From Bacteroidia bacterium (GTDB lineage Bacteria; Bacteroidota; Bacteroidia; B-17B0; Aurantibacillaceae), in NCBI GenBank assembly GCA_016787445.1, contig JAEUTQ010000065.1, positions 1 through 64,000 of the forward strand: a stretch of 64,000 nt of DNA, read 5' to 3'. Position numbers and translations under genes: made by a program. The notes beneath the pieces are model-generated. The model ran no database searches. It saw only the letters and a program-made list of their open reading frames with translations, and was not told where the DNA came from. This document shows, piece after piece, positions 1 through 64,000 of the stretch; position 1 is the first letter of the stretch; each line of letters starts with the position of its first letter.

Positions 1-767
1 GAAATTAAATTGCGGTGAATATCTGCAACGCCTGAACCAATGTATCGAGATGAATATGGACGATTAGTTGCTTTGTCTTCTTCCTGACAATACTTAATGT
101 ATTTTTTTACACCATCAGGGAAATGCAAATAATTTCCTTCATTAACGGAATAAATATTTGCGTTCGCCTTAGTTTTCATGTTTGGATGTGATAAACAAAA
201 TTCACCAATACTTGGATCTAAAGTAAATCCGTTAACACCTTTTCCGGTGGTATAAACCATCATACAAGATGAGCCATAAATCACATAACCTGCGGCAACT
301 TGCTCGGTTCCTCTTTGCATGAAATCTTCAATCGTACCAGGACCACTTAACGTAACACGACGGTAAATTGAGAAAATTGTACCTATAGATACATTCACAT
401 CAATATTCGAAGAACCATCTAAAGGATCTATCGCCACTACGTATTTTGCGTTTTTTGAAATATCATTATCAATTGGAATAATATCTTCATTTTCTTCACT
501 GGCAATGGCACAAACTTCACCGCCGGCTTTTAATGCCGCAATAAACTGTTCGTTCGCGAATACGTCTAGTTTTTTTACTTTTTCCCCTTGAACATTTGTA
601 TCGCCGGTTTCACCCAAGATTTCAGCCAATCCCGCTTTACTTACTTCACGGTTAACGATTTTGGAAGCAATACCTATATCTCTTAATAATCTGGAAAGTT
701 CGCCTTTAGCGTAAGGAAAATCGGCCTGTTTTTCAATAATAAACTGACCTAAAGTTTTAACGTTCAT
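1..767 (-). CDS. fbp: Fructose-1,6-bisphosphatase class I (partial, 3' end off window)
   Basis: Hydrolyses fructose 1,6-bisphosphate to fructose 6-phosphate in gluconeogenesis (cytoplasm). Reading leftward from the ATG at 767 gives 255 residues with no stop before the window edge. The translation carries the class I hallmarks: the acidic metal-site segment IASEENE near residues 88-94 and the [10 protein letters not shown] motif at about 114-123, followed by [12 protein letters not shown]. The family is usually about 330 residues, so roughly 75 C-terminal residues are missing. It stands alone behind its own promoter with a perfect palindrome overlapping it. Identity is firm from the motifs. 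Confidence 0.95.
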
Positions 768-776
768 AGAGGTTAA

Positions 777-819
777 TTTGAATTAATTCAAATGTATTAA
801 AATACTTGGTAAACTGAAA
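777..819 (-). promoter_or_regulatory. fbp promoter with overlapping 16-bp perfect palindrome
   Basis: On the minus strand a TACATTTG box (789-796) fits the Bacteroidota -7 consensus TAnnTTTG, with TTTC (816-819) 19 bp upstream at the -33 position (3 of 4). The perfect palindrome TTTGAATTAATTCAAA (777-792) overlaps the last bases of the -7 box and would cover the start of transcription, which is a natural repressor site for a gluconeogenic gene. The promoter is a consensus match. The operator role is inference. Confidence 0.45.
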
Positions 820-854
820 AGGATTTAGATGAAAGTAGCAGAAAATAAGACTAC

Positions 855-1130
855 TTATTTGGTGTATTCCTCTTTTAGAAACTCTCGCCAATCGCTAAGG
901 TTAGCAATAACCTGTAACTGACGATATTGCTGGTGGAAATCAGCTTCATTTTCTTGAGCGTTTAAGATTTTTATTCGGTAATTATCGAAAGTGGAAAGTG
1001 CAAATCGCTCTTCAGGGCTTAATTTAGCTCCACTAAACTCCTTATCGCGTAAATCATTAATACTCTCAACTAATCCTGAGCCAAGTTCCTTTGAAAAAAT
1101 CTTTTTTAATAAATCGCCTTTGAATGACAT
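855..1130 (-). CDS. Small conserved hypothetical protein (91 aa)
   Basis: A short soluble acidic/basic helical protein with no signal peptide or membrane segment and no motif I recognise. It begins MSFKGDLLKKIFSKELG and contains an SPEERFALSTFDNYRIKILN stretch. The ATG is preceded by A-rich sequence as usual here. It has no obvious operon partner: fbp starts upstream on the same strand and a divergent gene starts at 1223. Supported as a real gene by its coding-like composition and clean boundaries; no function can be assigned. Confidence 0.7.
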   Translation of the reverse strand: MSFKGDLLKKIFSKELGSGLVESINDLRDKEFSGAKLSPEERFALSTFDNYRIKILNAQENEADFHQQYRQLQVIANLSDWREFLKEEYTK

Positions 1131-1222
1131 ATTTCACAAAAATAGATATAATAGAAGGCTTCAAACTTTAAGAAGAGATTGTATTATCAACATTTTTATG
1201 TTAATTCGTTTTTGAAAGACAA

Positions 1223-1828
1223 TTGAGAAAAATTCTCACATATTATTTTTTGTTCGCTTTACTCTATTCAAGCGCACAATCCTTTGGTTCCAGATCGGCA
1301 GCCGAAAAAAAATGGGCCGTGTTTCATCCTTTTGCTGCACTCAAAGTGCGGAAAATTTACAAAGAAGCGAAGCCAATTTATGAGCAGCTTAAACGTAAAA
1401 ATATGCCGGACAGCTTTGATAATGGCGGGAAATTAGACGCTTTTCGTCATATATTTTATATGGCCGCTTTTGCCCAAAAAGTAAAAGCGAAAAAAGTCTT
1501 GAAACTCGGTATCGCGCATGAGAAAGGAAATTATAAGAACTTTTTGAATGCAAAAAAAGAAGATGGCGAATTAGCGGATAGCCTTTCAAGCGTTATGGAT
1601 TTACAAAATAATTATTTGGGTATTGAAACAGGTATAAAGTACAAAGAAAAAAATCAGGAAGAATTAAGTGCTATTTGTCTGACCGCCATATTAGCGGGCA
1701 ACGCGGTTTATTTCAAACGTGATAAAAATGGCAATTACCTCAAATGCAACGGCGAGGTAATTGATTTGAAACTCTACACCAAAAAATGGTTTATTCCGAA
1801 ATGCTTAATTAATACGAATGAGAACTAA
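1223..1828 (+). CDS. Exported protein resembling the DUF6973 family
   Basis: 201 residues with an N-terminal signal peptide (about residues 1-19, ending SSAQS), so probably periplasmic or secreted. The body contains DAFRH (72-76), AHEKGN (98-103) and a later MDLQNNYLG, the pattern I associate with DUF6973, whose activity is unknown to me. The start is a TTG; no ATG fits the signal peptide better. Its stop codon directly abuts the stop of the convergent GNAT gene with no spacer. Family assignment is from memory and should be taken as likely rather than certain. Confidence 0.7.
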   Translation: MRKILTYYFLFALLYSSAQSFGSRSAAEKKWAVFHPFAALKVRKIYKEAKPIYEQLKRKNMPDSFDNGGKLDAFRHIFYMAAFAQKVKAKKVLKLGIAHEKGNYKNFLNAKKEDGELADSLSSVMDLQNNYLGIETGIKYKEKNQEELSAICLTAILAGNAVYFKRDKNGNYLKCNGEVIDLKLYTKKWFIPKCLINTNEN

Positions 1829-2299
1829 TTACATTTTCTCTAAATGATGATTCGTTAGTTTGCAATTAATCCACTCATCATCCAATACAGAATTATACTT
1901 TTTATAGAAGTTAATCGCCGGTTCGTTCCATTCTAAAACTTGCCATTCCAATCGGCGCACTTTTTCTGTTTTGGCTACTTTTACGATTTCATCAAACAAT
2001 AGTTTACCTATTCCTTTTCCTCGTTGTGATTCAGTGACAATGATATCTTCCAAAAACATGCACTTGCCTTTCCAGGTTGAGTATTTATAATAATACAAAG
2101 CAATTCCGATTATTATTCCATTCTCTTCAGCCACAAAAAAATCAAACACTTTGTTTTTTCCAAAGCCCCAGTTTTTCATTTCTTCCACACTTACTTCTAC
2201 CTCATCAGGCGCTTTTTCATACGCTGCTAATTCCTTTACTAATCCAAGCGCTGCGGAAATATCCGATTCGGTGCCTCTTCTTATTACAATGTTACTCAT
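1829..2299 (-). CDS. GNAT family N-acetyltransferase (SSAT-like)
   Basis: 156-residue single-domain acetyltransferase. The acetyl-CoA binding signature is QRGKGIGKLLFDEI in the middle, followed by the ending typical of the spermidine/thialysine acetyltransferase branch (EWNEPAINFYKKYNS). It overlaps the upstream gene (2296-2652) by an ATGA junction, so it is the last gene of a three-gene operon with a helical protein and a 2Fe-2S protein. The acceptor is probably a small amine or amino acid, but nothing in the sequence fixes it. Confidence 0.88.
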   Translation of the reverse strand: MSNIVIRRGTESDISAALGLVKELAAYEKAPDEVEVSVEEMKNWGFGKNKVFDFFVAEENGIIIGIALYYYKYSTWKGKCMFLEDIIVTESQRGKGIGKLLFDEIVKVAKTEKVRRLEWQVLEWNEPAINFYKKYNSVLDDEWINCKLTNHHLEKM

Positions 2300-2652
2300 G
2301 ATTTATAAAATTCTTTATACACTATTTTTTGCAGGATTCTTTTTATAATTAATTCAGCCATTATGGAAACTAAATCTTCCTCAGGCTTTAACGTACTCAA
2401 CTTTTTTAATTGCTGTTCACTGATATCGATACGATACAGTAATTCGTTAATCTTTGAAGACGCAGTTTTAGAAATTTGAGACAACTCTTTTACTAATCTC
2501 TCATGAATGGAATCATAATTAGCAGTAAGTGAAGCAGAAAATTCTCCGTTCACACCGCAAGATTCAAAGTCTTTTTGTAATTGCTGTTTGAACTTCTCAA
2601 ACAAATCGGGTTTTGATATCCCTGTGATTATATCCGGAACCTGATCACTCAT
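2296..2652 (-). CDS. Conserved hypothetical helical protein (118 aa)
   Basis: Soluble, charged, predicted mostly alpha-helical protein with no recognised domain. It sits between the 2Fe-2S protein (1-nt overlap at 2652) and the GNAT gene (4-nt ATGA overlap), so translation of the three is probably coupled. It has no cysteine cluster of its own apart from the single Cys in ESCGVNGEF. A partner role with the adjacent 2Fe-2S protein is possible but unproven. Confidence 0.75.
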   Translation of the reverse strand: MSDQVPDIITGISKPDLFEKFKQQLQKDFESCGVNGEFSASLTANYDSIHERLVKELSQISKTASSKINELLYRIDISEQQLKKLSTLKPEEDLVSIMAELIIKRILQKIVYKEFYKS

Positions 2653-2960
2653 TATTTTTTCAATAATAAACGCTCTACCGGTTTTTTATTTACGATATGA
2701 GATTGTACAATTTCTGTTACATCTTCCTTTTTTACTCCTACATAAAAAATGCCTTCAGGATAAACAGCAACGGTGGGACCGAAATCACAAATTCCCAAAC
2801 ACCCAGCGCGTTGTGCCCGGATATTCAAGTTTACTTTTAAGTCTTTAATTTGTTTTTTAAACTCCGTTACCAGATCTAATCCGTGTGCTTCTCCGCAACT
2901 CAATCGTTCCGTTCCTGTGCGTTGATTGGTGCAAACAAAAATATGTACATCAAATACCAT
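2652..2960 (-). CDS. (2Fe-2S) thioredoxin-like ferredoxin
   Basis: 102-residue thioredoxin-like [2Fe-2S] protein of the NuoE C-terminal/Shethna-like family, an electron carrier in the cytoplasm. Four cysteines fit the family spacing: CTNQRTGTERLSC (C-x11-C) near the N-terminus and CLGICD (C-x3-C) in the middle, with the usual GPTVAVYPEGIFY strand after them. First gene of the operon with the helical protein and the GNAT. Redox partner unknown. Confidence 0.88.
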   Translation of the reverse strand: MVFDVHIFVCTNQRTGTERLSCGEAHGLDLVTEFKKQIKDLKVNLNIRAQRAGCLGICDFGPTVAVYPEGIFYVGVKKEDVTEIVQSHIVNKKPVERLLLKK

Positions 2961-3000
2961 GCTTTAAAATTAAACAAATAAGCACTGATTGGAAACAAAA

Positions 3001-3021
3001 AATCCGGGCATAACCCGGATT
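3001..3021 (-). terminator. Rho-independent terminator for the FadL-like gene
   Basis: Stem AATCCGGG/CCCGGATT (8 bp) with a 5-nt loop. On the minus strand it is followed by a TTTTTTG tract, so it ends the leftward transcript of 3084-4589. Confidence 0.85.
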
Positions 3022-3083
3022 TCTGTTTCATTTATTTCCCATCCCCATGAGGTTTAAATGAAAGTTCTACTAACTAACAATCA

Positions 3084-4589
3084 CTAGAACTTTAGTCCTA
3101 CTGTACAAACAAAATTCGTGCCAGAAAATTTAACATCGCTCCTGTTTACGTATTTAGGATTATACATGTAATAATCTTCATTATACATTTGTCTTACTAA
3201 TCCGAAATCAAAGGTCCAGTTATTACTTCTAAAACCAATTCCGCCACTGTATGAATTTCTTACAAATTTTCCGGTAAATGTATCTCCAAACGGACTACCA
3301 AGAGATGCGTAACCCAAACGAATTACAATTGGATTTAAATTAATTTCTGTTCCTACTCTAATGTTGTGCGCCGTTGTATACTTATCGCTAATGGTATTAT
3401 TTACATCGCTAAATGCTCCTGCTTCCGAACCTAAAATAGTAGCTTGTCCGTAATTCACACCTTCATAATCCAATCCTACAACAAACATTTTCTTATAAAT
3501 AAAACCTAAACTGGCACCATAACGCATTGGGGTAATGATCACATATTTATACACGCCGCCATTTTCAGGAAAGGTAAAATCATACGAATCACCTTCATCA
3601 AATTTTGTCGTCATTTTATAACTGTAAGTATCGGTAAGGTTTAATACAGTTGGTGTATGATAGTGTGCTCCCACACGGAGATATTCATTTACCCTATATA
3701 AAATACCTAGTTTTAAATTGTATCCTCTTCCTGAAGTTTTGTATGTTTCATTATACGACATGGATTCAAACCCTCCTAAACCGGGGTAATAATACACGTT
3801 ATAATCATAAGACGTATTAAATGTTGAACCATTGTAATTGATGTAAAGAGAATCTTTATCATCACTTTCAGAATAAGTTGAAGAATGATTATAACTGATG
3901 GATGGAATTCCCAAACTGGCCCCGATGTATAATTTATCTTGATAGCCATAAGCATAAGCAAGGGCAAACTCATTCATTCGACCAGTTGTTTGGATATACT
4001 TACGCTGATATAAATTAAATTTATCATTCGTGAACGAATAATATTGCCCGTCAATTGTATCCAGTAAATAGGTATTAAATGCAAGTCCGCTATAAGAAGG
4101 ATCCAGATTATTTGGATTTGCATTGCCGGCACTAGCCAATAAATCGTTCGCGATGGATTTGTTTTGTGAATACCCGCCAAGGGAAATATTCTGATTAAAA
4201 TTTGCTAATTGATTAAATGCAAATCCAACAGAATGACGGTTATCTTTATTTTGCGAACCTTCCCATGCAGCTACCATTCCTAAACCATTAAATAAAAAAC
4301 CTGGTTTAAAGTTTTTCAACTCGTTTCCATTGTGAGTTCCGGTGATGGTAGTAAATCTGAGTCCCGGTGAAATATTCATCTCACCTTTACGATATACTCC
4401 AAGTCCGGCCGGATTCTGACTCATACAACTAATGTTAGCGCCTAAGGCTCCGAACGCACCGCCCATGCTGATAAAGCGAGCAGTACCACCAATATTCGTT
4501 TGCGAATAACGCAAAGCATCCAAATCGTTTTGAGCAAAGCTGTAGCCGCTTAACAATGCCAGAGCAATTGCAAAATATTTTGTTTTCAT
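3084..4589 (-). CDS. Outer membrane beta-barrel protein, OmpP1/FadL-like
   Basis: 501 residues with a signal peptide (about 1-19, ending SFAQ). The mature start, with SMGGAFGALGANISCMSQNPAGLGVY, is the plug/hatch signature of the FadL/OmpP1/TodX transporter group, which takes hydrophobic compounds across the outer membrane. Alternating aromatic strands run to the last residue, which is Phe (GLKF), as expected for BAM-dependent barrel insertion. It lies 18 bp downstream of the lipoprotein gene on the same strand and has its own terminator. The substrate cannot be told. Confidence 0.85.
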   Translation of the reverse strand: MKTKYFAIALALLSGYSFAQNDLDALRYSQTNIGGTARFISMGGAFGALGANISCMSQNPAGLGVYRKGEMNISPGLRFTTITGTHNGNELKNFKPGFLFNGLGMVAAWEGSQNKDNRHSVGFAFNQLANFNQNISLGGYSQNKSIANDLLASAGNANPNNLDPSYSGLAFNTYLLDTIDGQYYSFTNDKFNLYQRKYIQTTGRMNEFALAYAYGYQDKLYIGASLGIPSISYNHSSTYSESDDKDSLYINYNGSTFNTSYDYNVYYYPGLGGFESMSYNETYKTSGRGYNLKLGILYRVNEYLRVGAHYHTPTVLNLTDTYSYKMTTKFDEGDSYDFTFPENGGVYKYVIITPMRYGASLGFIYKKMFVVGLDYEGVNYGQATILGSEAGAFSDVNNTISDKYTTAHNIRVGTEINLNPIVIRLGYASLGSPFGDTFTGKFVRNSYSGGIGFRSNNWTFDFGLVRQMYNEDYYMYNPKYVNRSDVKFSGTNFVCTVGLKF

Positions 4590-4607
4590 AATAAAACCGA
4601 ATTAAAA

Positions 4608-5837
4608 TTAACGAGGTCTGTTACTTCCTCCCGAACCTCCGCTTGTACGAGGTGTTGAACCACCACTGTTACCCGAACCTGAATTAAATCCGCCACTATT
4701 AAAGTTAGGCTGCGAATTATTTTCAAAGGTCTTCTTTGGCGGATCCATTTTTATTGGTTCCTGCTTTATCGGCTCACTTTTAACCGGAGGCTGTTTTACC
4801 GGCTGAGTTTCATAAGGTGTTTTCACCGGATTATTTTTTATCGGCTCCGGTGTATAAATTTCCGGACTTGTCGATTTCACATCGCGCACCGGTTGTTTTT
4901 CCGGCTGATAGGCAGGATTAACTCTAGGTTTGATTTCACCGCTATTATTATTTTCAATCGGCGTTAATCCCGAAGGATTTGCATCATATGACTTCACAGA
5001 TTTAACCGGTTTTGAAACCTCATTAAATTTCGGTGTGTTGGATTGATTCTCTAATACGTTTTTAATGTATTGGGCCTTAAAACCATCAGCATTATTCAAG
5101 CCGGGATTAGAAATTCGTCCGCTGTTTCCTCCACCGTGAGAAGAACGGGGTGCATAAGTTGCTTTACTGTATCCGCTATTCGCGTCTAAACTATTGAAAT
5201 AACCCCATCCGCCACCGTAATAAGGGTTATTGTAACCGTAATAAGGATAACCATAAAATCCGTTATAAAAACCTTGATTATAACCGTTGTAATACCCCAT
5301 CATGTAAGGATCGTTATATCCGAAATACGGACTGTATCCGTAAGGATTATATCCATAACCATAGTACGGACTACCCCAATTATATCCCATTCCGAAACCG
5401 AATGATGGACCGCAATAGGATGGTCCCCACCAATTATAGCTTGAATAAATACTCGCTCCGTAATAAGCAGGATTATAGTTATACCAATAATAATTAGTGT
5501 AATAATCATCGTAATACCCTAAGCCATTCACCGAATTATTGAAACGACGTAAGCGTGAAGCGTATTGATAATCGTAGTAATCGTCTTTATCGTAAACAGG
5601 ATCTTTATAAGCGGGATTTGCATCATCCTTCGCCTTTTGCGCAGCTAATTCCTCCTCTTTGCGTTTTTTCTCTTCTTCCTCTTGCTTTTTCTTTCGCTCC
5701 GCAGCCAAACGCTCCCGTTCTAACTTTTCTTCTTTAGGGTCAACATAAACATCATCGTTATAAGTCGCCTTTTTCATGTTAGTACAAGCGCCAAATACCA
5801 GTGAAGTAATGCCCGCTATGATTATAACCTTTTTCAT
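4608..5837 (-). CDS. Tyr/Asn/Gly-rich lipoprotein with coiled-coil and low-complexity tail
   Basis: 409 residues from the ATG at 5837, chosen because it starts a lipoprotein signal peptide (MKKVIIIAGITSLVFGAC, lipobox FGAC). The frame stays open to 5996, but those residues do not look like an export signal. After the lipid Cys comes a Glu/Lys/Arg coiled-coil stretch (about residues 33-65), then a region of about 130 residues dominated by Tyr, Gly, Asn and Pro, then a proline/lysine region with repeated PVK/PIK units and a Gly/Ser tail. Such composition suggests a surface-exposed or structural protein. No enzymatic domain is visible. Confidence 0.75.
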   Translation of the reverse strand: MKKVIIIAGITSLVFGACTNMKKATYNDDVYVDPKEEKLERERLAAERKKKQEEEEKKRKEEELAAQKAKDDANPAYKDPVYDKDDYYDYQYASRLRRFNNSVNGLGYYDDYYTNYYWYNYNPAYYGASIYSSYNWWGPSYCGPSFGFGMGYNWGSPYYGYGYNPYGYSPYFGYNDPYMMGYYNGYNQGFYNGFYGYPYYGYNNPYYGGGWGYFNSLDANSGYSKATYAPRSSHGGGNSGRISNPGLNNADGFKAQYIKNVLENQSNTPKFNEVSKPVKSVKSYDANPSGLTPIENNNSGEIKPRVNPAYQPEKQPVRDVKSTSPEIYTPEPIKNNPVKTPYETQPVKQPPVKSEPIKQEPIKMDPPKKTFENNSQPNFNSGGFNSGSGNSGGSTPRTSGGSGGSNRPR

Positions 5838-6002
5838 GTGCTTAACGTGTAATAATAGGTTTAAAAAATTAACTTTGCGCGGAGATTTATTATGTAAATT
5901 TACAAAACTTATACCAAATCCGTTGTATTTCACAGATTTTATATAAGTGGCACTTTTAAACAGATTTAGTAACAATTGAATTAACATATTTAACAATACA
6001 AT

Positions 6003-7478
6003 ATGAGTAAAGAACTCGCTACACGCGCCGAAGATTACAGTAAATGGTACAATGATTTAGTGGTAAAAGCTGATTTAGCCGACCACAGTGCCGTACGTGG
6101 TTGCATGGTAATTAAACCTTACGGCTATGGTATTTGGGAAAAGATGCAACATGCCTTAGACAAAATGTTTAAGGATACAGGACACGTAAATGCTTATTTT
6201 CCTTTATTCATCCCAAAATCTTTTTTCAGCAAGGAAGCGTCTCACGTGGATGGCTTTGCTAAGGAATGTGCTGTTGTAACTCATTACCGTTTAAAAAATG
6301 ATGCGAATGGTGGTGGCATAGTTGTGGATAACGATGCCAAATTAGAAGAAGAGCTTATTGTTCGTCCGACTTCCGAAACAATTATTTGGAACACTTACAA
6401 AGGATGGATTCAAAGTTATCGTGATCTTCCGATTTTAGTTAATCAATGGGCTAATGTTGTACGTTGGGAAATGCGAACACGTTTATTTTTACGTACGGCA
6501 GAATTTTTATGGCAAGAAGGACACACTGCACACGCAACAGCTGAAGAAGCGATTGAAGAAACAAAAAAAATGTTGGATGTATACGCAGATTTTGTTGAGA
6601 ATTGGATGGCAGTGCCTGTCATTAAAGGTGTAAAAACTGCGAACGAAAGATTTGCAGGTGCATTAGATACTTATTGTATTGAAGCTTTAATGCAAGATGG
6701 TAAAGCATTACAGGCCGGTACATCTCATTTCTTAGGACAAAATTTCGCGAAAGCATTTGATGTGAAATTTGCAACTAAAGAGGGTAATCAAGATTTTGTG
6801 TGGGCAACCAGCTGGGGTGTATCTACACGTTTAATGGGCGCTTTAGTAATGAGCCATAGTGATGATAACGGTTTGGTTCTTCCTCCAAAATTAGCACCGC
6901 ACCAGGTAGTGATAGTGCCAATTTATAAAGGTGATGAGGGATTGAAAAAAGTATCTGAAACTGCATTACAGATTGTTGCTAAACTTAAAGCCAAAGGCAT
7001 TACTGTGAAATACGACGATCGTGATACACAGCGTCCGGGATGGAAATTTGCAGAATACGAATTAAAAGGTGTTCCGGTTCGTGTGGCCATTGGAGAGCGT
7101 GATTTGGCTAATGGAACTGTTGAAGTGGCACGTCGCGATACCTTAAGCAAAGAAACCGTAAAAGCGGATGGCATTGAAAATTACATTGAACAACTCTTAA
7201 ACGATATTCAAAGCAATCTGTACAAAATTGCTTTAGAACGTCGTGCGGCGATGACACACGAAGCAAATAGTTACGATGAGTTTAAAAAACTCTTGGATGA
7301 AAAAGGTGGATTTATTTATGCGCATTGGGACGGCACGAGTGAAACAGAAGAAAAAATAAAAGAAGAAACTAAAGCTACGATTCGTTGCATTCCTCTAAAT
7401 AATAAACAAGAGGCCGGCAAATGTATATACAGTGGCAAACCAAGTACGCAACGCGTGATTTTTGCCCGTGCATATTAA
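6003..7478 (+). CDS. proS: Prolyl-tRNA synthetase (archaeal/eukaryotic-type short form)
   Basis: Charges tRNA-Pro with proline. At 491 residues this is the short ProS without the inserted editing domain. Class II motifs are visible: motif 1 region with YFPLFIP, motif 2 [24 protein letters not shown], motif 3 around [14 protein letters not shown]; the anticodon-binding domain follows (HQVVIVPIY) with the C-terminal zinc-like domain that ends in RVIFARAY. Divergent from the lipoprotein gene, with a TAACTTTG box at 5870-5877 as a possible -7 element. Confidence 0.96.
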
Positions 7479-7501
7479 TTTGTTTTTTTTATCTTTATTT
7501 C

Positions 7502-8209
7502 ATGAGCGACTTACTAAACAAACAGCGTCAACAGATTATTGATTTATTAAAAGAAAAATCAGTAATGAAACAGGATGTGTTTCGTAACACCATTAATGCA
7601 TTTGGAATGATGCGTGAAGTTTGTCGCGAAATAAACAGTGATTTAAAATCTGAAGTAGAAAAGATTGATAAGCGTGTATCACTGAATTTTTTTGAAGTGA
7701 ATCAACAAGCTATGCAATTAAAAGTAGCAGGTGACTTACTGGAGTTTTACATGCACACAAATGTATTCGAGTTTGAACGCTCGCACCCCATGTTTAAAAC
7801 CGGTTATATTAAGCAAAACGAATACAACTCCTATTGCGGCATTATTAATATTTACAATTTTTTAGCCGATTCATTTACTTTTAATCGTTATAATGATTTG
7901 GGTTATTTAGTCGCCCGTATTTTCGTGAACCGCGAAATGCGTTTTTTTATGGAGGCTAAAGGACCAATCGGTCTAAAACATAATACTTTTTCGGAAGGAC
8001 CATTAACCAAAGAAGTATTGAAAGAAATCATTAATGATTTAATTTTATTCGCTATTTCATTTGATTTATTTACACCTCCGTTTGAAGCAGTTCGCGAAGT
8101 TACCGTGAACGAAATGCAAGAAAAAACAAGTAGTGTAAGCTTACGCACCGGTAAACGATTAGGTTTCGGTTCTAGTGATGATAGTTATAACGAAGATTTA
8201 ATGGTGTAA
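7502..8209 (+). CDS. Conserved hypothetical protein (235 aa)
   Basis: The start is set at the ATG at 7502 (MSDLLNKQRQQ). An upstream in-frame ATG at 7421 lies inside proS and would add a hydrophobic run that does not look like a real N-terminus. The protein is soluble, begins with a helical coiled-coil-like segment and continues with a compact mixed region rich in Phe and Asn; I recognise no domain or catalytic motif. It is 24 bp behind proS and 5 bp before the LpxD-like gene, so it is probably co-transcribed with both. Confidence 0.8.
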   Translation: MSDLLNKQRQQIIDLLKEKSVMKQDVFRNTINAFGMMREVCREINSDLKSEVEKIDKRVSLNFFEVNQQAMQLKVAGDLLEFYMHTNVFEFERSHPMFKTGYIKQNEYNSYCGIINIYNFLADSFTFNRYNDLGYLVARIFVNREMRFFMEAKGPIGLKHNTFSEGPLTKEVLKEIINDLILFAISFDLFTPPFEAVREVTVNEMQEKTSSVSLRTGKRLGFGSSDDSYNEDLMV

Positions 8210-8214
8210 ACAAA

Positions 8215-9153
8215 ATGAAAATCAAACCTACATCTTTAAAAGAAATTGCGGCGATTATTCAAGCTAAATTTATTGGCAATGAATCGCATATAATTACCGG
8301 CTTCAACGAAATACACCGTGTCGAAACAGGAGACGTAGTGTTTGTAGATCATCCGAAATATTACGATAAAGCATTGTCTAGCGCGGCCACCACTATCATA
8401 ATCAATAAAGAAGTGGATTGTCCTGCAGGAAAAGCATTGATTCTGCATCCTGAACCATTTACTGCGTTTAATACTTTAACCAGACACTTCAATCCTCTCT
8501 CCTATTCTAACGCTAACATTAGTCCTACCGCAAAAATCGGCAACAATGTTACCATTATGCCCGGTTGTTTCATTGGTAATAATGTAATCATAGGCGACAA
8601 TACAGTTCTTCATCCTAATGTTGTTATTTATGATCAATGCGAAATAGGAAGCAATGTTATCATTCATGCTAACACAACAATTGGTTCGCATGCTTTTTAC
8701 TTTAAAAAACGCAGTGATGCATTTGAACAGTTACAAACTGTTGGGCGTGTTTTGATAAAAGACCATGTTCACATTGGCTCTAATTGTACAATCGACAAAG
8801 GAGTCACTTCAGATACTATTATTGGAAAAGGAAGTATTTTGGACAATCAAGTGCATGTTGGACATGATACCACCATTGGAGAAATGTGTTTATTTGCTGC
8901 CCAAGTCGGAATTGCGGGTGCCTGTACGATTGGCAATAAAGTCACCATGTGGGGACAAGTCGGCATCTCCAGCGGTATAACTATAGAAGATGGTGCCGTA
9001 ATTTTAGCTCAATCAGGATTGGGTGAAAATGTAAGTGCAGGACAAACGTATTTTGGTACACCGGCCGGAAAAGCAAAAGAAAAAATGCGCGAATTATTTG
9101 CAACGAAACAGTTGCCTGACCTTATCAAAAAACTTTACGATAAAAACGATTAG
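8215..9153 (+). CDS. LpxD-like UDP-3-O-acylglucosamine N-acyltransferase
   Basis: 312 residues, near the length of LpxD (about 340). The N-terminal uridine-binding-like domain covers about residues 1-100, then a left-handed beta-helix built from hexapeptide repeats (IGNNVTIMPGCFIGNNVIIG and onward). The catalytic His region DNQVHVGHDTTIG and the C-terminal GTPAGKAKE turn match LpxD. LpxD adds the N-linked acyl chain in lipid A synthesis. Bacteroidota commonly carry a second LpxD-type protein outside the main lpx cluster; lacking lpxA/lpxC neighbours, this may be that paralogue, so I give no symbol. Its end overlaps the convergent glycosyltransferase by 4 bp. Confidence 0.85.
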   Translation: MKIKPTSLKEIAAIIQAKFIGNESHIITGFNEIHRVETGDVVFVDHPKYYDKALSSAATTIIINKEVDCPAGKALILHPEPFTAFNTLTRHFNPLSYSNANISPTAKIGNNVTIMPGCFIGNNVIIGDNTVLHPNVVIYDQCEIGSNVIIHANTTIGSHAFYFKKRSDAFEQLQTVGRVLIKDHVHIGSNCTIDKGVTSDTIIGKGSILDNQVHVGHDTTIGEMCLFAAQVGIAGACTIGNKVTMWGQVGISSGITIEDGAVILAQSGLGENVSAGQTYFGTPAGKAKEKMRELFATKQLPDLIKKLYDKND

Positions 9154-10277
9154 GCATTCGTTGCCTTTTTGATAGATTGCCACAACAAATCAGCCGATTT
9201 ATCCCAGGAAAACAAATCCTTTCTCGTTTTTCCTTTCTCGATTAATTCTGTTCTTAAGGCCTTGTCGGCGTATAATTTTAACATGGCATTTTTAATCTCA
9301 ATCACTTCATATGGATTAACAAAAATAGCCGCGTCTCCTGCGATTTCGGGCAAGCTGGTTACATTAGATGTAATGATTGGGATTTCGCTTTGCATCGCCT
9401 CTACTAACGGAATACCAAAGCCTTCGAAATACGGAACGAATGTTAAAGCTAAAGCGGATGCCATCACATTTGCCAAATCTTCATTGCTTAAACGATTCGT
9501 AAAAATTATATCTTCTTTGCAGGCTAGAGCATCAATGGATTTATAGATTTCACTCATGCCCCAATATTGCGGTCCCGCTAAAAGTAATTTTATTTCAGAA
9601 TTTGATTCCTTTTTGAAGGCACCAAAAGCTTCAATTAAACGTGAGATATTTTTACGGGGATGTAATGAACCAACAAACAAAAAATAATCGAATCCCTTCG
9701 AGAATTTTGACTTTGTTTGCTTTTTAATTTCTTCATTAACCGCTTTAAAATCCGAATTAATTCCGTTGTAAACCACATCAATTTTATCCGGATTGATTTT
9801 ATAATTGTCGGCAATATCTTTTTTACTGTACTCTGAAACCGTTGCAATTCGGGTTGCCTTTTTTGCAAAGCGCGGAAAAAAATAATTATAGTAACGGCGT
9901 GTTAAAGGTTTTACGTCTTGCGGATTGTGTAAAAAATTGATATCGTGAATGACAGGTAACTGTTTGCATTTGGCACCTAAACTTAAAAAGCCGTCGGGCG
10001 ATAAAAATAAATCGGGTTTTAAGCTATTGAGTGTATTCTTCACAGAAAACTCAAACCAAGCGTAGTATAAAAACGGATGACGCGCCTGCGGACCAATAAT
10101 GATTGGTGTAATGTTATCGCTAAAGAGGAATTCGCTATCGAAGGGACGGTCAAATAAAAAAACAAAATGTACGTTAGGATGCTTAGTTGTTATACGTTTT
10201 AAGGTTTGATAAGAAAACCATCCCATTCCCTCTAACCTGTTTTTTAGTAAAAGTCGCGTATTTACAGCTATTTGCAC
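9150..10277 (-). CDS. Glycosyltransferase family 4 (GT-B fold)
   Basis: 375 residues. The C-terminal half has the GT4 nucleotide-sugar site: FLFVGSLHPRKNISRLIEAF, then the E-x7-E motif in FEGFGIPLVEAMQSEIP, then SNVTSLPEIAGDAA. The N-terminal acceptor domain has HDINFLHNP. GTG start. It is divergent from the flippase gene at 10347 and belongs to the surface polysaccharide locus by position. It would add one sugar to a lipid-linked oligosaccharide on the cytoplasmic face; which sugar is unknown. Confidence 0.9.
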   Translation of the reverse strand: MQIAVNTRLLLKNRLEGMGWFSYQTLKRITTKHPNVHFVFLFDRPFDSEFLFSDNITPIIIGPQARHPFLYYAWFEFSVKNTLNSLKPDLFLSPDGFLSLGAKCKQLPVIHDINFLHNPQDVKPLTRRYYNYFFPRFAKKATRIATVSEYSKKDIADNYKINPDKIDVVYNGINSDFKAVNEEIKKQTKSKFSKGFDYFLFVGSLHPRKNISRLIEAFGAFKKESNSEIKLLLAGPQYWGMSEIYKSIDALACKEDIIFTNRLSNEDLANVMASALALTFVPYFEGFGIPLVEAMQSEIPIITSNVTSLPEIAGDAAIFVNPYEVIEIKNAMLKLYADKALRTELIEKGKTRKDLFSWDKSADLLWQSIKKATNA

Positions 10278-10322
10278 TTGGCAAAGCTATCAAAAAAAGG
10301 GTAAAAAAGAGCAAAAAAAAGT

Positions 10323-10330
10323 TATCTTTG
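10323..10330 (+). promoter_or_regulatory. -7 promoter box of the polysaccharide operon
   Basis: TATCTTTG matches TAnnTTTG exactly and lies 16 nt before the flippase ATG. No clear -33 TTTG at the expected spacing, so support is partial. Confidence 0.4.
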
Positions 10331-10346
10331 ACATCCTGTAAAAAAA

Positions 10347-11786
10347 ATGCAGCAAAGAAAGTTCATACTCAATTTAGCCCTGCTAATTATTCTCAACTTG
10401 CTTATTAAGCCATTTTGGATTTTAATTATCGATCCGGGTGTTCAATATCAGGTTGGGAATGCGCATTACGGAGAATACTCGGCGCTGTTTATGTTTTCTT
10501 TTTTACTTACCATTTTTCTTGATTTTGGGTTAACCAATTTCAATAACAAGAACATCGCGCAAAACAATCATTTGCTAAGTAAACACTTCAGCAGTTTATT
10601 GTCACTGAAATTTGTATTAGGAATAATTTACATAATGTTAACCATGCTCTGCGCCTATATCGTTGGCTATGATGCGCGTTACATGAAACTTCTTTTAATC
10701 CTTTGTATCAATCAGTTTTTCATCAGTTTTATATTGTATTTGCGTTCGAATTTACAAGGCTTACATCTATTCAAAACCGACAGTATTGTATCGATACTGG
10801 ATCGCTTAATCATGATTTTGATTTGCTTTGCTTTATTCTGGCACTGGTTTGGTTTAGAAGTTGACATCATGAATTATGTATATGCGCAAACCATTGGTTA
10901 TGGTTTAACGGCGCTCATTACATTTTGGATTGTTTTAAAAGAAACACACACATTTAAATTAACCTGGAACTGGCGTTTCAGCTATATGATGCTGAAGAAA
11001 AGTTTTCCATTCGCCATTTTAGTTTTATTGCAAACATTTTACAATCGAATTGACTCGGTAATGATTGAAAGGATGTTACCTGCAGGAGTTGGCGCTGCCG
11101 AGGCTGGTATTTACGCCAAAGGTTTTCGTTTATTGGAAGCTGCTATGATGATTGGGTTTTTATTCGCCACACAATTACTCCCGATATTCAGCCGCATGCT
11201 GGAGTTTAAAGAAGACGTTCAGAATCTAGTAAAACTGTCCTTTTCACTCTTAATTACACCTTCTATCATTGTTTCGATGGGTTGTGCGTTTTACAGCAAC
11301 GAATTATGCCTGCTTATCAATAAAAGCACCGATTCGGCTCCGGTATTCAGCACTTTAATGTTTTGTTTTACAGCAAGTTCCATCTCTTATATTTTCGGAA
11401 CCCTTTTAACTGCCAACGGAAACTTAAAACAAATGAATATTATGGCTATTTGTGGGATTTTAATCAATGTGATTTTAAATGTGATTTTAATCCCTCAGTT
11501 TCACGCCTTTGGAAGCGCGATTGCCAGTGTTACAACACAGTTTATGACCGCTCTTATTCAGGTGTTTATAGCCGTAAAAATCTTCAAGTTTAAAACCAAT
11601 AAACGCTTACTAATTGCCCTAGTTTTCTTTATATTTGGGGTAGCATGTATAAATTATCTATCCTTACATCTTACCAAACAATGGATGCTTAATTTCGCTA
11701 TTATGGTGGCGGCATCAGGACTTTGGGCCTTTGTGACAGGAATTATCAATATCAAATCAGTATTACGTTTTATAAAATACAAATAA
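10347..11786 (+). CDS. Polysaccharide flippase (Wzx/MATE-like)
   Basis: 479 residues with about 12-14 hydrophobic segments and the layout of the polysaccharide transporter family of the MOP superfamily: N-terminal LIKPFWILIIDPGVQ, FNNKNIAQN in the first loop, FYNRIDSVMIERM in TM7-like position, and NVILNVILIPQFHAFGSAIASV near the end. It would flip lipid-linked repeat units across the inner membrane. First gene of a four-gene run with two Wzz-like proteins and a Wzy-like protein; it abuts the next gene with no spacer. Confidence 0.88.
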   Translation: MQQRKFILNLALLIILNLLIKPFWILIIDPGVQYQVGNAHYGEYSALFMFSFLLTIFLDFGLTNFNNKNIAQNNHLLSKHFSSLLSLKFVLGIIYIMLTMLCAYIVGYDARYMKLLLILCINQFFISFILYLRSNLQGLHLFKTDSIVSILDRLIMILICFALFWHWFGLEVDIMNYVYAQTIGYGLTALITFWIVLKETHTFKLTWNWRFSYMMLKKSFPFAILVLLQTFYNRIDSVMIERMLPAGVGAAEAGIYAKGFRLLEAAMMIGFLFATQLLPIFSRMLEFKEDVQNLVKLSFSLLITPSIIVSMGCAFYSNELCLLINKSTDSAPVFSTLMFCFTASSISYIFGTLLTANGNLKQMNIMAICGILINVILNVILIPQFHAFGSAIASVTTQFMTALIQVFIAVKIFKFKTNKRLLIALVFFIFGVACINYLSLHLTKQWMLNFAIMVAASGLWAFVTGIINIKSVLRFIKYK

Positions 11787-12800
11787 GTGAATCAGGCAGA
11801 CATTAATAATTCATCAGAGCAGCTTTTGATTAAAATCATTAAATGGCGTAAGCCTATTATGATTGCATCTATCGCGGCTTTTATACTTTCAACCACGGTT
11901 GCTTTCTTACTGGCGCCACAGTACAAATCTGTAGCCACTATCTTTCCTACTCGAAGTTTCTCGGTATCAAAATTACTGATTGAACAAAACATAGGTAATC
12001 AGGAAGATTATATGCAGATTGGTGATGAAGATGATGCGGAAAAATTATTACAGATTCTTAATTCGGATCAATTAAAAAAGCTGGTAGCAGAAAAGCATAA
12101 TCTTTGGCAGCGTTGGAAAATTGAAAAAGACAAATATTCCGAACATTATCTAAAACTTAAGTGGGAGAACATGGTACGTTACAAGCGCACCGATTTTAAT
12201 TCACTCAAAATTGAAGTTTACGATTATACCGCTAATGGTGCCGCTGAAGTTGCTAATACCATCACAGATTATGTTGATTCTATAAAAGATAATATGACAC
12301 GTGAGGTAGCGTTAAAAGCTTATGCGGTGATTAAAGAAGAGTATGAAAACACTGTATTGCGCATGAACGAATTAGAGGATAGTTTGCAAACGCTTCGTCA
12401 GCTTGGCGTCCTTGATTATAAAAACGACGTAGAAGCTTATACGAAAAGTTATGCGAAGGCATTAGAAAAAGGAAATTCCAGTGGTGCAAAATTATTAGAG
12501 GAAAAATTGAATGTTTTAAAAAAATACGGAGGGGCATATAACCAAATTAGTGAGAACCTAAGAAAATACCGCTTTAAGTTTCCGGTTATAAAAGCCAAAT
12601 ACGATGAGGCTAATGTAAACTTAAATAAATCTCTGCCGTTTAAATTTGTAGTTGATAAAGCTACGCCAAACGAATATAAAGCAAGACCTGTGAGATGGTT
12701 AATTATTTTACTCTCTACTCTTTCTACCTTCTTCTTAACAATTGTCGTTTTGGCTTTAGGAGATAAGTACAAATCTGTTATTCATAAAATTAATTCTTAA
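11787..12800 (+). CDS. Wzz-like polysaccharide chain-length protein 1
   Basis: 337 residues, GTG start directly after the flippase stop. Topology is that of the Wzz/PCP family: N-terminal TM (about 22-45), a long periplasmic helical region with coiled coil, and a C-terminal TM (about 300-325) preceded by the conserved ARPVRWLII segment. There is no C-terminal kinase domain. These proteins set chain length together with Wzy. Paralogous to the next gene (shared VRWxI before TM2). Confidence 0.85.
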   Translation: MNQADINNSSEQLLIKIIKWRKPIMIASIAAFILSTTVAFLLAPQYKSVATIFPTRSFSVSKLLIEQNIGNQEDYMQIGDEDDAEKLLQILNSDQLKKLVAEKHNLWQRWKIEKDKYSEHYLKLKWENMVRYKRTDFNSLKIEVYDYTANGAAEVANTITDYVDSIKDNMTREVALKAYAVIKEEYENTVLRMNELEDSLQTLRQLGVLDYKNDVEAYTKSYAKALEKGNSSGAKLLEEKLNVLKKYGGAYNQISENLRKYRFKFPVIKAKYDEANVNLNKSLPFKFVVDKATPNEYKARPVRWLIILLSTLSTFFLTIVVLALGDKYKSVIHKINS

Positions 12801-12804
12801 TACC

Positions 12805-13731
12805 GTGGAAAATTTCAATACTAAAGAATTGATCGCCGTTTTATTTAAAAATAAAAAAGCTATCATCATTGTCACTATTCTTGCAATTGTTGCTTCGGTA
12901 GCAGCTTCATTTATCATTAAACCTAAGTTTAAATCAACTGCGGTTGTGTTTCCTGTTAACTTAAGTCCGAGTTCAGAAGAATCAAACACGGAGCAGTTAT
13001 TGCAGTATTTCAATTCGGAAGAAGTAAAAAACAGAGTGGCTAAAAACTTCGATTTATTTAAGCATTACGACATCGATCCGAACTATAAAGAAGCCAAGAG
13101 TCTTTTTGATTTTTATTTCAAATCTAATGTGAGCATCAGCCCTACTCTTTACGAATCTATTGAAATTACGGTGCGAGATGAATCACCCGAAATGGCACAG
13201 AAGGTTGCTCAGGGAATGATTGATGAGACTAATAAATTTATCATGGAACTTAAACGTGAGCGCTTAGGTGAATACATAAAGAATTCCATGAAAGCTATTG
13301 CGCGGGAAGATAAAAACATCGACTCTATTAATTACCGTTTGAATGAACTGAGAGCAAAGTACGACATTATTGATGTAGGCAACCAGTCCCGTTATTTAAG
13401 TAAAAAAATGATGAGTGATAAGCCTTTAACTGAAGCGCAAAAAAACACTTACGAAGGCATCAAAACAAAATTCGTTGAACTCCACAAACTCAACTCCCTT
13501 TATGAAGGCCAAGCTAAAACAATTACTGATTTCATTGATCAGTACGACCGTTATTTATTTGACTACAATAGCGAAATCAGTTTTACAAACATAGTATCGA
13601 AACCTAATTTACCGGATAAAAAATATTTTCCGGTGAGATGGATTATCGTTACCATTTCTACTTTATCTGCGTTCGCATTGGCTTGCTTATTCTTCATCTT
13701 AACTAACAAGTCGGTTCGCAAAGTTGATTAA
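12805..13731 (+). CDS. Wzz-like polysaccharide chain-length protein 2
   Basis: 308 residues, GTG start 4 nt after the previous stop. Same plan: TM1 about residues 18-38, periplasmic helical domain, and TM2 about 277-300 after PDKKYFPVRWIIV. The opening FNTKELIAVLFKNKKAIIIV is the typical Wzz N-terminus. Two such proteins in tandem suggest they work as a hetero-oligomer or set two chain lengths; this is inference. The next gene begins inside its last codons. Confidence 0.85.
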   Translation: MENFNTKELIAVLFKNKKAIIIVTILAIVASVAASFIIKPKFKSTAVVFPVNLSPSSEESNTEQLLQYFNSEEVKNRVAKNFDLFKHYDIDPNYKEAKSLFDFYFKSNVSISPTLYESIEITVRDESPEMAQKVAQGMIDETNKFIMELKRERLGEYIKNSMKAIAREDKNIDSINYRLNELRAKYDIIDVGNQSRYLSKKMMSDKPLTEAQKNTYEGIKTKFVELHKLNSLYEGQAKTITDFIDQYDRYLFDYNSEISFTNIVSKPNLPDKKYFPVRWIIVTISTLSAFALACLFFILTNKSVRKVD

Positions 13732-15190
13732 ACTGAGTAAAATAACCGTATTCTACGCACTTATTTTAACCTACATTTTAGGTAACAGCTACGTATTGCT
13801 CTTTAAACGCGATATGTTCTACGCCTTTAATCTTTTGCCTATCGCGATTCTTATTTTTTACTGGGCCATCTTTAATATTGAGCGTGTTGTTTACCTCATG
13901 GTTTTTTGTACACCATTAGCGGTTACATTAAAAAATCTTGGTCTATCGGAAGGTATTGATTTAAGTTTACCAACCGAGCCTTTAATGGCAGGGTTAATGG
14001 TTGTTTATTTACTCAACGAGTTAATGTACAAAATCACACCCAGAAACATCCTTAAACACCCTATCACCATCCTGATATTTATTCAGTTATTGTGGATGTT
14101 TATTACCACCTTAAGCAGTGTTGATTTTACTGTATCCTTAAAATACCTAATAGCTCGTTTATGGTTTGTATTCAGCTGTTACTTTGTTGGTACGCAATTA
14201 TTAAAAAATAAAAACAGTATACGCCCATTTATTCTCGCCTATGCGATTCCATTGGCAATAGTGTGTTTAATCACCATCTATCAGCATGCAGCTTTTAATT
14301 TTGACGATAAAATTGCCGACTGGATTGTTTCTCCGTTTTATAACGATCATACTGCATACGGTGCTGCATTGGCCATGTACATTCCAGTTATCATCGCTAT
14401 GCTGTTTCAAACCAATACAAGTAATTTAATGCGATTACTTTATGCAGGATTAGTCAGCATTTTTGTTTTAGCCATTATTCTTTCATTTGCCCGCGCTGGT
14501 TGGTTAAGTCTTGTTGCTGCAACAGGCGTATTTATCACCTTAATGCTTCGCATTAAATTCAGAACACTTTTAATTACAACCGTTACTCTTACAGTGTTAT
14601 TCTTCTCCTTTCAGGAAGAAATTTTCATTGCTTTAGGAAGAAACAACACTGACTCCGAAGGTGATCTTTCAAAAAACATTTCATCCATGACTAATATTTC
14701 AACGGATGCTTCCAATCTTGAGCGTATTAATCGTTGGAGTTGTGCCATACGTATGTTCTATGAAAAACCATATTTTGGTTGGGGACCCGGCACCTATATG
14801 TTCAATTATGCGCCGTATCAAAAAAGCAGTGAACGAACGATTATCAGTACCAACTTTGGAACCAATGGTAATGCGCATAGCGAGTATTTAGGTCCGCTAA
14901 CCGAACAAGGCGTGCTCGGATTATTAATCGTGGTGAGCATGCTGTTTGCCACCATGTTTATGGGCTATCGTTTAGTATACACTGTAAAGGATAAAAACAT
15001 AAAAGCAATTACCATTGGCGTTTTTCTGGGAATCTTCACCTACTTTGTGCACGGATTCCTCAACAACTTCCTCGACACCGATAAATTATCCGTGCCTTTC
15101 TGGGGCTTCATGGCTATTTTAGTTTGTATTGATGTGTATCACCGAAATGGTGAGCATCATGGAAGCAACAATGAGACTAACCACATTTAA
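13724..15190 (+). CDS. O-antigen polymerase/ligase family protein (Wzy/WaaL)
   Basis: 488 residues with about 11-12 membrane segments and one large periplasmic loop (about residues 320-400), the hallmark of the O-antigen ligase/polymerase family. Within it NAHSEYLGPLTEQGVLGLL is the conserved loop motif, and FARAGWLSLVAA is the conserved TM segment. TTG start overlaps the end of the upstream gene by 8 bp, which implies translational coupling. With the flippase and two Wzz proteins beside it, polymerase (Wzy) is more likely than ligase. The end overlaps the convergent phosphatase gene by 14 bp. Confidence 0.85.
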   Translation: MIKLSKITVFYALILTYILGNSYVLLFKRDMFYAFNLLPIAILIFYWAIFNIERVVYLMVFCTPLAVTLKNLGLSEGIDLSLPTEPLMAGLMVVYLLNELMYKITPRNILKHPITILIFIQLLWMFITTLSSVDFTVSLKYLIARLWFVFSCYFVGTQLLKNKNSIRPFILAYAIPLAIVCLITIYQHAAFNFDDKIADWIVSPFYNDHTAYGAALAMYIPVIIAMLFQTNTSNLMRLLYAGLVSIFVLAIILSFARAGWLSLVAATGVFITLMLRIKFRTLLITTVTLTVLFFSFQEEIFIALGRNNTDSEGDLSKNISSMTNISTDASNLERINRWSCAIRMFYEKPYFGWGPGTYMFNYAPYQKSSERTIISTNFGTNGNAHSEYLGPLTEQGVLGLLIVVSMLFATMFMGYRLVYTVKDKNIKAITIGVFLGIFTYFVHGFLNNFLDTDKLSVPFWGFMAILVCIDVYHRNGEHHGSNNETNHI

Positions 15191-16406
15191 TGGTTAGCAA
15201 GGCAATATCATCAACAAATAAATTTTCGCCTTTAAATTCTTCCGCATAATACATGACCGTATCATTAATAAATGAAGGATCTGATTTGAGATTTTTACTT
15301 ATTAATTTCTGCACACTTGTTTCTGTTAAGTAATCGCCGGCATCATTTAAGGTATCGGTGAGTCCGTCTGTGAAACAAAACAAAGTATATGCTTGAGGAA
15401 TGTCTAAAATCTCAACTTCAATTTGCGGAATCGTTTCACTTATCCCTAACAAAGTGCATCCCTTACCCAAGCTTGAAACTTTACCTGAGTTAAACAACAT
15501 CGGTGGATTATGACCCGCATTAATATAAGTGAGCTGTTTACTCTTTGTGTTTATTTTTCCCAAAAACATGGAGACAAATTTTTCTCCTTTTGCATTATGC
15601 CAAACCCTCTTATTCAATTCAATAATAATATCCTTTAAGTTGTGTGTGTAATTCACCAAACTATGAAAGGTTGCCTGAATATTACTCATCAATAAAGCTG
15701 CTGCAATTCCTTTACCCGATACATCTGCTACACAGAACATAAATTCATGTAGGTTTAATTGAATGAAATCATAATAATCGCCACTCACTTGTTGATGTGG
15801 AATGTATTTAGCCGCCGCTTTTAATGACTCTGTATTCGGTAATTTATCAGGAAACAACATTTGCTGCATCGTTTGGGCTAACTCCAATTCCTTTTGAATC
15901 TGCGCACGCTGTATAGTTTGTCGATACAACTTTTTATTTTCAATGGATACAACAATAATATTGGTGAGTGTTTGAATGTAGGGCAAATGTTTTATGGCTG
16001 CACTCAATTCGAGTTTTTGCTCATTCACATCCCCTAATAAAACATATGCCAACGGAATTTGCTTATGATAAACCGGTATTACAATTTCAAAACTCTTACT
16101 TAAGTTCCCTTTTGTAAAACTGATAGACTCAATTTCTTTGATTTCAAGTAACTCGTTTTCGAACTTGATGTGATTAAACTCTTTATTGATACCATACTTT
16201 AGAATACAGGTCCACTCTTTATCAAAACTAAAAAGGACAAGTTTTCCTACCTTGAGTCGGTTTTCTAAGATATCCTGGTAAAGATCGAGTAACTGAGAAG
16301 TAGAAAGATTGTTATTGATGGCCTTTGTAATTTCCAACAGCGCGTTAAGTTTTAAATCCTTAACGGTTTTTGAAGTGTTGGAAATATGAATTTTTTTATT
16401 GGCCAA
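15177..16406 (-). CDS. PP2C-type (SpoIIE/RsbU) serine phosphatase with N-terminal GAF-like domain
   Basis: 409 residues, TTG start. About residues 20-180 form a GAF-like sensory region; after a coiled-coil linker (QKELELAQTMQQMLFP, typical of RsbU-like phosphatases) the PP2C domain follows, with metal-binding acids in SGDYYDF, VADVSGKGIAAALLM, INAGHNPPML and FTDGLTD, and VDDIALLTIK at the end. It dephosphorylates an anti-anti-sigma-type or similar partner protein, none of which is nearby. Last gene of the leftward operon from nrnA. Confidence 0.9.
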   Translation of the reverse strand: MANKKIHISNTSKTVKDLKLNALLEITKAINNNLSTSQLLDLYQDILENRLKVGKLVLFSFDKEWTCILKYGINKEFNHIKFENELLEIKEIESISFTKGNLSKSFEIVIPVYHKQIPLAYVLLGDVNEQKLELSAAIKHLPYIQTLTNIIVVSIENKKLYRQTIQRAQIQKELELAQTMQQMLFPDKLPNTESLKAAAKYIPHQQVSGDYYDFIQLNLHEFMFCVADVSGKGIAAALLMSNIQATFHSLVNYTHNLKDIIIELNKRVWHNAKGEKFVSMFLGKINTKSKQLTYINAGHNPPMLFNSGKVSSLGKGCTLLGISETIPQIEVEILDIPQAYTLFCFTDGLTDTLNDAGDYLTETSVQKLISKNLKSDPSFINDTVMYYAEEFKGENLFVDDIALLTIKCG

Positions 16407-16409
16407 TAG

Positions 16410-16913
16410 TTAAATGAGATAAACAGCTTCGTTACCTTTTTTTGAGAAATCAGCTTCGATGTGTTCTTGCATAGTTGTAGATAGTGACATTCCCACAAAA
16501 TCTGCCTTTACAGGATAACGTGAATGACTTCTATCCACTAACACTAAAACATTTAATCGTTTTACAGACGAATCTAAAAACGGCTTAATAGCGTACATAA
16601 CCGTCTTCCCGCTATTTAAAACATCATCGACAATAATTACCGACTTATTAATGTAATCCTTCTCTGAAAAATCCAACTTAGGTTCGCTGGTCCACGGCTC
16701 GTTTTTATCGAGTTTTATTTTAGAGAGTTTTATTTTGATATTGGAAATTTTTGCGAGAATCTCTTGCAAACGTTGCGCTACTTTATATCCATTACCATCA
16801 ATACCAACCAACAAAATTTCCCTTTCGCCGTAATTTTTTTCATAGACTTCATAAGCCATGCGGTTTAACTTACGGCTGATTTGTGTACTGTCTAATATTT
16901 TTGTTTTAGCCAT
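16410..16913 (-). CDS. Phosphoribosyltransferase (PyrR-like)
   Basis: 167 residues with a type I PRTase fold. The PRPP-binding loop is VIIVDDVLNSGKTVMYA and the upstream loop is LVGIDGNGYKVAQRL. Resembles PyrR-type uracil phosphoribosyltransferase/regulators, and it lacks extra domains. Its ATG overlaps the dapA stop by 1 nt. Base specificity cannot be read from the sequence. Confidence 0.85.
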   Translation of the reverse strand: MAKTKILDSTQISRKLNRMAYEVYEKNYGEREILLVGIDGNGYKVAQRLQEILAKISNIKIKLSKIKLDKNEPWTSEPKLDFSEKDYINKSVIIVDDVLNSGKTVMYAIKPFLDSSVKRLNVLVLVDRSHSRYPVKADFVGMSLSTTMQEHIEADFSKKGNEAVYLI

Positions 16914-17794
16914 TAATGCTTTTTTACAAATTCTTTAATTTTCTGCTTTACTTTATCGTTTGGTTCAACTAACGGTAAACGAACATAGGTTTCGGTAATT
17001 TTTAACGCGTTTAAAGCGCACTTGATACCACCCGGATTACCATCGGCGAACAACAAATCAGTAAAGTCCATTAATTTATAATGCAGCTTACGTGCAGTAT
17101 CTAAATCATCATTTAACGCAGCGCGCACCATATCAGAAAAATCCTTTGGATAAGCATTTGCTACTACAGAGATAACGCCATCACCACCGCAAGCAATAAT
17201 CGGTAAGGTTAAATTATCATCACCGCTAATCACCAGGAAGTTTTTCGGACGACCATTAATAATCTGCATACACTGCGCCAGATTTCCTGATGCTTCTTTG
17301 ATAGCAATAATATTTTTAAAATCTTTCGCTAAACGCAAAGTGGTGTCTGCCGAAATATTAGAAGAAGTTCTTCCCGGAACATTATAAAGAATGATTGGTA
17401 ATTTGCTTGCTTTGGAAATTGCTTTATAATGCTGATAAATTCCTTCCTGAGACGGTTTATTGTAATAAGGAGAAACTGATAAAATCGCTGAGAAATTTTT
17501 CGAATCTACTTTTTCAATTTGCTTAACAATTTCAGAAGTATTATTTCCGCCAACACCAAGCACTAAAGGAACACGCTTTTTATTTTCTTTTACAACACAA
17601 TCCATCACCTCTTGCTTCTCTTCCTTACTTAATGTAACCGATTCACCGGTAGTACCCATTACGACCAAATATTCAACCTTTCCATTAATTAAATGATTAA
17701 CCAACTTTTTTAATGCCGGAAAATCAACGGATCCGTTTTTTTTAAAAGGCGTTACAATTGCAACACCTGTGCCTGTTAAATCTAAATTTGCCAT
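16913..17794 (-). CDS. dapA: 4-hydroxy-tetrahydrodipicolinate synthase
   Basis: Condenses pyruvate with aspartate semialdehyde in lysine/diaminopimelate synthesis. 293 residues, normal length. The NAL/DapA motif MGTTGESVTLSKEEK, the YNVPGRTSSNI stretch (Tyr of the catalytic triad) and the Schiff-base Lys in IIAIKEASGNLAQ are all present. It shares an operon with nrnA, a DUF6913-like gene and a phosphoribosyltransferase. lysC, an earlier step, is at 57.4 kb. Confidence 0.95.
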   Translation of the reverse strand: MANLDLTGTGVAIVTPFKKNGSVDFPALKKLVNHLINGKVEYLVVMGTTGESVTLSKEEKQEVMDCVVKENKKRVPLVLGVGGNNTSEIVKQIEKVDSKNFSAILSVSPYYNKPSQEGIYQHYKAISKASKLPIILYNVPGRTSSNISADTTLRLAKDFKNIIAIKEASGNLAQCMQIINGRPKNFLVISGDDNLTLPIIACGGDGVISVVANAYPKDFSDMVRAALNDDLDTARKLHYKLMDFTDLLFADGNPGGIKCALNALKITETYVRLPLVEPNDKVKQKIKEFVKKH

Positions 17795-17816
17795 ATAACA
17801 AAAGTAATAAATTAGT

Positions 17817-18323
17817 TTAGTTGGTCTTAACTAAGCTCAAATATTTTAGAACTTGTTTTAAAAAGTTGCCAATACCATCTGCAGGCGACATTGCAATGGA
17901 AATAGTGAAATGTTTACTGTAATCTAAGCCTTCTAAGCCTACCCTGCATTTCGTCTTTATTAGTAGTGTAATTGCTCTCAACGCCGAGTCTCCTTGTAAA
18001 TCGCCACAAATAACAATGTCGTAATTTTTCGATTGTAATTTTGCCATTACCTCCTGAACAGGAATATCCAACCAATTCAAGCTTTTCTTATTCAACGAAA
18101 GATGCACTTGATTATTTACGGTTATCTTGTCGTTAGTGTATGTTATAACATCTACCGGTTTTTGGCATTCGGTTTTAAAAATTTGGGCGGCAGATACTGA
18201 TGCATTGTCATTAGGGATTACCAGACAAATGTTCTTTACATCTGCCCAGTTTACCGACTGACTAGCGGAATTTACTTTTTTGAATTCGTTATTTATTACC
18301 CAGTTTTTTAGAAAGCCGGCCAT
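17817..18323 (-). CDS. DUF6913-like conserved protein
   Basis: 168 residues, no signal peptide or TM. Contains a repeated strand/helix pattern (ICLVIPNDNASVSAAQIF, YDIVICGDLQGDSALRAITLL) and ends KQVLKYLSLVKTN. I associate it with DUF6913, a Bacteroidota family often found next to dapA; this is from memory. It starts 4 nt downstream of nrnA and ends 22 nt before dapA, so co-expression is likely. No function is known to me. Confidence 0.7.
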   Translation of the reverse strand: MAGFLKNWVINNEFKKVNSASQSVNWADVKNICLVIPNDNASVSAAQIFKTECQKPVDVITYTNDKITVNNQVHLSLNKKSLNWLDIPVQEVMAKLQSKNYDIVICGDLQGDSALRAITLLIKTKCRVGLEGLDYSKHFTISIAMSPADGIGNFLKQVLKYLSLVKTN

Positions 18324-18327
18324 AGCG

Positions 18328-19338
18328 CTACACTACCTTAAAATCAGGTTTATTGATTATAGTTAGAAATTTGCTGATGGTTTCATTCATATTCAGATCG
18401 CTTTTTCCACCGGCTGCATTGATATGTCCTCCGCCGCTAAAATATTCACGCGCGAATTTATTTACATCAAATTTCCCTTTGCTTCTGAAAGAAACTTTAA
18501 TTTTTCCATCCATTTCAGCAAAAAATCCGGAAAATTTAATTCCGTTAATAGATAATGGATAATTCACTAAACCTTCTGTATCACCCTTCTGATAACTGAA
18601 ATGATTCAATTCATCTTCCGTTAAGGAGATAAATGCTAAATGCTTTTCGGGCATTACCACCATTTTTTGTGATAATGAATGACCCAATAATTTTAAACGA
18701 TTTGTTGCATAAGTATCATAAACCGCTTCATGAATTTGATTTGGAACGGCGCCCTTTTGCAATAAATCAGCTAATATTAAATGTGTTTTGGCTGTAACAG
18801 ATGAAAAACGGAAAGAGCCGGTATCGGTCATTAATCCGGTGTATAAACACGAAGCGATTTTTTTATCGATGTGTTTTTTTCCTCCCAAGGCTACAATCAA
18901 ATCATACACCAATTCGCAAGTACTGCAGGCCTTTACATCATGAAAAACAATTTGAGCAAATCCATCGGGCTGCTGATGATGATCGATTAAAACCTTTGTG
19001 GCTTTACTTTTTTCTACCAGTTCACCCAATTTCTCTAAACGTTTGAATGAGTTAAAATCCAAGGTAAATACCGCATCTGCCTTTTCGATTAACTTGGCTA
19101 CCTTTTCAGGTTCCGACTGATGATTTAGCACTTTTGCATCACCCGGCATCCAGTGCAAAAACTCAGGATATTCATTTGGCACCACTACGGTAGCCTTCTT
19201 TTTCATCTTTGTTAAATAATTAAACAGTGCTAGAGAGGAGCCCATGGCATCTCCATCCGGACTCCAATGTGTAACTATAACACTACTTTTAGCCTTTCTA
19301 AGAAGGACTTTCAATTTATTTACTTCGGTTTTTTTCAT
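18328..19338 (-). CDS. nrnA: DHH-family oligoribonuclease/pAp phosphatase
   Basis: 336 residues. The DHH phosphoesterase domain shows THWSPDGDAMGSSLAL (metal-binding Asp pair), TLDFNSFKRLEKL and the DHH triad itself in VLIDHHQQPDGF; the C-terminal DHHA1 domain has GGGHINAAGGKSDL. Family members degrade short RNAs and 3',5'-pAp to nucleotides. First gene of a leftward operon; divergent from ndk with 145 bp between. The assignment to NrnA rather than another DHH-DHHA1 member is based on length and motif order. Confidence 0.9.
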   Translation of the reverse strand: MKKTEVNKLKVLLRKAKSSVIVTHWSPDGDAMGSSLALFNYLTKMKKKATVVVPNEYPEFLHWMPGDAKVLNHQSEPEKVAKLIEKADAVFTLDFNSFKRLEKLGELVEKSKATKVLIDHHQQPDGFAQIVFHDVKACSTCELVYDLIVALGGKKHIDKKIASCLYTGLMTDTGSFRFSSVTAKTHLILADLLQKGAVPNQIHEAVYDTYATNRLKLLGHSLSQKMVVMPEKHLAFISLTEDELNHFSYQKGDTEGLVNYPLSINGIKFSGFFAEMDGKIKVSFRSKGKFDVNKFAREYFSGGGHINAAGGKSDLNMNETISKFLTIINKPDFKVV

Positions 19339-19429
19339 TCTTATAACAGACCCTAAAATTACGTTTTATAGAGGGGATTTTAAAACGAAGATATCACCAA
19401 AAGAGGTTAAAACCGACTTATTTGACATA

Positions 19430-19461
19430 TTTGCACAGATACAAGGTAATAAGTATCTTTG
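19430..19461 (+). promoter_or_regulatory. ndk promoter, strong match
   Basis: TTTG (19430-19433), 20 bp spacer, TATCTTTG (19454-19461): a full match to the Bacteroidota sigma-A consensus. Start codon follows 22 nt later. Confidence 0.7.
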
Positions 19462-19483
19462 CGCCCATTAATTTAAAACCAAA

Positions 19484-19903
19484 ATGGCAGGAAAAATCAC
19501 ATTTACTATGCTTAAACCCGATGCGGTTGAAGCCAACAACATTGGTCCGATTTTAGCAAAAATCAACGAAGGCGGATTCCGCATTGTTGCTATGAAATAT
19601 TTACGCCTTAGCCCTGAACAGGCAGGCCAATTTTATGCGGTTCACAAAGAGCGTCCTTTTTACGGAGAGCTTGTTTCTTATATGAGCAGCGGTCCTATCG
19701 TTGCAGCTGTATTAACGAAAGATAATGCAGTGGCAGATTTCAGAAAATTAATTGGAGCTACCGATCCAACAAAAGCCGAAGAAGGCACTATTCGTAAAAT
19801 GTTCGCTAAATCTATTGCTGCAAACGCTATTCACGGCTCTGACAGTGATGAAAACGCACAAATCGAAGCTAACTTCTTCTTCTCGCAATTAGAACGTTTT
19901 TAA
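19484..19903 (+). CDS. ndk: Nucleoside-diphosphate kinase
   Basis: Transfers phosphate between nucleoside tri- and diphosphates through a phosphohistidine. 139 residues, normal length. Lys in MLKPDAV and the active-site His117 in [15 protein letters not shown] are present. Single-gene unit with its own strong promoter and a terminator directly after the stop. Confidence 0.97.
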
Positions 19904-19912
19904 TCAAATTCG

Positions 19913-19932
19913 AACCCCTCTTAAGAGGGGTT
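19913..19932 (+). terminator. ndk terminator
   Basis: AACCCCTC/GAGGGGTT stem with a TTAA loop, followed by TTTTTTATTT on the plus strand. The opposite strand lacks a good T tract, so it mainly serves ndk. Confidence 0.88.
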
Positions 19933-19934
19933 TT

Positions 19935-21248
19935 TTATTTCTTACCTTGTTTATACACCCACTCAGCATCTAAATAAATCATGGTATCTAGTGGCATTCC
20001 GTTTTTTTCAGCCTTAATTCTAACATCATTTAACCAAGCTGGATTTTCATAGAGGTATCTAATTATTCCATTAATATCAGATTGTTCTTGTCTGTTTCCT
20101 AGCGATTTTTCTCCATATTTAAAATACTTATATGCATCCTCAATAAAACCCCAACCAATATTTGAGGTATTAACTTCACTTGCCATTATACAGATAACAT
20201 CACTTCGGTTTAACTCGTATTTAAAATCAAGGAGCATAGGATTCTTACCTTCATTTCCGTCATAATAATCATAAACTAAGTTGTTATAATACCAGAAGCT
20301 ATGATAACCATAAACTTCTCTTGGAATTTTAGTATAGTATATCCCCATCCAATAACTATCAGAAACCATTAATAGATTGATTTTATCCTTTTTTGAGGTA
20401 TCCAACTTTACATTTATTGGATAGGCCATTTCATAGCAAGGCATCTTCCATAACAAATTGAGTGCAGACTCAAGGTCGTTATCCGGGTCTCTAAGACTAT
20501 CGGTAATTAACATCTCTTGATAATTAAATTTACTTAGTTTTATATTTCTCCTAGATTCAATGTATCTGTTTAATGTATCCAATGCATAATACATTCCATA
20601 AACACTCCAATGTGTTCCGGTTTTAGGATATAAGGGGTGTTTAGAACTTGATTTTATTTTTCGGAATAGGGAACCATAATCGATAAAATTGATGCCGTTT
20701 GATTTTGCCAACTTAACACTTAAATCATAATTGTTTTCAGTTGACTTTTTTGAATACTTATCCGGCAAAAACTCGGGACAGAAACTTGCCTTTCCTGGAG
20801 CGAATAATAAAATCAAGTCTTTGTTCATTTTTTTTAAAGTATCCTGTACAAACTTTATTTTCTCAAAACGCTTTAGCAACAATTCCTCACCAACGAAATC
20901 TTCGCCCAAATACGCTCTAATATATTTCTCCTCAAATAATACACCATCCTTCCCAATAACTACGTCATTTGCAGAAACAGAATTATAAAGAGAATAATAT
21001 ATCTGATTCTTTATTCGTATAAAAAATGGCCGAAGCGCAAATTGATCATTAATGTACTTTTCCTTCTGCGCAGCAAAACTACCATCAAACCAAGTTCTTA
21101 AACTAAAAAGTGTATCTTTTTGCAATGTAAAACTTCCTTTTAATGGTTCAACTCCAACTAAATGCAGTTTATCCTCAACCATTGGAAACAGCCAAGCCAT
21201 GAACAGAGTTGCTAAAATCACTTTTTTATATTTCATCTGTGCTGCCAT
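19935..21248 (-). CDS. AlgJ/AlgX-like SGNH O-acetyltransferase-associated protein
   Basis: 437 residues from the ATG at 21248, which overlaps the algI-like stop as TGATG; a TTG one codon upstream is also possible. One N-terminal TM/signal anchor (ILATLFMAWLFPM). The SGNH-like catalytic pieces are GTHWSVYGMYYALD (DXXH-like His) and MVSDSYWMG (Ser). AlgJ/AlgX proteins pass acetyl groups from the membrane carrier to a polysaccharide outside the inner membrane. Paired with the MBOAT gene upstream. The polysaccharide acceptor is unknown. Confidence 0.82.
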   Translation of the reverse strand: MAAQMKYKKVILATLFMAWLFPMVEDKLHLVGVEPLKGSFTLQKDTLFSLRTWFDGSFAAQKEKYINDQFALRPFFIRIKNQIYYSLYNSVSANDVVIGKDGVLFEEKYIRAYLGEDFVGEELLLKRFEKIKFVQDTLKKMNKDLILLFAPGKASFCPEFLPDKYSKKSTENNYDLSVKLAKSNGINFIDYGSLFRKIKSSSKHPLYPKTGTHWSVYGMYYALDTLNRYIESRRNIKLSKFNYQEMLITDSLRDPDNDLESALNLLWKMPCYEMAYPINVKLDTSKKDKINLLMVSDSYWMGIYYTKIPREVYGYHSFWYYNNLVYDYYDGNEGKNPMLLDFKYELNRSDVICIMASEVNTSNIGWGFIEDAYKYFKYGEKSLGNRQEQSDINGIIRYLYENPAWLNDVRIKAEKNGMPLDTMIYLDAEWVYKQGKK

Positions 21249-22672
21249 CAAAATCTGAAATATATAAAAGGGTTAAAATTACCGGATGTGATATAACTAA
21301 CACATACTATAAAAAACACAAATGCAAGAGTTGTAGAAAAGAATGTAAGTTTAACAGATTTCATGCCATAATAGACAGAATTGTGTACCTCTTTAAATTT
21401 TGGGATTAAAACAAAAAAAGAAAAAACGAAGGATAAAATAAATACAGTCCAAAAATTTGCATCAAAAGTAGTATGTGCTTCAGTTGCTTTATAAACGAAT
21501 AATCGTTTTACAAAACGTAGAGCATATCCAATACTCTCTGAACGAAATAAAACCCATCCAATTGCAACAAAAAGAAAGGTTAGAGTAAAGGAAAAAAGGC
21601 CAATCCTTTCCAATATTTTTTGCCAACCAATTCTTTCAATTATAAGCCAACAACCATGATAAGCGCCCCATGCGATAAAAGTCCAAGCTGCACCATGCCA
21701 AAAACCTGACAACAAAAAAACAATCCATAAATTAAAAAAAAGTCTTAGTTTACTATCAACTTTATTTCCGCCAAGTGGAATGTACAAGTAGTTTTTCATC
21801 CATGATCCGAGGGTTATATGCCATCTTCTCCAAAATTCAGTAATATTTAATGAAGTATAAGGATTATCAAAATTCTCAGGAAACTTAAATCCTAGCATTT
21901 GCCCAATGCCTATTGCCATATCGGAATATCCTGAAAAATCAAAATATATTTGAAATGTATACGCCAACATTCCCATCCATGCCTCCTTAGTTCCGATTTG
22001 GTTAATATCTAAACTCCATATACTGTCTGCTGCAATTGCTACTGTGTTAGCAATGATAACTTTTTTTGATAAACCTATAACGAAACGTTTGAATCCACTT
22101 AGAATAATTTCTGAATTATACTCACTAAATCTTCCCCTGATTTGATCTGCAATTTCGTGATATCGAATAATTGGTCCGGCAATTAACTTTGGAAACAAAA
22201 TAATATACAGCTGGTAATCTAAAAAACTGACAAGTGGGGCGTGCTTCTTTCTATATACATCAATCACGTAAGTTAAACTTTCAAACGTATAAAATGAAAT
22301 CCCAATTGGCAAAACAATATTTAAAGCGGAAATGGAGTCTAAACCAAATTTTGCCAAAAAATAATTTATATTCTCAATAAAAAAATTACAATACTTAAAA
22401 TAAAAAAGCAATCCCACATTCATACTCACAGAAAGTACTAGAACAATTTTCCTTGATCGTTCCTTAACTTGAGCAAACATCCACCTAACCAGATAGAAAT
22501 CTAAAACAGTTGTAACTAAAATAACAAAAATAAACTTAGGTGCACCCCAACTATAAAACAAAATACTAGCAATAAGAAGAAATGCGTTTTTATAACTGTC
22601 TTTAATTAGTATATAAAGCAAAAGCAGTAAAGGAAGAAAATAGAGCAAAAAAACAATACTGCTAAAAATCAT
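21248..22672 (-). CDS. MBOAT family O-acyltransferase (AlgI-like)
   Basis: 474 residues, about 11 TM segments. Typical AlgI/DltB parts: FYTFESLTYVIDVYRKKH, PKLIAGPIIRYHEI, FSGYSDMAIGIGQMLGFKFPENFDNPY, WRRWHITLGSWMKNYLYIPLGGN, and the catalytic His in LLSGFWHGAAWTFIAWG. It would take an acetyl group from the cytoplasm and hand it to the AlgJ-like partner at 19935-21248. The pair is more AT-rich than its neighbours by eye. It may modify the polysaccharide made at 9-15 kb; that link is inference. Confidence 0.9.
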   Translation of the reverse strand: MIFSSIVFLLYFLPLLLLLYILIKDSYKNAFLLIASILFYSWGAPKFIFVILVTTVLDFYLVRWMFAQVKERSRKIVLVLSVSMNVGLLFYFKYCNFFIENINYFLAKFGLDSISALNIVLPIGISFYTFESLTYVIDVYRKKHAPLVSFLDYQLYIILFPKLIAGPIIRYHEIADQIRGRFSEYNSEIILSGFKRFVIGLSKKVIIANTVAIAADSIWSLDINQIGTKEAWMGMLAYTFQIYFDFSGYSDMAIGIGQMLGFKFPENFDNPYTSLNITEFWRRWHITLGSWMKNYLYIPLGGNKVDSKLRLFFNLWIVFLLSGFWHGAAWTFIAWGAYHGCWLIIERIGWQKILERIGLFSFTLTFLFVAIGWVLFRSESIGYALRFVKRLFVYKATEAHTTFDANFWTVFILSFVFSFFVLIPKFKEVHNSVYYGMKSVKLTFFSTTLAFVFFIVCVSYITSGNFNPFIYFRF

Positions 22673-22833
22673 ATTAATATTACAACTGTACGCTGTCGAT
22701 TAGTTACAAAATTATAATAATTCTTTTATTAGTAGCATTTCGTCAAACAAGTCACTTAAACCTTTTTAATTCTCAATTTAATTAACCATAAATATGTGTT
22801 ATTAACAATATATCTTTAAGTTCACATTTTTGC

Positions 22834-22841
22834 TAAATTTG
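22834..22841 (+). promoter_or_regulatory. -7 box of the GAPDH gene
   Basis: TAAATTTG fits TAnnTTTG and lies 34 nt before the ATG. The surrounding 203-bp gap (22673-22875) is otherwise AT-rich with no gene; no clear -33 TTTG at 19-21 bp. Confidence 0.4.
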
Positions 22842-22875
22842 CCAATCATTTATACTCATTTCTTAAAGGCAAAAA

Positions 22876-24339
22876 ATGGAAACACTTGAAAAATTAAATG
22901 GCGATTATCAAACACAATTAAGTGATTGGATTCAGCATGAAAAGGCAGCGATTGATTTAATCAGCGCTATTGGAAAACTTTGGTTCGAGAAATCAATTGA
23001 ATTAGTTCTATTCAGAAACCAATTGGTGGATCGCAGTGCCAGTGAAATCATGAATCTTCACTTGTATGCAAAGAATATCGTAAAAAAACCTATCACTGTT
23101 AAGGATACTGTAGCCTTAGCAAATGAGCTATATAAATCAAATGTGGGTCCAAGCAAAATTGACATAGGTCAATTAGCGTACGAATGGCACCAGGAACAAG
23201 CTAAATATAAATCTATTACGGATTTCATCAATGATAAACTGAAAAACTTCCTTGGTAACAACAATTCTATCACACCAAAAGATGTAGTTCTTTTTGGATT
23301 TGGACGTATCGGCCGTTTAGCAGCGCGCGAACTAATTGCGCAAGCAGGTAAAGGTGAACAATTACGTTTAAAAGCGATTGTTACACGCGGAAACAGTGAT
23401 GATGAAATTGTAAAACGCGCGGATTTATTACGTACTGATTCTGTACACGGTCCATTCCCGGGAACTGTTATCGAAGATTTAGCGAATAAAGCTTTAATCA
23501 TTAACGGACACACCGTACACATGATTGATGCGAAAAATCCGGAAGATGTTGACTATACAAAATATGGAATTAAAGATGCTTTGTTAATTGATAATACCGG
23601 TGTTTTTCGTGATGATAAAGAGTTAAGTCGCCACTTACAAGCAAAAGGTATTGCAAAAGTATTGTTAACTGCACCTGCAAAAGGAAGTGTACCAAATGTT
23701 GTTTATGGTGTTAACCACGAAAAAGTAGATGTGAAAAAAGAAAATATTTTTTCAGCTGCATCTTGTACAACTAACGCTATCATGCCAATCCTTTATGTTA
23801 TTGATAAGGAATTAGGCATTGAAAAAGGTCACATCGAAACAGTACACTCTTATACCAACGATCAGAATTTACTCGACAATTATCATAAAAAATACCGTCG
23901 TGGTCGTTCTGCTGCCTTAAACATGGTAATTACTGAAACGGGTGCTGAAAGCGCTTTGAAAAAAGTATTACCACATTTATCCGGTAAGTTTACTGCTAAC
24001 TCTGTACGTGTACCGACTCCAAATGTTTCGTTAGCAATTTTAAATTTAAACGTGAACAAAGAAGTTACTAAAGAACAAGTAAACGATATTATCAAGAAGT
24101 ACGCTTTATCCGGAAGTTTAGTTGAACAGATTCAGTATGCATTTTCCAATGAATTAGTTTCTACAGACATTATCGGTTCTTCTTGTCCGAGTGTATTCGA
24201 TAGTCAGGCCACTATCATTTCACCTGATAAAAAGAGCATTGTACTTTATGTATGGTATGATAACGAATACGGTTACACACGTCAGGTTATCCGTTTCAGC
24301 AAACAAATTGCAGAAGTACGCAGACCGGTATATTACTAA
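22876..24339 (+). CDS. Glyceraldehyde-3-phosphate dehydrogenase, long form
   Basis: 487 residues, about 130-140 longer than classic GAPDH (about 335). The extra part is N-terminal (residues 1-134), soluble and helical. The Rossmann start VVLFGFGRIGRLAARE is at 137-152, and the catalytic Cys297 sits in FSAASCTTNAIMP, with TVHSYTNDQN and the C-terminal YDNEYGYTRQVIRF as in the family. Oxidises glyceraldehyde 3-phosphate with NAD(P). The long form is known in Bacteroidota; whether it serves glycolysis or gluconeogenesis is not decided by sequence, so no symbol is given. Confidence 0.92.
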   Translation: METLEKLNGDYQTQLSDWIQHEKAAIDLISAIGKLWFEKSIELVLFRNQLVDRSASEIMNLHLYAKNIVKKPITVKDTVALANELYKSNVGPSKIDIGQLAYEWHQEQAKYKSITDFINDKLKNFLGNNNSITPKDVVLFGFGRIGRLAARELIAQAGKGEQLRLKAIVTRGNSDDEIVKRADLLRTDSVHGPFPGTVIEDLANKALIINGHTVHMIDAKNPEDVDYTKYGIKDALLIDNTGVFRDDKELSRHLQAKGIAKVLLTAPAKGSVPNVVYGVNHEKVDVKKENIFSAASCTTNAIMPILYVIDKELGIEKGHIETVHSYTNDQNLLDNYHKKYRRGRSAALNMVITETGAESALKKVLPHLSGKFTANSVRVPTPNVSLAILNLNVNKEVTKEQVNDIIKKYALSGSLVEQIQYAFSNELVSTDIIGSSCPSVFDSQATIISPDKKSIVLYVWYDNEYGYTRQVIRFSKQIAEVRRPVYY

Positions 24340-24344
24340 TAAGA

Positions 24345-24373
24345 AAAAAGCCCCGATTTTATCGGGGCTTTTT
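24345..24373. terminator. Bidirectional terminator between GAPDH and mntH
   Basis: Stem AAAAAGCCCCGAT/ATCGGGGCTTTTT with a TTT loop; A and T tracts flank it on both sides, so it ends both convergent transcripts. Confidence 0.92.
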
Positions 24374-24377
24374 ATTT

Positions 24378-26249
24378 CTAAACTAATACCAATGGCACTG
24401 AAATATTATGGCGTACATCTTCAATCGTTGTGCCCAACAAAATATCCTTAAATGTTTTGTGGCCGTGCGTTCCCATGACTAACATGTCACAATGATGAGC
24501 GCTCACCGATTTAGGAATGGCTGTTTTCGGATTACCATAGGTTAATGCTAGATGGCTCACAAATCCTTTTTCTGACAATTGATCTTGATATTTTTTCAAG
24601 TATTGATAATCCTGCTCCCGCTCCATATCAAACGAATCTTCACCATAAACAACAGCATTGGTACTTTCTAATACGTGTACGAGTACATACTCGGCCTTCT
24701 TCCCTCCCAGCATTATTGCTTTATTTATAGCCTTGTTATCACTACTGCTAAAATCAACAGTAATCGCAATTTTTTTATACGCACTTACTTCAGTGAACTC
24801 TATTGGTTTAAAATCGCCATGAAAGGTATTTGTTTTAATGTTTTGTTTGCTGATAAATGGAACTATTATAATGTACAACAGCATTAAAAAACAAAACAAA
24901 CATAAAGGCACCACAGTAAAACTTATAAGCAAAGGACTTTCTGAACCAACAATCCAATCCGTTAATTCATGAATAACCATTTTAATATTCAGACCAATAA
25001 TAACAAGTGCTGCCACCCAGGAAATAATCTTCTGCCACATCGGTATTACAAACTCACCCATTTTATTTTTATCACTCACAAAATGAATCAGCGGAATTAC
25101 TGCGAAGCCGAGTTGTAAACTCAAAATAACCTGACTTAAAATTAAAAGCTTTCCCGTACTGTGTTCACCCATAATTAAAATGGTGATAAATGCCGGAACA
25201 ATGGCAATTAACCGCGTTAACAAACGACGAATCCATGGTTGCAAACGCAAATTCAAATACCCTTCCATCACGACTTGTCCTGCTAAAGTTCCGGTTACAG
25301 TTGAACTTTGTCCTGCTGCAATTAAAGCAACCGCAAATAATATGGGAGCCAAGGTACTTCCTAACATAGGTTCTAACAAATGATGGGCATCCTGAATATC
25401 GCTTACATTATTCATTCCCTTAGTAAAAAACGAAGCGGCTGCAAGAATGAGAATAGCTGCATTTACAAATAGCGCCAGGTTTAAAGCAACAGCACTATCA
25501 ATCACATTAAACTTTATGGCTTTCTTTATTCCAACCGGACTCCTTTCGATTTTTCTTGTTTGAACCAAGGAACTATGGAGGTATAAATTATGCGGCATTA
25601 CTGTTGCTCCAATAATACCAATAGCGATATAAAGAGCTTCATCGTTGGCCAGACCGGGAATAATTCCCTTTACCACTTCCCCCATGTCAGGTTTAGCAAT
25701 GAGTAATTGAATCAAAAAGGAAACACCAATTAACATAACTAGCGATAAAATGAATGCTTCCATCTTACGGATTCCCTTATTCAATAAAAACAAAAGCAAA
25801 AAACTGTCTAAAACAGTAATTACAACTGCCGTAAGGAGCGAAACGTTAGGAAATAACAAATGAATTCCAATTGCCATTCCGATTACTTCGGCCATATCCG
25901 TTGCTGCAATAGCAATCTCAGCAAGAATATATAAAAAGAAATTAATGAATGAAGGATAGCTCTCTCTGCTAGCTTGCGCTAAATCCTTTCCTGTTACTAT
26001 TCCCAATCGCGCGCAGTGGCTTTGCAGTAAAATAGCAATCAGGTTACTCATTAATAACACCCAAATTAAACTATATCCAAATTGCGCGCCACCGGCAATA
26101 TCAGTTGCCCAGTTTCCCGGATCCATGTAGCCAACACTAACCATGTAGGCCGGACCTAAAAAAGCAAACAAGCTCTTCCAACGTGATTTTCCTGAAGTAA
26201 CTACGCTGGCGTGTACTTCTTCTAATGATTTTCCGCTCGACTTTGTCAT
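24378..26249 (-). CDS. mntH: Nramp divalent-metal transporter fused to a universal-stress-protein domain
   Basis: 623 residues, against about 410-450 for ordinary MntH. The Nramp core (about residues 25-430) has the metal-site motifs DPGNWATD (43-50, TM1) and ATVMPHNLYLHS (215-226, TM6). After a linker with extra hydrophobic segments the C-terminal about 140 residues form a UspA domain: KKIAITVDFSSSDNKAI, YVLVHVLE and the nucleotide-binding MGTHGHKTFKDILLGTT. It imports Mn(II) (or Fe) with protons; the USP part may sense ATP or stress. It overlaps the 3' end of the MntR-type regulator gene by 4 bp. Confidence 0.93.
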   Translation of the reverse strand: MTKSSGKSLEEVHASVVTSGKSRWKSLFAFLGPAYMVSVGYMDPGNWATDIAGGAQFGYSLIWVLLMSNLIAILLQSHCARLGIVTGKDLAQASRESYPSFINFFLYILAEIAIAATDMAEVIGMAIGIHLLFPNVSLLTAVVITVLDSFLLLFLLNKGIRKMEAFILSLVMLIGVSFLIQLLIAKPDMGEVVKGIIPGLANDEALYIAIGIIGATVMPHNLYLHSSLVQTRKIERSPVGIKKAIKFNVIDSAVALNLALFVNAAILILAAASFFTKGMNNVSDIQDAHHLLEPMLGSTLAPILFAVALIAAGQSSTVTGTLAGQVVMEGYLNLRLQPWIRRLLTRLIAIVPAFITILIMGEHSTGKLLILSQVILSLQLGFAVIPLIHFVSDKNKMGEFVIPMWQKIISWVAALVIIGLNIKMVIHELTDWIVGSESPLLISFTVVPLCLFCFLMLLYIIIVPFISKQNIKTNTFHGDFKPIEFTEVSAYKKIAITVDFSSSDNKAINKAIMLGGKKAEYVLVHVLESTNAVVYGEDSFDMEREQDYQYLKKYQDQLSEKGFVSHLALTYGNPKTAIPKSVSAHHCDMLVMGTHGHKTFKDILLGTTIEDVRHNISVPLVLV

Positions 26250-26914
26250 GATTTTACCTCCACCAAAATATTTAATGCCACTTTATGACTTAAAAACAAG
26301 CCGTGATTTTTATTCACTTTTACTTTAAGCGAATGATCGTATGAATTCACTTCATCCACTTTTAAATGATCGCCCAATCCAATGCCTGATTGCGACAAAT
26401 ATTGAAGAAACTGAGTGCTATGATCACTTACTCCTGTTACAACTAAAACTTGTTTTACTTTTGCTTCTGCTAATGCAATTGATTTTTGTGCGTAGAATTT
26501 TCCATTTGCATCCGGAATGGGATCTCCGTGCGGGTCATGCTTCGGGCGTCCCAAAAACAAATCCAACTTCTCAATTAATTCATCACTGTTAATATGCTCC
26601 AGCTGTTCAGCAATATCATGCACTTCATCCCATTTAAACTTCAACTTCTCCACTAAAAACACCTCCCACAAACGATGCTTCCTAACTACTTTCACTGCAG
26701 TTTTACGTCCCTTTTCCGTTAATCGTACTCCCTTGTAAGGCTTGTAATCTATAAATTTCTTCTCTGCTAAACGCTTTAACATATCAGTCACCGAAGCCGC
26801 TTTATTATTCAAATGCTCCGAAATCTGATTGGTACTCACCTCTGCATCGCCATACAAACGACTCAAAGAAAAAATAGCTTTCAGATAATTTTCTTCTGTG
26901 AATGAAATTTCCAT
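26246..26914 (-). CDS. DtxR/MntR-family metal-dependent repressor
   Basis: 222 residues from the ATG at 26914 (MEISFTEENYLKAIFSL). The frame also permits a TTG 5 codons earlier. Domains: N-terminal winged helix-turn-helix (about 1-65) with helix VSTNQISEHLNNKAASVTDML, dimerisation/metal domain (about 66-140; H and E residues in the HDIAEQLEHINSDEL segment), then a C-terminal FeoA/SH3-like domain (about 150-220). Co-transcribed with the Nramp gene it most likely represses via the palindrome at 26955. Manganese is more likely than iron as the effector, because of the partner; this is inference. Confidence 0.92.
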   Translation of the reverse strand: MEISFTEENYLKAIFSLSRLYGDAEVSTNQISEHLNNKAASVTDMLKRLAEKKFIDYKPYKGVRLTEKGRKTAVKVVRKHRLWEVFLVEKLKFKWDEVHDIAEQLEHINSDELIEKLDLFLGRPKHDPHGDPIPDANGKFYAQKSIALAEAKVKQVLVVTGVSDHSTQFLQYLSQSGIGLGDHLKVDEVNSYDHSLKVKVNKNHGLFLSHKVALNILVEVKS

Positions 26915-26954
26915 GATGCAAATATACAAATATTTATATTAATCTAAATATTTT

Positions 26955-26970
26955 TTTAGACTAGCCTAAA
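26955..26970 (-). promoter_or_regulatory. DtxR/MntR-type operator
   Basis: TTTAGACTAGCCTAAA is a 16-bp inverted repeat with one mismatched pair and follows the DtxR-family core TTAGG-nTAG-nCTAA. It ends about 40 bp upstream of the regulator's ATG. A -7-like TATATTTG (26919-26926, minus strand) lies between. The natural reading is autorepression of mntR-mntH. Confidence 0.7.
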
Positions 26971-27087
26971 TTTAACCTCGAAAACATCGATCAAAGTATT
27001 ACTTTTCAAGCTGATAACATCATCTCCCCCATTTCACGTGATTTTAATTTTCAGGTCTTTTTCTCCCTTAAATCCCCCCGTTTGCGA

Positions 27088-27118
27088 TTTGGTGCTTTCG
27101 CCTAAACCATTAGCTTTG
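27088..27118 (+). promoter_or_regulatory. Promoter of the BNR-repeat gene, strong match
   Basis: TTTG (27088-27091), 19 bp spacer, TAGCTTTG (27111-27118). The ATG follows at 27136. Together with the mntR operator this accounts for the 221-bp divergent gap. Confidence 0.65.
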
Positions 27119-27135
27119 TTATGTAATTTTTTATC

Positions 27136-30100
27136 ATGAAAAAAGTAACCTCTATCATCACTACCGCTGCGCTTTTTGCATCAGTGAGTTTGTTTTCTCA
27201 GAAAAAGGAAGAGCCAAAAAAACCGGCTGAACCTACAGATCCATTATTAAAAGCTGAAACTTATTCTTCGCTTTCATTTAGAAGTATTGGTCCTGCTGTT
27301 ACCTCCGGACGTATTGTCGACATTGCTGTTAATCCTAATAATAAAAGTGAATGGTACATTGTTGCCGCTGCGGGTGGTGTTTGGAAAACTACAAATGCCG
27401 GCGTTACGTTTAATCCGATTTTTGACGGACAAGGTGCTTATTCTATTGGTTGTATTTCAATTGATCCGAATAACTCAAATGTAATCTGGGTTGGAACCGG
27501 CGAAAACAATAATCAACGCGCAGTTGGTTATGGCGATGGTGTATATAAAAGTGAAGACGGCGGTAAAACCTGGAAAAATGTTGGCTTAGGAAAATCAGAG
27601 CACATTGGCATGATTGCCATTGACCCCACAAACAGTGATAATGTTTTAGTAGCTGCGTATGGTCCGTTATGGAATTCAGGTGGTGAACGCGGCATTTATA
27701 AAACCACAGATGGCGGTAAAACCTGGAAACAAGTTTTAAATGTTAGCGATAATACCGGCTTTAATGAAGTACATATTGATAAAAAACGACCAAACATTGT
27801 ATATGCAACAGCGCATCAGCGTCGTCGCCATGAATGGACCTACATCAGCGGTGGGCCGGAAAGTGCTTTATACAAAAGTACTGATGGCGGAAACACATGG
27901 AATAAATTAACTAACGGTCTGCCTACAGGGGATGTAGGTCGTATTGCAGTGGCCATTTCTCCGGTGAATACAGATATTGTTTACGCCATGATTGAAGCCA
28001 ATGACGATGCCGGTGGATTTTATAAAAGTACCGACAGAGGCGCTAGCTTTACACGCCAAGGTGGTCATCGCACAGCCGGTAATTATTACATGGAAATATT
28101 TGCTGACCCAAAAGACGTCAATAAAATTTACTCTATGGACACCTGGGCACAAGTGAGTGAAAATGGCGGAAAATCATTTCACGGCATGGGTGAAAAAAAC
28201 AAACACGTAGATAATCATGCCATTTATGTTGACCCTGATAACACAGATCATATATTAATGGGTTGTGATGGTGGTTTATATGAAACATTTGATGGTGCTG
28301 CTAACTGGAATTACAAAGCTAACTTACCTATTACACAATTTTACCGTGTATGTGTGGATAATAGCAAACCATTTTATTATATCTATGGAGGTACACAAGA
28401 TAACAATTCATTGGGTGGCCCAAGCAGAACAATTAGCGCAACAGGTGTAACCAATGCCGATTGGTTTGTAACAGTTGGAGGAGACGGTTTCCAATCACGT
28501 GTAGATCCAAATGAACCAAACATTGTTTATTCAGAATGGCAATACGGTGGTTTAATTCGTTACGATAGAAAATCAGGTGAAGCTGTTGATATTAAACCTC
28601 AGGAAAAACCGGGAGAGCCTGCTTATCGTTATAACTGGGATGCTCCGTTAATCATCAGTGCATTTGACAACAAGAGAATTTATTTTGCTGCCAATAAAGT
28701 TTTCAGAAGTGACGACCGCGGTAATACTTGGCAAGTTATCAGCAATGATTTATCAAGAGGAATTGACCGTAACAAACTACCTGTGATGGGTAAAGTATGG
28801 AGCATGGATGCCGTAGCGAAAAATCAATCGACTTCCATTTACGGCAACATTACTGCTTTAGCTGAATCACCAAAAAACGAAAACGTAATTTATGCAGGAA
28901 CCGATGATGGTTTAATACAAGTTACAACAGATGGCGGTAAGAACTGGACCAAGTCATCAACATTCCCCGGCGTACCGGCTATTAATGTTGGAGGAGCTAC
29001 ATCCGGACCGTTAGTTAATTTCATCATGACATCACAACAAGATGAAAACGTGGCGTATGCCGTGTTAAACAATCACCGTATGGGAGATTTCAAACCTTAT
29101 TTGGTGAAAACAAGCGATAAAGGAAAAACATGGACGAATATTACAGGTAATCTTCCGGAAAAAGGAAGCACTTACAGCATGGCAGAAGATCACAAAAACA
29201 AAGATTTATTATTCTGCGGAACTGAGTTTGGCTTTTACTTCAGCAATAACGGCGGTAAAAACTGGATTGAAATAACTGCAGGTTTGCCACAAGCTATCTG
29301 TGTTAAAGATATTGCCATTCAAAAAAGAGAGAATGACATTGTAATTGCAACATTTGGTCGCGGTTTTTATATAATCGACGATTATAGCATATTGCAGAAT
29401 ATCAAAAAAGAAGATTTAGACAAAAAAGCAACGATATTCCCTGTGAAAGACGGATTGGTTTATAACGAATCAACTCCATACGGACACAAAGGAAAATCAT
29501 TTCAGGGAGCTTCATTTTACAATGTAAACAATCCACCGGTTGGTGCAACCATCACCTGGTATTTAAAGGATTCTTACAAAACCATAAAAGACAAACGTAA
29601 AGAGGCGGAGAAAGAAAAAATCAAAGCGGGTAAAGACGTATTTTATCCATCAGCCGATAGTATCCGCTTAGAAGATAAAGAAGAAGCAGTTTATACTATA
29701 CTCGTGATTACAGATGAGCAAGGGAATGAAGTGCGTAAGATTAAACAAGACGCTAAAAAAGGCATGAAGAAAGTAACTTGGAATGGAAGACACGAAATTA
29801 CTTCAGCGGTAAATTTCTACACACCGAATCCTGACAATCCTTATGAGAGTGAAGACTTAGGTGCGCCGGCTATTCCGGGAAAATATTTCGCTCAGATTTT
29901 CAAAGTAGAAAACGGTGTTACCGAAGCCTTATCAGAAAAACGCGATTTCAATTTAACTACATTGCAAAACTCTACGCTTCCATTACCGGATCAAAAACAA
30001 ATGGTGGAATTAAACAAATCATTGGGGGAATTAAGACGAGTAATGGCCGGCAGTTCTAATTACACAGGCGGAATGAGCGAGCGTTTAAAATACTTGAAGA

Positions 30101-30456
30101 AAGGCATTCAAGAAGGCCCATCCAGCAGCTTAACGCTTTTAAAAGATGTAAAAGAACTTGAACAACAAATTGAAGCCATTTATTTTGTTTTACATGGCGA
30201 TGGAAGTTTGGCTAAACGCGAATTTGAAACATTACCGGGTTTATATGGAAGCTTAGAAAATATAGTATGGGGAACCTGGAGTAATTCGTTAGGCGCAACC
30301 AATACATACAAAGAAAAATTAGCTGAGATAAAAGAAAAATTCAAACCGGTTTATAATCAGATTTCTGAAACTGCGAAAAAATTAGCAGATTTGGAAAACA
30401 AGGCAGAAGGCATGAAACTTCCGGCAACTCCGGGCCGTTTGCCTAAATGGGAATAA
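27136..30456 (+). CDS. Exported beta-propeller protein with BNR/Asp-box repeats
   Basis: 1106 residues with a signal peptide (about 1-21, ending SLFS). It has at least eight Asp boxes of the form S/T-x-D-x-G-x-T-W (for example SEDGGKTWK, TTDGGKTWK, STDGGNTWN, TTDGGKNWT, TSDKGKTWT), the pattern of sialidase/VPS10-sortilin type propellers. Residues beyond about 800 form a separate C-terminal part with a beta-sandwich-like stretch and a helical end. No T9SS sorting tail is evident, so it may be periplasmic. Homologues are annotated as WD40/YVTN/BNR-like proteins without known activity. It is followed after 1 nt by a DUF2147 gene. Confidence 0.88.
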   Translation: MKKVTSIITTAALFASVSLFSQKKEEPKKPAEPTDPLLKAETYSSLSFRSIGPAVTSGRIVDIAVNPNNKSEWYIVAAAGGVWKTTNAGVTFNPIFDGQGAYSIGCISIDPNNSNVIWVGTGENNNQRAVGYGDGVYKSEDGGKTWKNVGLGKSEHIGMIAIDPTNSDNVLVAAYGPLWNSGGERGIYKTTDGGKTWKQVLNVSDNTGFNEVHIDKKRPNIVYATAHQRRRHEWTYISGGPESALYKSTDGGNTWNKLTNGLPTGDVGRIAVAISPVNTDIVYAMIEANDDAGGFYKSTDRGASFTRQGGHRTAGNYYMEIFADPKDVNKIYSMDTWAQVSENGGKSFHGMGEKNKHVDNHAIYVDPDNTDHILMGCDGGLYETFDGAANWNYKANLPITQFYRVCVDNSKPFYYIYGGTQDNNSLGGPSRTISATGVTNADWFVTVGGDGFQSRVDPNEPNIVYSEWQYGGLIRYDRKSGEAVDIKPQEKPGEPAYRYNWDAPLIISAFDNKRIYFAANKVFRSDDRGNTWQVISNDLSRGIDRNKLPVMGKVWSMDAVAKNQSTSIYGNITALAESPKNENVIYAGTDDGLIQVTTDGGKNWTKSSTFPGVPAINVGGATSGPLVNFIMTSQQDENVAYAVLNNHRMGDFKPYLVKTSDKGKTWTNITGNLPEKGSTYSMAEDHKNKDLLFCGTEFGFYFSNNGGKNWIEITAGLPQAICVKDIAIQKRENDIVIATFGRGFYIIDDYSILQNIKKEDLDKKATIFPVKDGLVYNESTPYGHKGKSFQGASFYNVNNPPVGATITWYLKDSYKTIKDKRKEAEKEKIKAGKDVFYPSADSIRLEDKEEAVYTILVITDEQGNEVRKIKQDAKKGMKKVTWNGRHEITSAVNFYTPNPDNPYESEDLGAPAIPGKYFAQIFKVENGVTEALSEKRDFNLTTLQNSTLPLPDQKQMVELNKSLGELRRVMAGSSNYTGGMSERLKYLKKGIQEGPSSSLTLLKDVKELEQQIEAIYFVLHGDGSLAKREFETLPGLYGSLENIVWGTWSNSLGATNTYKEKLAEIKEKFKPVYNQISETAKKLADLENKAEGMKLPATPGRLPKWE

Positions 30457-30457
30457 A

Positions 30458-30901
30458 ATGAGAACACTTTTCGCAACTCTAATTTATTTTTTCATATCAA
30501 CATTATCATTGGCGCAAAACAGCGCCAATGATATTTTAGGATACTACATGGACTCAAAAAGAGAAGCCATCCTAAAGATATTTGAGAAGAATAATAAATA
30601 CTATGGCAAATTAGTATGGATGAATATTCCGGATCGCGAAGATTATCTTAATCCGGATACAACTAAGAGAAAAGAAAAAATACTCGGACAAATTATCATG
30701 AAAGGATTATCCTTTAATGGCACCGATTCATGGGAAGGCGGCACCATCTACAACTCAAGAACCGGCAAAACCTATAAATGCAAAATAACAAGAGAACCAA
30801 GCGGGAACTTATTGTTTAGAGGTTATATTGGAGTTTCTTTAGTTGGTCAAACCGCTTATTTTGTGAAGGTTGAGTTTAAAGAGAAAAATTCCGGGGAATA
30901 G
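30458..30901 (+). CDS. DUF2147 domain protein, copy 1
   Basis: 147 residues with a signal peptide (1-19, ending LAQN). It follows the DUF2147 layout: start with ILGYYMDSKREAILKIFEKNNKYYGKLVWM, a turn with TGKTYKCKIT and the last strand GYIGVSLVGQTAYFVKVEF. It is a small exported beta-barrel-like protein of unknown role. Starts 1 nt after the BNR gene, so it is co-transcribed. Two related genes follow at 32243 and 32681. Confidence 0.85.
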   Translation: MRTLFATLIYFFISTLSLAQNSANDILGYYMDSKREAILKIFEKNNKYYGKLVWMNIPDREDYLNPDTTKRKEKILGQIIMKGLSFNGTDSWEGGTIYNSRTGKTYKCKITREPSGNLLFRGYIGVSLVGQTAYFVKVEFKEKNSGE

Positions 30902-30998
30902 TTCATTCACTTACCCAACCTTTACTGAATTTTGAACGTAAAGTACTTTGAGGATGCCGAAAATCGTTTAAGAGTAGGCTTATTAATACAGTTTTAAT

Positions 30999-32162
30999 AT
31001 GGAAAAAATCTACAAATTACGCACGTTCTTTTATCTGGCGATTATTTTATTTGCTTCACATTACACCATCGGACAATGTCTGTCTTCATTCACTTTTACG
31101 ACAGGAACCGGAGGGAATGTGAATTTTACTAGTACTTCAAGCGGCACTCTTGCCGGATTTACATACTATCAGTGGGATTTTGGTGATGGAGGCTTCTCAT
31201 CTGCAGCTGCACCAAGTCATAATTATATTGCTAATGGTGTTTATACGGTAAGTTTAACAGTCATTGTTGCAAATACAGGTACATGTGTTAATACTTCTAC
31301 TCAAACCATTAATGTTACATCCGCAAGTTGCACAACTGCGCTTAATTCAAGTTTTAATTATGTTGTGAATGCAGGTGGACAAGTAAATTTCACAAGTACT
31401 TCAACCGGCACGAACGCCAACACTTATCATCGCTGGTATTTTGGTGATGGAGGCATGGCCTTTACACCCAACACATCCCACACTTATCTTAATGGCGGTA
31501 CTCATCCTGTATCCTTAGTTTTAAGCGATAGTTTAGGGGTTTGTAAAGACAGTTTAACTCAATATGTGAATATTAACACCATTCCATGTACAGCAAATTC
31601 TACATTTACATTAGTACACTCAGGCTGTTGTCAAACTTGGTATGCAATTCCTGCATACTACGGAAATGTTTTAGGCGCAACTTGGAATTGGGGTGATGGA
31701 AATACATCCAACACACTTTTTACTTCTCACACCTATTCCGCTACCGGCGTTTACAATATTTGCCTAACCGTATCTGTTACGTGTGCTATGGGCTCAAATA
31801 CATGTAATAATTACAATATTTATAAAACAGAAGCCAGCATGTTGATGGCCACAGTTAATGTAGTCACATCTGCGCCAACAGGAATTCTAGAAAACAAACA
31901 ACAATTATCTCTTATTAATGCTTTCCCTAATCCAGCTAATAACCAAATAACATTTGAAATAAATGATTTGGAGGCTTACGATAACAATGCAATAATTAGA
32001 ATCTATAACATTCTTGGTCAAGAAGAATTAAAAAATGAAACATCATTGGATAGCGGTAAACTAACAATAGATATTCACAGCTTAAACGAAGGCATATATA
32101 CCTGTGAAATTAAAACTGAGAACAAAACTTTCACGAAACGAATAATAAAATCCTCTAATTAA
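30999..32162 (+). CDS. Secreted PKD-domain protein with T9SS type A sorting domain
   Basis: 387 residues. Signal peptide about 1-25, then three PKD repeats, each with a W-x-(F/W)-G-D-G core (WDFGDGGFSS, WYFGDGGMAF, WNWGDGNTSN) and a closing H-T/N-Y...V-x-L segment. The C-terminal about 80 residues are the type IX sorting domain: AFPNPANNQITFEI, then IYNILGQE and the GIYTCEIKTENKTFTKRIIK ending. It is therefore sent across the outer membrane and attached to the surface by the system encoded at 51-57 kb. Followed by a strong terminator. It probably acts as an adhesin-like surface protein. Confidence 0.92.
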   Translation: MEKIYKLRTFFYLAIILFASHYTIGQCLSSFTFTTGTGGNVNFTSTSSGTLAGFTYYQWDFGDGGFSSAAAPSHNYIANGVYTVSLTVIVANTGTCVNTSTQTINVTSASCTTALNSSFNYVVNAGGQVNFTSTSTGTNANTYHRWYFGDGGMAFTPNTSHTYLNGGTHPVSLVLSDSLGVCKDSLTQYVNINTIPCTANSTFTLVHSGCCQTWYAIPAYYGNVLGATWNWGDGNTSNTLFTSHTYSATGVYNICLTVSVTCAMGSNTCNNYNIYKTEASMLMATVNVVTSAPTGILENKQQLSLINAFPNPANNQITFEINDLEAYDNNAIIRIYNILGQEELKNETSLDSGKLTIDIHSLNEGIYTCEIKTENKTFTKRIIKSSN

Positions 32163-32163
32163 T

Positions 32164-32191
32164 AAAAAAGCCTGCAATTGCAGGCTTTTTT
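32164..32191. terminator. Terminator after the PKD gene
   Basis: Perfect palindrome AAAAAAGCCTGCAA/TTGCAGGCTTTTTT with flanking A and T tracts. Confidence 0.92.
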
Positions 32192-32194
32192 ATT

Positions 32195-32225
32195 TTTGCA
32201 CTTCTGGTATAATTCTCTAATTTTA
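32195..32225 (+). promoter_or_regulatory. Promoter of DUF2147 copies 2 and 3
   Basis: TTTG (32195-32198), 19 bp, TAATTTTA (32218-32225, 7 of 8 to TAnnTTTG), 17 nt before the ATG at 32243. Confidence 0.5.
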
Positions 32226-32242
32226 ATTCAAAATAAAGAATC

Positions 32243-32668
32243 ATGAGAATTGCATTAACATCTTTACTATTACTAATTCATTTATTAATAGCCTCTCAAA
32301 ATAAAGCCAATGATATTTTGGGTTATTATATGTCGCCAAGCGGTAAAAGTATTTTGAAGATTTATGAAAACAACGGCAAGTATTATGGAAAGCCTGTTTG
32401 GATGAAAGAACCGGAGATGCTGGACTCAAAAAATCCTGATGTAAGTAAACGCAACCAAAAAGTATTTGGATCAAATGCTATTCGCGATTTTGTTTTCGAC
32501 GGGAAAGATACTTGGGCAAAAGGATACATTTATGATCCGAATAATGGTAAAACATACGATTGCAAAATCACACGCGACGAAAAAGGAAACCTGAACGTTC
32601 GTGGCTATATTGGCATTTCCTTAATTGGTCGAACGGAATATTTTGTAAAAGTAGATTTTAAAGAATAA
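32243..32668 (+). CDS. DUF2147 domain protein, copy 2
   Basis: 141 residues with a signal peptide ending IASQ. It has the same blocks as copy 1 (ILGYYMSPSGKSILKIYE, YGKPVWM, NGKTYDCKITRDEKGNLNVRGYIGISLIGRTEYFVKVDF). It is clearly the closest relative of copy 3, which starts 12 nt downstream, so the two arose by a recent tandem duplication. Confidence 0.87.
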   Translation: MRIALTSLLLLIHLLIASQNKANDILGYYMSPSGKSILKIYENNGKYYGKPVWMKEPEMLDSKNPDVSKRNQKVFGSNAIRDFVFDGKDTWAKGYIYDPNNGKTYDCKITRDEKGNLNVRGYIGISLIGRTEYFVKVDFKE

Positions 32669-32680
32669 AAACATCTTCTC

Positions 32681-33103
32681 GTGAGAAGTTTAATTGCACT
32701 CATATTATTTCTCTCATTTCGATTCTCTCTTCCTGCACAAAATCATGAGCACCTGGGTTACTTTATGTCGCCTCAGGAAAACAGTATTTTTAAATTTTAT
32801 AAGCAAGGCGAAAAATACTTTGCGAAGATAGTATGGATGAAAATCCCCGAAAGAAAAGATACTTTGAATCCTGATTTAAGTAAAAGAAGTTTAAAAATAT
32901 TGGGCTCCATTCCCGTTTATGATTTTATTTTCGATGGTAAACACACCTGGTACAAAGGTCATGTGTATGATGCGAACACCGGTAAAACCTACAAAAGCAA
33001 AATCACGCGCGATGAAAAGGGAAATCTAATTGTAAGAGGTTACATTGGCTTATCTATTCTCGGAAAAACAGAATATTTTGTGAAAGTAGATTTTAAGGAG
33101 TAA
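32681..33103 (+). CDS. DUF2147 domain protein, copy 3
   Basis: 140 residues, GTG start. A signal peptide ends LPAQ. Same family blocks as copies 1 and 2 (HLGYFMSPQENSIFKFYK, KIVWMKIPERKDTLNPDLSKRS, TGKTYKSKITRDEKGNLIVRGYIG). It is co-transcribed with copy 2. I see no separate terminator behind it; the next 150 bp lead into the arginine leader. Confidence 0.87.
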   Translation: MRSLIALILFLSFRFSLPAQNHEHLGYFMSPQENSIFKFYKQGEKYFAKIVWMKIPERKDTLNPDLSKRSLKILGSIPVYDFIFDGKHTWYKGHVYDANTGKTYKSKITRDEKGNLIVRGYIGLSILGKTEYFVKVDFKE

Positions 33104-33177
33104 AATTTATTTCCCCTCTTACAACTCTTACTAAAAGGTTTTTATAAGCCGGCTAAAAAGCGCTTCAAAAAAAATAA

Positions 33178-33211
33178 TTTTGGATTATTCAAAAATTATT
33201 TAAAATATTTG
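33178..33211 (+). promoter_or_regulatory. Arginine operon promoter with an ARG-box-like palindrome
   Basis: Near-palindrome TTTTGGATTATTCAAAA (33178-33194, one mismatched arm pair) resembles the TGAAT/ATTCA core of ArgR sites. It contains the TTTG (33179-33182) of a likely -33 element, followed after 21 bp by AATATTTG (33204-33211, 7 of 8 to TAnnTTTG). Transcription would begin about 33217. Regulation by ArgR is inference; no argR is in the window. Confidence 0.45.
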
Positions 33212-33216
33212 CCGCA

Positions 33217-33486
33217 TAATTTAAAAAGCAAAACACAAGAGCAACACAACAAAAAAAATGAAAACACTTAATTTCATTCTCTGCTCAACTACAATTAGTA
33301 GTAAAATCAGCTCCTTGAGCAAGAGTGTGTTTTTTTCAACAGCTAACCTGTTGTTTGTTTTACCCGTACGCCCCATTTTTTATATCCGACGTTGATTAGA
33401 GCCCGTTCTCTGATTAAAAACTAATGCTGCCGGTCGGCAGTGTTATTACATTTCCATTTTTTTTAATTCTCAAATTTTATTTGAAA
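33217..33486 (+). promoter_or_regulatory. Arginine operon 5' leader, putative attenuator
   Basis: About 270 nt without a conventional gene (the gene-free stretch is 33104-33486). It contains a 45-codon ORF (33258-33395), a 10-bp hairpin around its stop codon (33392-33417) and a second 10-bp hairpin (33422-33445, loop GGTC) with a T run at 33457-33464. The second hairpin is terminator-like, though its T run starts 11 nt late. Two short pairings compete with it: ATTAG of the first hairpin with CTAAT, and CCGAC (33386-33390, inside the last Arg codons) with GTCGG (33433-33437). This layout fits leader-peptide control, but it is unproven. Confidence 0.45.
33258..33395 (+). CDS. Putative arginine leader peptide (45 aa)
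   Basis: ATG is preceded by A/C-rich, G-poor sequence (CAACACAACAAAAAAA), the same start context used by argF' and gldL. The peptide begins MKTLNFILCSTTISS and ends VRPIFYIRR-stop, so three of its last eight codons are arginine (CGC, CGA, CGT) and there are none earlier. The stop codon falls inside the first hairpin of the leader. It has no recognised homologue in my knowledge. A chance ORF is the alternative; the placement of Arg codons and start context argue for translation. Confidence 0.4.
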   Translation: MKTLNFILCSTTISSKISSLSKSVFFSTANLLFVLPVRPIFYIRR

Positions 33487-34149
33487 ATGCAACATTTTGT
33501 TGTGCAAGTTGCCAATGAGCATCACTTGCATTATGCAGATCTTATCTGCAACGAAATGGAGTCGTCGGCAAAAGCCAGGGGAACCGGTATTGCCAAGCGT
33601 ACTCCAGAATACATCCGGCTAAAAATGCTGGAAGGAAAAGCAGTCATTGCCCTTAGTAAAACAGGCGAATGGGCAGGATTTTGTTACATCGAAACGTGGA
33701 GCCATGGTAACTATGTGGCTAACTCCGGACTCATTGTTTCTCCAAATTTCAGAAAAAGCGGATTGGCTACTGAAATCAAGAAGAAAATTTTTGAGCTATC
33801 GAGAGCAAAATATCCTGAAGCCAAAATTTTCGGTCTGACTACAGGACTAGCGGTTATGAAAATAAATTCTGATTTAGGATATGAACCTGTCACCTACTCT
33901 GAATTGACACAAGACGAGGCCTTCTGGAAAGGTTGCCAGAGTTGCGTGAATTTCGAAATTCTAAAAAGCAAAGACAGAAAAAATTGTTTGTGCACCGCAA
34001 TGCTTTACAATCCTGCTGAGAAAAACAAACCCCGATGGTTCGATTTTGTAAGCAAACAAAAAGTAATGGAACGCTTATTAAGAATTAAACAAACCAACTT
34101 TTTAAAAAAATTAAAAATAAAAAAAGAAGAACCTATTAATAGTTTATAA
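33487..34149 (+). CDS. GNAT acetyltransferase, probable N-acetylglutamate synthase
   Basis: 220 residues from the ATG at 33487 (MQHFVVQVANEHH); an upstream in-frame ATG at 33424 lies in the leader hairpin and adds an implausible hydrophobic run. The GNAT core includes the acetyl-CoA loop NFRKSGLATEIKKKIF. The C-terminal part holds a CQSC and a CLC cysteine pair, which could bind metal. Every other enzyme of arginine synthesis is encoded in the next seven genes, and no argA or argJ is present, so this is the only candidate for the first step, glutamate to N-acetylglutamate. The function is inferred from context. Confidence 0.72.
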   Translation: MQHFVVQVANEHHLHYADLICNEMESSAKARGTGIAKRTPEYIRLKMLEGKAVIALSKTGEWAGFCYIETWSHGNYVANSGLIVSPNFRKSGLATEIKKKIFELSRAKYPEAKIFGLTTGLAVMKINSDLGYEPVTYSELTQDEAFWKGCQSCVNFEILKSKDRKNCLCTAMLYNPAEKNKPRWFDFVSKQKVMERLLRIKQTNFLKKLKIKKEEPINSL

Positions 34150-34150
34150 A

Positions 34151-35374
34151 ATGAAAAACAACAACGTTATACTAGCATTCAGTGGTGGATTAGACACCAC
34201 ATTTTGCGCCATTTATTTAAAAAACGAACTCAATCTTAATGTACATGCCGTAACGGTTGATACAGGCGGATTTACCAATGAAGAAAAAGAAAAACTGGAA
34301 CAACATGCCGAAGCCTTAGGCGTTAGTTCATTTGAAATTATTGATGCTAAACCTGCGTATTACGAGAAAGTGATTAAGTATTTGGTATTTGCCAATGTAT
34401 TAAAGAATAATACTTATCCACTTTCTGTAAGTGCCGAACGGATAATCCAGGCATTGGCCATTGCTGATTACGCGAAACTCATGGGTGCAGAAAATATTGC
34501 TCATGGAAGCACCGGTGCAGGCAACGATCAGGTTAGATTTGATATGGCATTTCAAATCTTAACCCCAGAGGCAAATATCATCACACCAATCAGGGATCTT
34601 AAATTATCGAGACAACAAGAAATTGATTACCTGAAAAAGCATGGCGTAAACATGAATTTCGAAAAAGCTATTTACAGCATCAATAAAGGCATTTGGGGGA
34701 ATTCAGTTGGTGGGAAAGAAACACTCACGTCCCATTTATCCTTACCAGAACAGGCTTGGCCTACTCCAATTACAAAAACTCAACCTGAGAAATTAAAACT
34801 TGGTTTTGTTAAAGGTGAATTGAAAGAAGTAAATGGAATTTCGTATTCTGATCCTTTAAAAGCTATTGAAGCGTTAAATCAAATTGCCTCTCCGTTTGCG
34901 ATTGGAAGAGACATACATGTTGGTGATACTATTATTGGAATTAAAGGCAGAGTTGGATTTGAAGCGGCAGTTGCGCTGCTGATTATTAAAGCGCACCATG
35001 CACTGGAAAAACACGTACTAACCAAATGGCAATTGTATTGGAAAGATCAGTTAGCACTATGGTATGGTAATTGGCTGCACGAAGGTCAGTACCTCGATCC
35101 TGCCATGAGAGACATGGAAGCATTTTTTGAGAACACTCAGCAAAACGTTACCGGCGAAGTTTTCATCACCTTAATGCCATACAGATTTGTTATTGACGGA
35201 ATCCAGTCTGAACACGATTTAATGAATGATGCCTTTGGTGCTTACGGCGAGATGAATAAATCTTTTACCGGCGATGATGTAAAAGGATTCACGAAAATAT
35301 TCGGCAACCAAACTGCTATTTATTACAAGGTAAATCAATTACAAAACCAATTAATACTCGACAAAAATGATTAA
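34151..35374 (+). CDS. argG: Argininosuccinate synthase
   Basis: Joins citrulline and aspartate at the cost of ATP. 407 residues. The ATP-pyrophosphatase loop is AFSGGLDTT (residues 9-17), followed by AVTVDTGGF; GSTGAGNDQVRFDMA is the citrulline/aspartate-binding motif. It starts 1 nt after the GNAT stop and overlaps argC by 8 bp. Penultimate step of the pathway although second in the gene order. Confidence 0.95.
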   Translation: MKNNNVILAFSGGLDTTFCAIYLKNELNLNVHAVTVDTGGFTNEEKEKLEQHAEALGVSSFEIIDAKPAYYEKVIKYLVFANVLKNNTYPLSVSAERIIQALAIADYAKLMGAENIAHGSTGAGNDQVRFDMAFQILTPEANIITPIRDLKLSRQQEIDYLKKHGVNMNFEKAIYSINKGIWGNSVGGKETLTSHLSLPEQAWPTPITKTQPEKLKLGFVKGELKEVNGISYSDPLKAIEALNQIASPFAIGRDIHVGDTIIGIKGRVGFEAAVALLIIKAHHALEKHVLTKWQLYWKDQLALWYGNWLHEGQYLDPAMRDMEAFFENTQQNVTGEVFITLMPYRFVIDGIQSEHDLMNDAFGAYGEMNKSFTGDDVKGFTKIFGNQTAIYYKVNQLQNQLILDKND

Positions 35375-36344
35375 AGCAGGTATTATTGGAGGAGCCGGCT
35401 ATACCGGCGGAGAAGTAATCAGATTACTACTAAATCATCCCGACGTAGAACTTTCATTTGTACAAAGTGAAAGTCAGGAAGGCAAATTTGTGTACCAAAC
35501 TCATACAGATTGTTACGGAGAAACGGATTTAAAATTCACTAAAGACTGGGATAATACTATTGATGTAATTTTTCTTTGTAAAGGACATGGGGAGGCCAAA
35601 CAATTTTTATCACAAAACGCTTTTCCTGATAACACAAAAGTTATTGATCTGAGTCAGGATTTCAGGCACAAAAACTCAAACTCGATTCAAAATAAAACTT
35701 TTGTGTATGGCTTACCTGAACTCAACAAATCAAAAATTGAAACAGCCAACTATATAGCTAATCCCGGTTGTTTTGCTACGTGCATACAGCTAGCACTATT
35801 ACCCTTAGCGGCGCATAACCAATTGCATTACGACATCCATGTTACTGCTACAACTGGGTCGACTGGTGCAGGACAAAACTTATCTGCAACCAATCACTTT
35901 AGCTGGAGAAGCAATAACCACAGCGCCTATAAAACATTGATACATCAGCATGAAACTGAAATAAACAAATCCTTAGCACAATTACAGAATAATTATAACG
36001 GGCAGTTGTATTTTGTTCCTCAAAGAGGTGCATTTTCCAGAGGCATTTATTCGGTAACCTATGTAAAAAGTAATGAATCCTTAGAGCAATACATGAATTG
36101 GTATGAGGAATATTATGACAACGCAAGCTTCACCAGAATTGTTCCATTTGAGGTGGATGTGAAACAAGTGGTAAACACCAATAACTGTTTTATTTCACTT
36201 CATAAGGAAAAAGATCAACTCATCATTGTGTCGGCCATCGACAATTTATTGAAAGGCGCGGCCGGACAAGCCATTCAAAATATGAATCTGATGTTTGGAC
36301 TAAATGAAAAAAACGGATTAAAACTTAAACCATCTGCATTTTAA
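35367..36344 (+). CDS. argC: N-acetyl-gamma-glutamyl-phosphate reductase
   Basis: Reduces N-acetylglutamyl phosphate with NADPH. 325 residues. The Rossmann motif AGIIGGAGYTGGEVIRLL is at the N-terminus and the active-site Cys lies in NPGCFATCIQLALLPL, followed by the TTGSTGAGQ loop. It overlaps argG by 8 bp, which indicates translational coupling. The gap behind it holds a REP-like inverted repeat. Confidence 0.95.
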   Translation: MIKAGIIGGAGYTGGEVIRLLLNHPDVELSFVQSESQEGKFVYQTHTDCYGETDLKFTKDWDNTIDVIFLCKGHGEAKQFLSQNAFPDNTKVIDLSQDFRHKNSNSIQNKTFVYGLPELNKSKIETANYIANPGCFATCIQLALLPLAAHNQLHYDIHVTATTGSTGAGQNLSATNHFSWRSNNHSAYKTLIHQHETEINKSLAQLQNNYNGQLYFVPQRGAFSRGIYSVTYVKSNESLEQYMNWYEEYYDNASFTRIVPFEVDVKQVVNTNNCFISLHKEKDQLIIVSAIDNLLKGAAGQAIQNMNLMFGLNEKNGLKLKPSAF

Positions 36345-36364
36345 ATTAAATTAATAACACATCA

Positions 36365-36417
36365 CATTTCGACTCCGCTCAATGTGACAGCAATGTCAGT
36401 TCGAGCGGAGTCGAGAA
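36365..36417. repeat. REP-like inverted repeat, copy 1
   Basis: Arms TTTCGACTCCGCTCAATGTGACA (left; 23 nt, written here by its core CGACTCCGCTC) and TGTCAGTTCGAGCGGAGTC form a long imperfect stem around a short loop. It sits in the argC-argD gap. The GAGCGNAGTCGAG core recurs at 40467-40530 in the opposite order of arms. Such elements are widely repeated in Bacteroidota genomes as far as I recall. Confidence 0.75.
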
Positions 36418-36436
36418 CAAAAAGAAAAAGAAAAAC

Positions 36437-37582
36437 ATGAAACCATTTAATGTATACCCACTTCAAAACATCACACCTGTAAAAGCGAAAGGTTCGTGGT
36501 TGTGGGACAGTAACAATGAAAAATACTTGGATTTGTACGGCGGACATGCAGTTATCTCCATTGGGCACAGTCACCCTTATTATATTCAGAAAATAACGGA
36601 CCAATTACAAAACATTGCGTTTTACTCTAATTCGGTTATAAATCCATTGCAGGAAGAATTAGCTCAAAAACTTGGAGAGTTAAGCAGCTATACCGATTAC
36701 AATTTGTTTTTATGCAACTCAGGAGCCGAAGCCAATGAAAACGCGTTAAAGTTGGCGTCATTCTACAATGGAAGAAAAAAAGTAATTGCCTTCAGTAAAA
36801 GTTTTCATGGCAGAACTTCCCTTGCTGTGGCTACCACCAACGATGCCAGTATTCAGGCGCATATTAATTCACATGAAGTAATTTTTGTAGAATTAAATAA
36901 CGAAGAAGCGTTTATTGAAGCGATGGATGAAAGCGTTTGTGCTGTAATAATTGAAGGCATTCAAGGCGTAGCCGGCATTCAAATTCCTGAGAACTCATTC
37001 TTACAACTGATTGAGCAAAAATGTAAAGAGTTTAATGCAGTTTTTATTGCAGATGAAGTTCAATCCGGTTATGGTAGAACAGGAAATTTTTTTGCACACC
37101 AACACGCGGGTGTCAAGCCGGATTTAATAACAGTAGCTAAAGGCATGGGTAACGGATTTCCTATTGCCGGTGTACTTATCAATCCAAAATTCCAGGCTAA
37201 ATACGGTTTACTGGGAACAACCTTTGGAGGTAATCATTTAGCATGTGTAGCAGCAATCGCCGTACTCGATGTAATAAAAGAAGAACAACTAATTGAGAAG
37301 GCAAAAGCATTAGGAGAGAAATGGATGAACGAGTTAAAACAGATTGACGGAATAAAAGAAGTAAGAGGAAAAGGATTAATGATTGGATTGGAGTTCGAAT
37401 TTCCAATAAGCGAACTAAAAAACAATTTAACTTCTGAGCATCATCTTTTAGTAGGAACAGCGTCAAATAAAAATGTGATTCGTTTGCTTCCGGCTTTAAC
37501 GATTTCGGAGAAAGAAATAGAATTATTCAATAATGCGTTAGTTAAGAGCTTAGAAAACGCTAATATATTCTTAAAGTCATAA
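36437..37582 (+). CDS. argD: Acetylornithine aminotransferase
   Basis: PLP-dependent class III aminotransferase converting N-acetylglutamate semialdehyde to N-acetylornithine. 381 residues. Motifs: NSGAEANENALKLA, VIIEGIQGVAGI, FIADEVQSGYGRTG (cofactor Asp) and the Schiff-base Lys in VAKGMGNGFPIAGV. ATG preceded by an A-rich stretch. Start chosen at 36437 because the sequence MKPFNVYPLQNITPVKAKGSWL matches the usual argD N-terminus. Confidence 0.95.
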   Translation: MKPFNVYPLQNITPVKAKGSWLWDSNNEKYLDLYGGHAVISIGHSHPYYIQKITDQLQNIAFYSNSVINPLQEELAQKLGELSSYTDYNLFLCNSGAEANENALKLASFYNGRKKVIAFSKSFHGRTSLAVATTNDASIQAHINSHEVIFVELNNEEAFIEAMDESVCAVIIEGIQGVAGIQIPENSFLQLIEQKCKEFNAVFIADEVQSGYGRTGNFFAHQHAGVKPDLITVAKGMGNGFPIAGVLINPKFQAKYGLLGTTFGGNHLACVAAIAVLDVIKEEQLIEKAKALGEKWMNELKQIDGIKEVRGKGLMIGLEFEFPISELKNNLTSEHHLLVGTASNKNVIRLLPALTISEKEIELFNNALVKSLENANIFLKS

Positions 37583-37594
37583 CAAATAATCAAA

Positions 37595-37630
37595 CACAAA
37601 ACAACAAACACAAAACAACAAACATAAAAC
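37595..37630 (+). repeat. A/C-rich 14-bp tandem repeat before argF'
   Basis: Unit CACAAAACAACAAA occurs twice (37595-37608, 37609-37622) with a partial third. It fills most of the 55-bp argD-argF' gap and is nearly free of G. A similar G-poor spacer precedes gldL. Probably an unstructured translation start region. Confidence 0.7.
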
Positions 37631-37637
37631 ATCGAAC

Positions 37638-38636
37638 ATGAAACATTTTACCACCATATACGACGTAGTAGACCCCAATTCACTCATTGAGGATGCTATT
37701 CAATTAAAGAAAACACCCTACGCCTATTCTGACTTAGGAAAAAATAAAACCTTAGGATTAATTTTTCTTAACCCAAGTTTAAGAACCAGATTAAGCACAC
37801 AAAAAGCTGCACGCATGCTTGGCATGGAAGTGATGCTTATGAATCTCGATAAAGAAAGTTGGGCTATTGAATGGAACGATAATATGATTATGAATGGCAA
37901 TACAGTTGAGCACATCAAAGATGCGGCAGCTGTATTAGGTTCTTACTGCGATATTATTGGCATGCGGGCTTTCCCCTCTTTAACCAATCAAAAATTGGAT
38001 TACAGTGAAAAACTATTGGTGCAATTAATGAAATACTGCAATGTACCGGTTATAAGTTTAGAGTCGGCTACACTCCACCCCTTACAAAGTTTGGCAGATG
38101 CAATCACCATTAAAGAAAACTGGAAGCAGAAACACAAGCCAAAAGTTGTTTTAACCTGGGCGCCACACATAAAGGCTTTGCCTCAAGCAGTACCTAATTC
38201 GTTTGCGGAATGGATGACTAAGTTAGATGTGGATTTTACCATCGCTCATCCTGAAGGTTATGAATTGTGTGAAGATTACACAAAAGGTGCGACCATAGAA
38301 CATAATCAAGAAGAAGCTCTTAAAAACGCTGACTTTGTGTATGTAAAAAATTGGTCATCGTATACCAATTACGGTACTATGCCTGAAGTAAAAGAAAACT
38401 GGATGATGGACATGAGTAAATATCTTTTAACCAATAAAGCCGGAATTATGCATTGTCTACCTGTTAGAAGAGATGTTGAATTAAGCAGCAAATTGATTGA
38501 TCATCCTCATAGTCTAATTCAGCATCAAGCTTCAAACAGAGTGGTAGCAGCACAAGTGGTTTTAAAGAACATTCTAAGTAAACTACCTGCATCAGAATAT
38601 AAATCAATTGAACAACTTGAATTAGAGGAAGCATGA
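37638..38636 (+). CDS. argF': N-acetyl (or N-succinyl) ornithine carbamoyltransferase
   Basis: 332 residues. Carbamoyl phosphate loop is NPSLRTRLSTQKAAR, ornithine-side loop is MHCLPVRRDVELSSK, and SLESATLHPLQSLADAITI is the carbamoyl phosphate His motif. The insertion and TWAPHIKALPQAVPNS stretch mark the acylornithine branch rather than ordinary ArgF. The loop that sets substrate preference reads NGNTVEHI: Val stands where, from memory, succinyl enzymes have Pro and acetyl enzymes Glu. It makes acylcitrulline, which argE then deacylates. ArgB follows with an ATGA overlap. Confidence 0.92.
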   Translation: MKHFTTIYDVVDPNSLIEDAIQLKKTPYAYSDLGKNKTLGLIFLNPSLRTRLSTQKAARMLGMEVMLMNLDKESWAIEWNDNMIMNGNTVEHIKDAAAVLGSYCDIIGMRAFPSLTNQKLDYSEKLLVQLMKYCNVPVISLESATLHPLQSLADAITIKENWKQKHKPKVVLTWAPHIKALPQAVPNSFAEWMTKLDVDFTIAHPEGYELCEDYTKGATIEHNQEEALKNADFVYVKNWSSYTNYGTMPEVKENWMMDMSKYLLTNKAGIMHCLPVRRDVELSSKLIDHPHSLIQHQASNRVVAAQVVLKNILSKLPASEYKSIEQLELEEA

Positions 38637-39409
38637 AAACATTAACAATAGTAAAAATAGGCGGTAATGTTATTGATGATCAGAAATCTTTAAACAAATT
38701 TATTTCTGATTTTTCCAAATTAAAAGGTGCAAAGATTCTGGTACACGGTGGCGGCAAACTAGCTACACAGCTATCTCAACAATTAGGAATAGAAACTAAA
38801 ATGATAGATGGCAGAAGAATAACAGATTCCGAAACTTTAAAAATCACTACCATGGTTTATGCCGGTTGGATAAACAAAAGCATCACGGCGCAATTAAATT
38901 CTAAAAAAACAAAAGCCGTTGGTTTATGCGGCGCGGATGTAACATTAATTCCTGCTACTAAACGTAAATCAAAAAGCATTAATTACGGTTTTGTGGGAGA
39001 TATAATCGAAAATAAAATAAATACCGTTTTTATTTCATCACTGATAAATCAAAACATTGTTCCTGTCATTGCACCAATTACATCAGGTTATAACGGACAA
39101 TTATACAATACGAATGCTGATACGGTTACATCGGGATTGGCAACAGCATTAAGCAAAATTTATAAAGTAAAAATCATTTATTGTTTTGAAAAAAATGGTG
39201 TTCTAAACGGCAAAAAGGTGATAAGCAAATTAAATGCTCCATTATATGCGGAATTAAAGCAGAATAAAATCATTATTAATGGGATGATACCAAAACTTGA
39301 CAACGCATTTAATGCCTTAAAAAAAGGTGTTCATTCGGTAGTGATTGGTAATTCAAAACAATTACAAAAATTAAATCAAAATGGAGGCACAAACATTAGT
39401 ATCAAATAG
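38633..39409 (+). CDS. argB: Acetylglutamate kinase
   Basis: Phosphorylates N-acetylglutamate. 258 residues, amino acid kinase fold. Motifs KIGGNVIDD (N-terminal Lys/Gly loop), VHGGGKLATQLSQQLGI and NADTVTSGLATAL (ATP and substrate sites). Short form like E. coli, without the N-terminal extension of arginine-inhibited hexameric kinases, which hints that end-product control lies elsewhere. Overlaps argE by 29 bp. Confidence 0.93.
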   Translation: MKTLTIVKIGGNVIDDQKSLNKFISDFSKLKGAKILVHGGGKLATQLSQQLGIETKMIDGRRITDSETLKITTMVYAGWINKSITAQLNSKKTKAVGLCGADVTLIPATKRKSKSINYGFVGDIIENKINTVFISSLINQNIVPVIAPITSGYNGQLYNTNADTVTSGLATALSKIYKVKIIYCFEKNGVLNGKKVISKLNAPLYAELKQNKIIINGMIPKLDNAFNALKKGVHSVVIGNSKQLQKLNQNGGTNISIK

Positions 39410-40466
39410 CACACTTCTAACCGAAGATGCAATTGAACTGTTAAAACAATTAATTGCGACTCCTTCCTTTAGCAAAGAGGAAAGTAAAACTGCGGAGATT
39501 ATTTTTGATTTTTTGAAATCAAAAACCATTCAAGCAAACAAATACCTTAATAATGTTTGGGCTAGCAATTTGTATTTTGATGAAAGTAAACCCACTTTAC
39601 TATTAAATTCTCATCACGATACAGTTAAACCTAACAAAGGATACACCGTAAATCCATTTGATCCCATTGAAAGCGATGGCAAACTTTATGGCTTAGGAAG
39701 TAACGATGCCGGTGGTTGTTTAGTGAGCTTACTGGCGACTTTTCTATATTTTTACAATAAGCAAAATTTAAAATACAACATTGTATTTGCCGCCAGTGCC
39801 GAGGAAGAAATATCCGGAAACAATGGTATTGAAGCACTTTTACCACATTTAGGCAACATTGATTTTGGTATTGTGGGCGAACCTACGCAAATGCATATGG
39901 CCATTGCCGAGAAAGGTTTGCTGGTACTGGATTGTATCAATTATGGTAAAGCCGGACATGCCGCCAGAAACGAAGGTGACAATGCGTTGTATCATTCCTT
40001 ACAAGATATCAGTTGGTTTAAAAACTACGCATTCGATAAAGTATCAGAAGTATTAGGTCCTGTTAAAATGACCGTGACTTCCATTGAAACCGAAAACAAA
40101 GCGCATAATGTTGTTCCTGCTTCCTGCAAATTTGTGGTTGACATTCGGGTAAACGAATTATACACTTTCGAAGAAATTCTAAATATCACTAAACAAAATG
40201 TGAAGTGCGAAATTAATCCAAGAAGTTTGAGAATGCGTTCTTCTTCCATTTCATTAAACCATCCACTTGTTATTGGAGGAATAGAATTGAATCGAAATTA
40301 CTACGGCTCGCCAACCACAAGCGACAAAGCTCTGATGCCCTTCCCCACTCTAAAAATGGGTCCGGGTGACAGTGCACGAAGCCATACAGCAGATGAATTT
40401 ATTTATTTAAAGGAAATCGAAGAAGGAATTGAATTATATATAAAATTATTAGAGAAGATAATATAA
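39381..40466 (+). CDS. argE: M20-family acylornithine/acylcitrulline deacetylase
   Basis: 361 residues. Di-zinc metallopeptidase fold: NSHHDTVKPN (metal His, Asp), GSNDAGGCLVSLLAT (bridging Asp), AASAEEEISGNNG (catalytic Glu pair), VGEPT and the final metal His in ARSHTADEFIYL. Dimerisation domain in between (about 175-285). In this pathway it acts on acylcitrulline rather than acylornithine, because argF' comes before it. Start codon at 39381 lies inside argB. Confidence 0.9.
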   Translation: MEAQTLVSNSTLLTEDAIELLKQLIATPSFSKEESKTAEIIFDFLKSKTIQANKYLNNVWASNLYFDESKPTLLLNSHHDTVKPNKGYTVNPFDPIESDGKLYGLGSNDAGGCLVSLLATFLYFYNKQNLKYNIVFAASAEEEISGNNGIEALLPHLGNIDFGIVGEPTQMHMAIAEKGLLVLDCINYGKAGHAARNEGDNALYHSLQDISWFKNYAFDKVSEVLGPVKMTVTSIETENKAHNVVPASCKFVVDIRVNELYTFEEILNITKQNVKCEINPRSLRMRSSSISLNHPLVIGGIELNRNYYGSPTTSDKALMPFPTLKMGPGDSARSHTADEFIYLKEIEEGIELYIKLLEKII

Positions 40467-40530
40467 TGTCACGTCGAGCGAAGTCGAGACGTAAATACGC
40501 ACGTAAGTTCTCGACTACGCTCGAAATGAC
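40467..40530. repeat. REP-like inverted repeat, copy 2
   Basis: Arms TGTCACGTCGAGCGAAGTCG and rev-comp of TCGACTACGCTCGAAATGAC pair over about 23 bp around a 19-nt loop. It overlaps the argE stop region and lies in the argE-argH gap. Same core as copy 1 at 36365-36417. An in-frame ATG in it extends the argH frame. Confidence 0.8.
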
Positions 40531-40546
40531 AAATAATAAAAACAAA

Positions 40547-41740
40547 ATGAAAACAAAACTTTGGGAGAAAGAAATAAAAACCGATCAACTGATTGAGAAA
40601 TTCACAATTGGTAATGACAGAATAATGGACCTATTTATAGCGCCTTACGATGTAATGGCTTCGAAAGCGCATGCTAAAATGTTAAGCAAAGTAGGTTTAA
40701 TAACAAAAGATGAATCAGATCAGCTTATTAAAGGTTTAAACGAAATAGCCGAATTAATAGCTGAAGGTAAATTCAAAATAAACGAAGGCATTGAAGATAT
40801 CCACTCACAAATTGAATTTTATTTAACCGTAAGATTTGGCGAAACCGGAAAAAAAATTCATACAGCCCGTTCAAGAAACGATCAGGTTTTAACTGCTATT
40901 AAATTGTATTTAAAACACGAATTGGAAACTATAAAATATAAGTCTATTGAATTACAGAATTTATTTAATGAATTAGCACTTAAACATTCCGGTATAACAT
41001 TACCCGGTTACACCCACTTTCAGGTGGCCATGCCTTCGTCATTTGAGATGTGGTTAACAGCTTATGCTGAAAGTTTAGAGGATGATTTGGAATTGGTTCA
41101 AGCGGCCTACAATGTGTGTAATAAAAACCCACTCGGTAGCGCAGCCGGATATGGCACTAATTTTAAGATTGACAAAGAATTTACAACCAAAGAAATGGAA
41201 TTTGCCTCCTATCATAAAAGTGATGTTTATGCTCAAATGACCAGAGGTAAATCTGAAAAAGTAACCGCAATGGCTATTTCATCTATTGCGCATACACTTT
41301 CAAAATTCTCTTATGATGTGTGTTTATACATGTGTCAGAATTTCAATTTCATTTCATTCCCCGAACAATTTACTACCGGCAGCAGTATTATGCCGCATAA
41401 AAAAAATCCGGATGTATTTGAATTAATCAGAGCTAAAGGCAATGTTCTGCAAGGTTTACCCAACCAGCTTACTTTACTCACAAATAATTTACCAAGCGGA
41501 TATCACAGAGACATGCAAATAACCAAGGAATTAATTTTCCCTGCCATTGAACAATTAAAAGAATGTTTGGATGTACTGTTACATGTTTTGCCTTCACTCA
41601 AGGTTAATGTAAACAGCGCGGATGATGAAATTTACAAATACATGTATAGTGTCAATGAAGTTAATGACCTTGTCATGCAAGGCACATCATTCAGAGAGGC
41701 ATATAACATAATTTCCAAAAAAATAAAATCAGCCAATTAA
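40547..41740 (+). CDS. argH: Argininosuccinate lyase
   Basis: Cleaves argininosuccinate to arginine and fumarate. 397 residues from the ATG at 40547 (MKTKLWEKEI). The frame continues upstream to 40466, but those codons read the REP-like repeat (many Arg/Lys/Ser) and are not credible protein. Signature GSSIMPHKKNPDVFE (catalytic Ser loop), HTARSRNDQVLTA and TLPGYTHFQVAMP are present. Length is somewhat below the usual about 450. Last gene of the arginine cluster, followed by a strong terminator. Confidence 0.94.
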   Translation: MKTKLWEKEIKTDQLIEKFTIGNDRIMDLFIAPYDVMASKAHAKMLSKVGLITKDESDQLIKGLNEIAELIAEGKFKINEGIEDIHSQIEFYLTVRFGETGKKIHTARSRNDQVLTAIKLYLKHELETIKYKSIELQNLFNELALKHSGITLPGYTHFQVAMPSSFEMWLTAYAESLEDDLELVQAAYNVCNKNPLGSAAGYGTNFKIDKEFTTKEMEFASYHKSDVYAQMTRGKSEKVTAMAISSIAHTLSKFSYDVCLYMCQNFNFISFPEQFTTGSSIMPHKKNPDVFELIRAKGNVLQGLPNQLTLLTNNLPSGYHRDMQITKELIFPAIEQLKECLDVLLHVLPSLKVNVNSADDEIYKYMYSVNEVNDLVMQGTSFREAYNIISKKIKSAN

Positions 41741-41766
41741 AAAAGGCCGGAATCCCGGCCTTTTTT
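41741..41766. terminator. Bidirectional terminator between argH and clpB
   Basis: AAAAGGCCGG/CCGGCCTTTT stem with an AATC loop and a long T tract on both strands. Confidence 0.92.
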
Positions 41767-41780
41767 TTTCATTACAAACA

Positions 41781-44378
41781 TTAATTATTCCTGAACACAA
41801 ATCTATTCTCAAACATATCCAGAACAATTTCTTTGTCTTTATTAATACTTCCTGATAAAATTTGTTTTGACAATTCGTTCAACACTTGCTTTTGCATTAC
41901 ACGTTTTACCGGCCTTGCTCCAAACTGAGGATCATATCCTAATTGTGCCAACCAATCAATGGCCTCCGGTGTTGCGCTCATCTTAATACCCTGCTCTGCC
42001 AGCATCTTCGCCACGTTGTTGAATTGAATACCCACAATCTTATTGATATCATCACGATTCAAAGGTTCAAACATGATTACTTCATCAATTCTATTTAAAA
42101 ACTCAGGACGAATTGATTTCTTCAACATTTCATACACCTCAGTCTTTGTTTTTGCCAAAACGGTATCCTTATTCTTCTCCGTCATCTTTTCAAAATTCTC
42201 CTGTATCAAATGAGAACCGATATTGGATGTCATAATGATGATGGTATTTTTAAAGTTCACTGTTCTCCCTTTGTTATCGGTTAAACGTCCGTCGTCTAAT
42301 ACCTGCAACAGAATATTAAATACATCCGGATGAGCTTTTTCGATTTCATCCAACAATACCACACTGTATGGTTTACGACGCACCGCTTCAGTTAATTGTC
42401 CGCCTTCATCATAACCCACATATCCCGGAGGCGCTCCCACTAATCGGCTTACCGCATGACGCTCCTGGTATTCACTCATATCAATACGCGTCATTGAATT
42501 TTCGTTATTGAATAAAAATTCCGCCAAGGCTTTCGCTAACTCTGTCTTACCTACACCGGTTGTTCCTAAGAAAATGAATGAACCTATCGGACGTTTAGCA
42601 TCTTGTAAACCGGCTCTGCTTCTACGCACCGCATCCGCAATACTTTCAATTGCTTCTTGTTGTCCGACTACACGTTTATGCAATTCGTCTTCGAGATGCA
42701 ATAATTTTTCTCTCTCACTTTGCAACATTCGTGACACCGGAATCCCTGTCCACGCACTCACTACACTTGCAATATCTTCACTGTCTACTTCCTCCTTCAC
42801 CATCTGCGAACCATTCTCTTTCGCTTCAGATAATTTAGCTTCCATTTCAGCCAACTTAGCTTCGGCCTCCTTAATTTTCCCATAACGGATTTCCGCTACT
42901 TTACCGTAATCACCGGCCTTCTCAAAATTATTGGCTTGAACTTTTAAATCTTCAATCTCCAGTTTAATTTTCTGAACCCCTTCAATCGCTTCCTTCTCAC
43001 CTTGCCATTTTGCACGCAACGCAGCGCGTTTATCTTGTAACTCCGCGATTTCTTTATTCAACTCAGTCACCTTCTTTTCTTCATTCTCACGCTTCATCGC
43101 CTCACGCTCGATTTCCAATTGCATAATTTCGCGTTCTACTTTATCCAACTCAATTGGCATAGAGTTAATTTGCATACGCAATTTAGAAGCCGCTTCATCC
43201 ATTAAGTCAATAGCCTTATCAGGTAAGAAACGATCACTGATATAACGTTGCGACAATTCAACAGCAGCAATAATCGCTTCGTCTTTTATACGCACTTTGT
43301 GATGCGTTTCATATTTTTCTTTGATACCGCGCATGATGGAAATAGCATCTTCTGCACTTGGTTCATCCACCATTACTTTTTGGAAACGGCGTTCTAAAGC
43401 TTTATCCTTCTCAAAATATTTTTGGAATTCATTTAAAGTAGTTGCACCAATCGCTCTTAATTCACCGCGCGCCAAAGCAGGCTTTAAAATATTTGCCGCA
43501 TCCATGGCGCCCTCTCCGCCTCCACCTGCACCAACCAGCGTATGAATTTCGTCAATGAATAACACGATATCGCCTTCACTTCCGGTTACTTCCTTAATAA
43601 CAGACTTCAATCTTTCTTCAAACTCACCTTTGTATTTTGCACCCGCAATAAGGGCACCCATATCCAAAGAATAGATTTGTTTCGACTTCAAATTCTCAGG
43701 TACGTCACCGCTGATGATGCGATGCGCTAATCCTTCCGCAATGGCTGTTTTACCTACACCGGGTTCACCAACCAAAATCGGATTGTTCTTACTTCTACGG
43801 GATAAAATTTGCAATACACGCCTGATTTCTTCGTCTCTTCCAATCACAGGATCCAGCTTACCATTCTGCGCTTGCTGATTTAAATTGATGGCGTATTTAT
43901 TCAAGGCGTTGTAGGTTTCTTCCTGACTTTGCGAAGTAACACTGGCGCCTTTACGTAATTCTTTAATAGCAGCTTTTAAATCCTTTTCATTAAATCCTGC
44001 ATCTTTCATCATACTCGCCACACTATCGCCACTTGCCAGTATGCCTAACAACAAATGTTCAATCGACACAAATTCATCCTTAAATTCTTTAAGGTATGTA
44101 TTAGCTTTAGCAACAGTTTGATTGGCACCATTTGATAAATAGGGCTGCCCGCCACTCACCTTTGGATATGATTTCACAATGCTTTCGAGTGTCTTTTCAA
44201 ACACTTGTGCATTAATGCCAAGCTTCTTTAACAGGAATGGCGTTACGTTTTCATCCACTTCTAAAATGGCTTTTAATATATGGCCATTTTCTATAGCCTG
44301 ATTGCCATTGATGGTTGCTAACTGCAAGCTTTGCTGAATAGCTTCCTGAGATTTGATGGTGAAATTGTTTAAATTCAT
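41781..44378 (-). CDS. clpB: ATP-dependent chaperone ClpB
   Basis: 865 residues, full length. N-terminal Clp_N repeats (about 1-145), AAA+ module 1 (Walker [14 protein letters not shown]), middle coiled-coil domain ([15 protein letters not shown] region, about 410-520), AAA+ module 2 (Walker [14 protein letters not shown]) and ClpB_D2 C-terminus. It disaggregates proteins together with DnaK. Upstream lies a sigma-54-like site, which would put it under enhancer-dependent control; see that entry. Confidence 0.97.
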
Positions 44379-44408
44379 AATGGTATTCTTTATTTATATA
44401 CATAGGCG

Positions 44409-44425
44409 TTCAAATCCCGTTCCAA
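44409..44425 (-). promoter_or_regulatory. Near-consensus sigma-54 (-24/-12) site before clpB
   Basis: On the minus strand TTGGAACGGGATTTGAA compares with YTGGCACGrNNNTTGCW at 15 of 17 defined or free positions: the -24 GG and the GG-N10-G spacing are kept; C at -21 and the C of the -12 GC are replaced by A. Its end is 31 bp from the clpB ATG, leaving a leader of about 20 nt. No TAnnTTTG box fits here. A sigma-54 activator gene is at 60662. Confidence 0.45.
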
Positions 44426-44493
44426 GCTATATTATCGGTAAAAAGGGCAGTTTTATATGGAAAAAAGGACAAATTGACCTCTGAAACACAAAA

Positions 44494-44514
44494 AATGCGA
44501 CAGGAAGTCGCATT
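44494..44514 (-). terminator. Terminator after the deoxynucleoside kinase gene
   Basis: AATGCGAC/GTCGCATT stem with a 5-nt loop; on the minus strand it runs into TTTTTTG. It separates folK-dNK transcription from clpB. Confidence 0.85.
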
Positions 44515-44542
44515 AAAAATAAAAAAATATTTCGCTTGACAA

Positions 44543-45157
44543 CTACACTTTTATAGTCTTATACCCTGATTTAAGCTTAGAACTTAAGGTACTTTCCAAC
44601 TGTTTTATAGTAGAGTAATTGGTGCTTGACGTATATGAAGAAACCTGAACCTCGAGAACAGGAATATCTAATTTCTTCAAACCACTTAAATAACTTTTGG
44701 TTACTGCCTTTAAGTATTTTTTATCTATAGAAGTCTCAAAATTACGGCCACGCTTTTTAATGTTACTTAATAAATTGGTGTGATGCGTATGGATGTAAAT
44801 AATTAAATCGGGCTTCTGAGCTACTTCCTCTATAGTCTTAAAATGCTTTTTATAAAGTGCGTATTCCTTTTTGGATAAATTAGTTTTTGCGAACCAAAGA
44901 CATTTATACAAACTAAAATCCGCTACTGTAATTTTGCTCTTCCTTTTCTTAAAGTAATTATGTAATTGCGCATGACGGTCAATTAAAAAACTATACTCGA
45001 GAGGAAATGCCATTTTCTTTTTATCCTTGTAAAAAAGTGGCAGCAAGGGATTGTCCTCGTAATGTTCCGGTAAAAAATCTGCTTTTAATTTTTTCGCCAA
45101 TGCAATTGCTAAAGTAGTTTTGCCGGCACCAATATTTCCTTCTATACAGATATACAT
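44543..45157 (-). CDS. Deoxynucleoside kinase
   Basis: 204 residues. P-loop EGNIGAGKTTLAIALAKK at the N-terminus, the substrate-site region PLEYSFLIDRHAQLHNYF with its DRH motif, and a lid with KKRGRNFE. Phosphorylates deoxynucleosides for salvage; deoxyadenosine/deoxyguanosine kinase-like by length but specificity is open. Begins 1 nt after folK, hence an operon. Confidence 0.88.
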   Translation of the reverse strand: MYICIEGNIGAGKTTLAIALAKKLKADFLPEHYEDNPLLPLFYKDKKKMAFPLEYSFLIDRHAQLHNYFKKRKSKITVADFSLYKCLWFAKTNLSKKEYALYKKHFKTIEEVAQKPDLIIYIHTHHTNLLSNIKKRGRNFETSIDKKYLKAVTKSYLSGLKKLDIPVLEVQVSSYTSSTNYSTIKQLESTLSSKLKSGYKTIKV

Positions 45158-45158
45158 T

Positions 45159-45641
45159 TTATAATCTTTTTACATCCGACGTATCCGTGCATTGATTTAA
45201 TAATTCATGAATTGTTTTATTCAGCACCGGATGCACTAATTCTGAAGCAATCTCATTTAAAGGTTCCAATACAAACCGACGCAAATGCAAACGTGGATGA
45301 GGCACTTCCAGTAATTCAGATTTTATGATCTCATTATTAAAAAACAAAATATCCATATCCATGGTACGAGACGCGTTACGATTATCGCTACGGATTCGTC
45401 CCATGCTCTTTTCTATGTCCAATAAATCATTCATTAATTCCGTTCCATTCTTCTCCGTCCCTATTTTAAGCATTTGATTGTAATAATCCGGTGCTTCTTC
45501 AATACCCCAGGCCTTGGTTTGATAAATGCCTGATTCTGCCTCCATCTTGCATCCCATACCGATTAATTGCCGTTTAGCCTCCAGTATATTGGCCAATCGG
45601 TCGCCCATATTTCCGCCCACACATAAAAAAGCTACGTTCAT
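45159..45641 (-). CDS. folK: 2-amino-4-hydroxy-6-hydroxymethyldihydropteridine diphosphokinase
   Basis: 160 residues, standard HPPK. GGNMGDRLANI at the N-terminus, the ATP/Mg Asp pair in RTMDMDILFFN and the HPRLHLRRFVLEPLNEIA signature. Transfers pyrophosphate in folate synthesis. Divergent from sppA (71 bp apart). Confidence 0.95.
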   Translation of the reverse strand: MNVAFLCVGGNMGDRLANILEAKRQLIGMGCKMEAESGIYQTKAWGIEEAPDYYNQMLKIGTEKNGTELMNDLLDIEKSMGRIRSDNRNASRTMDMDILFFNNEIIKSELLEVPHPRLHLRRFVLEPLNEIASELVHPVLNKTIHELLNQCTDTSDVKRL

Positions 45642-45712
45642 AAAGTTTATGGGTTTAGAAGCCCTTTAAAAGGTAATTTAGGTTAGAATTAATCACAAAA
45701 TTACTATTTAAA

Positions 45713-47506
45713 ATGAAACAATTTTTCGGTGCGTTTTTCGGTTCCATTGTGGGATTGCTAATAACAGGAGTTATTATGGCTTTAATTATCGGTGCATTTA
45801 TTGCAGCTGGTTTAAAAGGAGCCTTATCGGGTATTGACGAAGAGAAAGTTATTACCGTTAAAGAAAACAGTGTTTTACACCTAAAATTAGAAGGTCCTAT
45901 CAGCGAGCGCGGATTAGACAACCCTTTTGAAGAATTAGATTTAGGTCCGTTTATGCCGGAAGGAACTCTTGGCTTACGCGGTATTGTTAAAGCTATTGAA
46001 GCTGCTAAAACCGATGAAAAAATAAAAGGCATCTACTTAGACATAAAAGACCTTCAGGCAGGATTTGCTGCCACCCAAGAAATTCGTGATGCTATTTTGG
46101 ATTTCAAAAAATCAGGCAAGTTTGTTTATTCTTATTCTGAGATATATTCGCAGAAAGCTTATTACTTAGCCAGCGCTGCTTCAAAATTATACATGAATCC
46201 GCAAGGTGGCATGGAATTAAAAGGTTTAAGTGTACAGTTGATGTTCTTCAAAAACATGTTGGAGAAAATGCAAGTGGAAGCGCAGATTTTCCGTCACGGT
46301 AAATTCAAAAGCGCCATTGAACCTTTTATGTTGGATAAAATGAGTGAAGCCAACCGCTTACAAACCGAAACCTATTTAAACAGTATGTGGGGTTCAATGC
46401 TACAAGGAATCAGTGAGCAAAGAGGAACGAGTATTGATAAATTGAACGAACTAGCCAATAATCTGAGTATCGCTTCTCCTGAAGATGCTTTGAATAATAA
46501 ATTAGTGGATGGTTTATTATATGAAGACGAAGTAATGAACTTATTAAAGAAAGATTTAAAATTAAAAGAGAAAGATAAAATTCAGTTCGCTGAAATCTCT
46601 AAATATGAAAAGAAAAACCGTGGCGGCAGCTTAAAAGGAAAATTAGGTAAGAAACCTAAGATGGCCTTGATTTACGCGGTCGGACAAATTCAAGGTGGCG
46701 AAGGAGATGATGAGACCATTGGAAGCGATCGTATTGCTAAAGCGATTCGTGATGCGCGTTTAGACACTACAATTAAAGCTATCGTAATGCGTGTGAATTC
46801 ACCAGGTGGAAGCGCTTTAGCAAGTGATGTTATTTGGAGAGAAGTGGTTTTAGCAAAAAAAGTAAAGCCGGTTGTTGTATCGATGGGAGATGTTGCCGCG
46901 AGTGGTGGTTATTACATCAGTTGTGCAGCCGATAGAATTTTCGCGCAACCAAATACAATTACAGGTTCCATTGGTGTATTTGGTATGTTGCCAAATGCTC
47001 AAAAAGCTTTTGCCGATAAATTAGGTATTAACATTGATACCGTAAACACCAACAAGCACAGTGACATTGGTACAATTTTCCGTCCGGTTAATCAACAGGA
47101 GTTTTTATACATTCAAAATAGCGTAGAAAAAGTGTACGAAACATTTATTGGTCGTGTAGCGGAAGGAAGAAAAATAACTACTGCGCAAGTGGACAGTATT
47201 GGTCAAGGTCGTGTTTGGAGTGGCACCGACGCTTTAAAAATAAATTTAGTGGATGAATTAGGAGGAACTGATGATGCGATTGCTTACGCTGCTAAAATGG
47301 CTAAGATGAGTGATTATAAAATTGAGGAATTTCCTAAACGCAAAGATCCGTTCAGCATGTTCTTAAATAAAGGAGAAGAAGGATTAGAAGAGCGCATTAT
47401 ACAAAAACAATTAGGTGAGCAATACACCTATTTGAAATTCGTAAAACGTATTATGGAATTTAAAGGTGTTCAGATGAGATTACCTTATGAAATGATTATA
47501 AACTAA
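45713..47506 (+). CDS. sppA: Signal peptide peptidase SppA, 67-kDa type
   Basis: 597 residues with an N-terminal TM (about 8-32). Double SppA domain: catalytic Lys148 in SQKAYYLASAA of the first half and Ser397 in GDVAASGGYYISCAADRI of the second; MRVNSPGGSALASDV is the oxyanion region. It degrades signal peptides left in the inner membrane. Stand-alone gene with its own terminator. Confidence 0.94.
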   Translation: MKQFFGAFFGSIVGLLITGVIMALIIGAFIAAGLKGALSGIDEEKVITVKENSVLHLKLEGPISERGLDNPFEELDLGPFMPEGTLGLRGIVKAIEAAKTDEKIKGIYLDIKDLQAGFAATQEIRDAILDFKKSGKFVYSYSEIYSQKAYYLASAASKLYMNPQGGMELKGLSVQLMFFKNMLEKMQVEAQIFRHGKFKSAIEPFMLDKMSEANRLQTETYLNSMWGSMLQGISEQRGTSIDKLNELANNLSIASPEDALNNKLVDGLLYEDEVMNLLKKDLKLKEKDKIQFAEISKYEKKNRGGSLKGKLGKKPKMALIYAVGQIQGGEGDDETIGSDRIAKAIRDARLDTTIKAIVMRVNSPGGSALASDVIWREVVLAKKVKPVVVSMGDVAASGGYYISCAADRIFAQPNTITGSIGVFGMLPNAQKAFADKLGINIDTVNTNKHSDIGTIFRPVNQQEFLYIQNSVEKVYETFIGRVAEGRKITTAQVDSIGQGRVWSGTDALKINLVDELGGTDDAIAYAAKMAKMSDYKIEEFPKRKDPFSMFLNKGEEGLEERIIQKQLGEQYTYLKFVKRIMEFKGVQMRLPYEMIIN

Positions 47507-47523
47507 TTTGTTTTTTGAGTTAC

Positions 47524-47555
47524 AAAAAAAGCGCGGAGAAATTCGCGCTTTTTTT
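47524..47555 (+). terminator. sppA terminator
   Basis: AAAAAAAGCGCG/CGCGCTTTTTTT stem with an 8-nt loop, then TTTATTTTTTTT. Confidence 0.9.
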
Positions 47556-47624
47556 ATTTTTTTTAAATAATCCCGAACTGTGGGGGATTTAAGGTGTATT
47601 AATATTTTATAATTTGCATACGTT

Positions 47625-50072
47625 ATCGTAAGGAGATTTCTCATATTCATTTTTAGTATTTTTCTTGGCTCAGTATCAGCGCAAGAATTAAAAAATATTG
47701 AAGCAACCCGTATTTCCAATCCACCTAAAATCGATGGTTTATTAAACGACAGTTGTTGGCTGAATACAAAAATTGCTACGGATTTTATTCAGCGTGATTT
47801 ACATCCCGGCCTTCCCTCCGAACAGAAAACAGAAGTGCGTTTAGTTTATGATGATGAGGCGATTTATATCAACGCCTTTTGTTATGAGGTTTCTTCCGAT
47901 AGTGTTTTACACGAATTAAGTACACGCGATAACGAAGCAAATGCAGATTTGTTTGGTGTTTTTTTTGATACGTATAACGACGATATTAACGCATTTGGTT
48001 TTTTTGTTACAGCCGCCGGTACACAAATCGATGCGCGTTATAGCAGCGAAGGTCAGGATTTCGACTGGAATGCGGTATGGCTGAGCGCGGTTAACATTAC
48101 AGCCAACGGATGGGCCGTTGAAATGAAAATCCCCTACTCTGCGTTACGTTTCAGTGCAAAGGAAGAACAAACCTGGGGTTTTAATGCCCTTCGGAAAATC
48201 CGACGCCTTCGTGAAATGTCGTTTTGGAATCCGGTTCTACCTACCATAAATGCTTTAGTCAGACAATTCGGACATGTAACAGGATTAAAAAAAATTAAAC
48301 CACCGCTTCGTTTATCAATTACACCCTATGTGGCAGGGATTATAAACAACTACCCGTACAATCAACCCGGTATTGATAACACCACTTACAATGCAAGTGG
48401 TGGTTTGGATTTAAAATATGGTATCTCCGATGGCTTTACACTCGATATGACTTTAGTACCGGATTTTAGTCAGGTACAATCGGATAATCAGGTATTAAAT
48501 CTCTCGCCATTTGAAGTACAATTTCAAGAGAGAAGACCTTTCTTCACGGAAGGAACAGAATTGTTTAACAAAGGAGGTTTATTTTACTCGAGACGTGTAG
48601 GTGGACAACCACTCCTGTATTATGATGTGTACGGACAAACAAATGCGGATGAGAAAATAATCAAAAATCCGGGGCAAGCGAACTTATACAATGCTACGAA
48701 ATTATCCGGGCGCACTTCCTCCAATTTAGGAGTAGGTTTATTTAATGCCATTTCAGGTGATACGTATGCTACTGCTCAGGACACGCTTGGAAACACCAGA
48801 AAGATTTTGTCTTCTCCGTTGACGAATTACAATATAGTGGTGTTAGATCAGGCTTTAAAAAACAATTCTTTCGTAACACTTATTAATACGAACGTAACAC
48901 GTGATGGACATTTTTATGACGCGAACGTAACCGGTGCAGGATTTGATCTTAATAACAAAACTAATACGTATGGCATTGGAGGATTTGGAAGAATGAGTCA
49001 GCGTTTTTTTCCGGATAGCACAAAACCATACAGAGGTTATAGCGCTGATTTAAATTTTGGTAAACGCGGAGGAAATTTTTTATGGTCAGTTTTTGGAAGT
49101 TTGAATACTGATAAATACAATCCCAATGATTTAGGAATTCAGTTTATGAATAACAATGTGGATATGGGTATGGAAATCGCCTATAACATTTATAAACCCT
49201 TTTGGAAATTAAACAACAGCTTTAATGAATGGTCGGTGATATATCAACGGATGTACAATCCTGATGTATTTGCAAATTTCGGAATCAGCGGAAACCATGT
49301 AACCACATTCAGTAAACGATTTTTAACAGTGGGGATTCGTTATGGTATTGAACCGATAATTACTTATGACTATTATGAACCGCGCATTTTCGGAAGATTC
49401 TATACTTTCCCGACTAACTACAGAGGCGGTGGATTTATATCGAGTGATTACCGCAAAAAAGTAGCCCTTGATATTTCTGTAAATCACAGAGTTTTTAATG
49501 AAAACAAAAGACAGGAAACTGATTTGTATATTGCGCCACGCTGGAGGGTAAATAATAAGTTGTCATTTATATTTGAAAGTTACATTCAGGAAAAGTTAGA
49601 TGATATTGGTTTTGTAAACTACGATTATTCGAGTGATTCCATTACATTTGGAAGGCGCCATGTGCAAACCGTTAGTAATACTTTATCCGGAGTATACAAA
49701 TTCACCAATAAGATGTCGTTATCGATTCGCGGTCGCCATTACTGGTCGAAGGCTTACTATCATGGCTATTATCATTTAGAAAATAACGGCTATTTAAGCT
49801 CCAATTCTTATGGCGGCAATCATAATGTAAATTTTAATGCCTTTAATATTGACTTGGTTTTCTTTTGGCAGTTTGCTCCGGGTAGTGAATTAAACATAGT
49901 GTGGAAAAATGCCGTTTTAAAGAGAGAAAACACAATCATTAATGATTATTATCAAAACATTGAAAGCTCTATTAATTCTCCTCAGAACAACACCATTTCA
50001 CTGAAGGTTCTCTATTACCTCGATTACGTTATGGTTAAAAAGGCGCTTAGCAAAAAGGGAAAAAGAAATTAA
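47625..50072 (+). CDS. DUF5916 outer membrane protein with CBM9-like N-terminal domain; start codon unusual
   Basis: Coding by frame and content from at least 47625 (815 codons). In-frame sequence between the stop at 47610 and 47835 encodes a clear signal peptide (RRFLIFIFSIFLGSVSAQE) and the CBM9/DOMON start PPKIDGLLNDSCW, but no ATG, GTG or TTG. The first codon of the likely start is ATC at 47625; the first conventional start is GTG at 47835, which would remove signal peptide and about 50 residues of the domain. The rest is DUF5916: DFSQVQSDNQVLNLSPFEVQF, RRPFFTEGTELF, then a barrel with many aromatic strands. Role unknown. Confidence 0.8.
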   Translation: MVRRFLIFIFSIFLGSVSAQELKNIEATRISNPPKIDGLLNDSCWLNTKIATDFIQRDLHPGLPSEQKTEVRLVYDDEAIYINAFCYEVSSDSVLHELSTRDNEANADLFGVFFDTYNDDINAFGFFVTAAGTQIDARYSSEGQDFDWNAVWLSAVNITANGWAVEMKIPYSALRFSAKEEQTWGFNALRKIRRLREMSFWNPVLPTINALVRQFGHVTGLKKIKPPLRLSITPYVAGIINNYPYNQPGIDNTTYNASGGLDLKYGISDGFTLDMTLVPDFSQVQSDNQVLNLSPFEVQFQERRPFFTEGTELFNKGGLFYSRRVGGQPLLYYDVYGQTNADEKIIKNPGQANLYNATKLSGRTSSNLGVGLFNAISGDTYATAQDTLGNTRKILSSPLTNYNIVVLDQALKNNSFVTLINTNVTRDGHFYDANVTGAGFDLNNKTNTYGIGGFGRMSQRFFPDSTKPYRGYSADLNFGKRGGNFLWSVFGSLNTDKYNPNDLGIQFMNNNVDMGMEIAYNIYKPFWKLNNSFNEWSVIYQRMYNPDVFANFGISGNHVTTFSKRFLTVGIRYGIEPIITYDYYEPRIFGRFYTFPTNYRGGGFISSDYRKKVALDISVNHRVFNENKRQETDLYIAPRWRVNNKLSFIFESYIQEKLDDIGFVNYDYSSDSITFGRRHVQTVSNTLSGVYKFTNKMSLSIRGRHYWSKAYYHGYYHLENNGYLSSNSYGGNHNVNFNAFNIDLVFFWQFAPGSELNIVWKNAVLKRENTIINDYYQNIESSINSPQNNTISLKVLYYLDYVMVKKALSKKGKRN

Positions 50073-50077
50073 TTTAT

Positions 50078-50108
50078 TTTGCCCTGCTCTATAATAGGAT
50101 TAAATTTG
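50078..50108 (+). promoter_or_regulatory. queG promoter, strong match, leaderless start
   Basis: TTTG (50078-50081), 19 bp, TAAATTTG (50101-50108). The GTG start at 50116 is only 7 nt beyond the box, so the transcript has almost no 5' leader. Confidence 0.65.
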
Positions 50109-50115
50109 TTAAAGG

Positions 50116-51039
50116 GTGAACACAAAAAAACATACTGCGATTATAAAACAAGAATCCAAACGACTTGGTTTTGACTTTTGCGGTATCAGTAAAGCTACCT
50201 TTTTGGAAGAAGAAGCCCCACGATTAGAAAAATGGTTGAAAGAAAACCGCCACGGAAAAATGGATTACATGGCGAATCATTTTGATAAACGATTAGATCC
50301 ACGCTTGTTGGTAGATGGTGCAAAATCCGTTGTGTCACTTTTATATAACTATTACCCAAGTCTACAACAAACAGAAAACGCGCCTAAGTTATCTAAATAC
50401 GCCTATGGCAACGATTATCATGAAGTGATAAAAAACAAGCTTAAAGAGCTTGTAAATTCGTTACAAGAACAAATTGGCGCTATTAATGGTCGCGTATTTA
50501 CCGATTCAGCACCGGTAATGGATAAAGCTTGGGCAAAAAAAAGCGGATTAGGCTGGATTGGCAAGAATAGCAACCTCATCAACAAGCAACAAGGCTCATT
50601 CTTTTTTATTGCTGAGTTGATTATTGATTTGGAATTAGAATATGATGGTCCAATAGATGACTATTGCGGGACTTGTACTAAATGCCTTGATGCCTGTCCT
50701 ACAGAAGCCATTATAGCCCCTTATGTAGTAGATGGCAGCAAATGTATTTCCTATCTTACCATTGAACTTAAAGAAAATATCCCGACTGAATTTAAAGGCA
50801 AAATGGATAATTGGGTATTTGGCTGTGATGTTTGCCAGGATGTTTGTCCTTGGAACAGATTCAGCAAACCGCATAATGAGCCATTGTTCAATAACACTAA
50901 CGGTTTGCTAGACTACTCCGCAAAAGAATGGAAAGAAATAACAGCAGAAGTTTTTGATAAACTATTTAAGAATTCTGCTGTCAAAAGAACGAAGTACTCC
51001 GGCCTTAAAAGAAACATTGATTTTATTAAAGCGGACTAA
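50116..51039 (+). CDS. queG: Epoxyqueuosine reductase
   Basis: Reduces epoxyqueuosine to queuosine in tRNA, using cobalamin and two [4Fe-4S] clusters. 307 residues, GTG start. The reductase-like domain has [28 protein letters not shown]; cluster motifs are [12 protein letters not shown] and [11 protein letters not shown], with a Cys in [10 protein letters not shown]. Ends with its own terminator. Slightly shorter than E. coli QueG (379), which has a C-terminal HEAT extension missing here, as in many Bacteroidota homologues. Confidence 0.94.
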
Positions 51040-51042
51040 AAC

Positions 51043-51072
51043 AAAAAACCCCGAATTGCTTCGGGGTTTTTT
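51043..51072. terminator. Bidirectional terminator between queG and gldN
   Basis: AAAAAACCCCGAA/TTCGGGGTTTTTT stem with a TTGC loop. Confidence 0.93.
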
Positions 51073-51081
51073 AATTTCATA

Positions 51082-51936
51082 TTAGAAGTGCCACAAGTCG
51101 TGTTCCCACTTAAAGATGTCGTTTTTCACACGATCAGACTCTAGAAGTAAATCGATACCGGCAGAGTATTCATTAAACTGACGATCGTAAACGTTTGTTT
51201 CTTTAAAAACATAACTAGAGAACTGACGTTTCCAGAAGATATCTTCGAAAGTACGACGCTCAGAATCTGTTTTTGTATTAAATACTTCATGCTTTGCGAA
51301 GTAAGGACGGCAAGCAGGGAAATAAACCCAGAATAATGCATTTAAACCACCTTTTTCTTCATCACGCTTTAATACTTGAATACCTAAGATACGAACTTCT
51401 AAAACCGATTTTTGCTTATCGAAAAACCAATCTTCTTTCATACGCATTACATTCAAATCCTTTAAAATAGATGTTGAGTCACAACTCCATCTTGAAGTAA
51501 AAATCTCTTCACCATTCTCATCAAAGTTTGATTCCTTTACAGAGTCACAAACAACTAATTTGTTTTTAACTACTGATAATTCCATTGGAACAAGGAAATC
51601 TTCATCAGAAAAGGCAAGGATTTGTCCGGTTTGAATATACTTAGACAAAACTCTGATTAATGACCATCTTCCGTTAGTTGACGCATCATAAGTAATAGGG
51701 TAATATAATGGGTGATTGATTTTTTCTCTTAAATCAATCTCGCGCCAAACGCGCTTTTCCCAAGCCACATCTGCTTCACGAAGATGTGTGTAAGGAATAA
51801 AACGACGGTAATTCGCGTTTTCCTTATCGTAGATACCATCTCTATAATCGCCCGGAGTAAATACGCCCGGTTGAGCATTTACATTAGAGATCACCAGTAA
51901 AAAGGCAATGACTAATATGGATGTAGCTTTTTTCAT
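51082..51936 (-). CDS. gldN: T9SS/gliding motility protein GldN
   Basis: 284 residues with a signal peptide ending NVNAQ. Periplasmic part: RDGIYDKENANYRRFIPYTHLREADVAW and the conserved VWREIDLREKINHPLYYP stretch identify GldN/PorN. It forms the periplasmic ring with GldK under the outer membrane and contacts GldM. Follows gldM by 7 nt; last gene of the block and ends at a terminator. Confidence 0.95.
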   Translation of the reverse strand: MKKATSILVIAFLLVISNVNAQPGVFTPGDYRDGIYDKENANYRRFIPYTHLREADVAWEKRVWREIDLREKINHPLYYPITYDASTNGRWSLIRVLSKYIQTGQILAFSDEDFLVPMELSVVKNKLVVCDSVKESNFDENGEEIFTSRWSCDSTSILKDLNVMRMKEDWFFDKQKSVLEVRILGIQVLKRDEEKGGLNALFWVYFPACRPYFAKHEVFNTKTDSERRTFEDIFWKRQFSSYVFKETNVYDRQFNEYSAGIDLLLESDRVKNDIFKWEHDLWHF

Positions 51937-51943
51937 ATTTCTA

Positions 51944-53599
51944 TTATTTAACTTTTAAGGACACAGTTGGTAAGGTACGGATGGTTCCATCCGGAGCTTT
52001 TACTTTAATGTTTTCAAAGAAAGCTTTACCTCCAGAGTTCAAACTCTGTAATACACCTTTTGCTTCAGCACTTAAGTTAGGACCATTACAAGGGAATTCC
52101 TTAATAATACCTTTTACGTTAGCTGAGAACAAGAAGCTTTGTACAGGGAATTTAACGTCGAAGTCGAAGCCTGGGATTTCAGCACCCACACCACCGATAG
52201 CTGCTAATTCCATTTTTTTGAAATCCATGATACCTTGACATAATCTACCACCTAATTTAGCTGATGGATCAGGAATTTTCTTAACACGGAATTTCTTAGG
52301 AGGACCTTGTGCTTTTACACCATCTTTAGTTTTAGCAGAAACACTAATTTGACATGTTCCGGGAGATGTTGCACGAACAACAAACTTTCCACCTGAACCG
52401 CCAGTTTTTGTAGCGCCGCAACCAGTAATGCTTACATTTAAATCAGTAGGAGATACCCCAGCTGCTGATACAACAATTGGATTATCTACACCAATATAAA
52501 GTACGTTCATCTTCTCAGGTTCTACCGCAACAGAAGGAGCAGCTACCATGTAAGTTGAAGAGAATGGATAAAAATCGTAAGTACCATCAGGTTTCTTAAA
52601 CTTGATAACACCTTTGTAAGTTTGCTCACCTTGTCCACCGGTATTTACTTCGTATTTACCTTGACCGTCAACGATTGGTAATTTAGTTCCGCCTTGTCCG
52701 CCAGAAGCAGAGTCAGCACCAATTAATACTTCCATCATATCAGCAGTCATAGCGCTTGATGAAGCAGCTAAGAAGATATCAGCTGTATAAGGTTGACCAG
52801 CCTGGATGTAAGAAGAAGGAGCAATTACCTTTGCAGTTAAACGGTCGAACTTAATAGCCAATTTACCACTCGCTCCACTGAATACTTGTAATAATTCAGC
52901 TTCAACGTTATGTAAATCCGCTTGCATTTTGTTCAAGTTACAAACAACTGCAGCCATTGGTAAGTGATAGAAATTTTCTACCGGCCAAGTTAATTTGATA
53001 CCATCTTCTTCTGCACCACTGTCAGTAGGTTTAATGCTTCCAATTTTCTTTTTCAAACCTTGGTAATCATCTTCAAGAATTTTTGTTTTCTTGTCCTTTT
53101 GCATGTTATCAAGCATAGAAATTAACTTATCGTGTAAGCCATTCATTTTTGCTTGTAATTCAACTGCACTGTTTGGTTTGTTTTCTGGAGATGCTGCATC
53201 GCTACCGATTAATACGTGAGTAGGAACATCATAATCATCAATTTTACCTAAGTAACGTAATTTAGCTGTATCACCCTGACCAATTTGCTCAGTAGTTTCA
53301 ATAACTAAGTTTCTTACGCCATCAATATACTTTACAACCTCTTTAATTGATGCTTGTGCTTCTTTCGCTTTATCGAAATAAGGTTTCGCAGCAGGGTTAC
53401 CATTAATAGTGTGTTCAAACGATTCGAAAATACGCTTGTTATTCTCTTCAAGGTTCTTCTTACTCTTCTCCATACTCTCGTTCACCGTAATGTAACCTTT
53501 TAAGATTTGCTTGGATACGTTCATAGCAAGAAGTGCGGTAAGTACTAAGTACATCATACCAATCATCTTCTGCCTCGGGGTTTCTTTACCACCTGCCAT
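51944..53599 (-). CDS. gldM: T9SS/gliding motor protein GldM
   Basis: 551 residues. N-terminal cytoplasmic tip and one TM (RQKMIGMMYLVLTALLAMNVSKQILKGY, about 9-36), then a long periplasmic region with domains D1-D4; VEPEKMNVLYIGVDNPIVVSAAGV is the D3/D4 signature. It spans the periplasm and transmits force from the proton-driven GldL ring to GldK/GldN. Gene is 93 bp behind gldL. Confidence 0.96.
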   Translation of the reverse strand: MAGGKETPRQKMIGMMYLVLTALLAMNVSKQILKGYITVNESMEKSKKNLEENNKRIFESFEHTINGNPAAKPYFDKAKEAQASIKEVVKYIDGVRNLVIETTEQIGQGDTAKLRYLGKIDDYDVPTHVLIGSDAASPENKPNSAVELQAKMNGLHDKLISMLDNMQKDKKTKILEDDYQGLKKKIGSIKPTDSGAEEDGIKLTWPVENFYHLPMAAVVCNLNKMQADLHNVEAELLQVFSGASGKLAIKFDRLTAKVIAPSSYIQAGQPYTADIFLAASSSAMTADMMEVLIGADSASGGQGGTKLPIVDGQGKYEVNTGGQGEQTYKGVIKFKKPDGTYDFYPFSSTYMVAAPSVAVEPEKMNVLYIGVDNPIVVSAAGVSPTDLNVSITGCGATKTGGSGGKFVVRATSPGTCQISVSAKTKDGVKAQGPPKKFRVKKIPDPSAKLGGRLCQGIMDFKKMELAAIGGVGAEIPGFDFDVKFPVQSFLFSANVKGIIKEFPCNGPNLSAEAKGVLQSLNSGGKAFFENIKVKAPDGTIRTLPTVSLKVK

Positions 53600-53692
53600 T
53601 TTTTAATTTCTTTATATAAGATTAAACGTAAATTAATTTGAATAAAGATTAAATAACGCTAATGATGCAAACAAGTTACATCAATGCGAAAT

Positions 53693-54490
53693 TTATCCTT
53701 TAAAATTCATTGCATTTAACATGTTGCCATAAATAGTATTTAAGGCAGTTAAGTTATTTGACAAGCTAGACATTTCCTGACGATACTTACGAGTATCTTC
53801 AACTGAATCATGTAAGTTTTTCATTAAGTCAGCTAAGCCATCGTAGAACTTGTTAGTTGCATCTAAATGATCTTTTGATCCTTGTAATTGCAATTCGTAA
53901 GTTGCATTTAATGCAGATAAATTTTTAGAAACTTTATTCAATGATTCACCAATTGAATAACCGGCATCGTTTGAATTCGCTAAGTCAGACATTGACTGAG
54001 CAGCTTTTTGATATGTATCAGCTAATGTAGAAACATTTGATGAAGCTCTCTTTACGCTATCAACGTATTCGTTAGTAGCTACAGTTGCATTACTGATATC
54101 AGCAATTTTACTTGCATTATCACTTAATGAACGCATACCGTTACCTAAGCTTTCGATTAACTCAGGACCGATTTTTGCTTCTTCTAATAAATTGTCTAAT
54201 TGGTTAGCTACCGGAAGACCGCTTCCAGCATGCTCTTCTTCACCATGTCCGCCCATACCTGATAATTCAGGGTAAGCTAATGACCAATCATATTCCTCAT
54301 GTGGAATATCTGACGCGAATAATAAGAATAAGAACGCCTCTGTACCAAGACCTACGATAAGCATCGCAGACGCACCTGGCCAGTGCATGATTTTAAATAA
54401 AGCACCTAAGATTACAACGGATGCTCCAATACATGATGAAAGGTGTAAGAACCTTTTGAAACCTGTTACTTTCGGTAATTTGTGACTCAT
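53693..54490 (-). CDS. gldL: T9SS/gliding motor protein GldL
   Basis: 265 residues. Two N-terminal TMs (about 17-39 and 40-58; GASVVILGALFKIMHWPGASAMLIVGLGTEAFLFLLFA) carry the proton-path Glu in the second; the rest is cytoplasmic coiled coil with repeated LSDNASKIADISNAT and SLSNNLTALNTIYGNML. Longer than Flavobacterium GldL (about 215) because of the coiled coil. With GldM it forms the rotary motor. The 78-nt spacer from gldK is A/C-rich and G-poor. Confidence 0.95.
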   Translation of the reverse strand: MSHKLPKVTGFKRFLHLSSCIGASVVILGALFKIMHWPGASAMLIVGLGTEAFLFLLFASDIPHEEYDWSLAYPELSGMGGHGEEEHAGSGLPVANQLDNLLEEAKIGPELIESLGNGMRSLSDNASKIADISNATVATNEYVDSVKRASSNVSTLADTYQKAAQSMSDLANSNDAGYSIGESLNKVSKNLSALNATYELQLQGSKDHLDATNKFYDGLADLMKNLHDSVEDTRKYRQEMSSLSNNLTALNTIYGNMLNAMNFKG

Positions 54491-54568
54491 AGCTCTGTTT
54501 GTTTGTTAGTTAGTAATTGTTTTGTTTGTGTTTGTTTTTTGTGTTTATGTTGTGTTTGATTTTTTCAA
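54491..54568 (-). other. G-poor A/C-rich spacer before gldL
   Basis: On the minus strand this spacer is made almost only of A and C (with CAAACACAACATAAACAC units), like the sequence before argF' and the leader ORF. Probably an unstructured ribosome entry region in this SD-poor lineage. Confidence 0.5.
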
Positions 54569-56113
54569 TTAAATATCGTCACCTTTTGAACGACCTAAAT
54601 AAGTCATTACGTTACGGAAACCAATATAACATTTAGCTGTATCCTGATATTCGTAAGTTCTGGTAGAGTTTTGTAAGTAGTATCCGATATCCTTCCAGCT
54701 TCCACCACGAATAACTTTACGCTTTAATACGTTTGCATCTTTATCTTGTGCTTCATAAACGTAATCAGGGTTTAAGTCATGTTCGAAATCATAAGCAGAT
54801 TCATCGAACGCGTTACTTGTCCACTCAGACACGTTTCCAGCCATACAATATAAACCAAAATCATTCGGGTTATAAGAGTAGATATATACTGAATGGAAAC
54901 CACCGTCATCAATATACGAACCACGCATCGGTTTAAAGTTACCTAAGAAACATCCGCGAGCATTACGTAAGTAAGGACCACCCCAAGGATATGGAGATAA
55001 ATCTAAATCACCACGAGCCGCTCTCTCCCACTCACTTTCAGTTGGTAAACGGAAATCGTTAACGATAGACTGACCAGTACCGATTAAGAAGTTATTTAAT
55101 AATAATGAACGCCAGATTGAGAATGCACGAGCTTGCTTCCAGGTTACACCAACAACTGGGTATTGGTCGTAAGCCGGATGCCAGAAATACATATTCGTCA
55201 TTGGCTCATTGAAAGAGTAAGTATAATCGTGTACCCATGCTAATGTATCAGGGTAAACGTTGATAATATCTTTAATGATAAATACAGAGCGGTCAACACC
55301 TTTACGTTCGCGCGGAACATAATTACCTTGACCAACAGAAACCTGATCAGATACATTATAGGTACCTAAAGTTTTTGGATCTTTACCAGGATCACCTACT
55401 GGAGTTGAAGGAGAACCGGGAGCACCATTTTGACCATCATTTAATACAACACCATTAATATAATCAGCTTTCTTATACTCATGAGCCGCATCCTGAATAT
55501 CAGGTGACTTTTGAGGACGGAAACGATTAGACTTAGAAGCTGCTAAACGAATATCGATACGGTAGTATTCGTAGTTTAATTTACGAGTATCGATTTCTTT
55601 ACGATTATAGAAACGTTCTACTTCCGGTAAATATAATGGTTGTAAATCGGCACGGTAATCTTCATCCGGGCTATCCCAGTTGATACGCTTTTCCCAGTTG
55701 ATATATGGATCTTGTAGATTGTTATCACCTTTATATATAGGCCATACTTCTAAGAAGTCTTCTTGAGAGATTTGAAAGTCTTCAGCTTCAGGGTTGGAAC
55801 CAAAAGCTAACAACTTACGTGCAATTGAGTCACGCACCCAATATACGAATTGGCGGTACTCATTATTGGAGATTTCGGAATCATCAATATAGAACGCCTG
55901 AACCGAAACCATTTTAGATTTGGCAGTATGAGCCATAGTAACTTCTTCGTCACTTGGACCCATGTGATAGCTCCCCATTGGGATGTACAAGGTACCGTAA
56001 GGATCGGGCTGATACCAGGGTTCGCGGCCTCCTACACCAACCAACTCACCGGTTTTTTTATTACAACCGGTAACGACCGCAACAAATGAAGCTAATACCA
56101 ATAGTTTTTTCAT
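54569..56113 (-). CDS. gldK: T9SS/gliding lipoprotein GldK
   Basis: 514 residues with a lipoprotein signal peptide (lipobox VVTGC). Contains the formylglycine-generating-enzyme-like (SUMF1) fold: YIPMGSYHMG near the start, RLPTESEWERAARG, GNVSEWTSNAF and VIRGGSWKDIGYYLQ, but without a need for enzyme activity. Sits on the periplasmic face of the outer membrane, in rings with GldN. First gld gene after porP. Confidence 0.96.
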   Translation of the reverse strand: MKKLLVLASFVAVVTGCNKKTGELVGVGGREPWYQPDPYGTLYIPMGSYHMGPSDEEVTMAHTAKSKMVSVQAFYIDDSEISNNEYRQFVYWVRDSIARKLLAFGSNPEAEDFQISQEDFLEVWPIYKGDNNLQDPYINWEKRINWDSPDEDYRADLQPLYLPEVERFYNRKEIDTRKLNYEYYRIDIRLAASKSNRFRPQKSPDIQDAAHEYKKADYINGVVLNDGQNGAPGSPSTPVGDPGKDPKTLGTYNVSDQVSVGQGNYVPRERKGVDRSVFIIKDIINVYPDTLAWVHDYTYSFNEPMTNMYFWHPAYDQYPVVGVTWKQARAFSIWRSLLLNNFLIGTGQSIVNDFRLPTESEWERAARGDLDLSPYPWGGPYLRNARGCFLGNFKPMRGSYIDDGGFHSVYIYSYNPNDFGLYCMAGNVSEWTSNAFDESAYDFEHDLNPDYVYEAQDKDANVLKRKVIRGGSWKDIGYYLQNSTRTYEYQDTAKCYIGFRNVMTYLGRSKGDDI

Positions 56114-56184
56114 AATTGTTGTTTTAGTTTATAACCTTTTTACCAGAATTTAGTTACACTTTTGTGTTATTAACAAGTTTTTAA

Positions 56185-56192
56185 CAAATATA
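56185..56192 (-). promoter_or_regulatory. -7 box before gldK
   Basis: TATATTTG on the minus strand fits TAnnTTTG, about 70 nt before the gldK ATG, in the 137-bp porP-gldK gap. No -33 TTTG at the right distance, so a secondary promoter at most. Confidence 0.35.
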
Positions 56193-56250
56193 ACAAAAAG
56201 TCTGGTAAAGTGGTTTTAACGTAAGATTTTTGAAAAGGTTACAATTTTTA

Positions 56251-57213
56251 TTATTCCAAGAATCGAACGTTACCATGTACGGTAGGTTTTGGGGCTTTTT
56301 TAACCATACAATAACCTAACATAATCTCGTGAGTACCAGATGTATGGCCTTTGATTTTTGACATCGGAAGGTCATATGAGTACCCTATTTTTAATGATTT
56401 GTCTTTTAATAAACGTGCACCTAACATCGGAGCGATTGCATCTTCCATACGGTAAGAAACCCCTAACCAGATGAATTTATCGTATTCATATGTTAAGTTA
56501 ACGTCTAACTGAGTTGTAGCAGCATCAGACTTAACTTTAACGTTAGCGCTAACATCATTACGTGGGTTAATTGGGAAAGTATAACCTCCAATTACGTAAT
56601 AGTGACGTGCCATTTCAAAAGTGATTTTATCGCCACCTTTTAATGTTTGAGCAGGTAAGTGAGTAGATGATAAACCTACATACATTTTACCAGGGATATG
56701 AAAATATAAACCAAAACCTAAGTCATAAGTAACTTTATTTAAACCAGGATTCGCTGTTCCGCCTGATGTAGCTGTATAACCAGGGATATATGAATCAGCC
56801 TTTCCAGGCTCCGGAGCAATCCAATCATTATTAATTGATTTCTGTAAGATACCTACATCGATACCGGCACCTAACGTACCGCCCATCATTTCTTTATTGT
56901 AGGCTGCTGCTACACGGAAGAAGTTTGTTTTATCTGCTCCGATAGCATCATTCATAAAATTAATACCAACACCTAAAGACGGAATAACACGCATATCTGC
57001 ACTTAATAATCCTGTAGATGGAGCACCTGGGAAATTAACCCACTGCTTACGATACAAAACGTTTGCACAAATGGCATTACTTGTTCCCGCATAACCTGGG
57101 TTATAGATTAACTTGCTATGCATGAACTGAGTGAATTGAGGATCTTGCTGAGCCATTAAAACACTTGAAAAGCCAGCTACTGCTACTACAACTTTAGTAA
57201 ATAGTTTTTTCAT
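56251..57213 (-). CDS. porP: PorP/SprF family outer membrane protein
   Basis: 320 residues, signal peptide ending SVLMAQ. QDPQFTQFMHSKLIYNPGYAGT is the PorP/SprF N-terminal signature; the barrel follows and ends in RFLE. These proteins help T9SS cargo or attach the gliding adhesin at the outer membrane. It precedes gldKLMN as porP precedes porKLMN in Porphyromonas, so it is best read as part of the T9SS core. Confidence 0.92.
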   Translation of the reverse strand: MKKLFTKVVVAVAGFSSVLMAQQDPQFTQFMHSKLIYNPGYAGTSNAICANVLYRKQWVNFPGAPSTGLLSADMRVIPSLGVGINFMNDAIGADKTNFFRVAAAYNKEMMGGTLGAGIDVGILQKSINNDWIAPEPGKADSYIPGYTATSGGTANPGLNKVTYDLGFGLYFHIPGKMYVGLSSTHLPAQTLKGGDKITFEMARHYYVIGGYTFPINPRNDVSANVKVKSDAATTQLDVNLTYEYDKFIWLGVSYRMEDAIAPMLGARLLKDKSLKIGYSYDLPMSKIKGHTSGTHEIMLGYCMVKKAPKPTVHGNVRFLE

Positions 57214-57267
57214 TTTTTATTGGTTTAAATTTTAAATCAGCACTTTATGCTGAATATACTTAGGGCA

Positions 57268-57298
57268 CTAAATTAGTTAAAGAATTTTAAAAAACAAA
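57268..57298 (-). promoter_or_regulatory. Promoter of the porP-gldKLMN block
   Basis: On the minus strand TTTG (57295-57298), 19 bp, TAATTTAG (57268-57275, 7 of 8 to TAnnTTTG). A leader of about 50 nt follows. Confidence 0.5.
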
Positions 57299-57351
57299 CG
57301 TAAGCCCCTATTTTTTGTTAAAAAGATTACATTAGCGACACTTGATATAAC

Positions 57352-58620
57352 TTACTGAATATCAGTCATGACCAATTGGGCGGTGTTTCTGGATTTTAAC
57401 TCCAGAAGTATATTCTTGTTTTCGGTAAGCTTATTTATGGTTTCCTGATCGTAATTACGGATTGTTAAGAGCTCAACCCCGGTGTTGTAAAGCACTTTAA
57501 ATTGTTTTTGTAGTTCATCGATTAACGGAACTGTTTTTTGTTCATCATAATCAGTACAAACGGTGAAGTTTATTGCAGAATTCTGCATCACGTGAATTTT
57601 CACACCGTATTTCGAAAACAATTCGAAGATGGAACTTAAATTATCTTCTGCAATAAATGAAAAATCTTTTGGCTGAATAGAAATCAGCATTTGATTTACT
57701 TTGAAAATGTATCCCGGAATTGGTAATCTTTTCCCTCCATCATGAATAATTGTTCCGCTCTTATCCGGATTCAGGAATGACTTAACATACAACGGAATGT
57801 TTTTATTCTGTAAAGGCTTGATTGTTTTTGGATGTATTACCGTTGCGCCGTAGTATGTTAACTCAATGGCGTCATAGTAACTTAGTTCGTCAATCTTTTT
57901 CGTGTTTTTGAACCATTTCGGATCGGCATTCAGTACTCCATCTACATCTTTCCAAATAGTTACACTTTCTGCATTGGTAAAATAGGCTAATAATGCGGCT
58001 GTATAATCAGATCCTTCACGTCCTAATGTGGTTGTGAAATTTTCTGATGTTCCGCCAATAAATCCTTGTGTAATCACAATCTTACTGTTGTCGAATTGCG
58101 GCATTAACTGCGACTTCACCAACGATTCACTTAATTCATAATTAACCTTTCCCTCACGATACGTATTATCCGTTTGAATAATTCCGCGCGCATCCATCCA
58201 TTTATTCTTAACACCAATTTCATTCAGGTAAGCAGAAACTATTTTTGTGGAAATAATTTCACCCATGCAAACAATTTGATCATACTCTTGATTATAACTC
58301 CCTACCGGTTCATCTTCAATAATCCAATTGAGTTCAACAAATGTGTTTTCAATTTCATTATAAACCGGATGATTTTTAGCCGGAAATAATTCACTTATAA
58401 TTTGAAAATGATAGTCTTTGATTTTTTGCAATTCAGATTCGGCGTTTCCTGTTTTCTTAAAATAAGCATTCACTAAATTTTCCAAACCATTGGTTGTTTT
58501 TCCCATGGCTGATATAACCACCACTGTTGGTTTATTAGCATACTTCTTTAAAACCTCAGCAACATTTTTTACTGCTGCTGCATCTTTTACCGATGCTCCT
58601 CCGAATTTAAAAACTTGCAT
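57352..58620 (-). CDS. lysC: Aspartate kinase (monofunctional)
   Basis: 422 residues from the ATG at 58620 (MQVFKFGGASVKDAAAV), which is the usual aspartokinase start. The frame extends to 58722, but that part contains the secG terminator. The kinase domain has the KFGGASV loop and FIGGTSENFTTTLGREGSDYTAALLAY; the C-terminal about 140 residues are tandem ACT-like regulatory domains. Phosphorylates aspartate for lysine, threonine and methionine. Start at 58620 lies 79 bp behind the terminator. Confidence 0.94.
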   Translation of the reverse strand: MQVFKFGGASVKDAAAVKNVAEVLKKYANKPTVVVISAMGKTTNGLENLVNAYFKKTGNAESELQKIKDYHFQIISELFPAKNHPVYNEIENTFVELNWIIEDEPVGSYNQEYDQIVCMGEIISTKIVSAYLNEIGVKNKWMDARGIIQTDNTYREGKVNYELSESLVKSQLMPQFDNSKIVITQGFIGGTSENFTTTLGREGSDYTAALLAYFTNAESVTIWKDVDGVLNADPKWFKNTKKIDELSYYDAIELTYYGATVIHPKTIKPLQNKNIPLYVKSFLNPDKSGTIIHDGGKRLPIPGYIFKVNQMLISIQPKDFSFIAEDNLSSIFELFSKYGVKIHVMQNSAINFTVCTDYDEQKTVPLIDELQKQFKVLYNTGVELLTIRNYDQETINKLTENKNILLELKSRNTAQLVMTDIQ

Positions 58621-58699
58621 AGAAATATTTGATTTCAAAAATAGGTATTTTGGTTGTAAAGCGATGCATTGATACTTGTCACAATTACAACAAATAAAA

Positions 58700-58719
58700 A
58701 ACCCCGGAAATCCGGGGTT
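58700..58719 (-). terminator. secG terminator
   Basis: AACCCCGGA/TCCGGGGTT stem with a 2-nt loop; the minus strand continues TTTTTTATTTG. Confidence 0.88.
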
Positions 58720-58733
58720 CAATTTTTTAAAGA

Positions 58734-59132
58734 TTAATGCTGATGACCATCACCTTCGCTGTGTGCAGCACCATCACCTGCAGGAGGTGCCGGTGTGTTA
58801 GCTTGTTGTGGAGCTTGTTGTGGAGCTTGTTGCGCAGGAGCTTGCTGTGGCATTACTGCACCAGCTGCTTTTTTACGAGTCACTGACTCAGTTGGCTTTG
58901 ATGCAGCATCGCTGGCATCACCCATCTTTGGAGTCATTAATAAACTTAAAACTAATAAAGCTATCGCTAAGGTCCATGTTGCTTTTTCAATCACATCTGC
59001 TCCGCGACGAACACCCATAATTTGATTAGCACCACTGAACTGACTTGAAATTCCGCCACCTTTAGAGTTTTGCATCAACACCACTAAAATTAAAAGTGAG
59101 CAAACGATGATTAAAATAATTGATAAAAACAT
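58734..59132 (-). CDS. secG: Preprotein translocase subunit SecG
   Basis: 132 residues. Two TM segments (about 3-20 and 52-66) with NSKGGGISSQFSGANQIMGVRRGADVIEKATW between them, the SecG signature. After TM2 comes a long tail with QAPQQAPQQ repeats and a His-rich end (GDGHQH), longer than in most SecG proteins. Part of SecYEG, aids protein export. 10 nt behind the TPR gene. Confidence 0.92.
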   Translation of the reverse strand: MFLSIILIIVCSLLILVVLMQNSKGGGISSQFSGANQIMGVRRGADVIEKATWTLAIALLVLSLLMTPKMGDASDAASKPTESVTRKKAAGAVMPQQAPAQQAPQQAPQQANTPAPPAGDGAAHSEGDGHQH

Positions 59133-59142
59133 ATTGTATTAT

Positions 59143-60126
59143 TTATTGGTTCTGTTTCTTTAAATTCTGAATAAGGGTTGCAAAGTAAGCACTTTTTTGT
59201 GGAAATTTCAAACTTAATATTTCATAGGCTCGAACAGCTTTGGAAATATTTCCCTGAAGGGCATAAATCTTTGCAAGTGTTTCTGTTACAAGCTCTTCGT
59301 TTTCAATTAAGCTTTCCTTTGCCTTGGTATCAGCAGCAAAAAAACGTTGATTCGGGTCGAGACGAATCGTTGAAGGATTTACTTCAATGATTTTATCAAT
59401 GATGGATTGTTGTTTCGCCTTCTTCTCAGTTTTATCCTTTTCCACTATCGGCTTAACTTCTGTTTTCAGTTTCTTCTCCTCTTTTTCTTCTTCCTTCTTC
59501 TCCTGAACAAAAGGCTTCTCTTCTACTCTATCTGCTTTCTTAAGCGCTTGCAACCAATCCGAAAAACTTCCGGAAGATATCTGTGTAGTTTCTTCCTCTT
59601 TTTTACTTTCCGTTAAGTGAGTAATTGGTTCCTTATCGTGAGTTGTTTCTTGTTTCTTATACCAATCCGGAGTTTTTAAAACTTCTTTCTCTACAAAAGC
59701 AGTAATAATATCCTTCTGGATTTCTTTCTCAACCAATTTGTTTAACGCCTCTTCTTTTGCTTCTGCAGATAATTCAATGGCTTTAAGGTGATCAATTTCC
59801 GAAACTTTTTCTTTTGCTTCTGTTTTTATTTCTTCAATTGGCTGAATGGTTTCGTTTTTAACCTGATTGTTTATCTCAATGGTTGGTGCTTTTACAAATT
59901 CATTGAGTAAAGAATGTAATCTTGCGCGATTTGGAATACTGATAGCAGTTTGTTTGAGTGTTTGCTGATAAAGTCCGCTATCATATTTTCGCGAAACTAA
60001 AGTGAGCAACATATGTGCCGAATGAAAAAACGGAAACTGCTTTTTCAATTCCTGCAAACTCGCCAAATCGTTTGAACCTGCATTAGCAGGATTGGATAAT
60101 AGATTTATGAATTCGTTTTGCTTCAC
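59143..60126 (-). CDS. Conserved hypothetical protein with C-terminal TPR
   Basis: 327 residues, no signal peptide. N-terminal helical part (about 1-95), a middle region of about 150 residues very rich in Lys and Glu with coiled-coil character, and a C-terminal TPR-like unit (LVTETLAKIYALQGNISKAVRAYEILSLKFP). Typical Bacteroidota hypothetical placed between lptE and secG. It may scaffold envelope complexes; function unknown. Confidence 0.8.
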   Translation of the reverse strand: MKQNEFINLLSNPANAGSNDLASLQELKKQFPFFHSAHMLLTLVSRKYDSGLYQQTLKQTAISIPNRARLHSLLNEFVKAPTIEINNQVKNETIQPIEEIKTEAKEKVSEIDHLKAIELSAEAKEEALNKLVEKEIQKDIITAFVEKEVLKTPDWYKKQETTHDKEPITHLTESKKEEETTQISSGSFSDWLQALKKADRVEEKPFVQEKKEEEKEEKKLKTEVKPIVEKDKTEKKAKQQSIIDKIIEVNPSTIRLDPNQRFFAADTKAKESLIENEELVTETLAKIYALQGNISKAVRAYEILSLKFPQKSAYFATLIQNLKKQNQ

Positions 60127-60157
60127 CTTAACTCAAAGATACATTTTAATGGAAGAT

Positions 60158-60661
60158 TTACCAATTATTAAAAGCGCGGTTAAAAACGTCTTCTGTAATT
60201 TGTCGGAATATTTCCTGAACTAATTCAGGCTCCATAGATTCAATGGATTTCTGACTGCTGTAATCCGCAAAACGGGTAAAGGATTGCTCGAAATTTTTTG
60301 TGGCATCAAAACGGTTGCTGTATTTCACATTTACACTAATCGTTAATCTATTTAAACTCGCTTGGTCGGTACTCTGAATTGCAACCGGGGCAATGTTATA
60401 ATCGGCAATAAATCCTTCAAACTGCAAATCTCCATTCTGACTCATGAGGGCCAAATTAGTTTGCGACGATACCATGTCGCGCAATTTTTCCGTAAAGCGT
60501 TGAGATAAACTTGGGGCTCCTAATGTTGTGTTATTAGCAAAGAAAGCGACTGAAATAGTTTTTGCTTCAGGCGGAATGGTTGCACCACTCAATGAATACT
60601 TCACTTTACAGGACGCAATTCCCAAACTAACCAGTATCAATAAATAAATTATCTTCTTCAC
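60158..60661 (-). CDS. lptE: LptE-family LPS assembly lipoprotein
   Basis: 167 residues, lipoprotein with lipobox LGIASC. The family pattern is YSLSGATIPPEAKTISVAFFANN...LSQRFTEKLRDMV, then RLTISVNVKYSN. LptE plugs the LptD barrel and helps insert LPS in the outer membrane. Directly abuts the sigma-54 activator gene (stop at 60662), 31 nt before the TPR gene. Confidence 0.88.
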   Translation of the reverse strand: MKKIIYLLILVSLGIASCKVKYSLSGATIPPEAKTISVAFFANNTTLGAPSLSQRFTEKLRDMVSSQTNLALMSQNGDLQFEGFIADYNIAPVAIQSTDQASLNRLTISVNVKYSNRFDATKNFEQSFTRFADYSSQKSIESMEPELVQEIFRQITEDVFNRAFNNW

Positions 60662-61912
60662 TTACTCGGCAATTTTATACTCGTTAATTTTTCTGTACAA
60701 CGTTCGCTCACTAATTCCTAATTCTTGCGCCGCGTATTTTCGTTTGCCTTTGTGCTTTTTCAAGGCGCGCTTAATCATATCAATTTCTTTGTCTTGTAAT
60801 GAAAGTGATTCTTCCACTTCAATCGGTAAATTAATTCCGTCGGCCTTTTTGTGAATGGTAACCGGATGTACAGAAACAGAAGGCGTCGTTACAGGCAATT
60901 CATTTTCTTCCGCTACTTCATTGTATAAACGATTTACAATCTGCACATCATCATTACTAATCCCGTTGATTTGTCCTTGTGACGCCAATACAATATCATG
61001 CACCACTTTCTTCAAATCGTTCAAATCCTTTTTCATGTCTACCAACACTTTATAAAAGATATCGCGTTCATTGATATCGATGGTAGATTGTGTTGCTTCA
61101 TTTCGACTCAACACCGGTAAATTGTTTACACCGTAATTCGGTAAGTAAGTAAGCAAAACATCGGCATTAATCTCTCTATTTTTTTCAATAATGGAAATTT
61201 GTTCGGTGATATTCTTTAGCTGACGCACATTTCCGGGCCAATAATAATTAATCAAAATTTGCTCTGCATCGGATGTCAATTTTATGACAGGCATTCTATA
61301 CTTCGTTGCAAAATCGCTTGCAAATTTTCTGAAGAGCAAATGAATATCTTCTTTACGTTCCCTTAAGGGTGGTAAATAAATAGGAACGGTATTTAATCGA
61401 TAATACAAATCCTCTCTGAACTTACCCTTTTCAATTGCTTTGAAAAAATTAATATTTGTCGCGGCAATTACACGCACATCAGTTTTTTGAACTTTGCTGC
61501 TACCAACTTTTATGTATTCACCGGTTTCCAAAATACGCAGTAAGCGTGCTTGTGTAGCAAGCGGTAATTCACCAACCTCATCCAAGAAAATGGTTCCTCC
61601 GTTAGCTACTTCAAAGTAACCTTTGCGCGCTTCCGTTGCGCCGGTAAATGAACCTTTCTCGTGACCAAATAACTCACTGTCTATAGTTCCTTCAGGAATA
61701 GCACCGCAGTTCACGGCAATATATTGTCCGTGTTTACGCGAACTATTTTGATGTATGATTTGCGGAAATACTTCCTTACCTGTTCCGCTCTCTCCATTAA
61801 TTAAAACATTTAAATCAGTAGGCGCCACCTGTCGGGCGATATCAATAGCTCTATCCAAAAGCGGATTGCTACCTATTATTCCGAAGCGTTGTTTGATATC
61901 CTGAATATTCAT
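60662..61912 (-). CDS. Sigma-54-dependent transcriptional activator (no receiver domain)
   Basis: 416 residues. AAA+ domain from residue 1: Walker A GESGTGKE (40-47), loop GSFTGA at 87-92 in place of the common GAFTGA, Walker B GGTIFLDEVGELP. C-terminal Fis-type helix-turn-helix: KGKRKYAAQELGISERTLYRKINEYK. No N-terminal input domain, so it may be constitutively active or controlled by another protein. Lies between miaB and lptE, in the same direction. Target promoters unknown; the site before clpB is one candidate. Confidence 0.93.
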   Translation of the reverse strand: MNIQDIKQRFGIIGSNPLLDRAIDIARQVAPTDLNVLINGESGTGKEVFPQIIHQNSSRKHGQYIAVNCGAIPEGTIDSELFGHEKGSFTGATEARKGYFEVANGGTIFLDEVGELPLATQARLLRILETGEYIKVGSSKVQKTDVRVIAATNINFFKAIEKGKFREDLYYRLNTVPIYLPPLRERKEDIHLLFRKFASDFATKYRMPVIKLTSDAEQILINYYWPGNVRQLKNITEQISIIEKNREINADVLLTYLPNYGVNNLPVLSRNEATQSTIDINERDIFYKVLVDMKKDLNDLKKVVHDIVLASQGQINGISNDDVQIVNRLYNEVAEENELPVTTPSVSVHPVTIHKKADGINLPIEVEESLSLQDKEIDMIKRALKKHKGKRKYAAQELGISERTLYRKINEYKIAE

Positions 61913-61927
61913 CTTGAAATAATTTAA

Positions 61928-63358
61928 TTAAACAACTTCACCAATTAAAGTAGTAGCTGTACAACGATTCACTTTTACATTTACATAATCTCCCTTTTTG
62001 TGATTGCCTGCAGGAAAAACAATCACAGTGTTTTGAGAATTACGTCCGAACAATTCTTCTTTATTTTTCTTACTAACGCCTTCAACTAATACTCTGAATG
62101 TTTTACCAACCGCTTTATTTGTATGATAAGCGCTGTGTTCCATTTGCAGACTCACCACTTCCTGTAATCTTCTTTTCTTCACATCTTCCGGAATATCATC
62201 TTTAAATTTCCTTTCAGCCAAAGTTTTAGGACGCTCGCTATACATAAACATATAGGCGAAATCATACTTCACTTCTTTCATTAAAGAAACGGTATCTTGA
62301 TGTTGTTCTTCAGTTTCACCGCAAAATCCAGTAATAACATCAGTACTTATCCCACAATCCGGCATAATTGTACGAATAGCTTTTATTCTATCTAAATACC
62401 ATTCGCGTGAATAACCTCTGTTCATTCTTTCAAGCACTTCACTATTTCCGCTCTGAACAGGAAGATGTATGTATTTACAAATGTTCTCATATTTTGCCAT
62501 GGTGTGCAATACCTCATCCGTCATGTCTTTTGGGTGAGATGTAGAAAATCTCACACGTAAATCAGGATGAATTTTAGCAACCATTTCCAATAAATGAGCG
62601 AAGTTTACAGCGTTCGCTTTTTGCTCCTCCGTTAAAATTTCTTTTTTCAATCCTCCACCGGCCCACACATAGGAATCTACATTTTGTCCTAATAAAGTAA
62701 CTTCTCTGTATCCTGCATCAAATGCTTCCTTTGCTTCTTTTACGATACTTTCAGGATTTCTGCTTCGTTCTCTTCCGCGTGTAAACGGCACGACACAAAA
62801 ACTGCACATGTTATCGCAACCACGCATGATACTGATAAAAGCACTTACTCCGTTTTTATCGAGGCGCATCGGACTAATATCCGCATACGTTTCTTCCTTA
62901 CTTAATATGACATTAATTGCTTTCTGACCGCTCTCGGCCGTTTCAATTAAGTTTGGTAAATCACGGTATGCATCTGGTCCAACTACTATATCCACTAATT
63001 TTTCTTCTTCCAAAAATTGTGATTTTAAACGCTCAGCCATACAACCCAAAACACCTACTAAGGCATCCGGATTTTTCTGTTTTACCTTTTTATAATCTTG
63101 TAAACGCTGACGAACACGCGATTCGGCATTTTCTCGGATGGCACATGTATTTACAAAAATGATATCCGCCTCCTCGTAGTTTTGAGTGGTGGTATATCCC
63201 TTATCTATTAATATAGAGGCAACGATTTCGCTGTCTGCAAAATTCATCTGGCATCCATAACTTTCGAGGAATAGTTTTTTGCTTCCCTCATTGTTTCCAT
63301 CTTTTATCAACGCCTCACCTTGCCTGCTTTCGTCGATTATTTTGTTCTCAAAGTCCAT
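61928..63358 (-). CDS. miaB: tRNA-2-methylthio-N6-dimethylallyladenosine synthase
   Basis: Radical SAM methylthiotransferase acting on i6A37 of tRNA. 476 residues. UPF0004 domain with [14 protein letters not shown] and [10 protein letters not shown] cluster cysteines; radical SAM motif [20 protein letters not shown] (C-x3-C-x2-C); C-terminal TRAM domain. First gene of the leftward unit leading to secG. Promoter candidate is a TAACTTTG box at 63377-63384 (minus strand) with an overlapping upstream palindrome. Confidence 0.96.
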
Positions 63359-63376
63359 TTATCTTTACTAAAACCA

Positions 63377-63408
63377 CAAAGTTACGACATTAATGTGTCA
63401 TTTTGACA
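63377..63408 (-). promoter_or_regulatory. miaB -7 box and upstream palindrome
   Basis: TAACTTTG on the minus strand (63377-63384) fits TAnnTTTG, about 20 nt before the miaB ATG. The perfect palindrome TGTCATTTTGACA (arms TGTCA/TGACA, 63396-63408) lies where the -33 element would be. No TTTG at normal spacing. Confidence 0.4.
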
Positions 63409-63451
63409 TATTTTAGTTTTTTAACGGATTACCAGGCGGTTAAATAAACGA

Positions 63452-63484
63452 TTTGGTGAATTCGGATTTTATTTTTTTTCTTTG
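63452..63484 (+). promoter_or_regulatory. Promoter-like pair before topA
   Basis: TTTG (63452-63455), 21 bp, TTTCTTTG (63477-63484, 7 of 8). It would give a topA leader of about 150 nt. The leader holds a perfect 14-bp palindrome TAATCAGCTGATTA (63569-63582). Confidence 0.35.
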
Positions 63485-63643
63485 CACACTTTTTAATGAA
63501 GCCCAAAAACTAATTTTTACGGATTTTAACCGCAAAAACACAAAAATTGAAATCATTAAAAATAGTACTAATCAGCTGATTATTAAATTCTTGTAAAAAT
63601 CAAGAGGGAAAAATCGGCACATATATTTCTATACATATATAAT

Positions 63644-64000
63644 ATGAGTAAAAACTTAGTTATTGTTGAGTCACCGGCCAAAGCAAAAACCATCGAAGGA
63701 TTCTTAGGGAAGGACTTTACTGTAAAATCAAGTTTCGGACACATCCGTGATTTGGTTAAGAAGGGATACGGGGTTGACATTGATAATAATTTTACTCCCA
63801 CCTACGAGGTACAACCCGATAAAGAAAAAGTAATTGCCGAACTAAAGAAGCTTAGCAAAAATGCCGAAATGGTTTGGTTAGCATCCGATGAGGACCGCGA
63901 AGGAGAAGCTATATCTTGGCATTTATTTGAAACTTTAGGTTTAGATAAAAAGAAAACCAAACGAATTGTTTTTCACGAAATCACTAAACCGGCCATTCAA
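63644..64000 (+). CDS. topA: DNA topoisomerase I (partial, 5' end only)
   Basis: The first 119 codons are visible, ATG at 63644. TOPRIM domain: VIVESPAKAKTIEGFLG, FGHIRDL and SDEDREGEAISWHL (metal-binding DxDxE), as in type IA topoisomerases. Relaxes negative supercoils. The rest lies beyond the window. Confidence 0.95.
   Translation, partial: MSKNLVIVESPAKAKTIEGFLGKDFTVKSSFGHIRDLVKKGYGVDIDNNFTPTYEVQPDKEKVIAELKKLSKNAEMVWLASDEDREGEAISWHLFETLGLDKKKTKRIVFHEITKPAIQ

Follow-up and report, generated by a model that had tools for sequence, protein, structure and literature searches.

The Arginine Operon and Its Leader Region

The window analyzed here, a stretch of 64,000 nucleotides from a Bacteroidia bacterium of the family Aurantibacillaceae (host genome G000), harbors a complete arginine operon with the gene order GNAT-argG-C-D-F-B-E-H, as assigned by Pfam. 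A short ORF, hereafter the leader ORF, precedes this operon, in the interval that separates an upstream DUF2147 gene from the start of GNAT (33487). The features of the region, all on the plus strand, are the following:

33179-33182 and 33204-33211, +: putative Bacteroidota-type promoter read by eye (TTTG, N21, AATATTTG)
33258-33395, +: leader ORF, 45 codons plus TGA, encoding MKTLNFILCSTTISSKISSLSKSVFFSTANLLFVLPVRPIFYIRR-stop, a peptide conserved in 13 family relatives
33261-33333, +: structured element within the ORF (MFE and covariation)
33261-33266/33328-33333, +: helix P1 (MFE)
33275-33286/33317-33327, +: helix P2, with one bulged base (MFE)
33288-33292/33298-33302, +: helix P3 (MFE)
33337-33353, +: short hairpin CAACAG/CTGTTG within the ORF, with a CAACT/AGTTG version in G008
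33387-33395, +: CGA-CGT-TGA, the proposed stall site, from family comparison
33392-33417, +: hairpin 1, 10 bp, starting at the stop codon (MFE and local folds)
33422-33445, +: hairpin 2, 10 bp (MFE and local folds), found in 13 of 13 folded family members and covarying
33446-33464, +: interrupted U-rich tail 3′ of hairpin 2, U-richer in relatives (TCTTCTTTTATTTTTTT in G002)
33470-33484, +: small AU hairpin just 5′ of the GNAT start, as TCAAA..TTTGA in several relatives and missing in others
33487-34149, +: GNAT-family acetyltransferase (PF00583), the first structural gene of the operon
34151-41740, +: argG, argC, argD, argF-like carbamoyltransferase, argB, M20 deacetylase (argE), and argH (Pfam)

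The promoter elements TTTG and ATTTG were retained in the family alignment, and the transcript would start near 33217 if this putative promoter is used. The leader ORF begins with an ATG placed after an A-rich stretch and ends in RPIFYIRR-stop, and its only Arg codons are CGC-38, CGA-44, and CGT-45. An earlier note on this DNA had described exactly such a 45-codon ORF in an A-rich start context, with all Arg codons confined to the last eight, as well as the two 10-bp hairpins, and these observations held throughout, both hairpins being recovered in the MFE and in the local folds. It had also remarked that the T run came late, and in fact the 8-T run begins at 33457, 11 nt past hairpin 2, which has no canonical U-tract. 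A frameshift fusion of the leader with GNAT was excluded in the window, since a TAA at 33421-33423 lies in the GNAT frame.

A cluster of three small genes that look alike (147, 141, and 140 aa) lies ahead of the operon at 30458-33103; the third is the DUF2147 gene, and a gene encoding a 387-aa protein separates the first two.

Conservation of the Leader in the Host Family

The leader peptide was matched in eight relatives (G007, G079, G002, G006, G077, G003, G008, and G080), with E values from 2e-21 to 6e-13, and five more divergent leaders were found at the same place in the family. Two of these, in G086 and G078, gave weaker peptide matches and both ended in VRPIYFLRR-stop, while the leaders of G061, G001, and G014 ended in ..VPVRAIYSIRR, ..VVRPCFSIRR, and ..TPTPFFIRR (upstream of GNAT), respectively. 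A search of the family for the GNAT gene recovered it in 17 genomes, among which the G034 locus was cut off, leaving 16 usable operons. A leader ending in RR-stop was present upstream of 14 of them, window included. At L271 (G026) and L272 (G012), a same-family GNAT was observed without an Arg-rich leader upstream, an apparent loss of the system.

The sequence CGA-CGT-TGA was identical in 12 of the 14 leader-bearing members, including the window, and was replaced by AGA-CGT-TGA in G061 and by CGA-CGC-TGA in G014. In G061, Arg codons 38 and 44 are both AGA, at positions where the other members carry CGC or CGA and CGA, respectively. This change from the CGN box to AGA, with arginine kept, is evidence for selection on arginine itself.

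RNA Structure in and after the Leader ORF

The 270-nt region was found to fold better than all of 200 dinucleotide shuffles (z −3.35). Covariation was assessed in alignment A5, comprising 9 sequences and 38 pairs, in which 10 of the 38 pairs had changed on both sides, compared with 6.0 in shuffles. The covariation score was 0.246 versus 0.127 in shuffles, none of 500 shuffles reached it, and the slid controls were all ≤0.064. The signal came from P3, within the ORF, and from hairpin 2. P3 covaried at four of its five pairs, with P1 and P2 nearly invariant; codons 11-15, variable in sequence yet still forming a hairpin inside these nearly invariant helices, therefore indicate that the region is conserved as RNA.

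Besides these helices, the synonymous sites of codons 19-25 (33312-33332, TCC TTG AGC AAG AGT GTG TTT) were almost invariant in close relatives, and AAG AGT GTG was kept even in divergent ones, a conservation that P1 and P2 explain only in part. At the peptide level, residues F33, P36, P39, and F41 were retained in the family despite varying codons. The pN/pS ratio of codons 18-45 was 0.37, with low rates for both kinds of change and with RNA structure overlapping these codons, so that amino-acid and RNA constraint on the ORF are not fully separable.

Compensatory versions of hairpin 1 were found in G003, G077, G061, and G001, and its 5′ arm includes the Arg codons in three members (G086, G078, and G061). 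A ribosome placed at codon 44, codon 45, or the stop would cover hairpin 1 with its footprint. Across 102 leaders, the post-stop region was more structured overall (mean z −1.5, p 8e-14). The pairing of the stop codon, however, was not raised (0.411 vs 0.398 in shuffles), which indicates that the placement of hairpin 1 at the stop belongs to the host clade and is not shared by the whole group.

Distribution across Bacteroidota and Codon Usage

When the class was searched with a profile of the peptide alone, only chance matches were obtained outside the family, and one such match, in G371, was checked and rejected. The GNAT gene was used as the anchor of a class-wide survey of 170 Bacteroidia loci, in which an ORF counted as a leader if three or more of its last 10 residues were Arg and it ended 15-260 nt upstream of GNAT. 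Such a leader was present in 110 of the 170 loci, against 19 of 170 in antisense and 147 of 1700 in shuffled sequences (8.6%). The endings differed by clade, with RPxPFxVRR-stop in Chitinophagaceae, RQNxTPRI-stop in Pedobacter, PRRRPEC-stop in other Chitinophagaceae-like genomes, RRPILPRA-stop and RRRVYSPRV-stop in further leaders, and Arg-rich ends in Myroides and relatives. Leaders ending in PVRPIPRRR-stop, VRRRPFRA-stop, and VRPRPVRV-stop were also found outside the class Bacteroidia. Different clades carry unrelated RNA and yet the same Arg-rich ORF end. The CGA-CGT pair was present in all 29 Chitinophagaceae-type leaders examined, and the P, F, and V of their RPxPFxVRR motif were kept through synonymous change.

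Codon usage at the leader ends was strongly skewed. Among 102 distinct leaders, the last ten codons used CGA for 32% of their Arg residues, versus 7% in the downstream arg genes (p 2e-32), and AGA for 6% versus 20%. TGA was the stop codon in 75 of these 102 leaders, against 41 of 219 in the comparison set (p 3e-21). Since the leaders share descent, these codon and stop p-values overstate the independent evidence. CGA is slowly decoded in many bacteria, and its enrichment therefore fits a stall site.

Other arrangements were observed after the leader stop in particular groups. Six loci (L098, L127, L130, L146, L154, and L168) share a conserved hairpin just past the stop, TGACAGG-ACGAnCC..ACCAnGGCC-CCTGTCA-GTGAA, whose loop (TAACCA, TCACCA, or TTACCA) covaries with that of the next hairpin, GGAnTGGTnATCC (TGGTTA, TGGTGA, or TGGTAA). 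This covariation could reflect a loop-loop contact or a pseudoknot, unlike the arrangement in the window. In L125, L148, L159, and other Pedobacter loci, a possible hairpin TCGTTA..TAACGA surrounds the start codon of GNAT, and the two post-stop hairpins may be linked by a short 2:3-type pairing (CTCC/GGAG, CTCA/TGAG).

Relation to ArgR

The arginine repressor domain PF02863 was absent from the host genome, so that the operon of the window does not appear as one controlled by ArgR. In the class, this domain was found in 12 of 295 genomes, in several of which the ArgR gene adjoins GNAT, and had no match in the other 283. None of six examined loci with ArgR beside GNAT carried the leader, compared with 46 of 84 loci without ArgR (Fisher p 0.011), a complementarity that is supportive only, given that the ArgR sample is small and phylogenetically clustered. 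The remaining 38 of the 84 had no leader by the simple criterion used, which misses divergent types such as the Pedobacter TPRI ending. A leader system in place of ArgR would be a candidate answer to how arginine synthesis is controlled in most Bacteroidota, considering the 283 of 295 class genomes lacking an ArgR match.

Proposed Sensing of Arginine by the Leader

The sensor half of the system, in which the C-terminal Arg codons of the leader peptide would control the arg operon, is strongly supported by comparative evidence, namely the phylum-wide conservation, the arginine kept through the CGN-to-AGA change, the CGA enrichment, and the absence of ArgR. The leader is very probably a widespread arginine sensor of Bacteroidota that would work by ribosome stalling across most of the phylum, and the 45-residue peptide itself probably serves no separate function.

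The comparisons themselves show the ORF, its Arg codons, the hairpins, and their distribution; that the leader is translated, that ribosomes stall on it, in which direction the operon responds, and by what output is what we infer, the direction following from the function of the operon. The explanation that we regard as likely is a ribosome-mediated arginine leader, in which arginine would be sensed through a stall at CGA-CGT-UGA and transcription would be gated, in a non-classical way, by the hairpins past the stop. Under a shortage of charged arginyl-tRNA, the ribosome would pause at CGA-CGT ahead of the UGA, and also at CGC-38, and its position would decide the folding of hairpin 1, setting the share of transcripts that reach the arg operon. 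Under ample arginine, the ribosome would finish the peptide and depart, hairpins 1 and 2 would fold, and the polymerase would pause or terminate at hairpin 2. Under scarce arginine, the stalled ribosome would hold hairpin 1 open and expression of the operon would increase.

A live alternative, which we nevertheless hold to be rather improbable, is that the leader acts as an arrest peptide of the kind exemplified by TnaC, SpeFL, and the fungal arginine attenuator peptide. The ribosome would then be stalled at the UGA by the nascent chain, with arginine or some metabolite related to it as the ligand, instead of by codon starvation. The retention of P36, P39, and F41 in the family and of P, F, and V in the Chitinophagaceae motif while their codons vary would be expected of such a peptide, as would the strong over-use of UGA stops. 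However, the same codons (18-45, those with the reduced pN/pS) also carry RNA structure and a nucleotide-level conservation that is unexplained, UGA is not universal, and the leaders of other clades have just Arg-richness in common (RRRP, PRI, RRR). A broader version, doubtful but with some plausibility, would be a Bacteroidota-wide arginine-responsive arrest peptide in which the nascent chain, the slow codons, and the stop together produce the stall at CGA-CGT-UGA, with a structured RNA output lacking a canonical terminator. To our knowledge, no arrest-peptide control via structured RNA without a canonical terminator has been known for bacterial arginine synthesis.

The Output Step and the his Leader as Control

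Judged by its sequence, leader-peptide attenuation is present in the host lineage, since the same genome carries a textbook his leader. It lies upstream of hisG (locus L259, G000:C41, minus strand) and comprises the leader MKLMSHIHHHASLTQVGHDGIGI-stop, a strong antiterminator, and a canonical terminator, GGCTTACC-AAATAC-GGTAAGCC, followed by seven T. The arg leader could then be a classical attenuator of the trp/his type, in which a stalled ribosome lets the 3′ arm of hairpin 1 pair with the 5′ arm of hairpin 2, which otherwise forms an intrinsic terminator. This possibility was evaluated with the his leader as positive control. Equilibrium folding with ribosome masks was uninformative, as the his control failed it as well, and a co-transcriptional trap test was used instead, in which the ribosome footprint is masked and the RNA ends after the 5′ arm of the terminator.

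In the trap test, the arm of the his leader was fully trapped with the ribosome at codons 8-10 (1.00, −15.2 kcal/mol) and barely trapped at the stop (0.08). In contrast, with the ribosome at codons 44/45 of 11 arg leaders, the hairpin-2 arm was trapped at only 0.03-0.55 and by at most −2.8 kcal/mol, through weak pairings that were not shared between members. When the ribosome was placed at codon 38, G079 (0.70) was the one member above 0.25. No conserved antiterminator formed on stalling at the Arg codons was thus detected in these 11 leaders. When the stalled and the cleared states were compared, the structure that changed was hairpin 1 and, in just two members (G000 and G007), an A-run/U-run pairing.

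On the terminator side, hairpin 2 was conserved and covaried, but its tail scored 1.2-2.4 versus 5.27 for the his terminator. Canonical terminators between the leader and GNAT were uncommon (16 of 107 leaders), if still more frequent than in shuffles (1.9%). On these sequence-based grounds, namely the low trapping, the poor tail, and the scarcity of canonical terminators, a classical terminator/antiterminator switch is not supported for the arg leader. The order of the parts is indeed alike, hairpin 2 with its U-rich tail does score as a terminator under a loose scan, in the window as in three relatives, and the genome has a genuine attenuator at his, but the trap and tail results make the classical scheme unlikely. 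The translation-coupled attenuation proposed in the earlier note was supported in its sensor half and not in its hairpin-swap output: of the two alternative pairings suggested, CCGAC/GTCGG was lost in G002 and G006 and ATTAG/CTAAT was not kept in relatives.

For the ribosome-mediated leader, our leading guess for the output is a weak or factor-assisted (e.g., Rho) termination at hairpin 2, and an output through mRNA stability is possible. One genome holding both a textbook his attenuator and an arg leader devoid of the textbook switch points to an unrecognized output mechanism.

That the ORF is incidental and the region a structured, riboswitch-like RNA with an untranslated peptide is highly improbable, since, despite the strong nucleotide-level conservation and the covarying hairpin within the ORF, the frame is open to RR-stop in all 14 leader-bearing family members, Arg and Pro persist where their codons differ synonymously, clades with unrelated RNA share the Arg-rich end, and Rfam gave no match.

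Comparison with Known Systems

No T-box or other cis-regulatory RNA was recognized in Rfam: the window had no match that reached a gathering score, and the leader regions had none at E ≤ 0.5. In open-licence full texts, no arginine leader peptide was found to have been described earlier for Bacteroidota, and the statement of the earlier note that no arginine attenuator of this kind had been described was uncontradicted there.

Among the closest known systems are the trp, his, ilv, and thr attenuators, represented locally by the his leader, which likewise have a short ORF whose codons specify the end product, a biosynthetic operon downstream, and hairpins in between; a coding-conserved short ORF with Arg codons ahead of an arginine biosynthetic operon is what was found here. 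Unlike them, the arg leader places its Arg codons right next to the stop, has a poor U-tract and no conserved antiterminator, and encodes a long conserved peptide with internal RNA structure. The fungal arginine attenuator peptide (AAP) is also a conserved peptide tied to arginine biosynthesis that stalls at the stop codon, the site proposed for the stall here. It differs in being encoded by a eukaryotic uORF that controls translation, and ligand-induced arrest would be shared with it only under the arrest-peptide alternative.

In the same phylum, a transcriptome study of Flavobacterium psychrophilum reports hints that amino-acid operons are preceded by leader-peptide attenuation, the same general idea, although the main text of that study names no arginine leader (PMC9723704). 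A survey of Actinobacteria reported finding no conserved regulatory RNA structure ahead of the arginine operons of that group and cited arginine T-boxes elsewhere (PMC1262725). The two nearest leaders with arginine codons so far described act on other targets. In Salmonella, the orf34/speFL leader of speF senses arginine by ribosome pausing at consecutive Arg codons and controls speF through Rho, folding, and RNase effects (PMC6386406). It is likewise a leader peptide with consecutive Arg codons upstream of the controlled gene, but it belongs to gamma-proteobacteria, its target is ornithine decarboxylase instead of arginine synthesis, and its key Arg codons are 12-13, not at the stop. The tiny rbfL leader of Staphylococcus aureus also has Arg codons near its end, at which pausing senses arginine limitation (PMC13009471). 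In contrast to the arg leaders, whose next start is 78-97 nt away, rbfL covers the ribosome-binding site and represses translation of a biofilm regulator. The Bacteroidota arginine leader, apparently undescribed before, would belong to a kind of system, sensing through the codons of a leader peptide, that is already known.
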